DNA of 40,866 bases from Micrococcales bacterium (GTDB taxonomy: Bacteria; Actinomycetota; Actinomycetes; Actinomycetales; Microbacteriaceae), in contig CANKLZ010000004.1 in assembly GCA_947483795.1 (NCBI GenBank), positions 1 to 40,866 of the forward strand, in the 5' to 3' direction. The notes beneath the pieces were generated by a model. The model did not search any database, was not told the origin of the DNA, and was given only the letters and a program-made list of their open reading frames with translations. The position numbers were made by a program, and so were the translations under genes. Below, piece after piece: positions 1 to 40,866 of this stretch (its first letter is position 1; each line of letters opens with the position of its first letter).

Positions 1-969
1 GACAGCTTGCGTGGCGATGCCTTTGATCAGCCTGAACCAGCAGCTATGTTGACTGCTGATCGTCTTATCGATGTTTCTCCAAAGAACAGACCTGCGCCAG
101 AATCTGGCATACGCCGATTCCTTTACTTTTTATCCCTTAAAACATTCAACTTAGGCGATAACCTCCGCGTTCGTGAACGTAAAGCAACCGATGCCAGAAT
201 TGCTACTCAGCTCGATGGGGGAGCTAAATTCGTTCCTGTGCTAACCCGTAAGGGCGGAGTGGGTAAAACCACCGTAACCACTCTGCTTGGAATGGCTATG
301 GCTTTAGTTCGCGAAGACAGGGTTATTGCTATCGATGCCAACCCTGACCGCGGAACTCTGGCAGAGCGAGTCAGCAAGTCAACTCGATTCACTGTGAGAG
401 ATGTTGTTAACCGTGCAGCTGCTGTTGATGGGTTCACAGATTTCTCAACAATGGTTTCCAGAGACGCCACACGTTTACACGTCCTAGCCTCAGATAGCGA
501 CCCAATGCTCTCTGAAGCCTTTGATGAAGGTGACTACAACGTTGTTGCCGACATGGCAGCTCGATACTACACAGTTATCTTGACTGACTGTGGAACTGGA
601 ATTGTGCACTCTGTTATGCGTCCAACTCTCCAAAGAGCTAATGGGTTAGTGATTGTTTCAGGTGGTTCAGTTGATGAGGCTAGGTTGGCTTCTGAGACCC
701 TTACTTGGCTAGAAGCCAATGGTTATGGCGATCTAGTTCGAAGTTCCATAGTGGCCCTCAATACCGCGACTCAGGGCACAAACCTTGTCAAACTAGATGA
801 AATCGAAGCTCACTTCAAATCACGTGTGCGAGCAGTAGTTAAGATTCCATATGATCCAGCGCTAGCAGCAGGGTCTGTTATCAAGTTTGACCAGTTACAC
901 AAAAACACTAGAGAAGCTGCACGTGAACTTGCCGCTCTAGTTGTTGAAGGTCTCGCTAAGTCGAAATAG
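1..969 (+). CDS. ParA/MinD-like P-loop ATPase, 5' truncated by window edge
   Basis: Deviant Walker A KGGVGKTT, 'VIAIDANPDRGTLAERV', 'VILTDCGTG'. Frame is open to base 1, so the TTG at 7 is probably internal. Confidence 0.8.
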   Translation, partial: DSLRGDAFDQPEPAAMLTADRLIDVSPKNRPAPESGIRRFLYFLSLKTFNLGDNLRVRERKATDARIATQLDGGAKFVPVLTRKGGVGKTTVTTLLGMAMALVREDRVIAIDANPDRGTLAERVSKSTRFTVRDVVNRAAAVDGFTDFSTMVSRDATRLHVLASDSDPMLSEAFDEGDYNVVADMAARYYTVILTDCGTGIVHSVMRPTLQRANGLVIVSGGSVDEARLASETLTWLEANGYGDLVRSSIVALNTATQGTNLVKLDEIEAHFKSRVRAVVKIPYDPALAAGSVIKFDQLHKNTREAARELAALVVEGLAKSK

Positions 970-972
970 CCG

Positions 973-1470
973 ATGGCAGTTCGTGAAATACGCCTATACG
1001 GTGATCCAGTCCTAAGTTCAAAATGTGATCTTGTCAAAGACTTTTCTGAGAAGACTAAATCACTTATAGAAAATCTGATTGATACCACTAAGGAGCCGGG
1101 TCGAGCAGGAGTGGCAGCTCCACAGATAGGCGTATCGCTTCGAGCTTTCAGTTATAACGTCGATGGCAAAGTCGGATACCTAATCAACCCTGAGAATCTA
1201 ATCCTTGAAGGAGAACCTGAACTTATTGACGAAGGCTGCCTATCAGTGCCCGGACTTTGGCACAAAACCCTTCGTTACCCAAAAGCACAGCTCACTGGTT
1301 ACCAACTCGATGGAACTCTCATCACAGTAAGCGGAGAAGGGTTACTTGCCCAAGCTCTGCAACATGAGTATGACCATCTGGATGGAACACTCTACTTAGA
1401 TCGACTATCGGTCGAAGAACGCAAAGAAGCTATGAAGCTCCTTCGTCAAACCGATTGGTTTTTGAACTAG
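973..1470 (+). CDS. def: Peptide deformylase
   Basis: Motifs GVAAPQIG, EGCLSVPG, QHEYDHLDG. Confidence 0.95.
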   Translation: MAVREIRLYGDPVLSSKCDLVKDFSEKTKSLIENLIDTTKEPGRAGVAAPQIGVSLRAFSYNVDGKVGYLINPENLILEGEPELIDEGCLSVPGLWHKTLRYPKAQLTGYQLDGTLITVSGEGLLAQALQHEYDHLDGTLYLDRLSVEERKEAMKLLRQTDWFLN

Positions 1471-3305
1471 ATCTTGTAGTCGCCGATGTTGTGACAAGTT
1501 GATTTAGCACTTGCCGCATAGATGTCATCAACCAAGTGTGAGAAGTCATCCATAACTGCAGCTCGCTTGATCTTTAGTGATGGAGTTAGGTGGCCACTCT
1601 TTTCAGTCAAGTCTTTTGGAAGCAATGCGAACTTACGAATTGATTCAGCGGTTGAGAATTTTGAGTTCACAGCTTCAATAGCCTTTGTGATCTCTGCAAT
1701 AACAACTGGGCTGTTAGTTGCATCTTCAATGCTTAGCTGTTCCTTGATGCCATTGTTCTCAAGCCAAATAGGAAGCATCTCTTCATCCAGCGAGATTAGA
1801 ACTGAAACGAAAGGCTTTGCATCTCCAACAACAACGGCCTGGCCGATTAGTGGGTTAGCGCGAAGTGGATCTTCAAGAAGAGCTGGTGCAACGTTCTTTC
1901 CACCGGCTGTGATGATTAGTTCCTTTTTTCTACCAGTAATAGACAGGAAGCCATCTTCATCAAGAGATCCGATGTCGCCGGTCTTGAACCAGTCACCTTC
2001 AAATGTTGAAGCAGTAGCCTTCGGGTTCTTCCAATAGCTCTTCAGAACGTTGGTTCCTCTAAGTAGGATTTCGCCGTCTTCAGCAATCATGATTCCACAA
2101 CCTGGAAGTGGGAAGCCCACCTTGCCAATCTTGACCTTGTCTGGACGACCAATTGTTACAGGTGCGGTTGTCTCAGTTAGTCCATAGCCTTCAAGAACGA
2201 TAAGTCCAATAGCGCGGTAGAAGTGACCTAGACGAGCGCCAAGAGGGCCACCACCGCTGATTGCGTACTTAACTTTTCCACCCATAGCGGCACGAAGCTT
2301 CTTGTAAACCAGAGCATCGAATAGCTTGTACTTTAGGTTCAAGCCAAGACTTGGGCCACCCTTTGTGTCCTTAGCCATGGACCAGACGATAGCAGTTTCA
2401 GCAGCTGCGTGGAAAATCTTTCCCTTACCAGCAGATTCAGCACGCTGTTCTGCTGAGTTATAAACCTTCTCGAAGACTCGGGGAACAGCCAATAAGAATG
2501 TTGGGTGGAAGCTCTGCATCGCAGGAGCAACTGTCTTTGAATCTCCCTGGTGTCCAACTTTCACACCACCTGAAATACACAACACAGAAATGAAGCGAGC
2601 AAACACGTGAGCCATCGGCAAGAACAGGAGAGTAGTTTCGCCTGGACGAACTACATCAGGAAGCACCGCTTGAGCGTTGCGACAAAGATCAACAAAGCCC
2701 TGGTGCAATAGTTCACAACCCTTAGGTTGACCAGTTGTTCCAGAGGTGTAGATTATTGTGGCGATGTCTGACATGCCTGCAGCCTTGCGACTCTTTTCTA
2801 GGTCAGCATCGGAAACGTCTTTACCTGCTTTGACCAAGTCACTCAGGTCATTGCTGTCGAGTGTCCAAATAGTTTTGACATCCTTCAGGGAAGACTTGAC
2901 TGAATTGAAAAGTTCCACGAGCTGGCTGTTGGCAAAGATACAAGCAGTAGATCCAGAGTCACCTAGAATCCATTCAATCTGCGCAGGAGCAGAGCTTTCG
3001 TAAATCGGAACTGAAACAGCTCCAGCAAACCATAGAGCAAAGTCGCACAGTGCCCACTCGTAAGATGTTGCGCTCATAATTCCAACGCGCTGCCCTGGCT
3101 TTACTCCGGCAGCAATGAAACCTTTGGCAAGTGCTTTAACTTCAGCTAGGTAGTCAGCTGCAGTTACGTCTTGCCATACTCCAGGTTCAACCTGCTTAGA
3201 AATGAGTGGAAGGCTAGGATCAACTTTGACCCGGTCTAAGAACAAATCTGTGATGTTTGTGTCTGGCTTTGAAACAACAACTAGGGGGACTTCGAATGTC
3301 TTCAT
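1467..3305 (-). CDS. Long-chain acyl-CoA synthetase (AMP-binding, FadD15-like)
   Basis: AMP-binding motif 'IIYTSGTTGQPKG', 'GYGLTETTAPVT', 'TGDIGSLDEDGFLSITGRKKELIITAGGKNVAP'. Likely start MKTFEVPLV at 3305 rather than the ORF maximum 3368. Confidence 0.9.
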   Translation of the reverse strand: MKTFEVPLVVVSKPDTNITDLFLDRVKVDPSLPLISKQVEPGVWQDVTAADYLAEVKALAKGFIAAGVKPGQRVGIMSATSYEWALCDFALWFAGAVSVPIYESSAPAQIEWILGDSGSTACIFANSQLVELFNSVKSSLKDVKTIWTLDSNDLSDLVKAGKDVSDADLEKSRKAAGMSDIATIIYTSGTTGQPKGCELLHQGFVDLCRNAQAVLPDVVRPGETTLLFLPMAHVFARFISVLCISGGVKVGHQGDSKTVAPAMQSFHPTFLLAVPRVFEKVYNSAEQRAESAGKGKIFHAAAETAIVWSMAKDTKGGPSLGLNLKYKLFDALVYKKLRAAMGGKVKYAISGGGPLGARLGHFYRAIGLIVLEGYGLTETTAPVTIGRPDKVKIGKVGFPLPGCGIMIAEDGEILLRGTNVLKSYWKNPKATASTFEGDWFKTGDIGSLDEDGFLSITGRKKELIITAGGKNVAPALLEDPLRANPLIGQAVVVGDAKPFVSVLISLDEEMLPIWLENNGIKEQLSIEDATNSPVVIAEITKAIEAVNSKFSTAESIRKFALLPKDLTEKSGHLTPSLKIKRAAVMDDFSHLVDDIYAASAKSTCHNIGDYKI

Positions 3306-3360
3306 GTAAACCTCTAACTTTGATAGTGGGGCCAAGATAAAACTTTTCAATAGCCTACAC

Positions 3361-3400
3361 TTAGGCAACCCTAAACAACATCACAATTGGGTTGCCTCAA
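3361..3400. promoter_or_regulatory. Inverted repeat AGGCAACCC (3363-3371) / GGGTTGCCT (3389-3397) in the divergent fadD-ROK kinase intergenic region
   Basis: Perfect 9-bp arms. Each arm lies in a similar 14-mer: TTAGGCAACCCTAA and, reversed, TTGAGGCAACCCAA. Confidence 0.55.
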
Positions 3401-3420
3401 CTAGATTCTCAGGTTATAAA
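3392..3420 (+). promoter_or_regulatory. Putative sigma70-type promoter of the ROK kinase gene
   Basis: TTGCCT (3392-3397), 17-nt spacer, TATAAA (3415-3420). Confidence 0.55.
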
Positions 3421-3421
3421 C

Positions 3422-3439
3422 TTGTCTAAATCTAGACAA
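3422..3439. promoter_or_regulatory. Operator-like inverted repeat TTGTCTA-AATC-TAGACAA
   Basis: Perfect 7-bp arms just after the putative -10 and about 24 nt before the ROK kinase ATG (3464). Confidence 0.55.
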
Positions 3440-3463
3440 AAACACCAACCCGTAAGGAAATTC

Positions 3464-4414
3464 ATGATCACCGTTGGAATTGACGTTGGTGGCACCAAAA
3501 TTGCTGGTGCTTTGGTCGACGAATCGGGTGAAATCATCACGAGCCTAAAAGTCCCTACTCCAGCTGATAACACTGAAGAACTTATCGAAGCCGTTGTTGC
3601 CATGGTGAATGAACTCCGTGCTGGACAAGAGATAAAGGCTGTTGGAGTTGCTATCGCAGGATTTATTGATGCAGCACAGTCCGAGGTCATGCATTCTCCT
3701 AACCTAAGCCTTAGAAATGAGCCTTTAAAGGCCAAATTAGAGGCAAAACTAGGGGTTGAAGTCTTTATCGAGAATGATGCCAATGCCGCAGGCTGGGCTG
3801 AATACCGCTTTGGCGCTGGTCAAGGCAGTCAGCACATGATGATGATCACCATAGGCACTGGTGTCGGCGGTGCAATTGTTGCAAATGGTGAGCTTTTCCG
3901 AGGCGGCTTCGGTATTGGTGCAGAACTCGGCCACACTAACTTCATCCCAGAGGGTAAAGAATGCGGATGCGGACAACACGGTTGCCTCGAAAAGTACGCT
4001 TCAGGGACAGCGCTTTTGGAAGCTGCTAAAGAACTCGCTTCATCTGGAAGTCCTCAAGGTGCCAGGTTGGCTGAACTCCAGTCACAGGTGGGCGAACTCA
4101 CTGGAACTGAGGTTTATCAGGCGATTAACGAGTCAGACCCAGGAGCTATGAGACTGTTGCATGAATTAGGAACCAACATTGGCAAGGCAGTTGCCTCTCT
4201 TGCAGCAGTGCTTGACCCTCAAATACTTGTGGTTGGCGGTGGCTTGAGCGTGGCAGGCGAATTGCTGCTCAAACCTATTCGTGAGGCATACCTACAGCAC
4301 CTCCCCGCTAGAGGGTTTAGACCAGAAATGAAAATCGTTGCGGCAGCTTTGATAAACGATGCTGGTGTGGTCGGTGCAGCTGACCTTGCTAGACGACACT
4401 CCCGCGAGAGATAA
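3464..4414 (+). CDS. ROK family glucokinase
   Basis: MITVGIDVGGTKIAGALVD; 'IGTGVGGAIV', 'ELGHTNFIPEGKECGCGQHGCLEKYASG' (ROK/zinc motif). Start at ATG 3464. Confidence 0.9.
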   Translation: MITVGIDVGGTKIAGALVDESGEIITSLKVPTPADNTEELIEAVVAMVNELRAGQEIKAVGVAIAGFIDAAQSEVMHSPNLSLRNEPLKAKLEAKLGVEVFIENDANAAGWAEYRFGAGQGSQHMMMITIGTGVGGAIVANGELFRGGFGIGAELGHTNFIPEGKECGCGQHGCLEKYASGTALLEAAKELASSGSPQGARLAELQSQVGELTGTEVYQAINESDPGAMRLLHELGTNIGKAVASLAAVLDPQILVVGGGLSVAGELLLKPIREAYLQHLPARGFRPEMKIVAAALINDAGVVGAADLARRHSRER

Positions 4415-4456
4415 ACTAAGTCTTTACGGGTTTAATCTAGGGATGAAAGGCTAGCT

Positions 4457-5131
4457 ATGTGGTATTTTCTGCTGAAAAACATCTTCCTAGGCCCAATTCT
4501 CAAAGTCCTTTTCAGACCTTGGGTCAGAGGATCTGAAAAGATTCCTTCAGATGGCGCTGCAATCCTTGCCAGCAACCACCTTTCCTTCTCGGACTCTATT
4601 TTTCTTCCGCTCATGCTTCGCAGGCCTGTGGTCTTCCTTGCAAAAAGTGAGTATTTCACGGGCAAAGGCATCAAGGGAACACTCACAAGATGGTTCTTCA
4701 TTGGTACAGGTCAGCTACCGATAGATCGAAGTGGCGGTAAGGCCTCCGAAGCCGCCTTAAATACCGGACTAAAGGTTTTGAGTCAGAGTCAACTTTTGGG
4801 TATTTATCCTGAAGGCACAAGATCTCCTGATGGACGTCTATTTAGAGGTCGCACAGGTATTGCCAGGATGGTGCTTGAAGCTAAGGTGCCAGTATTCCCT
4901 GTGGCGATGATTGATACCGAAAAGGTTCAACCTATTGGACGGAGACTTCCTCGAATACGTCGCATCGGTGTGGTGGTTGGTGAACCTTTAGATTTTTCAA
5001 GATTTGCGGGGATGGAAGGTGACCGTCTAGTCTTACGAGCAGTCACTGATGAGATTTCTTATGAACTCATGAAACTTAGCGGGCAGGAATACATCGACGT
5101 ATATGCCACGACTTTGAAAAACCAACGCTAA
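4457..5131 (+). CDS. plsC: 1-acyl-sn-glycerol-3-phosphate acyltransferase
   Basis: 'ASNHLSFSDSIFLP' (NHxxxxD block), 'YPEGTRSPDGRLFRGRTGIARM'. Confidence 0.9.
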   Translation: MWYFLLKNIFLGPILKVLFRPWVRGSEKIPSDGAAILASNHLSFSDSIFLPLMLRRPVVFLAKSEYFTGKGIKGTLTRWFFIGTGQLPIDRSGGKASEAALNTGLKVLSQSQLLGIYPEGTRSPDGRLFRGRTGIARMVLEAKVPVFPVAMIDTEKVQPIGRRLPRIRRIGVVVGEPLDFSRFAGMEGDRLVLRAVTDEISYELMKLSGQEYIDVYATTLKNQR

Positions 5132-5151
5132 CGCCAAGTCAGGAATCCACC

Positions 5152-6519
5152 TTGTCATTAAACGAAAAAGTTGTCCTAGCTGACCCAGCAGTTATTGCAG
5201 GGCTTGATAACTATCGCAATCTTGTAGCTGCCCAGCAACCAATTTGGCCTGACCAAAACCAGTTAGATGAAGTTAGAGCAACCCTGGCTAAATACCCACC
5301 GCTTGTTTTTGCCGGTGAAGTAGATATTTTGAAAGACCGATTAGCTCAGGCTGCATCGGGTAAAGCGTTCTTGCTACAAGGTGGAGACTGCGCTGAAACT
5401 TTTGTTGATGCAACCGCAGATCGTATTCGCAACAGAGTAAAGACCATGTTGCAGATGGCAGTGGTTCTCACATATGGAGCATCAATGCCAGTTGTGAAAA
5501 TGGGTCGCATGGCAGGACAATTCGCTAAGCCAAGATCATCAGACACCGAAACACGTGAGGGGCTAGAACTTCCTGCCTACCGCGGCGATGCTGTGAACGG
5601 TTACGACTTCACATTAGAGTCGAGAACTCCTGATCCAACCAGGCTTCTGCAGGCATACAACACTTCAGCTTCAACTCTGAACTTGATTAGAGCTTTCACC
5701 ATGGGTGGTTTTGCAGACCTTAGATCTGTGCATGAGTGGAATAAAGGTTTTACCGATAACCCTGCAAACTCTCGTTACGAGACTATGGCTAAGGAAATCG
5801 ATAAAGCCATCAAGTTCATGGCTGCCTGTGGCGCTAACTTTAACGAACTTCGCACAACAGAGTTCTATACCTCGCACGAAGGCTTGCTTTTCGACTACGA
5901 GCGTCCAATGACAAGAATCGATTCACGAACCGGCACGCCGTATGACACCAGTGCGCACTTTATATGGATTGGCGAGCGCACTCGCAAGCTTGATGGTGCT
6001 CACATGGACTTCCTCTCGAGAGTGAGAAACCCACTTGGAGTGAAGCTCGGCCCGAACACTTCCGTTGATGATGTTCTTGCATTGATTGAAAAGCTCGATC
6101 CAGATCGTGAGCCGGGCAGATTGACGTTGATCACTCGCATGGGTGCCAGCAAGATTCGTGAGGCACTGCCGAAGCTGGTAAAGGCTGTCAAGGAGTCGGG
6201 AGCCCAACCGCTTTGGGTTACAGACCCAATGCACGGCAACGGTATCACTACAGCTAACGGATACAAGTCCCGCAGATTCGATGATGTCATGGATGAGGTT
6301 AGGGGCTTCTTTGAAGTTCATCGTGACCTAGGAACTTTCCCTGGTGGAGTTCACATTGAACTCACTGGTGATGACGTTGCTGAATGTCTAGGTGGAAGTG
6401 AACATATTGATGAAGCAACCTTGGAATCAAGATACGAATCACTTTGCGATCCAAGACTAAATCACTCTCAATCTTTAGAGCTTGCTTTCCTTGTTGCAGA
6501 AGAACTAGCCGCCAAGTAA
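5152..6519 (+). CDS. aroG: Class II 3-deoxy-7-phosphoheptulonate (DAHP) synthase, TTG start
   Basis: 'FLLQGGDCAETFVD', 'VKMGRMAGQFAKPRSSDTE', 'DPMHGNGITTANGYKSRRFDDV', 'GGVHIELTGDDVAECLGG'. Confidence 0.95.
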   Translation: MSLNEKVVLADPAVIAGLDNYRNLVAAQQPIWPDQNQLDEVRATLAKYPPLVFAGEVDILKDRLAQAASGKAFLLQGGDCAETFVDATADRIRNRVKTMLQMAVVLTYGASMPVVKMGRMAGQFAKPRSSDTETREGLELPAYRGDAVNGYDFTLESRTPDPTRLLQAYNTSASTLNLIRAFTMGGFADLRSVHEWNKGFTDNPANSRYETMAKEIDKAIKFMAACGANFNELRTTEFYTSHEGLLFDYERPMTRIDSRTGTPYDTSAHFIWIGERTRKLDGAHMDFLSRVRNPLGVKLGPNTSVDDVLALIEKLDPDREPGRLTLITRMGASKIREALPKLVKAVKESGAQPLWVTDPMHGNGITTANGYKSRRFDDVMDEVRGFFEVHRDLGTFPGGVHIELTGDDVAECLGGSEHIDEATLESRYESLCDPRLNHSQSLELAFLVAEELAAK

Positions 6520-8358
6520 TCATCTAGCTCGGATTGTTACGCTCTGACCTACTCGAAGAGTTGTTCCAGCTGAATCGCTAACACCGGTTACTTTTTTGAT
6601 GCCCCAGTCTTTGCTCAACCATTTGGTATCGATTACAACCCTCAACCCTAAAGATTCCAGCAGACCTTTGGCTGCGAGAATTGTTTCACCTTTGACTTCA
6701 GGCATTCGCACGGTTTGCGGCCCAAGGCTGGCGATTAGTTTTATAGAGGAACCTTTGCCAACTTCTATTTCATCTGGCACAACGGAAATTATCTGCCCCT
6801 TGGCAACAGTATTGGAATATTCTTTTTCAATTGTTCGAACGTTAAGACCAGCTGCCTCTAGAGCTGCTTTAGCGATTTCAGTCTGCAAACCTGCAACCAC
6901 AGGAATTGCACCAAGTGAAACCTTGAGATCAACCTCTGATAAAACAGGAATCTTAGTTCCATCACTTCCTGAGTTCTGATATACAAATCCAATTGGATAC
7001 TCAGAGTTAAACCATTGACTTACTTTTCCAAGAACTAGTCGAGCGCCAACAATCTTTGCAGTGGCCGTTACCAAATCCACCCCGATAACTTTTGGCACAG
7101 CTACTAATTCTTTACCTTTAGAAACTAGGAGAGTGATTTGTGTCCCTCTTGGGATAAGGATTCCAGCTGTAGGTTCAGAACCAATCACCTGGCCCTTGGC
7201 AAAATCAGAACTGAATTCTTCACGAATCGAAATGTTGTTAGTGATTGAATCTATTTCCTCAGTTGCCAGAGCAACGCTTTTATCGCTCAAGTTAGGAACT
7301 GCAACGAAAGCACCTGGTCCAACCCCGAAATACCAGCCGCCGAAAGAGCCAAGGCTTAAGGCCAAGATGCTGGCTATAATCCAACGAGTAACAAGAAGCT
7401 TTGAGGCGTGTTTTGCAAATGGGAGTTCTTCTTCCGCAAGGCCAAGATCTCCAAGAACTTCTGTGAAGTTAGCGTCTTTTGGAATCACCATGGTTGCCGA
7501 GAGGTCAGTTTTCGGAACTGCAGAAGGTTCAGCGGGATTAGCTTTGAGAATCTTTTCTATTTCATTCAGAGCAACCGCTGCATCGGCTGGCCTATTCTGC
7601 GGCAACGGTTCAGTGCACCAAATCATGAGTTCATCTAATGCCGTATTGGCTTTAGGGTTCAATGTTTTGGCTGAGGGCACTCTTTCAGAAGTGTGCATAA
7701 ATGCAATCTGGATTGCATCATCACCTAGGAATGGTTGTTGACCGGTGAGCATCTCAAAGAGCATGATGCCAAAGCTGTAGATGTCACTTGGCGTTTCCGC
7801 TTTGCCTCTTCTGATTACCTCAGGTGCTAGGTAAGCAACCGTGCCAACTAAAGATCCAGTGTCGGTGTTTGCAGACAGCTCTCTAGCTAAACCAAAGTCA
7901 GTTACTTTGATGCGGCCATCATCGGATAGCAAAACGTTCTCAGGCTTTAGGTCTCGATGGACAACACCACTGGAGTGAGCTTGAGCCAAAGCGGAAAGCA
8001 TGGCTTTACAGACCTGCAGAACTTGAGGCGTGTCTAGTGCTCCGAAGTCTCTGATGGCATCCCGAAGCGTGATTCCTTGGACTAGTTCCAAAACAATGAA
8101 TGCATGAGCTTGGTCATCGCCCTGATCGAAAATGTTGACTAAATTCGCATGGTTTACTTTGGCGAGCATCCTGGCTTCGCGAAAGAACTTATCTCTAAAA
8201 ACTGGATCTTCGGATAGATGCGGGTGAATAACCTTGACGGCAACTTCTCTGTCTAGGCGAAGGTCTTTTGCCAGATAAACAGTCGCCATTCCGCCACGGG
8301 CGATAATCTCCTTTATCTCATAGCGAGATGAGAGTGTGTGGCCAACTAAATTGCTCAT
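6520..8358 (-). CDS. PASTA-domain Ser/Thr protein kinase (PknB/PknL-like)
   Basis: Kinase motifs 'IIARGGMATVYLAKD', 'VVHRDLKPENVLL', 'VTDFGLARE'; one TM segment; four PASTA-like repeats in the C-terminal half. Start likely ATG at 8358. Confidence 0.92.
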   Translation of the reverse strand: MSNLVGHTLSSRYEIKEIIARGGMATVYLAKDLRLDREVAVKVIHPHLSEDPVFRDKFFREARMLAKVNHANLVNIFDQGDDQAHAFIVLELVQGITLRDAIRDFGALDTPQVLQVCKAMLSALAQAHSSGVVHRDLKPENVLLSDDGRIKVTDFGLARELSANTDTGSLVGTVAYLAPEVIRRGKAETPSDIYSFGIMLFEMLTGQQPFLGDDAIQIAFMHTSERVPSAKTLNPKANTALDELMIWCTEPLPQNRPADAAVALNEIEKILKANPAEPSAVPKTDLSATMVIPKDANFTEVLGDLGLAEEELPFAKHASKLLVTRWIIASILALSLGSFGGWYFGVGPGAFVAVPNLSDKSVALATEEIDSITNNISIREEFSSDFAKGQVIGSEPTAGILIPRGTQITLLVSKGKELVAVPKVIGVDLVTATAKIVGARLVLGKVSQWFNSEYPIGFVYQNSGSDGTKIPVLSEVDLKVSLGAIPVVAGLQTEIAKAALEAAGLNVRTIEKEYSNTVAKGQIISVVPDEIEVGKGSSIKLIASLGPQTVRMPEVKGETILAAKGLLESLGLRVVIDTKWLSKDWGIKKVTGVSDSAGTTLRVGQSVTIRAR

Positions 8359-8449
8359 AGATACTTTGACTTTACCTGTCGAAGCCACGCCCGAGCCGAA
8401 GGCTCCCGTAAAGATGGCATCAGAGCGACAGATGTGGCAATCTTAAGGG

Positions 8450-8797
8450 GTGAGCGAACCTTTAGATCAAATAACTCAGTGGCTAACCATCCCAGAAGCA
8501 GGGGACCTTTTAGGCATAACACCTGGCAAGGTCAGGCGACTGATCGAAGAGCACCAGCTAATAGCGATTAAGGCAGATGGTGTCTTTAAAATCCCAGCCG
8601 AAATAATCATCAATGGCGAACCTTTGCCGCCACTTCGCGGCACAGTTGTTTTGTTGATGGACTCAGGTTTTACCCTTGGTGGTGCAATCAAGTGGCTTTA
8701 CACAGTTGAAGACTCTCTTTCAACAACACCAATGGCTGCACTGATTGCCGGAAGAAAAACCGAAGTCAGAAGAGTGGCGCAGTCTTTAGCTTTCTAA
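8450..8797 (+). CDS. Rv2175c-like winged-helix/excisionase-type DNA-binding protein, GTG start
   Basis: 'WLTIPEAGDLLGITPGKVRRLIEEHQLIAIK' helix-turn-helix; divergent from the kinase as Rv2175c/pknL is in M. tuberculosis. Confidence 0.75.
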   Translation: MSEPLDQITQWLTIPEAGDLLGITPGKVRRLIEEHQLIAIKADGVFKIPAEIIINGEPLPPLRGTVVLLMDSGFTLGGAIKWLYTVEDSLSTTPMAALIAGRKTEVRRVAQSLAF

Positions 8798-9918
8798 GCG
8801 TCGCGATTTATTACTTTCAAAGCCAGTGCCATTAAGGCAGACTTTGCTGTTTCTTCCAAACTAGAAGATTCAAGAGAATCTAAACTTCGATCAGCCAACT
8901 CCGTAATCATTCGTTCGGTTTTTTCTAAAGCACCGGACTCCTGAATAAGTTTTTGCATGAATGCAATTTGTTGAGCATCTAACTCTCTGCTGGTGAGTAA
9001 CTCTTCAAAGCTGTTTGCCATTGATGGCGATTGCTCGGTCAAAGCTTCTTTAGTAAGGGCTACCAGAACTGTTCGCTTGCCTTCACGTAGATCATCGCCA
9101 GCTGGTTTGCCGGTAACGCTTGGATCTCCAAAGACGCCCAAGATGTCATCCCTAAGTTGGAAAGCAATTCCAAGCGGAATGCCAAACTGGGTAAACACGT
9201 TTAGTGTGCTCTGATCTGCTCCTGCAAAAGCAGCGCCAATACGAAGTGGAGCTTCAATGCTGTACTTCGCAGTTTTATATAGGATTACCTTCTCTGCTCT
9301 GCCAACGCCTTCTTTGACTGGTCTTGTCGTTGCAGCGTTTTCTTCGAGTACATCGAGGTACTGACCCGCCATAACTTCAACTCTCATCAAGCTGAATTCA
9401 TCGCGACAGGCACTTTCGATTTCGCGATTAGGCGAGTGTAGTAATGCGTTACCAAAAATCTCACTTGACCAACCAAGCATGAGATCTCCAACTAGCACAG
9501 AGCCAGCAACACCAAATCGTTCTGGAGCACCTGCCCACTGTTTTTCCTGGTGTAAAGATTCAAAGCGTTTGTGGATAGCTGGAGCACCACGTCGGGTGTC
9601 GGATTGGTCCAAAAGATCATCGTGAACCAGTGCTGCCGCGTGGAACATCTCTAGTGATGCAGCAATACCAGCAATCGCTTGCTCGGATTCGTTCACTTCT
9701 TGCTCACTCTGGTGATAGGAAGACTCACTTAGGGAAGCTCGCCATGCCCAATAGCAAAACAGTGCCCTAAACCTTTTCCCACCTTGAAGTAGGCTCTGGG
9801 TGTAGTCGACCACTGGGATCAAATCGGTAGAGATTGCCTCAAAATCGTTGCGCTGTTTGATGCAAAAGTTGTCTAGGTTTGTCTGGACCTGAACTAAGAC
9901 GTTTTCGGAGTAATTCAC
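8794..9918 (-). CDS. Polyprenyl (geranylgeranyl/farnesyl-type) diphosphate synthase
   Basis: 'ALVHDDLLDQSDTRRGAPAIH' and 'FQLRDDILGVFGDPSVTGKPAGDDLREGKRTVLV'. Confidence 0.92.
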   Translation of the reverse strand: MNYSENVLVQVQTNLDNFCIKQRNDFEAISTDLIPVVDYTQSLLQGGKRFRALFCYWAWRASLSESSYHQSEQEVNESEQAIAGIAASLEMFHAAALVHDDLLDQSDTRRGAPAIHKRFESLHQEKQWAGAPERFGVAGSVLVGDLMLGWSSEIFGNALLHSPNREIESACRDEFSLMRVEVMAGQYLDVLEENAATTRPVKEGVGRAEKVILYKTAKYSIEAPLRIGAAFAGADQSTLNVFTQFGIPLGIAFQLRDDILGVFGDPSVTGKPAGDDLREGKRTVLVALTKEALTEQSPSMANSFEELLTSRELDAQQIAFMQKLIQESGALEKTERMITELADRSLDSLESSSLEETAKSALMALALKVINRDA

Positions 9919-9976
9919 TGCACTAGCCTAACTGGGGCAATAGGTTTAGCATTAAAGGCAAGGCAAGGAGATTACT

Positions 9977-10345
9977 TTGGGATTAAGCGAGAGCGAACAA
10001 AAAGTTCTTGAGGAACTTGAGCGCCAGCTAACTGGCGGCAAGGAAGCACCTAAGGCTAAGGCCAGTCAAGTTGATGGCAAAGTCAAGTACGGCAGACTTC
10101 TTGTCCTCGGATCAGTCCTGGTATTTTTAGGGCTAGGGATCATGGTTTTCGCAATTTCTATCCAGGAAGTAATTGTTGGAGTATTAGCCTTCCTAACCAT
10201 GTTGACTGGGCTGTATCTGGTCAGTCAAAACTGGACCAGCAAAGCTTTTAGGGAGAGTCAGCCCAAATCAAACGCAAAGCCTGACCAAAAACCAGGTTCA
10301 ACAGGGTATTTTCAAAACCGTTGGGATCAGCGCAACGGCAACTAA
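9977..10345 (+). CDS. DUF3040 family membrane protein, TTG start
   Basis: 'LSESEQKVLEELERQL' N-terminus typical of DUF3040, followed by two hydrophobic segments; upstream of mraZ. Confidence 0.75.
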   Translation: MGLSESEQKVLEELERQLTGGKEAPKAKASQVDGKVKYGRLLVLGSVLVFLGLGIMVFAISIQEVIVGVLAFLTMLTGLYLVSQNWTSKAFRESQPKSNAKPDQKPGSTGYFQNRWDQRNGN

Positions 10346-10371
10346 TTAGGGGAAAGAGCCCCAAAACTAAG

Positions 10372-10400
10372 GACTTCAGAGTAATTCTGAGGTCTTTTTT
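10372..10400 (+). terminator. Rho-independent terminator after the DUF3040 gene
   Basis: GACTTCAGA-GTAAT-TCTGAGGTC stem (one G-U pair) followed directly by TTTTTT. Confidence 0.8.
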
Positions 10401-10504
10401 CATTTAACTCAGAAATATTCAATTTTTGAGAATTTTTCCTCCACCTAGATAGCCCTTGCTTTTATTGACCTCAACACGCCAGAATAGTAAGTTCTTGCAC
10501 GAAT

Positions 10505-10534
10505 TTGACAATAAGTGGATGAAAGTGGTGTAAT
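10505..10534 (+). promoter_or_regulatory. Putative dcw operon promoter upstream of mraZ
   Basis: TTGACA (10505-10510), 18-nt spacer, TGTAAT (10529-10534). Confidence 0.65.
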
Positions 10535-10540
10535 GTGGAG
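10513..10540 (+). promoter_or_regulatory. MraZ-binding box array (three GTGG repeats, 10-bp periodicity)
   Basis: GTGG at 10515, 10525 and 10535 within AAGTGGATGA AAGTGGTGTA ATGTGGAG, about 40-60 nt upstream of the mraZ start. Confidence 0.75.
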
Positions 10541-10577
10541 CATGACTACAGTGGCGAACTAAAGAAAGGGCCAGCAA

Positions 10578-11009
10578 GTGTTTATTGGTACTAGCTATCC
10601 CAAACTTGATGACAAGTTCCGCCTTATCCTCCCTGCAAAGTTCCGTGATCGTCTGGCTGGGGGAGTAATCCTGACTAAAGGACAAGAGAACTGTGTTGTA
10701 GTCATGACTAGGGCTGAATACGAAGCCAGAGCAGAAGCGCTAACCGCTGACACTACGGTTGGAACTCAAGATTTTAGAGTCCTATCTCGCCACTTTTTTG
10801 GCGATGCTGACGAACAGACCCCTGATGGACAGGGAAGAATCCTGGTCACCGCGAAACTTCGCGAGTGGGCAGGCCTCGGCCGCGACCTGGTAGTCGCCGG
10901 TGCTGGTAAGCACATCGAAATTTGGAACCCAGAAACCAGAGAGTCATACATGAACGCTGGTGCTGAAGCCTTTGCAAACTTCTCCGAAGGGGAGGTGAGG
11001 CTGAACTAA
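10578..11009 (+). CDS. mraZ: Transcriptional regulator / division protein MraZ, GTG start
   Basis: 'FIGTSYPKLDDKFRLILPAKFRDRLAGGVILTKGQENCVVV', 'DGQGRILVTAKLREWAGLGRDLVVAGAGKHIEIWNP'. Confidence 0.95.
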   Translation: MFIGTSYPKLDDKFRLILPAKFRDRLAGGVILTKGQENCVVVMTRAEYEARAEALTADTTVGTQDFRVLSRHFFGDADEQTPDGQGRILVTAKLREWAGLGRDLVVAGAGKHIEIWNPETRESYMNAGAEAFANFSEGEVRLN

Positions 11010-11033
11010 CTCCTAGTTTCTAATCTCCAGCTA

Positions 11034-11078
11034 TTTGGCTTCTGGATTTCTTCCCCGATTCCAAAAGCAGCAACCAAA
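11034..11078 (+). ncRNA. Putative mraW RNA motif (structured leader of rsmH)
   Basis: Hairpin TTTGG/CTT/GGA.. pairing with ..TCC/AAG/CCAAA with CTTCCCC (11050-11056) in the terminal loop, between mraZ and rsmH (mraW). Confidence 0.6.
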
Positions 11079-11125
11079 AGGGTTCAAATGGATGGGGTTT
11101 AGGAACTAGGAACTAAAGCGTAAAG

Positions 11126-12085
11126 ATGGCTGAAATCTCATCACTCCACGAACCAGTTCTCTTAGAACGATGCATTGAAATCCTTGGAGAAGCACTCAAA
11201 GGTGAATCCGCAATATTGGTGGATGGAACTCTTGGTCTCGGTGGTCATAGTGAAGCTTTTCTAAAGCGCTTCCCAAACTTAGTTTTAGTCGGTATCGATC
11301 GTGATGAGAATGCACTTCGGTTGGCAGGGGAGCGTTTAGCTCCATTTGCCGACCGCATCCACCTTGTTCAAGCTGTATACAGCGAGATCCCTGAAGTGCT
11401 TGAAGACCTAGGGCTTGAACTTGCCGACGCCATTCTTTTGGATCTGGGAGTTTCATCGATGCAACTCGATGAGAAAGACAGAGGCTTCGCGTACTCATTC
11501 GATGCACCGCTGGATATGCGAATGGATTCAAGCGCAGAGCTAACAGCTGCCAAGATTCTCAATGAATACAAGGAAGATGACCTTACTAAAATCTTCAAAA
11601 CCTATGGTGAAGAAAGATACGCAAAGTCAATCTCCCGTCAAATCGTCAAGATTAGATCTAAATCACCTTTTACAACAAGCAAACAACTCACCGACATCAT
11701 CGCCAAGGTAGTCCCATTTATTCCAGGTAAGAGTTCGGGTCACCCAGCCAAGCGTGTGTTCCAAGCTCTAAGAATTGAAGTCAATCGTGAACTTGAGATT
11801 TTAGAAGAAACAATCCCAGCAGTCATCGATGCTCTAAAGATTGATGGCCGAGTCCTGGTGTTGTCATACCAATCCCTAGAAGACCGCATAGTCAAACAAG
11901 CACTGGTCGCTGCCTCTACTTCTTCAGCCCCATTAGATCTTCCAATCGAACTTGAACAGCATGCCCCAGTTCTTCGACTTCTAGTCCGAGGAGCAGAACA
12001 AGCATCCGAGCAAGAAATTAGTCACAACCCAAGATCAGCCTCAGTTCGCCTGAGAGCTGCTCAAAAGATAAGGAACGCAGCATGA
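11126..12085 (+). CDS. rsmH: 16S rRNA (cytosine(1402)-N(4))-methyltransferase
   Basis: 'HEPVLLERCIEIL', 'LVDGTLGLGGHSEAFL', 'GIDRDENAL', 'ILLDLGVSSMQLDEKDRGFAYSFDAPLDMRMD'. Confidence 0.95.
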   Translation: MAEISSLHEPVLLERCIEILGEALKGESAILVDGTLGLGGHSEAFLKRFPNLVLVGIDRDENALRLAGERLAPFADRIHLVQAVYSEIPEVLEDLGLELADAILLDLGVSSMQLDEKDRGFAYSFDAPLDMRMDSSAELTAAKILNEYKEDDLTKIFKTYGEERYAKSISRQIVKIRSKSPFTTSKQLTDIIAKVVPFIPGKSSGHPAKRVFQALRIEVNRELEILEETIPAVIDALKIDGRVLVLSYQSLEDRIVKQALVAASTSSAPLDLPIELEQHAPVLRLLVRGAEQASEQEISHNPRSASVRLRAAQKIRNAA

Positions 12086-12723
12086 GCGTATTAAGACAAG
12101 CTCAACCAATTCGCCCTATTGCACCAAGGCGACACCTGAGACCGGTATCAAACGTGGTCCAACCTGTTCGCAGAAGTGTTCCAAAGGTTAGTTCCCAGTC
12201 CTCATCATTTAGAGCGCTACTGACCAAGACCCTAATCGGCAAGTTACTAGTTGGATTTACAAGTGTTGCGGTACTAGGCCTGATTGTGAACACTCTCTGC
12301 GATGGTGCTGTCTACAAAATCTCAGAGCTAAAGATTGAGACAGCAGCATTGGCGACCCAGTCACAGATCATCGGTCAACAGGTTGATTCTCTTCGTTCAC
12401 CGCAGAACCTCTCCAATAGTGCCAAAGCTCTTGGCATGGTTGTGAATTCAGATCCAGTATTTCTAAATGTGCGCGACGCAAAAGTTCTAGGCTCTGCAAT
12501 TCCAGCCTCTGCGGACGCGACAAAAGCAGTGTCAGCAAATCTAATCCCGAATGCATCCATGACGTATCGAAGTAATCCGGTGGCTCTCAAGGGCGATAAC
12601 AAATCAACCATTGAAGCTCCTGTTCTTAAAACTTCATCTGCACAGAGTGTCAAGCAGTCCGTCTCAGGATCTAGCCAAGTAGCCTTAATTCCTGTGGGCA
12701 TTCCAGCATCGCCAACAAACTAG
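12082..12723 (+). CDS. ftsL: FtsL-like division protein
   Basis: Position between rsmH and ftsI; basic N-terminus, single TM, then a heptad-like region 'YKISELKIETAALATQSQIIGQQVDSLRSPQNLSNSAKALGMV'. Confidence 0.65.
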   Translation: MSVLRQAQPIRPIAPRRHLRPVSNVVQPVRRSVPKVSSQSSSFRALLTKTLIGKLLVGFTSVAVLGLIVNTLCDGAVYKISELKIETAALATQSQIIGQQVDSLRSPQNLSNSAKALGMVVNSDPVFLNVRDAKVLGSAIPASADATKAVSANLIPNASMTYRSNPVALKGDNKSTIEAPVLKTSSAQSVKQSVSGSSQVALIPVGIPASPTN

Positions 12724-12741
12724 ACCATTTAGGGGCGTTCA

Positions 12742-14493
12742 ATGCATTCGAGTGAGACCGATAGAAGATATTCAATCTTCGTCGGAATTGTTCTTTGTGT
12801 TCTAGCAGTTTTTATCTTTCGGCTTACTTGGGTTCAGGTAATCGAAGCTGAAGCCATAAACAAGGTCTCAACTGAAGCGCGTGAAACAACTCGCACAATC
12901 CCAGCTATTCGCGGCAATATCATTGATAGTGAAGGACACATCCTCGCCACCACAATCATTAGCTGGGATGTGAATGTTGACCCAAAAAACGTTGGCCCTG
13001 TTGTTCTGAAAATTGGCGATCAGAAAGTTGCTTTCACCAAAGAGCAGATAGCCGAAAAGCTATCTGAAATGCTTAGAGTGCCTACCGAAGAGCTTTTAGA
13101 GAAGATGACTGGAACCTCTAGGTATGCCAACCTCAAGAAGTCGGTCAGTGCGGCAACTTATTCCAAACTTAAAGAACTAGACATCCCTTGGGTCTATTTC
13201 GACAAGAAACAAAAACGGCACTACCCAGACGGTGCGGTGGCTGGAAACCTTCTAGGCTTCGTTGGATCCGATGGCTCAGCACTTGAAGGTATCGAAAGAA
13301 TGATGAACTCGTGCCTTGCTGGAAATGACGGTAGAGAGTCATATATTCAAGGTGCAGATCTAATCCGTATCCCATCTTCAGTCCAAGTTATTCAACAGGT
13401 CAAGCATGGCTCCGATGTCGTGCTCTCTATCAATTCAGATTTGCAATACTCTGCCCAACAAGAGATGGCAGCAACTGTTCGCAGGCTAAATGCAGACTGG
13501 GCCAGTGCAATAGTTATGGAAGTCTCAACCGGAAGAATTCTTGCAGCAGCTGAAGCTCCTACAGTTGATCCAAACAACTTCAGTGGAGTAAAAGCCGAGA
13601 ACAGATCATCCAGAATTTTTAGAACCTCTTTCGAACCAGGCTCAATACTTAAAACTCTTGCTGTTGCCACAGCCCTAGATGCTGGCAAGGCAACACCGTT
13701 GAGCCAAGTTGTTGCTCCATACTCGCTGCGGATGCCTTGGGGGCAGAACATCAATGACTCACACAGACACCCACCTGAAAAACTAACCTTTACCGGTGTG
13801 TTAGCAGAATCTTCGAACACTGGATTAGTTCAACTTGGTGGAAAAGTAGATTCCAAAACACGTTACGAATACATGCAGAAATTTGGACTTGGCAGTAAGT
13901 CAGGCGTGAACTTTGAAGGTGAATCTTCAGGCCAACTAGCTGACTACACCAAGTGGGACAAAATGACGGATAAGACGGTCATGTTCGGGCAAGGAGTTTC
14001 CCTTACCCCAATCCAAACCGCTGACATCTATCAAACAATTGCAAACAAAGGTGTTCGACTTTCACCAGTTCTCGTCGAGGGTTGTCAGGATAGAAACGGT
14101 AACCTTACTCGCACTGCTGTGGATTCACCAGTTCGAGTCATCAGTGAAAAGACAGCCGCCGACACAATGGACATGCTTGAAAAGGTTGTTGAAGAGGGTT
14201 CGATAGGTAAGACAGCGAGAATTCAGGGCTACCGCATCGGCGGAAAAACTGGAACTGCTCAAATTGCTGAAGGCAAAGGCTATGGCCGTCTCTTTGCGGT
14301 GTCTTTCGTTGGAGTTGCTCCTGCTGAGAATCCAAAATATGTAGTTGCTGTTACTGCTTTTAAATCAAGAAACATTAGCAACTCACTAGGCGCAACCCCT
14401 GGGTTCGTAGCCATTATGAAACAAGTACTAAAGACTTATACCGTGCCACCAACAACAACCAAATCCAAGAAGATTGCGACAGAGTGGAAATAA
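12742..14493 (+). CDS. ftsI: Peptidoglycan transpeptidase FtsI / class B PBP
   Basis: 'SFEPGSILKTLAVATALDAG' (SxxK), 'SSNTGLVQLG' (SxN), 'GGKTGTAQIAEG' (KTG). Confidence 0.93.
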   Translation: MHSSETDRRYSIFVGIVLCVLAVFIFRLTWVQVIEAEAINKVSTEARETTRTIPAIRGNIIDSEGHILATTIISWDVNVDPKNVGPVVLKIGDQKVAFTKEQIAEKLSEMLRVPTEELLEKMTGTSRYANLKKSVSAATYSKLKELDIPWVYFDKKQKRHYPDGAVAGNLLGFVGSDGSALEGIERMMNSCLAGNDGRESYIQGADLIRIPSSVQVIQQVKHGSDVVLSINSDLQYSAQQEMAATVRRLNADWASAIVMEVSTGRILAAAEAPTVDPNNFSGVKAENRSSRIFRTSFEPGSILKTLAVATALDAGKATPLSQVVAPYSLRMPWGQNINDSHRHPPEKLTFTGVLAESSNTGLVQLGGKVDSKTRYEYMQKFGLGSKSGVNFEGESSGQLADYTKWDKMTDKTVMFGQGVSLTPIQTADIYQTIANKGVRLSPVLVEGCQDRNGNLTRTAVDSPVRVISEKTAADTMDMLEKVVEEGSIGKTARIQGYRIGGKTGTAQIAEGKGYGRLFAVSFVGVAPAENPKYVVAVTAFKSRNISNSLGATPGFVAIMKQVLKTYTVPPTTTKSKKIATEWK

Positions 14494-16037
14494 TGACACC
14501 TAAGCAATCGATTCCTCCAATTCTGAGACCAGATCAAGTTAAACCGGTTTCACTTCAAGTTTTTGCTGAACACTTTGGCTTAGAGATCAAAGATCATGTT
14601 TCTACTGTTGAGCTCACTGGGATCAGCATGAACACAGGAGACCTAAGAAAAGGTGACCTTTTTGTTGCTATGCCTGGCGTGAAGACACACGGCGCCAGCT
14701 TTATTGCCAAGGCAATTGAACTCGGTGCAGTTGCAGTTGTGACAGATTCACAAGGATTTGAAATTCTTCAAGACTGTGTGCTACCAATTCTTCTTCTTGA
14801 AAACCCTAGAGCTCATCTAGGTGACCTAGCAGCTTTTGTCTATGGCAACACACAAGGCAATATGCCAACCTTGTTCGCTACCACTGGCACCAACGGCAAG
14901 ACTTCAACAACATATTTGCTAGAGGGAATTCTGCGACAACTAAATCGTGTTACCGGACTAACTTCAACAGCGGAAAGACACATCGCTGGAGAAGTGATTG
15001 TCAGTCGACTGACCACTCCAGAATCAACCGAGATGCACGCACTCATCGCACGCATGCGAGAAAAAGGTGTTACCGATGTGGCCATTGAGGTTTCTGCTCA
15101 AGCACTAACCCAACTAAGAGTAGATGGATTAGTTTTCGATGTTGCTGGTTTCACTAATTTGAGCCATGACCATTTCGATGACTACGACGGTTTTGATGAC
15201 TATCTTGAAGCGAAAGCTAAGTTATTTACTAAAGCAAAATCTAGGTGTGCTGTGATATGCCTCGACACTGAGTATGGGAGGAGAGTTGCTGAACTAAGTG
15301 AGGTGCCAGTAACCACAGTGTCGATGAATCCTGAAAATAAAGCTGACTGGACTGTTCGCGTGTTAGCAGAACTACCTGACAAAACAGAATTTGAGTTATC
15401 TGGGCCCAATGGTGAGAAGTTATCCTCAAGTGTTCCTATTCTTGGCGCGCACATGGCTAGTAACGCAGGTCTAGCCATCGTTATGGCAGTTCAAGCAGGT
15501 TTCTTGTTTGACAATATCGCTAAAGTTTTGAGTGGCGGGATTGACGCATACCTGCCCGGTCGAACAGAGCTAGTGTCTCCTCAGGGGGCCCCAAACGTTT
15601 ACGTTGACTTTGGTCACAGCCCTGATGCATTCCTGAACACCCTTGCGGCTGTCCGTAAGGTAACAACTGGCAAGGTACTTATGCTCTTTGGTGCTGACGG
15701 TGATCGTGATGCATCTAAACGCCCTGAGATGGCTCGGGTCGCCGCTAAGGGGTGTGACCTATTAGTGATAACAGATCATCACCCGAGATTTGAAAATCCT
15801 GCATCAATCAGAAAAACACTCGTTGATGAAGCAAGACTATTTAGACCTGAACTTGAGATCCATGAAGTTTCACCACCAGAGGCTGCAATAAGACTTGCAG
15901 TTTCATTAGTTCAACCAGGCGATGCCATTTTGTGGGCCGGACCTGGTCATCAGGATTACCGAGATATCGAAGGGGTTAGAACTCCGTATTCTGCTCGCGC
16001 TGAAGCCAGAGCTGCTCTCAAAGAGGCAGGCTACTAA
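14493..16037 (+). CDS. murE: UDP-N-acetylmuramoyl-tripeptide synthetase MurE
   Basis: 'TTGTNGKTSTTYLLEGIL', 'EVSAQALTQLRVDGLVFDVAGFTNLSHDHFDDY', 'VYVDFGHSPDAFLNTL'. ATG at 14493 overlaps the ftsI stop. Confidence 0.93.
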   Translation: MTPKQSIPPILRPDQVKPVSLQVFAEHFGLEIKDHVSTVELTGISMNTGDLRKGDLFVAMPGVKTHGASFIAKAIELGAVAVVTDSQGFEILQDCVLPILLLENPRAHLGDLAAFVYGNTQGNMPTLFATTGTNGKTSTTYLLEGILRQLNRVTGLTSTAERHIAGEVIVSRLTTPESTEMHALIARMREKGVTDVAIEVSAQALTQLRVDGLVFDVAGFTNLSHDHFDDYDGFDDYLEAKAKLFTKAKSRCAVICLDTEYGRRVAELSEVPVTTVSMNPENKADWTVRVLAELPDKTEFELSGPNGEKLSSSVPILGAHMASNAGLAIVMAVQAGFLFDNIAKVLSGGIDAYLPGRTELVSPQGAPNVYVDFGHSPDAFLNTLAAVRKVTTGKVLMLFGADGDRDASKRPEMARVAAKGCDLLVITDHHPRFENPASIRKTLVDEARLFRPELEIHEVSPPEAAIRLAVSLVQPGDAILWAGPGHQDYRDIEGVRTPYSARAEARAALKEAGY

Positions 16038-17434
16038 TGATTGTGCTTAGTCTCAAAGAGATAGCTGAGGCAATATCAGCAGAGCTAGTCGGCGAAGGTT
16101 CAATAACTGTTACGGGTTCCGTTGAAACAGATTCGCGACTGATAACCACCGGCTCGTTGTTTGTTGCAAAACCTGGTGAACATACCGATGGCCATCTTTT
16201 TGTGCCCAACGCAATTGATCAGGGAGCAGTTGCTGCCATAGTTGAGCGTCAACTCAATGACGATATTTCTCAACTTATTGTGAATGATTCGGTTGTAGCA
16301 CTGGGTCTTTTAGCTAAGTATGTGGTTGCTAAGGTCAAAGTTCTCGGTGACTTGAAAGTTATTGGTGTTACCGGTTCAAACGGCAAGACCACAACCAAGA
16401 ACATGCTTCGCGAAGTTCTCTCCTCAAATGGAGAAACTATTGCGCCAGAGGAGTCCTTCAATAATGAAGTCGGAGCCCCATACTCGATGCTTCGAATTAA
16501 TGAGCAAACTAAGTATTTAGTGGTTGAACTAGGAGCTGGCGGTTTGGGAAGTGTCCGTTACCTAACTCAAATGTGTGAACCAGATATTGGTATCGAACTA
16601 AAAGTTGGTTTGGCACATGCTGGCGAATTCGGTGGGATAGATGTAACAGAGAGAATCAAGTCTGAACTGGTTGAGGAGCTTTCAACTGAAGCCATAGCGC
16701 TACTGAACATTGACGATGAGCGCGTGAAGAGAATGTCTGAAAAGACCCAAGCAAAGATTTCGTCTTTTGGCCTTAACGCTGAAGCTAATTACAGGGCCGA
16801 AGACATACAGGTTTCAATCAAAGGAACCAGTTTCACTCTGGTTACACCAGATGGAAGAAGAAGCCCTATTCAGCTTCATATTCTCGGTGAACACCACGTC
16901 TATAACGCTTTAGCAGCTCTGGCCACTGCAGAGCTCTTGGGTGTCGATAGAGCCGAGGCAGTCGCGGCTATTGAGCAAATGAAACTTGCTGAGAGATGGC
17001 GTATGGAGCTAAATGTATCTTCAACCGGACTTACTGTGATTAACGATGCCTATAACTCAAGCCCTGATTCGATGCGCGCAGCTTTACAAACACTGGCTCA
17101 ACTCGGCAGACAAACAGGTAAAAAAACTGTTGCTGTAATGGGAGAGATGGCTGAGTTAGGTGAATTCTCAGTTCATGAGCACGATGCCATAGGTCGAATA
17201 GCAGTTCGTTTGAATTTGGGGCAGGTTGTTGTAGTTGGTAAAGCAGCCAAGTTGATACACATGGGTGCCTCTCAAGAAGGATCCTGGGACGGGGAATCGC
17301 AGTATTTCGATGAAATCTCCGACGCTCTAGGGTATCTGCGTGGAATGCTTACAGGTGATGAAATCGTCTTGGTGAAATCTTCTAAGTCGGCAAACCTACG
17401 TTATCTTGGCGATGACCTTTGGAAGGAGATCTAA
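16037..17434 (+). CDS. murF: UDP-N-acetylmuramoyl-tripeptide--D-alanyl-D-alanine ligase
   Basis: 'GVTGSNGKTTTKNMLREVL', 'NDAYNSSPDSMRAALQTLAQL'. Confidence 0.94.
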   Translation: MIVLSLKEIAEAISAELVGEGSITVTGSVETDSRLITTGSLFVAKPGEHTDGHLFVPNAIDQGAVAAIVERQLNDDISQLIVNDSVVALGLLAKYVVAKVKVLGDLKVIGVTGSNGKTTTKNMLREVLSSNGETIAPEESFNNEVGAPYSMLRINEQTKYLVVELGAGGLGSVRYLTQMCEPDIGIELKVGLAHAGEFGGIDVTERIKSELVEELSTEAIALLNIDDERVKRMSEKTQAKISSFGLNAEANYRAEDIQVSIKGTSFTLVTPDGRRSPIQLHILGEHHVYNALAALATAELLGVDRAEAVAAIEQMKLAERWRMELNVSSTGLTVINDAYNSSPDSMRAALQTLAQLGRQTGKKTVAVMGEMAELGEFSVHEHDAIGRIAVRLNLGQVVVVGKAAKLIHMGASQEGSWDGESQYFDEISDALGYLRGMLTGDEIVLVKSSKSANLRYLGDDLWKEI

Positions 17435-18564
17435 TGAGAGCGCTCTTACTTGCAGGGCTTCTAGGTTTGGTGCTGTCGCTAACCATTACTCCTATCTTGA
17501 TTTGGTTATTCAAGAGAATCGGCTGGGGGCAGATAGTTCGCGTCGATGGACCCTCTACTCACCACACAAAACGTGGCACACCTAGCATGGGTGGAATTGG
17601 AATAATCCTCAGCGCAGTAGCTTCCTATTTTGTGGCCAAGCTGGTCAATGGTGAACCACCTACATACTCGGCTTTGCTAGTGATGTTTATGATGGTCGGT
17701 CTCGGTCTAGTTGGTTTCCTTGATGACTACCTAAAGGTGCGTGGACAAAATACTGCGGGCCTCAAAGGTGTTTACAAAATCATTGGGCAGATAACTGTTG
17801 CTACAGTTTTTGCCTGGGCTGCTTTGCAAAACAAAGATGCGTTTGGGTTAACTCCTGCATCAACAGAAATATCTGTTTTCAGAGACACAGGCTTTGACCT
17901 AACCAAGATTGCCCCAGAGAGCTGGGGTGAGATTGCCGTTTGGATAGGTGCTGCCGCCTTCCTGTTTTGGATTTACTTACTTGTGGTGAGTGCCTCAAAT
18001 GGAGTGAATCTTACCGACGGAGCTGATGGCTTAGCTACCGGTTCGCTAATCATGTCTATTGGTGCCTTTGCGGTAATTGGTTTTTGGAAATTCAATCAAG
18101 CCTGTGATGTGACGAACATCGCACCTAACTGTTATGACACGAGAGACCCACTGGATCTAGCTGTTGTGGCAGCTGCCATAGTTGGTGCGCTGATTGGTTT
18201 CCTATGGTTTAACACCAACCCTGCTCAAATCTTTATGGGGGATAGCGGTTCTCTAGGTTTAGGTGGAGCACTAGCTGCTCTAGCGATACTTTCTCGCACC
18301 GAAGTTCTTTTGATTTTGGTCGGCGGTCTATTCGCTATTTCAGCAGGTTCCGTAATCCTGCAACGAAGTGTCTTCAAGCTATCCAGAGCCATCACAGGAA
18401 AGCCACGACGCATCTTCCTGAACAGCCCACTGCATCACCACTTCGAAGAAAAAGGTTGGAACGAAGTAACAGTTGTAGTTAGATTCTGGATTATCTGTGG
18501 CCTTCTAGTCATGGCAGGTATCGGATTGTTCTATGTTGAGTGGATTTATGGCTCGGTTGCATGA
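17434..18564 (+). CDS. mraY: Phospho-N-acetylmuramoyl-pentapeptide transferase
   Basis: 'HHTKRGTPSMGGIGI', 'GFLDDYLKV', 'NGVNLTDGADGLATG', 'FMGDSGSLGLGGALA', 'PLHHHFEEKGWNE'. Confidence 0.96.
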   Translation: MRALLLAGLLGLVLSLTITPILIWLFKRIGWGQIVRVDGPSTHHTKRGTPSMGGIGIILSAVASYFVAKLVNGEPPTYSALLVMFMMVGLGLVGFLDDYLKVRGQNTAGLKGVYKIIGQITVATVFAWAALQNKDAFGLTPASTEISVFRDTGFDLTKIAPESWGEIAVWIGAAAFLFWIYLLVVSASNGVNLTDGADGLATGSLIMSIGAFAVIGFWKFNQACDVTNIAPNCYDTRDPLDLAVVAAAIVGALIGFLWFNTNPAQIFMGDSGSLGLGGALAALAILSRTEVLLILVGGLFAISAGSVILQRSVFKLSRAITGKPRRIFLNSPLHHHFEEKGWNEVTVVVRFWIICGLLVMAGIGLFYVEWIYGSVA

Positions 18565-20015
18565 GCAAGCTAGATGATCTAAACAGTTGGCACTCAAATT
18601 GGAGTGAGCTAAGAGCAGTCGTCTATGGTCTAGGTGTCACGGGTTTTTCTGTTGCCGACACTTTGAACGAATTAGGTACAAAAGTATTGGTCGTTGCCGA
18701 TAAAGCTGAAGATGGAATCGTAGATATTCTCGATGTGCTTGGGGTCGAGTATTTGATTAGTGAATCACCAGAGGCAGTTTCTACTCGGGTAAGTGTGTTT
18801 TCGCCAGAGGTTGTAATCACGTCCCCTGGAGTGCGCCCTGACAATGGGTTTCTCCTTCAATTGCAGGCTTCTGACATCGATGTTTGGACAGACATCGATC
18901 TTGCTTGGCGGCTTAGAGACAAATCGGGTAGGGCATCCGAATGGATTTGTATCACTGGAACTAATGGAAAGACTACGGTCACACAGTTAGTTGAGAAGAT
19001 GCTCTTGACTGCTGGAGTTAGAGCAGTTGCTTGCGGAAACATTGGTGTGCCGATCCTTGATGTCATTCGAGATCCAGCTGATTTTGAAGTCTTAGTCGTT
19101 GAGCTCAGTAGCTTTCAACTGCACTACACAAACAGCATTGAACCTTTAGCCAGCGTGGTACTCAATCTTGCCGAAGACCACCTTGACTGGCATGGCTCAA
19201 TGAAGGAGTACAGCAGGACCAAGGGAAAGATTTATAACAACACCAGAGTTTGCTGCGTTTACAACGTGGGGGATAAGAGCACCTCTGAATTGCTCAATGA
19301 ATCCAACAACACAGAGTCTGCCCAGGCTGTTGGCTTTACTGTAAACACTCCGGCACCTAACGAAATTGGCTGGGTTGAAGACATTTTGGTGGATAGAGCT
19401 TTCGTCGATGATCCTTCTGTAGCTTTGGAATTGGCTTCGCTTGCTGATCTAAGTGACACAATCGTAGTTAGTCCACACCTAATGGCAAACATTGCAGCAG
19501 CTTCAGCACTAGCCAGAGCAGCCGGTGTTCAACCAAGCGAAATTTCTCTTGCTCTAAAGGAATTCAAACTAGACGCGCATCGAATTGAACTAGTTCTGGT
19601 CAAAGATGGCATTAGTTGGGTAGATGATTCAAAGGCAACCAATCCACACGCTGCTGCCGCTGCGTTATCTTCTTTTGATTCTGTGATTTGGATTGTTGGT
19701 GGACTTCTCAAAGGCGTTGACATTTCAGATTTGGTTTCAAGATATTCAGCAAAAGTCAAAGCTGCGATAGTTATCGGACTCCACAGAGAACCAGTGCTCG
19801 AAGCATTCGCTAGTTTATCCCCAAACACCAAGGTCTTTGAGATCCCTTCCGAATCTAGTGAGATTATGCAGGATGTTGTGGTTGTTGCCAAAAGTTTGGC
19901 CAGTTCAGGAGACACAGTGCTTCTTGCCCCTGCTGCCGCTTCAATGGATCAGTTTAAGGACTATGCCCAACGCGGAGAATTATTTGCTGAAGCCGTGAAA
20001 AGGGAAGTTTCATAA
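18561..20015 (+). CDS. murD: UDP-N-acetylmuramoylalanine--D-glutamate ligase
   Basis: 'ITGTNGKTTVTQLVEKML', 'ELSSFQLHYTNSIEPLASVVLNLAEDHLDWHGSM', 'WVDDSKATNPHAAAAAL'. Start at ATG 18561 (ATGA overlap). Confidence 0.95.
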   Translation: MSKLDDLNSWHSNWSELRAVVYGLGVTGFSVADTLNELGTKVLVVADKAEDGIVDILDVLGVEYLISESPEAVSTRVSVFSPEVVITSPGVRPDNGFLLQLQASDIDVWTDIDLAWRLRDKSGRASEWICITGTNGKTTVTQLVEKMLLTAGVRAVACGNIGVPILDVIRDPADFEVLVVELSSFQLHYTNSIEPLASVVLNLAEDHLDWHGSMKEYSRTKGKIYNNTRVCCVYNVGDKSTSELLNESNNTESAQAVGFTVNTPAPNEIGWVEDILVDRAFVDDPSVALELASLADLSDTIVVSPHLMANIAAASALARAAGVQPSEISLALKEFKLDAHRIELVLVKDGISWVDDSKATNPHAAAAALSSFDSVIWIVGGLLKGVDISDLVSRYSAKVKAAIVIGLHREPVLEAFASLSPNTKVFEIPSESSEIMQDVVVVAKSLASSGDTVLLAPAAASMDQFKDYAQRGELFAEAVKREVS

Positions 20016-21277
20016 TGTCAAGAACTACAGCCACTCAAAGAAAGCCAATGGCTACTAAGAAAGCTAAAACTAGCTCATCTGATGCAGGATCTTCAATCAC
20101 TTCGTTTCTAAGACATCCGATCCAAAGCTCGATTCGTTGGTTTGACTCTTACTTCCTACACCAATCAAATCTGTTCTATAGATTCGTGATGTTGATTCTG
20201 TTCATGTTGGGTTGTGGGCTCCTAATGGTTCTTAGCGCTTCCAACGTTCTGGCGGCAAAGGCCACTGGCGATCCTTTCTCAGAATTCAAGTCCCAGGTTA
20301 TTTTGGCCATTATTGGCCTTGTAGGCATGCTGGTTATTTCTAAGCGATCTGTTGAACAAATCCAAATGTTCTCAACCCTTTTCTTTTGGTTCACAGTAGG
20401 ACTTCAACTCTTAGTGAAGGTTCCGGGTATCGGTATCACAGTTGGAGGAAACACGAACTGGATCAATCTTGGTTTCGGTCAGATTCAACCTTCGGAGTTT
20501 TTAAAGTTAGGCGTAATCCTTTTCCTAGCCTCACTTTTGAGCACGAAGCTTGACTATCTTTGGGACTTCCAGAGCACAACACAACCTGTACTCATTTATG
20601 GTTTTGGCGCTGCCGCTTTGGTTCTTGTTCTTTCAGGTGACTTGGGCACAGCAGCGGTTATGGCTCTATTCATTTTTGGGCTTATGTTTTTGATCGGTAT
20701 GCCAGCTAATCGACTGATGCTCTTTGTTGGTTTAGGTGCCGTGGTTGCAGTACTTGCCGCAGCTTTTAGTCCGAACCGTGTATCCAGAATCCTCTCGTTC
20801 TTCAATCGTTGTAGTGAAAGCATCGATGGCGCTAATTGGCAGGTGTGTCACGGTGAATGGGCGTTAGCTTCAGGTGGTTTGTTTGGAACAGGATTGGGTG
20901 AATCCAAAATGAAGTGGGGTTGGATTCCTGAAGTGGAAAACGACTTTATCTTTTCCATCATCGGGGAAGAAGTCGGGCTTATTGGTGCTGTAGTGGTTCT
21001 AGTTCTGTTTTTCTTGTTAGCTCGTTTCATGAGAAGGATATCTTTAAACTCAACGACTGCTTTTGGTTCAATAGCGGTCACAGGAATCATGCTTTGGATT
21101 TTGGTTCAAGCGCTTATTAACATTGCTGTTGTTTTGCATCTTTTTCCAGTTCTTGGAGTTCCGTTGCCTTTGTTCTCTAAGGGTGGCTCATCGATGGTTG
21201 CAGTGCTTGTAGCTCTAGGTGTTGTCTTAGCAGTCGAAAGAGATCAGGCAAGTAGTCCAAAGAGGATAAGGCGATGA
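20015..21277 (+). CDS. ftsW: Lipid II polymerase FtsW (SEDS family)
   Basis: Multi-TM; 'GGNTNWINLGFGQIQPSEFLKLGVILFLA', 'ENDFIFSIIGEEVGLIGA', 'GVPLPLFSKGGSSMVAVLVALGVVLA'. Confidence 0.95.
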   Translation: MSRTTATQRKPMATKKAKTSSSDAGSSITSFLRHPIQSSIRWFDSYFLHQSNLFYRFVMLILFMLGCGLLMVLSASNVLAAKATGDPFSEFKSQVILAIIGLVGMLVISKRSVEQIQMFSTLFFWFTVGLQLLVKVPGIGITVGGNTNWINLGFGQIQPSEFLKLGVILFLASLLSTKLDYLWDFQSTTQPVLIYGFGAAALVLVLSGDLGTAAVMALFIFGLMFLIGMPANRLMLFVGLGAVVAVLAAAFSPNRVSRILSFFNRCSESIDGANWQVCHGEWALASGGLFGTGLGESKMKWGWIPEVENDFIFSIIGEEVGLIGAVVVLVLFFLLARFMRRISLNSTTAFGSIAVTGIMLWILVQALINIAVVLHLFPVLGVPLPLFSKGGSSMVAVLVALGVVLAVERDQASSPKRIRR

Positions 21278-22341
21278 CTAATTACCTTTTGGCCGGTGGT
21301 GGCACAGCGGGGCACGTAAATCCTCTGTTATCTCTTGCTGATGAAATAATGAGCCAAGCTGGCCAGCACAAAGTCTGGGCACTCGGCACAGCCGAAGGCT
21401 TGGAATCAAGGCTTGTTCCTCAACGAGGTTACGAACTATTAACAGTGCCAAGATTGCCCATGCCTAGAAAACTCAATGGTTATCTTTTGAAGTTTCCCTT
21501 GCTATTTGCCGAATCAGTTAAGTTAGTAAAAAAGTATCTCCAAGAAAACAAGATTGATGTTGTTGTTGGGTTTGGCGGCTACGCAAGCGCTCCGGCGTAT
21601 CGAGCAGCAAAGTCTCTTGCTATCCCTTATGTAATCCACGAAGCTAATGCATTACCTGGTTACGCAAATCGGATTGGTGCCAATGGTGCAGCTGCGGTTG
21701 GAGTTACCTTTAGTCAAACAGTCCTACCTAATTCAACTGTGGTCGGCATGCCCCTTCGCAAAGAGGTTCTTGAGTTGATGAAGACAGACCTACGCTTTGA
21801 AGCTGAGACATTCTTTGGACTAGACACCAAGTTGACCACCTTGTTGGTTACCGGTGGTTCACTGGGTGCCCGAAGAATAAATGAAACTATCGAAGATTCA
21901 AGAGCATTACTTGAGGCAGCAGGCATTCAAGTGATTCACATTGTTGGTTCAAGAGCAGAACTTCCTGATGTGAGTGAAGGCGGTTATCGTCGGATTAGTT
22001 ATTGCGATCGGATGGATTTGGCTTTGGCGGCAGCCGACTTTGCTGTAGCCAGATCTGGGGCAGCAACTGTGAGTGAGTTTGCCGCTGTTGGACTTCCAGC
22101 AGTATTCGTGCCTTACCCTGTGGGTAATGGTGAGCAAAAGCTAAACGCCCAGGATCTAGTTGAGGCTGGTGGAGCACTTGTTGTCGATGATGCTCAGTTC
22201 ACACCAGAATATGTGCGCACAAAGCTTGTTCCGACAATCAGTAACGCCAAGCTAGTCAAAGAAATGAGTGCCAAGGCATTATCTGTTGGCTTACAGGACG
22301 GATCTAGACGTCTGCTCGAATTAGTAAATGGCGTGTTGTAA
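21274..22341 (+). CDS. murG: UDP-GlcNAc:undecaprenyl-PP-MurNAc-pentapeptide GlcNAc transferase
   Basis: 'LAGGGTAGHVNPLLSLADEI', 'VGFGGYASAPAYRAAK', 'HEANALPGYANRIGA', 'SGAATVSEFAAVGLPAVFVPYP'. Confidence 0.95.
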   Translation: MTNYLLAGGGTAGHVNPLLSLADEIMSQAGQHKVWALGTAEGLESRLVPQRGYELLTVPRLPMPRKLNGYLLKFPLLFAESVKLVKKYLQENKIDVVVGFGGYASAPAYRAAKSLAIPYVIHEANALPGYANRIGANGAAAVGVTFSQTVLPNSTVVGMPLRKEVLELMKTDLRFEAETFFGLDTKLTTLLVTGGSLGARRINETIEDSRALLEAAGIQVIHIVGSRAELPDVSEGGYRRISYCDRMDLALAAADFAVARSGAATVSEFAAVGLPAVFVPYPVGNGEQKLNAQDLVEAGGALVVDDAQFTPEYVRTKLVPTISNAKLVKEMSAKALSVGLQDGSRRLLELVNGVL

Positions 22342-22392
22342 GGCTCTGGCTAGCTAGCTGAAATTAGTCTTTATATAAATCTTTAGGAAAAC

Positions 22393-23784
22393 ATGACTAT
22401 CAAACCCGACTTCAGCCAAAGCGTCCCTGACAACCTAGGGCACGTGCACTTCATCGGTATTGGTGGATCTGGCATGAGCGGAATCGCTCGATTACTGATT
22501 CAATCAGGCCACAAAGTTACTGGAAGCGATGTTAGAGAATCCGGCAACATTGAAGAGCTCAGAAAACTAGGCGCTCATGTCTTTATAGGCCATAATGCAA
22601 ATAACCTTGGCGATGCCGACACCGTGGTCGTGACATCTGCATTGTGGCCAACTAATCCTGAGTATGGTTTAGCTCAAGAAAAGCACTTACCTATACTCCA
22701 TAGATCTCAGGCTCTGAAGTATCTGACTACGGATAAGAAACTTGTTTCAATAGCAGGAGCTCACGGTAAGACCACAAGTACAGGAATGCTTGTAACTGGG
22801 CTGAGAGTTTTAGGAAAAGATCCAAGTTTCGTCAACGGCGGAGTAATCGCTGAGTATGGTGCTTCAGCAGCATCTGGTTCATCCGAACTGTTCGTTATTG
22901 AAGCTGACGAGTCTGATGGCTCTTTCTTGCATTATCAGACTTCTATCGCATTGATAACTAACGTCGACCCTGATCACTTAGATCACTATGGCTCACTCGA
23001 GAACTTTGAGAATGAGTTCGCTAAGTTTGCTAATGGTGCATCAGACTTTGTTGCAATTAGTTCTGATGACCCAGGAGCAGTTCGGGTCACAAAGCTAATT
23101 CACGACAAGAGAGTTATAACTTTTGGCGAGGAACCTGAGGCTACGGTGAGGGTTATCAATCTCGATGCTTCTGGAGCTCAGGTAAGTTTTGACCTGAAGT
23201 ACGAAAATGAGATTTACTCCGCGACACTTAGAGTGCCAGGTAAGCACAATGCAATCAATGCCGCCGGAGCATTTGCCGTGTTGGTCGGATTGGGGTTAGA
23301 CCCGGAAGAATCACTTCAAGCGATTGCAACCTTCGGTGGCACTGAACGTAGGTTTGAACTTCACGGCGAGGCTAGAGGCGTTAAGGTTTATGACGACTTT
23401 GCTCATCACCCAACTGAGGTGCTTGCAGCGTTGATTGCTGCTAGAGCGGTTGTCGGTAGTGGCAGATTGATAACGGTTTTCCAGCCACACCTATACAGCC
23501 GAACCAGACTCTTTGCTAAAGAGTTCGCGGAAGCGCTTGAACTAAGTGATGAAGTTGTTGTTTTGGACATCTATGCAGCTCGAGAAGATCCAGAGCCTGG
23601 AGTAACCGGTGCTTTGATTGCAGATGCGTTTTTGGTTCAGAAAAGAATGCACTATGTGCCGCTTTGGGATGATGTGCCCTGCGCTGTGGCTGCGATAGCA
23701 AAAGAAGGTGACTTTGTAATCACAATGGGTTGTGGTGATGTTTATCGACAAGTGCCAGGAATACTAAAGGCGCTAGAGGAATAG
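22393..23784 (+). CDS. murC: UDP-N-acetylmuramate--L-alanine ligase
   Basis: '[17 protein letters not shown]', '[18 protein letters not shown]', '[15 protein letters not shown]'. Confidence 0.95.
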
Positions 23785-23786
23785 TT

Positions 23787-24656
23787 TTGCAACCTCCTAA
23801 GAGTCGATTTGACCATTCAAAGCCTGCAGCTAAACCAAAGGCAAAACCGAGGGTTCAAGTACCCAAAGCTAAGTCAACACGTGGCTTAAAAAAGAATTTG
23901 AAAAGTAATCGGCTGAACCTTTCAACGAGGCGAGCACAGAGAAAAGAAGCTAGAAGGTTTACCAAAGAGTCGCAGGTTAAGAAGATCTTTCTTCGTTCAT
24001 TACTTGCTGCTTTGGTCGCGTTGGTCTTGCTCGTGCTTGCTACTATGTTCACCCCGATAATGGCTATCAACAAGATCACCGTCACTGGAACAAAGAAAGT
24101 GTCAGAGAAACAGGTTCAGGTTGCTCTAAAGAAATACATCGGCACACCTTTACCGATGATTAATACCGCAAGTGTTGCTAGCGATTTGGCTAAGTTCAAG
24201 CTCATCGAAAGTATTTCTTTGGTTAGCAAGCCTCCCTATGAACTTCAGGTGCGAATCGTTGAACGCACGCCGATATCAGTAGTCGTAACAAACGGTAAGG
24301 GTTTCTTGTATGACCCATCAGGTGTTCGGGTTGGAGTTGCTACCGGTGCAGAGAAACTGCCAACCATAATCATTACCGGAGACCCTATGTCCTCGAAGAA
24401 CTTTAAGCAGGCTATAGATGTTTTACTGTCCTTACCAAGCTCACTCTTGGATCGAGTCGCCTATATCCAAGCTAGAACCAGGGATAACGTCACCATGCAG
24501 CTTCGTGGCAATGCTGTGCAAACGATCATTTGGGGGGACTCAACTCAATCTGCGCTCAAGTCAAGAGTGTTAAAGGTTTTGCTTTTCAAAACTCCCGCAC
24601 GAATACCAGCAACCTTTGACGTTTCCTCACCTCTTACTCCAAGTGTGATTCGTTAG
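23787..24656 (+). CDS. ftsQ: Cell division protein FtsQ (POTRA), TTG start
   Basis: Basic cytoplasmic N-terminus, one TM, POTRA-like 'INKITVTGTKKVSEKQVQVAL'; between murC and ftsZ. Confidence 0.85.
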   Translation: MQPPKSRFDHSKPAAKPKAKPRVQVPKAKSTRGLKKNLKSNRLNLSTRRAQRKEARRFTKESQVKKIFLRSLLAALVALVLLVLATMFTPIMAINKITVTGTKKVSEKQVQVALKKYIGTPLPMINTASVASDLAKFKLIESISLVSKPPYELQVRIVERTPISVVVTNGKGFLYDPSGVRVGVATGAEKLPTIIITGDPMSSKNFKQAIDVLLSLPSSLLDRVAYIQARTRDNVTMQLRGNAVQTIIWGDSTQSALKSRVLKVLLFKTPARIPATFDVSSPLTPSVIR

Positions 24657-24801
24657 TCGGTTCCTAGACACGCCTCAGGATTAGCAGGTGTTTAGGGCCT
24701 TTAAGGTTTAGTTTTTTGGCGCAGATGCATTTGTTGAGATTACTTAACCTTCAAGTTGAAGTTTAGGGTTTTACAAATGTAGGACTTATCGAAGGAAGAG
24801 C

Positions 24802-26019
24802 ATGTCTGAAGCAGTGTTGAACAATTTCTTGGCCGTAATCAAGGTTGTCGGTGTCGGTGGCGCTGGTGGTAACGCGGTTAACCAAATGATCGAGAAGCAG
24901 CTTCGCGGAGTTGAATTTATCGCAATCAATACTGATGGCCAGGACCTGCTCAAATCAGAAGCTCACGTGAAGCTTGAAATCGGTAGTTCAAGTGCAAGAA
25001 GTCTTGGTGCTGGTGCAGATCCAGAAGTAGGACGCAGAGCTGCTGAAGATCACGCAGATGAGATAGCTGAGGTTCTTCGCGGAGCAGACATGGTATTCGT
25101 GGCAGCCGGTGAAGGTGGCGGAACAGGAACTGGTGCGGCTCCTGTAGTTGCTCGTGTTGCCAAAGAGTCAGGTGCTCTAACCGTTGGTGTTGTTAGTCGT
25201 CCATTTGATTTTGAAGGAAGACGTCGCGCGGAGAATGCACAAGCAGGAATCGATGCGCTTAGAGCAGAGGTCGACGCTCTCATCATTGTTCCTAATCAAA
25301 AACTGATTGATCTAAACGACTCAGAGCTAACCTTCGTCAACGCCTTCAGCATGGCTGATGAAATTCTTCGAGCAGGCGTTCAAGGAATTTCAGATTTGAT
25401 TGTTGAAACAGGTCTTGTGAACTTGGACTTTGCAGACGTCAAGGCGGTTATGCAAGGAGCAGGAACTGCGCTAATGGGTATCGGAACAGCCAAAGGCGAA
25501 GACAGAGCTATGAGAGCTGCCGAACAAGCTATCAACCACCCATTACTTGAAAACAGCATCGACAATGCTCGCGGTGTTCTCATCCAGTTCTCAGCTGCAT
25601 CAAACATGAAGTTGGCAGAAATCAATGACGCATCTAGATTAATCCAAGAAATTGTTCACCCAGGTGCAAACATTTACTTCGGAAGTTCAATCAATGACGC
25701 TATGGGAGATGAAATTAGAGTTACGGTTATCGCCGCTGGCTTCGACGAACAACCCGCTAGACCAGCTATTAGAAAAAGCACTTTCTCAGGATCCAGCTCG
25801 GGAGCGATTCCAGTTGTTCCAGAAATCAGTTACCAACAGGAAGTCGAACCTCAAGAACAAGCTCTAGCAAGTGTGCCTTCATGGTTTGCAACGGCTCCTG
25901 TCGATATCGAAGAAGAGGCTGAAGTAGTTGTCCAGCAGCCAAAGCCTTTCGAATTTGAATCTAAGCGCACAAACTCCGGTTTTGATGACGGCATGGACAT
26001 TCCTGATTTCATAAAGTAA
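24802..26019 (+). CDS. ftsZ: Cell division protein FtsZ
   Basis: 'GVGGAGGNAVNQMIEKQLRGVEFIAINTDGQDL', 'GGGTGTGAAPVVARVAKE'; C-terminal peptide 'DGMDIPDFIK'. Confidence 0.98.
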   Translation: MSEAVLNNFLAVIKVVGVGGAGGNAVNQMIEKQLRGVEFIAINTDGQDLLKSEAHVKLEIGSSSARSLGAGADPEVGRRAAEDHADEIAEVLRGADMVFVAAGEGGGTGTGAAPVVARVAKESGALTVGVVSRPFDFEGRRRAENAQAGIDALRAEVDALIIVPNQKLIDLNDSELTFVNAFSMADEILRAGVQGISDLIVETGLVNLDFADVKAVMQGAGTALMGIGTAKGEDRAMRAAEQAINHPLLENSIDNARGVLIQFSAASNMKLAEINDASRLIQEIVHPGANIYFGSSINDAMGDEIRVTVIAAGFDEQPARPAIRKSTFSGSSSGAIPVVPEISYQQEVEPQEQALASVPSWFATAPVDIEEEAEVVVQQPKPFEFESKRTNSGFDDGMDIPDFIK

Positions 26020-26023
26020 AAAC

Positions 26024-26719
26024 TTGCAACCCAATCTGGCCGAACGACTTCAAGCAATTCATCAGAGAATTGATGAGGCAGCCAAAGCCAACGGTAGGCA
26101 AAGTTCAGAAATCGAATTGGTAGTGGTTACTAAGAACCATGGATTCGAACTTGCCTTAGAGCTTCTAGAGCTTGGTGAAAGCAAATTCGGAGAAAATAGG
26201 GATCAGGAAGCCTCCGCAAAGGCGGCACAGGTTGCTCAGGGCCTCAGCGCTGGTCAACACCCACCCACCTGGCACTTTGTAGGCCAGTTACAAAGCAACA
26301 AAGTCAAATCTATGCTCGGCTACAGCTCTGTATTGCATTCGCTAGATCGCTTGTCACTGTTGAAAGAGCTAGAGAAACAGTTACTCAAGACTCCAGAATC
26401 GACCCTTGATGTATTCATCGAACTCAATCTGACTGATGATCCAAATCGTGGCGGTATTGAACCGAAGAATTTGATTGAATTTGCGCAGCAGGTCCTGACT
26501 GTAAGCCAAATCAGGCTACTGGGAGTTATGGGGGTGGCGGGTTTAGGTTTGGAGCCAGCAGCTGACTTTGCTACTATCCTGAAGGCTAGCGAGCAGCTCG
26601 GGACCATCTCGGAATCGTCCAAATACATCTCTGCAGGTATGTCGGGGGACTTCGAAACCGCTATAGGTTTCGGTGCGACACACTTACGCATCGGCACGGC
26701 AATTACTGGAAACCGCTAG
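26024..26719 (+). CDS. YggS/PROSC family PLP-binding protein, TTG start
   Basis: 'ELVVVTKNHGFELALELLELGESKFGENRDQEASAKA', 'WHFVGQLQSNKVK', 'SAGMSGDFETAIGFGATHLRIGTAITG'. Confidence 0.93.
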   Translation: MQPNLAERLQAIHQRIDEAAKANGRQSSEIELVVVTKNHGFELALELLELGESKFGENRDQEASAKAAQVAQGLSAGQHPPTWHFVGQLQSNKVKSMLGYSSVLHSLDRLSLLKELEKQLLKTPESTLDVFIELNLTDDPNRGGIEPKNLIEFAQQVLTVSQIRLLGVMGVAGLGLEPAADFATILKASEQLGTISESSKYISAGMSGDFETAIGFGATHLRIGTAITGNR

Positions 26720-26767
26720 TTATTGGGCTTAATCTAATGATGTCGGGGTTTAGTTTAAGGAGACATC

Positions 26768-27184
26768 GTGTCTGGTTTTACTCAAGGTCTTAAGAAATTC
26801 CTCATGCTTGGATCTGAAGGACAAGTTCCTGTTTCAGAGTCTCGAAACACATCATCTGCACGAGTAAGAGCTCCTCGCGCTTCTAGAAGAAACAACGAGG
26901 TTTCTAGCATTGAAACCGTAACCCCAAACTCGTATTCAGAGGCTGGGCTAATTGCCGAAATCCTTAGAGAAGGAACTCCGGTTATCGTAAATGTTCACAA
27001 CCTAAGCGATACCGACACCAGAAGACTTGTTGACTTTATGGCCGGTCTAAAAGCTGGTCTTATGGGTGAATCAAAGCGTGTATCAGAGTCTGTTTACCTG
27101 TTAGCACCTTACGGTGTTGAAATTGATGCAGACGAGGATGAAGTCCTTGAAGCCGAGGGCGACCGTCTCATCGTTCGCCCGTAG
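26768..27184 (+). CDS. sepF: Cell division protein SepF, GTG start
   Basis: 'GTPVIVNVHNLSDTDTRRLVDFMAGLKAGL...RVSESVYLLAPYGVEI'. Confidence 0.92.
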   Translation: MSGFTQGLKKFLMLGSEGQVPVSESRNTSSARVRAPRASRRNNEVSSIETVTPNSYSEAGLIAEILREGTPVIVNVHNLSDTDTRRLVDFMAGLKAGLMGESKRVSESVYLLAPYGVEIDADEDEVLEAEGDRLIVRP

Positions 27185-27197
27185 TTAGGTATTTTTC

Positions 27198-27485
27198 TTG
27201 TCTCAAATTGCTGGAATACTCATCTGGGTTATCGATATTTTTTGTCTAGTCCTTTTAGCCAGAATTATTTTGGATTGGGTGCGTGCCATGAATCCAGCTT
27301 TCAGCCCTAAAGGGTTTTTCCTAATCCTGGCGGAACTGGCTTACACCCTTACAGACTGGGTTATCAAGCCCATTGCTAGGGTAATCAAACCTGTCAAAAT
27401 AGGTGGTGGCTACCTGGATCTTTCAATTATTGCCCTATTCGTGGTGTTGATAATTCTTGACAGCCTGTTACAAACACTTCGCTAG
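27198..27485 (+). CDS. YggT family membrane protein, TTG start
   Basis: Short two-TM protein with 'LARIILDWVRAMNP' and 'LTDWVIKPIARVI'. Confidence 0.88.
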   Translation: MSQIAGILIWVIDIFCLVLLARIILDWVRAMNPAFSPKGFFLILAELAYTLTDWVIKPIARVIKPVKIGGGYLDLSIIALFVVLIILDSLLQTLR

Positions 27486-27563
27486 ATAGTTCAGGGTAAG
27501 GTAACCTTAACTCTTGACCAACTGCCGCATGATTTCGTGGCCCACAAGAAAAGGGAGATTACG

Positions 27564-28214
27564 ATGCCGTTGACTCCAGAAGATGTCGTAAACAAAAGAT
27601 TTCAGCCTACAAAATTCCGCGAAGGCTATGACCAGGATGAGGTCGATGACTTCCTAGATGAAATCGTTCTTGAGATGCGCCGCATTACTCAGGAGAACGA
27701 AGACCTCAGACAGCGTCTACTCGCAGCTGATGGTCGCTTGACTGAACTGCAGCGCAGTGGAGCAACTTTGGTTCAACAGGTAAACACAGCTGAAGCTTCA
27801 ATCCCAGAATCAACAACGACAAATGACGCTTTCCCACAGGCAGCTGCCGACATTGGTTCATTCGAATCAAACAACACCAATAACCTTCTTCAGTTGGCTC
27901 GCAAGTTGCACGAAGAGCACGTTCGTGAAGGACTTGAAAAGCGTGACGCATTAGTAGCCGAAGGGCACGCAACTGCCGCTCGAATTGTTCGGGAGGCAGA
28001 AGCACAACACAAGGCAGATATGTCTCGACTCGAGCAGGAAAAAGCGTTGGCCGAAAATGATCTTCAAACGCTGAGAAACTTCGAGAGAGACTACAGAGCT
28101 AAGCTCAAGTCCTATATTGAAAGCCAGCTAAGCGATCTTGAGGCAGCAAACTCAACTGGTCCTAAAACCTCCACCGGTCCGACTCAAATAGCAAACCAAA
28201 CTTTCCAAATCTGA
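27564..28214 (+). CDS. wag31: DivIVA/Wag31 polar growth protein
   Basis: 'MPLTPEDVVNKRFQPTKFREGYDQDEVDDFLDEIVLEMRRI' plus coiled coil. ATG 27564 fits homologous N-termini better than the upstream GTG at 27537. Confidence 0.92.
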   Translation: MPLTPEDVVNKRFQPTKFREGYDQDEVDDFLDEIVLEMRRITQENEDLRQRLLAADGRLTELQRSGATLVQQVNTAEASIPESTTTNDAFPQAAADIGSFESNNTNNLLQLARKLHEEHVREGLEKRDALVAEGHATAARIVREAEAQHKADMSRLEQEKALAENDLQTLRNFERDYRAKLKSYIESQLSDLEAANSTGPKTSTGPTQIANQTFQI

Positions 28215-28219
28215 TTTAG

Positions 28220-28717
28220 GTGAAAGCGGAAAGAGTATTCAACAGGTCAACCCTCATCTTTTTGGGGGTAGGTGTCTTGATAGTCGCAGTAGATCAGTTG
28301 GCCAAACAATTAGCTTTAGCGAACCTGGAACTATACACACCTGTTCCAGTGCTTGGTGAGCTTCTGCAATTCACTTTGGCTTTTAATGATCGAGCCGCTT
28401 TCTCTTTGGGTGGTGCTAGCACCTGGGTGTTTACACTAATCTCCAGTGCGGTAGCGCTAGCTCTTTTGTGGTTTGGACCTAAGTTCAAAACGACAGGTTG
28501 GCTCATTCTCGGTGGTTTGGCACTTGGTGGAGTATGTGGCAACCTTATCGACCGCCTGTTTAGAGCGCCAGGTTTTCCTAACGGACATGTTGTCGACTTT
28601 ATTCAGATTCCATTTAATTTTCCGATTTTTAACATCGCAGATATGGCGATTTCATCAGCGGCCTTCCTAATTGCTCTTCGTGTAATTAGTGGGCAGAAAA
28701 TCGGTGGATCGAAGTGA
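28220..28717 (+). CDS. lspA: Lipoprotein signal peptidase, GTG start
   Basis: 'VAVDQLAKQLALANL', 'GGVCGNLIDRLFRAPGFPNGHVVDFIQIPF', 'FPIFNIADMAIS'. Confidence 0.94.
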   Translation: MKAERVFNRSTLIFLGVGVLIVAVDQLAKQLALANLELYTPVPVLGELLQFTLAFNDRAAFSLGGASTWVFTLISSAVALALLWFGPKFKTTGWLILGGLALGGVCGNLIDRLFRAPGFPNGHVVDFIQIPFNFPIFNIADMAISSAAFLIALRVISGQKIGGSK

Positions 28718-29640
28718 CGGTGGAGAAGTTAGTTCAGGTTCCTGAAGGTTTAGGTGGAACTAGGGCTGACGCAGGTGTCTCAAAGCTACTGGGCATGAGT
28801 AGGTCCTCTGTGGCTGCGATGATCGAATCAGGCTTAGTTGAGCAAAACGATGTTGTTATTGGCAAATCTGATTCTCTAGTGGCAGATGCTTGGCTTCGAA
28901 TCACAATGCCAAAACCAAAAGCACCTTTGGCGCTCGTTGCCGAGAACGTCGATGGGTTGACTGTTGTTTACCAAGACCACGACATTGTTGTGGTTGATAA
29001 GCCAGCTGGCGTAGCAGCCCACCCATCGGTTGGTTGGGATGGCCCTAGCGTTGGTGGCGCACTACTTGCATTAGGAATTGAGATGTCCACAAGTGGGGTG
29101 GCTGAGAGACAAGGCATTGTCTCTCGCTTAGATGTTGGCACCAGTGGTCTCATGGTTTTGACCAAGACCGAGATTGCCTATAGCCGAATGAAACAAGCCT
29201 TTCGTGATCGAGTAGTCGATAAGACCTATCACTCTTTAGTTCAAGGACATCCAGATCCGAGTACCGGTACGATAGACGCACCAATCGGTAGGCATTTGAA
29301 ACACGAGTACAAGTTCGCTGTGACCGCTGACGGAAAACCATCGGTTACGCACTACAAGACTATTGAGGCTTTCGCAGCCGCATCATTGATGGAAATTGAA
29401 CTAGAAACAGGTCGAACTCATCAAATTCGAGTGCACTTTTCGGCCTTCAAACATCCAATAGTCGGAGACTCTCTCTATGGTTGTGATGCGAAGCTAGCGC
29501 TTAGATTGTCAATGGATAGACAGTGGCTACACGCCATGAAACTTGGATTCATTCATCCAACTAAGGGGGAGTATGTCACTTTTGAAAGCTCTTATCCTAA
29601 AGACCTATCAAACGCTCTCGAAGTCCTGCGTTCGAGTTAG
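28714..29640 (+). CDS. RluA family pseudouridine synthase, GTG start
   Basis: S4-like N-terminus; 'VVDKPAGVAAHPS', 'GIVSRLDVGTSGLMVLTKTE', 'ETGRTHQIRVHFSAFKHPIVGDSLYG'. Confidence 0.93.
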   Translation: MTVEKLVQVPEGLGGTRADAGVSKLLGMSRSSVAAMIESGLVEQNDVVIGKSDSLVADAWLRITMPKPKAPLALVAENVDGLTVVYQDHDIVVVDKPAGVAAHPSVGWDGPSVGGALLALGIEMSTSGVAERQGIVSRLDVGTSGLMVLTKTEIAYSRMKQAFRDRVVDKTYHSLVQGHPDPSTGTIDAPIGRHLKHEYKFAVTADGKPSVTHYKTIEAFAAASLMEIELETGRTHQIRVHFSAFKHPIVGDSLYGCDAKLALRLSMDRQWLHAMKLGFIHPTKGEYVTFESSYPKDLSNALEVLRSS

Positions 29641-29727
29641 TATCAGGCGGAGAGCCTGAAATAAGATGACAATTAGCCAAGTTAGGCTATTTGCCCTAGC
29701 CTCAATAAAACTCAAAGTAAGTAAGAA

Positions 29728-32700
29728 ATGACCTCTGCCAGCGATAACTTTGTGCACCTTCATGTGCACACTGATTACTCCATGCTTGATGGAGCGGCAA
29801 AGATTGATGAGTTGCTAACTAAGGCTGTTGAGTTTGAAATGCCAGCCATCGCAATCACCGATCACGGCAACAACTTCGGAGCCTATGAGTTTTGGCAAAA
29901 GGCAACCAAAAAAGGTATCAAGCCAATAATCGGTATTGAGGCTTACCTAGCACCAGGTTCAAGATTAGATAAAAGCAGAACCTATTGGGCCGATGGTGGC
30001 GATGATGACTTGTCTAAAGGCGCTTACTCGCACTTGACTATGCTCTCGACAAATAACGACAGCATGATGAATCTGTTCAAGCTAAGTTCTTATGCATGGC
30101 TTGAGGGCTACTATTTTCAGCCAAGAGTGGATCGAGAGCTTTTAGCCAAATATGCAAAAGGAATAATTGCAACTTCTGGTTGTGCAGGTGGTGAGGTTCA
30201 GACAAGGCTGCGTCTTGGACAGTACAAAGAAGCTTTAGAAACAGCTGCTGAGTTTAGAGATATCTTCGGCAAAGAAAACTACTTCATCGAAATCATGGAT
30301 CACGGAGCAAGCGTTGAACGAAGGTCTTTTGACGAGCTCATCAAGTTGTCCAAAGATCTAGGTATACCGCTCCTTGCGACAAACGACCTTCATTACACAG
30401 AGCCAGGGCACATAGAAGCCCAAGAGGCATTGCTTTGTATTCAAACCGGCACCAAGATGACCGATGAGCGACGTTTCAAGTTCGACGGTGAGGGTTATTA
30501 CCTGAAAAGCGCAAGACAAATGAGAGAGCTTTTTGCTGCCTTCCCTGAGGCCTGCGATAACACTTTGCTGGTTGCTGAACGTTCTGACATCAAATTCGAA
30601 GAGCGAAACCTGATGCCAAGGTTTGATGTTCCTGATGGGCATACAGAGGCCTCTTGGTTTGAGCAAGAAGTTGTGGCAGGTATGAAGGCAAGGTTCGGTG
30701 CAAACATTACCCCTGAGTACCAAGAACGTATTGCTTACGAAATAGAAGTTATAAAGAACATGAATTTTTCAGGATATTTCTTGGTAGTTGCGGACTTTAT
30801 CTCATGGGCTCGTGCGCAAGGTATTCGCGTTGGACCTGGTCGAGGGTCAGCTGCTGGTTCATTGGTCTCTTATGTTTTGGGAATCACAGCACTTGACCCA
30901 ATCAAGTACGGACTTATCTTTGAGAGATTCTTGAATCCAAGCAGAAAGAGCTTGCCGGATATCGACGTTGACTTTGATGACCGCAGGCGTGGCGAAGTTA
31001 TTCGTTACGTAACCGAAAAATACGGTGACGACCGAGTTGCTCAAATTATCACCTACGGAACAATCAAAGCCAAGCAAAGCTTGAAAGATGCAGCTCGTGT
31101 TTTAGGCATGGATTATTCGGTAGGAGAAAAACTTACCAAGGCCATGCCACCGATGATTCTTGGTAAAGAGATGACTCTTCGAGAAATGGTTGAAGATCCA
31201 AGACTAAAACCAATGGTTGAGGCAATCGTTGAAGAACCTTCCGAAGATGAATTTGAGGAAGAAACTCAAGATTTCGAGCCGGTTGCTATAGCTGCAGCTG
31301 TTGCTCCAACAGATTCAAAAAGTAGATACAAAGAAGCCGCAGAGTTCAGAAAAATTCTGGATGAAGACCCAGATGCCAGAAGAGTATTTGACTTAGCCAG
31401 AGGTTTAGAAGGGTTGAAGAGACAGACCAGCGTTCACGCCGCTGGTGTGATCATGTCTGCTGTCCCATTACTTGATGTGATTCCTGTTATTCGACGAGAT
31501 GACGATGGTGCCATAATCACGGCCTTTGCTCAAAAGCCTTGTGAAGATTTAGGGCTAGTGAAGATGGACTTCCTAGGTCTTCGCAATCTAACGGTTTTGG
31601 ACAGCGCCATCGAGAACGCGCTATCCAATCGAGGTGAAACTGTAGTTCTTGAGGATTTAGATCTGGATGGCGACCTTGCCACCTACGAGATGCTTTCTCG
31701 CGGTGAAACCCTTGGTGTTTTCCAACTTGATGGTGGTCAGATGCGATCGCTACTAAAGATCCTGAAGCCTTCAAAGTTTGAGCACATCTCAGCGGCTATT
31801 GCTTTGTATAGACCTGGCCCTATGGGTGTTGGTTCGCACACTTCCTATGCTCATCGTAAAAACGGTAATGAACAGCCTGAATCTATTCATCCAGATCTTG
31901 AAGGTCCGCTAGCTGAGATTCTCGGTCCAACATACGGGCTAATTGTTTACCAAGAACAGGTTATGGCTGTTGCTCAAAAGGTGGCGAACTTCTCTCTTGT
32001 GCAAGCAGATGCGCTTAGAAGCGCAATGGGTAAAAAGCTCAAAGACGTTCTTGATGAGCAACTAACAGCTTTCACTGCTGGTATGAAGCAGAACGGTTTC
32101 TCTGATGTTGTTATCGACAAACTTTGGGGAACTCTTCTTCCATTTGCTGACTATGCGTTCAATAAAGCGCACAGTGCCGCCTACGGTGTTTTGTCCTACT
32201 GGACCGCATACATGAAGGCAAACTACCCGCAGGAGTACATGGCGGCTCTGCTTACCTCTGTAAGAAGTTCGAGGGACCGACTCGGAGTGTATTTAAGTGA
32301 AGCGAGAAGAGCTGGCATCCAGGTGTTACCGCCTGACGTTAATGACTCGATCGCAGATTTCCGCGCTGTTGGTAAGGACATTCGTTTTGGAATGGAAGCA
32401 ATTCGCAATGTTGGTCTCGGAGTGGTTCAGGAGATAGTTCGAACTAGGGAAGCAGAGGGAAGGTTTGAATCCTTCCAAGATTTCGTTTCTAAAGTACCGG
32501 CATCGGTTTGCACAAAAAAAGTAATTGAATCGCTAATCAAAGCAGGCGCATTTGATTCATTCGGTGTTTCTAGAAGAGCACTTTTCGAAGCTCATGAAGA
32601 CATTATTGCTGCTGAGATAAAGGCTAAGAAATCCAAGACAACTGGAGATAGTGATCTGTTTGATGACTTTGATTCAGGGGAGACTAACTACAAGATTGCA

Positions 32701-33456
32701 AACCTTGCCGAGTGGCCACAACGTCAGCTCTTGAGCCTTGAGCGTGAAATGCTAGGTCTATACGTTAGCGCTCATCCTCTTCAAGGAGCCGAGAGCAGAC
32801 TCCGTAGCAGTGCTACAGAAACTATCGAATCTTTCAACACCAGAACCAATTTCGCAGACACCGAAACAGTAACTCTGGCTGGGCTAATCACCGCAGTCGA
32901 AGTAAAGACCGCAAGGGCATCTGGAAATGTTTATGCAAACATCACGATTGAAGACCTAGAGGGTGAAGTCACCCTGATGATCTTCAACAAGACCTATCAG
33001 GAGCATCTAGATAAGTTGATTGTTGACACTATGGTTGCCGTGCGAGGCAGAATGCGCCCTCGTGACGATGGTTTCGCCTTGAATGTCTATGACATAAGAG
33101 TTCTTGAAAAAGAAGAGTCGACCTACGTCGGCCCGTTAAAAATCAGCATCAGCGAACAGGTAGCGACTAAGAAAAACATTGAAACGCTTGATGCGATCTT
33201 CAAAAGATATCCAGGGCAAACTGAAGTTCAACTACTTATGAAATCTGACGCTGGAGTTGTTCCTTACAGGCTTAAGCACAAAGTCTTTGTTGGCGACGCA
33301 CTTATTTCAGAAGTTAAGCAGCATTTTGGAACTTCTGCTTTGGATAACTTGATTGAGCTTTCGGAGATTAAGCCTGAAGACTCACTCGAGCCTGGTGCCG
33401 GGCAAGACGTAGCCCCGCTGGTGGTAGAGCAGACTGGGGAGCTCTTCGGGAATTAG
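29728..33456 (+). CDS. dnaE: DNA polymerase III subunit alpha
   Basis: PHP 'FVHLHVHTDYSMLDGAAKI'; 'GPGRGSAAGSLVSYVLGITALDPIKYGLIFERFLNPSRKSLPDIDVDFDDRRRGEVI'; 'DFLGLRNLTVLD'; OB-fold 'VTLAGLITAVEVKTARASGNVYANITIEDLEGEV'. Confidence 0.97.
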   Translation: MTSASDNFVHLHVHTDYSMLDGAAKIDELLTKAVEFEMPAIAITDHGNNFGAYEFWQKATKKGIKPIIGIEAYLAPGSRLDKSRTYWADGGDDDLSKGAYSHLTMLSTNNDSMMNLFKLSSYAWLEGYYFQPRVDRELLAKYAKGIIATSGCAGGEVQTRLRLGQYKEALETAAEFRDIFGKENYFIEIMDHGASVERRSFDELIKLSKDLGIPLLATNDLHYTEPGHIEAQEALLCIQTGTKMTDERRFKFDGEGYYLKSARQMRELFAAFPEACDNTLLVAERSDIKFEERNLMPRFDVPDGHTEASWFEQEVVAGMKARFGANITPEYQERIAYEIEVIKNMNFSGYFLVVADFISWARAQGIRVGPGRGSAAGSLVSYVLGITALDPIKYGLIFERFLNPSRKSLPDIDVDFDDRRRGEVIRYVTEKYGDDRVAQIITYGTIKAKQSLKDAARVLGMDYSVGEKLTKAMPPMILGKEMTLREMVEDPRLKPMVEAIVEEPSEDEFEEETQDFEPVAIAAAVAPTDSKSRYKEAAEFRKILDEDPDARRVFDLARGLEGLKRQTSVHAAGVIMSAVPLLDVIPVIRRDDDGAIITAFAQKPCEDLGLVKMDFLGLRNLTVLDSAIENALSNRGETVVLEDLDLDGDLATYEMLSRGETLGVFQLDGGQMRSLLKILKPSKFEHISAAIALYRPGPMGVGSHTSYAHRKNGNEQPESIHPDLEGPLAEILGPTYGLIVYQEQVMAVAQKVANFSLVQADALRSAMGKKLKDVLDEQLTAFTAGMKQNGFSDVVIDKLWGTLLPFADYAFNKAHSAAYGVLSYWTAYMKANYPQEYMAALLTSVRSSRDRLGVYLSEARRAGIQVLPPDVNDSIADFRAVGKDIRFGMEAIRNVGLGVVQEIVRTREAEGRFESFQDFVSKVPASVCTKKVIESLIKAGAFDSFGVSRRALFEAHEDIIAAEIKAKKSKTTGDSDLFDDFDSGETNYKIANLAEWPQRQLLSLEREMLGLYVSAHPLQGAESRLRSSATETIESFNTRTNFADTETVTLAGLITAVEVKTARASGNVYANITIEDLEGEVTLMIFNKTYQEHLDKLIVDTMVAVRGRMRPRDDGFALNVYDIRVLEKEESTYVGPLKISISEQVATKKNIETLDAIFKRYPGQTEVQLLMKSDAGVVPYRLKHKVFVGDALISEVKQHFGTSALDNLIELSEIKPEDSLEPGAGQDVAPLVVEQTGELFGN

Positions 33457-33882
33457 TCCCTCGATTATCTCAACCACAATCACGGCATTGGAAGCTACTT
33501 CGACTCGCTCAATAATCCGACCAATCAACACCGCGTTAACATTTTTGAAAATTGCCAAACCAGTTGCCTCATCAGCAAACCAGTCGTCATCTAAGAACCT
33601 CTTTGTGTGATCCTGGCTCATTTTGTGAGCAAGTTCGAGGCAGGTTTCGTTGAGCATCTGGATTGAAACAAATTCTGAGCTTTTAAGTGCTGGCCAGCTG
33701 CTTGCGCCTCGGGCAACGTTGAACGTTACCAAAGCGGGGTTTGAGCCTAGCGATGTGACTGAGGTTGCTGTAAAGCCCACGGGGCCACCAGATTCATCTT
33801 TTAGGGTGATAACGCAAACCCCTGAGGCGTGACGTCTAAATGCTTGCTTGAGAGCTTCTGTGGTGTCTGAAATTTTATCCAT
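33382..33882 (-). CDS. Flavin reductase family (FMN-binding) protein
   Basis: 'FRRHASGVCVITLKDESGGPVGFTATSVTSLGSNPALVTFNVARGASSWPALKSSEFVSIQMLNE'. Convergent with dnaE, 75-bp overlap. Confidence 0.88.
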   Translation of the reverse strand: MDKISDTTEALKQAFRRHASGVCVITLKDESGGPVGFTATSVTSLGSNPALVTFNVARGASSWPALKSSEFVSIQMLNETCLELAHKMSQDHTKRFLDDDWFADEATGLAIFKNVNAVLIGRIIERVEVASNAVIVVEIIEGLIPEELPSLLYHQRGYVLPGTRLE

Positions 33883-33985
33883 TACAACTTTCTTGTCTGG
33901 TATCTAGGTTAACCCACAGAACCGTTGGTTCACCGAATGCTTAGATAGTTCGCCTAAACTGGAGCAACCAAAAGGAAGTTGCGAC

Positions 33986-35299
33986 TTGAGCGATTTGATT
34001 AGATTTCTAGATCTCAGAGATCGAGAAATTTCTGCTGACCACATCGAGCAAGACCTACCTAGAGCATCTATGGACTTGGCTGCAGCAATGGAGACCATTC
34101 ATCCCTTGGTGGACCGAATCAGAACTCAAGGTGCTAGCGCATTACAAGATATCGCTAAGGAAATCGATGGTATCGACATCTCACCAATTCGTGTGAGCGA
34201 ATCAGAACTAGCTGACGCTCTGGACAATCTCGACGGCACCCTTCGAGCATCTTTAGAAATTGCCATTGAGAGAGTGCAGAAAGTCTCTCTCGACTCCAAA
34301 CCAACTGCCATTGAAACTAGCTTGGCAACTGGCGCTAGAGTTTCTCAGCGCTGGCAACCAATCGACTCTGTCGGTCTATACGTGCCAGGCGGCAAAGCCG
34401 TCTATCCATCAAGTGTCATCATGAATGTGGTTCCGGCCCAGGTGGCCGGAGTGAAAAACATTGCAATAGCAACTCCTGGCCAAGCTGCTTTTGGCGGAAG
34501 ACCGCACCCAACCGTGCTGGCAACCGCAGCACTTTTGGGAGTGAAGGACGTTTTCACAATCGGTGGTCCCTCGGCTGTAATAGCTTTTGCTTACGGAGTT
34601 CCAGATATTGGGCTTAGCCCCGTTCAGTTAGTGACGGGGCCAGGAAATGTCTATGTAGCGGCGGCTAAGAGAATGCTCAGGGGAGTCATTGCCATTGACT
34701 CCGAAGCTGGGCCTACAGAAATCATGATTATTGCTGATAGTTCGGCGAACCCTGACTTTGTAGCGGCTGATCTCATTTCTCAAGCTGAGCACGATGAACA
34801 GGCCGCAGCTGTTCTAGTCACAGATTCTTTAGAACTGATTGAAAAAGTTAGCTCGGCAATTGAGCAGCAGGTCTCCAATTCTGCCAACAGGGCCAGGATT
34901 TTGGAGGCCTTGGCTGGCCAGCAGAGTGCTCTAGTGCTGGTACGTGACTTGGATGCTGCTGTCAGGGTTGCTAATTTCTATGCAACCGAGCACCTTTCCA
35001 TTCAAACAGATAAGAATTCGGCACTTTTGGGTGAAATCACCAATGCTGGAGCCATCTTTTTAGGCGATTATTCACCGGTTTCGTTGGGCGATTATATAGC
35101 TGGATCAAATCACGTACTTCCAACAGGTGGTCAGGCTAAGTTCGGCTCAGGATTGGGCGTCCACACGTTTCTAAGGGCCCAACAGGTCATCGAATACACA
35201 GAATCGGCCTTGTCGGAGGTGGCAAATAATGTTGTCTCTATCGCCAATTCAGAGGGTTTAGAAGCCCATGGAGAAGCGATAAAAATCCGCTTTCAGTAG
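33986..35299 (+). CDS. hisD: Histidinol dehydrogenase, TTG start
   Basis: 'VGLYVPGGKAVYPSSVIMNVVPAQVAGV', 'TGPGNVYVAAAKRMLRGVIAIDSEAGPTEIMIIAD', 'EHLSIQT', 'AGSNHVLPTGGQAKFGSGLGV'. Confidence 0.95.
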   Translation: MSDLIRFLDLRDREISADHIEQDLPRASMDLAAAMETIHPLVDRIRTQGASALQDIAKEIDGIDISPIRVSESELADALDNLDGTLRASLEIAIERVQKVSLDSKPTAIETSLATGARVSQRWQPIDSVGLYVPGGKAVYPSSVIMNVVPAQVAGVKNIAIATPGQAAFGGRPHPTVLATAALLGVKDVFTIGGPSAVIAFAYGVPDIGLSPVQLVTGPGNVYVAAAKRMLRGVIAIDSEAGPTEIMIIADSSANPDFVAADLISQAEHDEQAAAVLVTDSLELIEKVSSAIEQQVSNSANRARILEALAGQQSALVLVRDLDAAVRVANFYATEHLSIQTDKNSALLGEITNAGAIFLGDYSPVSLGDYIAGSNHVLPTGGQAKFGSGLGVHTFLRAQQVIEYTESALSEVANNVVSIANSEGLEAHGEAIKIRFQ

Positions 35300-35316
35300 A
35301 TAGAACCTGGTTCTAT
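35300..35316. repeat. Palindrome ATAGAACC-T-GGTTCTAT directly after the hisD stop
   Basis: Perfect 8-bp arms around a single T. Confidence 0.5.
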
Positions 35317-35321
35317 TAGGT

Positions 35322-35345
35322 AACAAAAAGATTAAATCTTTTGTT
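35322..35345 (+). terminator. Candidate hairpin/terminator after hisD
   Basis: AACAAAAAGATT / AATCTTTTGTT with one bulged A; no clean U-tract follows. Confidence 0.35.
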
Positions 35346-35430
35346 GAAGGTTAGGGTTTTTGACCCAAAATCCTTGATTTTATTGGCAACACGCCGACAA
35401 CTTCAAATACTGGCCCTACTGTCACCCAAA

Positions 35431-35446
35431 CCACAAGATATAGGGA
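35431..35446. promoter_or_regulatory. NrdR box 1
   Basis: ccaCAAgATATAGgga matches the remembered NrdR consensus acaCwAtATaTwGtgt at the conserved C-w-A-x-A-T-a-T-w-G core. Confidence 0.7.
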
Positions 35447-35461
35447 CGGAGAAATGAAATA

Positions 35462-35477
35462 TCACAACATGTTGTGT
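35462..35477. promoter_or_regulatory. NrdR box 2
   Basis: tCACAACATGTTGTGt contains a perfect 14-bp palindrome matching the NrdR core; 31 bp downstream of box 1 and directly before TATAGT (-10). Confidence 0.8.
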
Positions 35478-35478
35478 G

Positions 35479-35484
35479 TATAGT
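35479..35484 (+). promoter_or_regulatory. Putative -10 element of the nrdR(-nrdJ) promoter
   Basis: TATAGT adjacent to NrdR box 2, about 50 nt upstream of the nrdR ATG; no strong -35. Confidence 0.5.
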
Positions 35485-35533
35485 AGATTTCTCGAACATG
35501 AATGATACGTAAATTGACCTGAAAGGAGTCCCA

Positions 35534-36004
35534 ATGCATTGCCCATTTTGCCGTTTTGAAGACTCCAGGGTCATGGATTCAAGAACTTCAGACGATGGCA
35601 GCTCAATCCGCCGTCGTAGACAGTGTCCTGAGTGCGGATCTCGCTTCTCAACCACCGAAACCTCCAGCCTTGCGGTTCTAAAGCGCGGTGGAACAACTGA
35701 ACCCTTTAGCAGAGACAAAATCGCTAATGGCGTCAGAAAAGCTTGTCAGGGCCGACCAGTTAGCGAGGCAGATCTAGCGATGCTGGCACAAACGGTTGAA
35801 GAATCAATCCGCGCAACCGGTGTTGCTCAGGTTGAAGCCCAAGAGGTAGGCCTTGCAATTCTTGGACCACTGAGAAAGCTTGATGAGGTTGCGTTCATGC
35901 GATACGCCAGCGTTTATCAGGGCTGGGAAACACTAGAAGATTTCGAAGCAGCGATTGCTGTGCTCAAAGTAGAGCGCGAAAGCCAGGTTTCGCAGTCGAC
36001 CTAG
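35534..36004 (+). CDS. nrdR: Transcriptional repressor NrdR
   Basis: '[42 protein letters not shown]' zinc ribbon followed by ATP-cone '[25 protein letters not shown]'. Confidence 0.97.
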
Positions 36005-36058
36005 TCGAATGCGATTACAAAACATAAAAACTAAAAACATAAACAGAAAGGCAACATA

Positions 36059-38890
36059 ATGACGGATACATCGGCTTTCACCGACGCTGGTGCGGCGCAG
36101 GGGAGAAAAGGGCTCAAGATTGAGCGCGTTTACACCACCGAAGGCGTCCACCCATACGATCAGGTTAACTGGGAGTTCCGCGACGTAGTTCAAACCAACT
36201 GGAAGACTGGCGAGACCATCTTCGAACAGCGTGGAGCTGAGTATCCAGAGTTCTGGAGCCTAAACGCTTCAACAATCGTCACCACAAAGTACTTCCGTGG
36301 CGCAATGGGCACACCTTCACGTGAATTCAGCCTTCGTCAGCTGATTAACCGTGTTGTGTTGACCTACGCACAGGGTGGCCGTGACCACGGTTACTTTGCT
36401 ACCGAAGAAGATGCCACCATCTTCGAGCACGAACTTACCTTCATGCTTCTAAACCAGGTGTTCTCTTTCAACTCACCGGTTTGGTTCAACGTAGGTACCT
36501 CAAGCCCGCAGCAGGTTTCTGCTTGTTTCATCTTGTCTGTTGATGACTCAATGGAATCGATTCTTAACTGGTACCGCGAAGAAGGAATGATCTTCAAGGG
36601 TGGATCAGGAGCTGGTCTTAACTTGTCACGCATTCGTTCATCTAAAGAACTACTTCGTTCATCCGGTGGTTCAGCTTCAGGCCCAGTTTCATTCATGCGT
36701 GGAGCGGATGCATCTGCAGGAACAATCAAGTCTGGTGGTGCGACTCGTCGTGCAGCCAAGATGGTTGTTCTAGATGTTGATCACCCAGACATCGAAGAAT
36801 TCATCGAGACCAAGTCTCGTGAAGAGGACAAGATTCGCGTACTACGCGATGCAGGTTACGACATGGAGCTTGGTGGCAAGGACATCAACTCTGTTCAGTA
36901 CCAGAACGCTAACAACTCAGTTCGTGTCAACGAAGAGTTCATGAATGCTGTTGAGCGTGGCACAAACTTCGGTCTGCGTGCGCGTACAAACGGTGAAGTT
37001 ATCGAAGAAGTAGATGCACGTGAGCTATGGGACAAGATTGCCTATGCTGCATGGGCATGTGCGGACCCTGGTATCCAGTACGACGACATCATCAACGACT
37101 GGCACACAACTCCAGAATCAGGTCGTATCACAGCATCTAACCCATGCTCTGAGTACATGCACTTGGACAACTCATCATGTAACCTAGCCAGCCTGAACCT
37201 CTTGAAGTTCTTGAACCCAGATGGTTCTTTCGACAGCGAGAAGTTTGTCAAGGCGTCTGAGTTGATCTTCACAGCTATGGACATCTCGATCTGTTTCGCA
37301 GATTTCCCTACCGAGAAGATTGGTGAGACTACACGTGCATTCCGTCAGCTAGGTATTGGTTACGCAAACCTTGGTGCATTGCTAATGGCAATGGGTCTTC
37401 CTTACGACAGCAACGAAGGTCAGGCACTAGCTGGAGCTATCACATCATTGATGACAGGTACTGCTTACCGTCGTTCAGCTGAACTAGCTGGTGTTGTAGG
37501 TCCATACGATGGCTACGCTCACAACAAGACAGGTCACGACCGCATCATGCGCAAGCACGAGGCAGCTAACGCTAACCTACTTTCAGTTTCTGAAGTTGAC
37601 CGTTCGGTTATCGAGGCAGCGACTCGTCAGTGGGCTCTAAACACTGCTACTGGTTCTTCTAACGGATGGCGCAACTCACAAGCTTCATTGCTTGCACCTA
37701 CCGGAACTATCGGATTCATGATGGACTGTGACACCACAGGTATCGAGCCAGACTTCTCATTGGTGAAATACAAGAAGCTATCAACCGGTGGTTCAATGCA
37801 GATTGTCAACCAGACAATTCCATTTGCATTGCACAGACTTGGTTACTCACAGGAGACCATCGAAGCAATCATCGATCACATCAGCACCAATGGACACGTT
37901 GTTGAAGCACCTGGCCTAAAGCCAGAGCACTACGCAATCTTCGACACCGCTGTTGGTATTCGTGCGATTGAGCCAATGGGTCACGTGAGAATGATGGCAG
38001 CAGTTCAACCGTTCCTTTCAGGTGCGATCTCAAAGACTGTAAACATGCCAGAGACTGCAACCATTGAAGAAGTCAAGGAAATTTATTTCCAGGGCTGGAA
38101 GTATGGTCTAAAGGCTCTTGCTATTTACCGCGACAACTGTAAGGTGGGTCAGCCGCTTAGCGATGCTAAGGCAAAGGTTGACGAGAAGGCTGCTCCGGTA
38201 GAAGCTAACCCAGTACAGCTATCGCACCCAGTGCGTAAGCGTCTACCTAAGTCACGTCCATCTTCAACCACCTCATTCACTGTTGGTGGAGCAGAAGGTT
38301 ACATGACTGCAGGAACATACCCAGACGGCGTTCTTGGTGAAGTATTCCTAAAGCTAGGTAAGCAGGGTTCAACTCTTGCCGGTGTTATGGATGCATTCTC
38401 AATCGCAGTTTCAATTGGACTCCAGTACGGTGTGCCACTAGAGACTTACGTACAGAAGTTCACTAACGTCTCATTCGAGCCAGCAGGTTTGACTGATGAC
38501 AAGGACATCCGTATGGCTAAGTCTCTGATGGACTACATCTTCCGTCGTCTAGCAATTGACTACCTGCCAACTGAGACTCGTCAGGCACTCGGTATCAACA
38601 CTGCATCAGAGCGATCAGCTTCTCTTGATGCAGCTGGTACTTACCCAGCAATTGCTGAGTTACCTTCAGCAGCAGCAGCAGATGTTGTTGAAGCACCAGT
38701 TGTTATTGAGCTAAAGGTTGAAGAAGTAAAGACAGAAACCCGTCAGGTTCACTCTTCAGCTGAGTTGTTCGACATGCTCCAGGGAACCGAATCAGATGCC
38801 CCACTTTGCTTCAGCTGTGGAATCAAGATGAGACCTTCTGGTTCATGCCACGTCTGCGAAGGCTGTGGATCAACTAGCGGTTGCAGCTAA
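36059..38890 (+). CDS. nrdJ: Adenosylcobalamin-dependent (class II) ribonucleoside-diphosphate reductase
   Basis: 'FFSFNSPVWFNVG'-type region, 'SGAGLNLSRIRS', 'NPCSEYMHLDNSSCNLASLNLLKFL', 'LLAPTGTIGFMMDCDTTGIEPDFSLVKYKKL', C-terminal Cys-rich 'CFSCGIKMRPSGSCHVCEGCGSTSGCS'. Confidence 0.96.
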   Translation: MTDTSAFTDAGAAQGRKGLKIERVYTTEGVHPYDQVNWEFRDVVQTNWKTGETIFEQRGAEYPEFWSLNASTIVTTKYFRGAMGTPSREFSLRQLINRVVLTYAQGGRDHGYFATEEDATIFEHELTFMLLNQVFSFNSPVWFNVGTSSPQQVSACFILSVDDSMESILNWYREEGMIFKGGSGAGLNLSRIRSSKELLRSSGGSASGPVSFMRGADASAGTIKSGGATRRAAKMVVLDVDHPDIEEFIETKSREEDKIRVLRDAGYDMELGGKDINSVQYQNANNSVRVNEEFMNAVERGTNFGLRARTNGEVIEEVDARELWDKIAYAAWACADPGIQYDDIINDWHTTPESGRITASNPCSEYMHLDNSSCNLASLNLLKFLNPDGSFDSEKFVKASELIFTAMDISICFADFPTEKIGETTRAFRQLGIGYANLGALLMAMGLPYDSNEGQALAGAITSLMTGTAYRRSAELAGVVGPYDGYAHNKTGHDRIMRKHEAANANLLSVSEVDRSVIEAATRQWALNTATGSSNGWRNSQASLLAPTGTIGFMMDCDTTGIEPDFSLVKYKKLSTGGSMQIVNQTIPFALHRLGYSQETIEAIIDHISTNGHVVEAPGLKPEHYAIFDTAVGIRAIEPMGHVRMMAAVQPFLSGAISKTVNMPETATIEEVKEIYFQGWKYGLKALAIYRDNCKVGQPLSDAKAKVDEKAAPVEANPVQLSHPVRKRLPKSRPSSTTSFTVGGAEGYMTAGTYPDGVLGEVFLKLGKQGSTLAGVMDAFSIAVSIGLQYGVPLETYVQKFTNVSFEPAGLTDDKDIRMAKSLMDYIFRRLAIDYLPTETRQALGINTASERSASLDAAGTYPAIAELPSAAAADVVEAPVVIELKVEEVKTETRQVHSSAELFDMLQGTESDAPLCFSCGIKMRPSGSCHVCEGCGSTSGCS

Positions 38891-38901
38891 ACCAAAATTG
38901 A

Positions 38902-38937
38902 AAATGGGTCGACTTCACTTTAGAAGTCGACCCATTT
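38902..38937. terminator. Strong hairpin after nrdJ
   Basis: Perfect 15-bp stem AAATGGGTCGACTTC-ACTTTA-GAAGTCGACCCATTT, 11 bp after the nrdJ stop; short T-tract. Confidence 0.8.
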
Positions 38938-38979
38938 CCATTTCAAGCGTATTTGTGACGATGACGGTAACCTAGGACA

Positions 38980-39984
38980 ATGATTTACCCAATACTCTTT
39001 CGCTTAGTGCTCTCTAAGTTAGATCCAGAAAGAGCTCATCATCTTGGCATGTTTGCAATTCAATTTGCGTCCGCTCTTCGTTTGACAAAGTTGTTGCCAA
39101 AAATCAAAACCCAATCTGTAAAGGCTATGGGGCTTTCATTTGAATCACCTTTTGGTCTGGCAGCAGGCTTTGATAAGAATGCTATAGCGGTTAGAGCACT
39201 AGGTGAGATTGGTTTCTCTCACGTTGAAGTCGGCACAGTAACTGCGATTGCTCAAGCAGGTAATGAAGCACCTCGACTTTTTAGATTGAAAAGAGATCGC
39301 GCACTTATCAATCGCATGGGGTTCAACAACGATGGTGCAGAAGTAGTTGCCAAACGTCTAGCAAAACTTAGAGCAACTAAACAAAATCTTCCAGTAATTG
39401 GGATAAACATTGGTAAAAGCCGAGTAGTTGATGTGAAAGATGCAGTTGCTGATTATCAAACCAGTGCAAAGCTTTTAGCTCCTTATGCTGACTACATCGC
39501 GGTGAATGTTTCTTCACCAAACACTCCTGGACTTAGATCTCTTCAAGATGTCTCATCACTTCGACCAATACTTCAAGCTGTGTTAGCAGAGTCTTTGGGT
39601 AAGCCGGTGCTAGTAAAGATAGCTCCTGATCTAACGGATGAAGCAATTATTGAAGTAGCGCAATTGGCTAAAGAACTTCAGCTAGCCGGAGTTATTGGCA
39701 CCAACACGACTATCTCCAGAGAGAAGTTAGTTACACCAGCAGAAGAAGTTGCTGCGATGGGTGCAGGTGGTTTATCTGGCGCTCCATTAGATAAAAGATC
39801 TTTGGAAGTGCTAACTGTATTGCGTAAGAATCTAAATCCAGAGCAGGTTGTTGTTTCTGTCGGTGGAGTAGAGACAAGTGCGCAGATGCAACAACGCTTA
39901 AATGCTGGCGCTGACTTGGTTCAGGGGTATACAGGTTTTGTTTACCTTGGTCCGCTTTGGGCCAGAGCAGTCACCAAAATCTAG
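38980..39984 (+). CDS. pyrD: Dihydroorotate dehydrogenase (quinone-type, class 2)
   Basis: 'SPFGLAAGFDKNA', 'HVEVGTVTAIAQAGNEAPRLFRLKRDRALINRMGFNNDGAE', 'VNVSSPNTPGLRSLQ', 'GAGGLSGAPLDKRSLEVL'. Confidence 0.95.
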   Translation: MIYPILFRLVLSKLDPERAHHLGMFAIQFASALRLTKLLPKIKTQSVKAMGLSFESPFGLAAGFDKNAIAVRALGEIGFSHVEVGTVTAIAQAGNEAPRLFRLKRDRALINRMGFNNDGAEVVAKRLAKLRATKQNLPVIGINIGKSRVVDVKDAVADYQTSAKLLAPYADYIAVNVSSPNTPGLRSLQDVSSLRPILQAVLAESLGKPVLVKIAPDLTDEAIIEVAQLAKELQLAGVIGTNTTISREKLVTPAEEVAAMGAGGLSGAPLDKRSLEVLTVLRKNLNPEQVVVSVGGVETSAQMQQRLNAGADLVQGYTGFVYLGPLWARAVTKI

Positions 39985-40866
39985 ACCAGTCTTGCCTCAG
40001 GTGATTTAGTTTCGCGAGGGTCTGTCACTGTAACAGGAGCTAGCAGTTCAGTTACCTTAGTCATAATCTCAACTGGAATCTCAACTCCCACTGCACCAAG
40101 GTTGCTAGTGATTTGTTCAGGAGTGGTTGCTCCAACAATTGCGCTAGCAACGTTCTTGTTTTGCAGCACCCAAGCAAGAGAGAACTGAGCCATGGTTAGA
40201 CCGAGCTCATCTGCAAAAGGCTTTAGTTGCTGAACTCTAGTCAAAACATCGTCGGTGAGTAATTTTTGGATGAAGCTGTTAACCTTTTCATCAGCTGCTC
40301 TAGATCCTTCTGGAACAGGTTGGCCTGGCAGATATTTACCTGTGAGTACACCCTGAGCCATTGGTGACCAAACAATCTGACTAACACCAAGTTCTTCACA
40401 AGTAGGAATAACTTCAGCTTCAATAACTCTCCAGAGCATTGAGTACTGAGGTTGGCTAGAGATTAGTTGAAAGCCCATTTCTTTAGATAATTTGTGACCG
40501 GCGCGAATCTGTTCTGCGTTCCACTCTGAAACACCGATGTATAGAGCTTTACCCTGGCGAACGATGTCAGCAAAAGCCTGCATGGTCTCTTCTAGAGGAG
40601 TCTCAACATCAAATCTGTGCGCCTGATAGAGATCAACGTAATCCATCTGCAGGCGCTTCAAAGAGCCATTGATTGACTCCATGATGTGCTTGCGGGAGAG
40701 CCCAGTGTCATTTGGGGTGCGCTCTGCAACAGGCCAGTAAACCTTTGTGAAGACTTCGAGTCCTTCTCTACGATGACCCTTAAGGGCATCACCAAGAACT
40801 ACTTCAGCTGCTTGGTTAGCGTAGACATCGGCTGTGTCGAACGAAGTGATTCCACCTTCAAGAGCA
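39981..40866 (-). CDS. Aldo/keto reductase, 5' truncated by window edge
   Basis: 'SINGSLKRLQMDYVDLYQAHRFD', 'IGVSEWNAEQIR'. Frame stays open past 40682 to the window end ('ALEGGITSFDTADVYANQAAEVVLG...'). Confidence 0.92.
   Translation of the reverse strand, partial: ALEGGITSFDTADVYANQAAEVVLGDALKGHRREGLEVFTKVYWPVAERTPNDTGLSRKHIMESINGSLKRLQMDYVDLYQAHRFDVETPLEETMQAFADIVRQGKALYIGVSEWNAEQIRAGHKLSKEMGFQLISSQPQYSMLWRVIEAEVIPTCEELGVSQIVWSPMAQGVLTGKYLPGQPVPEGSRAADEKVNSFIQKLLTDDVLTRVQQLKPFADELGLTMAQFSLAWVLQNKNVASAIVGATTPEQITSNLGAVGVEIPVEIMTKVTELLAPVTVTDPRETKSPEARLV

Follow-up and report, generated by a model that had tools for sequence, protein, structure and literature searches.

Between mraZ and rsmH (mraW) of a Micrococcales bacterium of the Microbacteriaceae lies a structured element which, judged by homology and covariation, is almost certainly a diverged representative of the mraW RNA, a motif of actinobacteria. 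Across this family, we found a fixed four-part order: a Shine-Dalgarno (SD) sequence in the tail of mraZ, the mraZ stop codon, an RNA based at that stop codon and, 10-20 nt beyond the RNA, the start of rsmH. Our explanation of the whole is a cis-acting mraW RNA that would make rsmH translation depend on mraZ translation in the Microbacteriaceae, and we give it a probability of roughly one half (about 0.48). As far as checked, the tail SD, the stop-anchored geometry, a second hairpin and a series of losses within one genus are new relative to the literature searched, which offered no demonstrated function for the mraW RNA described in 2010.

Identity and fold of the element

In the stretch of 40,866 nt analysed here (the window), mraZ (10578-11009, + strand; an open reading frame with the Pfam MraZ domain) ends with a TAA stop codon at 11007-11009, 1 nt before the outer helix of the RNA. 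It is followed on the same strand by rsmH (11126-12085; Pfam Methyltransf_5, MraW methylase), whose own ribosome binding site is weak (-4.2 kcal/mol). The linear gap of 116 nt exceeds the overlap or very short spacing (up to ~20 nt) of coupled gene pairs. Neither a sigma-70-type promoter nor an intrinsic terminator was found in this gap, and the region 10400-11300 contains no terminator-like site (no T run). An earlier note on this DNA had described a leader controlling the whole dcw operon, which was not borne out by an element lying between two genes in a region free of terminator-like sites; the sequence and coordinates it gave proved correct when rechecked against the window. Upstream of mraZ, at 10514-10538, are three repeats (AGTGG-AGTGG-TGTGG) with a 10-nt period, which we take to resemble the MraZ operator (MraZ boxes).

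A permissive Rfam scan (cmscan, 10990-11135) aligned the mraW model RF01746 over its full length (1-107) to 11006-11120 on the + strand, with 26.3 bits and an E-value of 8e-4 when all of Rfam was compared with the 146 nt. Searched alone against the whole genome, the model gave this locus, the expected one, as its sole match (E=0.0015), and the identification made in the earlier note is thus supported. The score is below the 50 bits that Rfam curators set as the gathering cut-off (a convention, not a biological trait), because the element is divergent and A+T-rich, and a default scan of the window at the gathering threshold therefore returned no match. At the same locus in genomes of the same genus, scores reach 54.7 bits (G001, the top score) and 49.7 bits (G026), which links the window's element to members above the cut-off. 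RF01746 was also matched in most other genera of the order. Since the default cut-off conceals most members in the genus, the mraW RNA family is larger than annotated.

The element shares with the published mraW motif (RF01746; Weinberg et al. 2010, PMC2864571), which is likewise found directly upstream of mraW/rsmH in actinobacteria (here with named relatives in the Microbacteriaceae such as Rhodoluna), the position between mraZ and rsmH, the strand, the outer stem, an unpaired position within that stem and the CUUCCCC hairpin. It differs from the motif in being A+T-rich and under the curated cut-off, and in an outer helix that begins at the mraZ stop codon. Moreover, many members in the genus have an extra second hairpin and some are missing the CUUCCCC hairpin, while the tail SD that accompanies the element here is absent from the Rfam model.

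Folded alone, 11000-11125 reaches -44.9 kcal/mol, compared with -27.6 +/- 3.2 for shuffled sequences (z=-5.4; 0/200 shuffles as good). In the minimum-energy fold (+ strand), the outer helix P1 pairs 11011-11023 with 11099-11111, a pairing also backed by covariation, and ends ~14 nt (13-15) ahead of the rsmH ATG. Inside it, the conserved CUCCA of P2 (11025-11029) pairs with UGGGG (11093-11097) between two 1x1 mismatches, 11024/11098 (U.U) and 11030/11092 (G.A). These flanking positions stay mismatched in relatives, the outer one alternating between U.U, A.C and C.A. The inner helix P3, CTATTTG (11031-11037) with CAAATGG (11085-11091), encloses the CUUCCCC hairpin (11038-11068, loop 11050-11056) and a second small AACC/GGTT hairpin (11072-11084). 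Compared with what the earlier note had drawn, the CTT/AAG and GGA/TCC helices and the terminal CUUCCCC loop reappear, and the CUUCCC loop is conserved in relatives, but TTTGG (11034-11038) with CCAAA (11074-11078) is absent and replaced by P3, whose pairing is conserved. The outer pairing proposed there is real as P1, but its ends, 11007-11010 with 11112-11115, are unpaired in the fold; nor is it undescribed, as the note had thought it might be, the outer stem being already part of the Rfam model. A pseudoknot between the CUUCCCC loop and GGGGAGG of the mraZ tail was rejected as not specific: the complement is the SD itself, which is also present in genomes lacking the loop.

Covariation was assessed in all 66 available mraZ-rsmH leaders of the 67-genome genus. 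Among 29 aligned elements, on which RNAalifold was also run, 92% of cells are paired, changes on both sides occur in 20 of the 29 pairs and none of 500 shuffles reached any of five measures. Sliding the partners by 1-3 nt lowers the pairing to 31-46%, and we regard this as the safer control because relatedness inflates shuffle controls. P1 alone, anchored free of gaps, is 81% paired with 136 double changes, against 61 +/- 2% and 52 +/- 8 when arms are exchanged between genomes. Furthermore, P1 contains 51 G-U but 25 A-C cells, an excess that argues for an RNA on the plus strand, and it is retained (82% paired) in genomes without the CUUCCCC hairpin. Compensatory changes are thus numerous in the helices of the element.

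Hairpins and their loss across the genus

The 66 leaders fall into 27 with the CUUCCC hairpin only, 14 that combine CUUCCC with a second hairpin, or with an AACCAA stretch where that hairpin would stand, 11 with the second hairpin only and 14 without the element, whose gaps measure 5-20 nt apart from one remnant of 55 nt. CUUCCC or a near variant is thus found in 41/66. In a phylogeny of MraZ, RsmH and a portion of FtsI that included four outgroups (good support for 54/67 branches), at least four changes in presence are needed for the whole element, and at least four for the CUUCCC hairpin. In L118 and L127, hairpins with unrelated loops stand instead of the CUUCCCC hairpin and are possible intermediates of its loss. 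In several genera, two or three tandem CUUCCCC hairpins per gap were observed, namely in L093, L103, L109 (Klenkia), L108 (Blastococcus), L071 (Quadrisphaera), L259, L267, L273 and L280.

Outside the window's clade, the second hairpin has the loop AAACCAAGC, with AACCAAGC invariant in 14 aligned hairpins. Its stems vary in sequence, and a register-free test gave a mean stem of 5.0, compared with 3.3 +/- 0.3 with exchanged flanks. RNAalifold found no common structure in the second-hairpin set, as loops of two lengths shift the stems against each other. The window's second hairpin, of the ACCAAAAGG type, occupies the same place and is perhaps not homologous. The AAACCAAGC hairpin is retained in leaders where the CUUCCCC hairpin has been lost (for example L012, L014, L118 and L127). 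A search near the operon for a partner of the AAACCAAGC loop gave no conserved one, and neither the CUUCCCC nor the AAACCAAGC hairpin sequence has further copies above chance elsewhere in the genomes of the genus.

A Shine-Dalgarno sequence in the mraZ tail and the geometry of the locus

The last codons of mraZ in the window contain the SD-like sequence GGGGAGGTGAGG (10989-11000, + strand) around the core GGAGGTGA (10991-10998), which occurs once in the window. Its duplex with the anti-SD (-15.4 kcal/mol) is the strongest among the 34 ORF tails of the window, the next being -9.4, and even -12 kcal/mol is reached by only 3 of 11500 internal coding windows. All 66 genomes of the genus have GAG GTG near the end of mraZ, mostly within GAGGAGGTGATTCC, which is complementary to the 16S 3' end GGATCACCTCC; this end was located, intact, in four complete genomes of the genus. 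The genus mean of the anti-SD duplex peaks at -13.6 kcal/mol at the tail SD, versus ~0 to -4 for the greater part of the 80 nt before it. Elsewhere in mraZ of this genus, GTG makes up 77/477 valine codons (16%) and GAG 230/596 glutamate codons. GAG-GTG is also present in 48/48 other Microbacteriaceae, comprising the 29 best MraZ matches and the 19 weakest examined, a set from which L294 was left out for its wrong flank. In the window's clade, the tail EEVIPGLF has become GEVRLN-like and GGGGAGGTGA is kept nonetheless; the same E-to-G change with a retained SD was seen in other genera (L280, L281, L288). The conserved feature of the mraZ tail is the SD and not the peptide.

The tail SD persists in all 14 genomes of the genus without the mraW RNA and therefore does not serve the RNA alone. 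Inspection of the tails revealed no conserved start codon at a usable distance 3' of it, so that we rejected a role in a local start. The rsmH ribosome binding site is weak throughout the genus. In L164 (G055), where rsmH overlaps mraZ, the tail sequence GGAGGTGG of mraZ is positioned as a direct SD for rsmH. Beyond the Microbacteriaceae, a GGAGG core was present in the mraZ tail in 33/76.

In nearly all leaders of the genus, the base of P1 falls at -3 to +1 nt relative to the mraZ stop, and 10-19 nt separate its 3' end from the rsmH ATG. The corresponding medians in 29 other Microbacteriaceae are -1 nt and 13 nt; as these genomes are mostly 2-4 Mb, compaction of the genome does not by itself account for the tight geometry. 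Once the RNA is folded out, the stop-to-start distance has a median of 15 nt, against a real gap of 12.5 nt in those genomes of the genus that have lost the element, and the SD-to-ATG distance is 34 versus 32.5 nt (p=0.21 for the distance difference, by a statistic that ignores relatedness). This equal collapsed distance could also mean no more than that every start requires a certain space for the 30S subunit. Spacing is looser in other families, with 0-60 nt between the mraZ stop and the element and 20-200 nt between the element and rsmH.

Proposed translational coupling and alternative readings

How the four parts would work together is read from their arrangement, and the coupling mechanism itself is put forward as tentative, though it could well be correct. 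The RNA would act in cis on the plus-strand transcript, and the tail SD would hold a ribosome that pauses or terminates on completing mraZ. This ribosome would either open P1, an outer helix close up against the weak start of rsmH, or cross the looped-out RNA to that start, an effective distance of ~15 nt. Regulation would act through the CUUCCCC hairpin, where a putative bound factor would stabilise or loosen the fold. Tethering of a post-termination ribosome by an rRNA-complementary stretch upstream of the stop codon has been proposed for the TURBS of caliciviruses and influenza B; the likeness is one of analogy only, as TURBS belong to a eukaryotic 40S system and share no homology with the element. 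In E. coli rpmI-rplT, the regulator is L20, in contrast to the element here. For that pair, with its +52 nt spacing and coupling by RNA unfolding, an upstream ribosome is likewise proposed to open an inhibitory intercistronic structure (according to the passage citing it in PMC12548453).

Known termination-reinitiation coupling (PMC6728339, PMC10666635) resembles our locus in an SD in the 3' end of the upstream gene, a weak downstream ribosome binding site and a stop and start that lie close together, here in the collapsed geometry. It differs in that the linear gap here is ~100 nt instead of an overlap or a few nucleotides, with a conserved folded RNA in between. Reinitiation is nearly abolished by gaps of ~20 nt (Huber 2023, PMC10666635), so a 100-nt gap would need such a device if the genes are coupled. 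In its bridge form, the RNA would bring the mraZ stop and the rsmH start to within ~15 nt and the tail tether would hold the terminating ribosome for reinitiation, perhaps under control of CUUCCCC. This version we think unlikely. A library screen, as cited in a passage of PMC12548453, found that structure right after the stop codon lowers coupling, which speaks against a bridge. Ribosomes can also couple genes by unfolding (PMC12548453), and the role of the SD differs between gene pairs (Huber 2019, PMC6728339). Some observations count against coupling in either form. The tail SD is predicted to be paired in the window. In Corynebacterium diphtheriae, an mraW transcription start is found downstream of the motif (PMC5784534), while in C. 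glutamicum the 3' end of the motif contains a mapped start (PMC3890552). Given the looser spacing and the patchy tail SD outside the family, coupling is neither the ancestral nor a universal function of the RNA.

The same data bear on other readings of the element. The RNA might be purely a binding site, its CUUCCCC hairpin being recognised by a protein or ligand that acts in trans to set rsmH or dcw expression, with the tail SD and the spacing as side effects. We consider this rather unlikely as the full account in the Microbacteriaceae: the hairpin was lost several times in the genus while P1 and the tail SD remained, its sequence has no above-chance extra copies in these genomes and the invariant SD codons would be left unexplained. 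Yet the CUUCCC loop and its surrounding stem are kept across the class even where neither gene is close to the element, and the tandem hairpins of several genera are as expected of a repeated binding site. Because other families lack the four-part arrangement, and the transcription starts mapped in Corynebacterium fall within the motif or follow it, an older role in factor binding is probable for the CUUCCCC hairpin. Those mapped starts (PMC3890552, PMC5784534), together with a strong hairpin where a regulator gene ends, would also suit a transcription attenuator or terminator, or a processing or stability element that separates the mraZ mRNA from the rest of the operon. Such a role appears improbable in view of the missing terminator-like site, and a stability hairpin alone has no need for a conserved loop, conserved mismatches or abutment to a stop codon.

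Autoregulation, in which RsmH would bind the RNA as a mimic of its 16S target around C1402, is suggested by the gene context and by some mraW 5' arms of the form CUCC-NCCCG, which resemble CACCGCCCG. Nevertheless, the C1402 region ranked only 342nd, 40th and 135th of 1507 windows in a shuffle-controlled 16S comparison, which did not support substrate mimicry and makes this reading very improbable. That the repeat arose by chance, or is a DNA-level palindrome bound by a protein, might be argued from the short sequence and the Rfam score below the cut-off, but is contradicted by the covariation in 29 sequences (0/500 shuffles), the G-U excess in P1 and the RNA-family match at the expected locus, and can practically be discounted.

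In several other actinobacteria (L057, L066, L068, L069, L082, L106), a predicted ORF of ~40-50 mostly hydrophobic amino acids lies between the mraW RNA and rsmH, so that the RNA there precedes this ORF and not rsmH. Returning to the proposed cis-acting coupling in the Microbacteriaceae, the tail SD, the fixed distance from the stop codon and the partial and complete losses within a single genus make the function of the mraW RNA testable by reporters. If the proposal is true, it would represent a structured and possibly regulated coupling of MraZ, a transcription regulator, with the rRNA methyltransferase that heads the division-and-wall operon.
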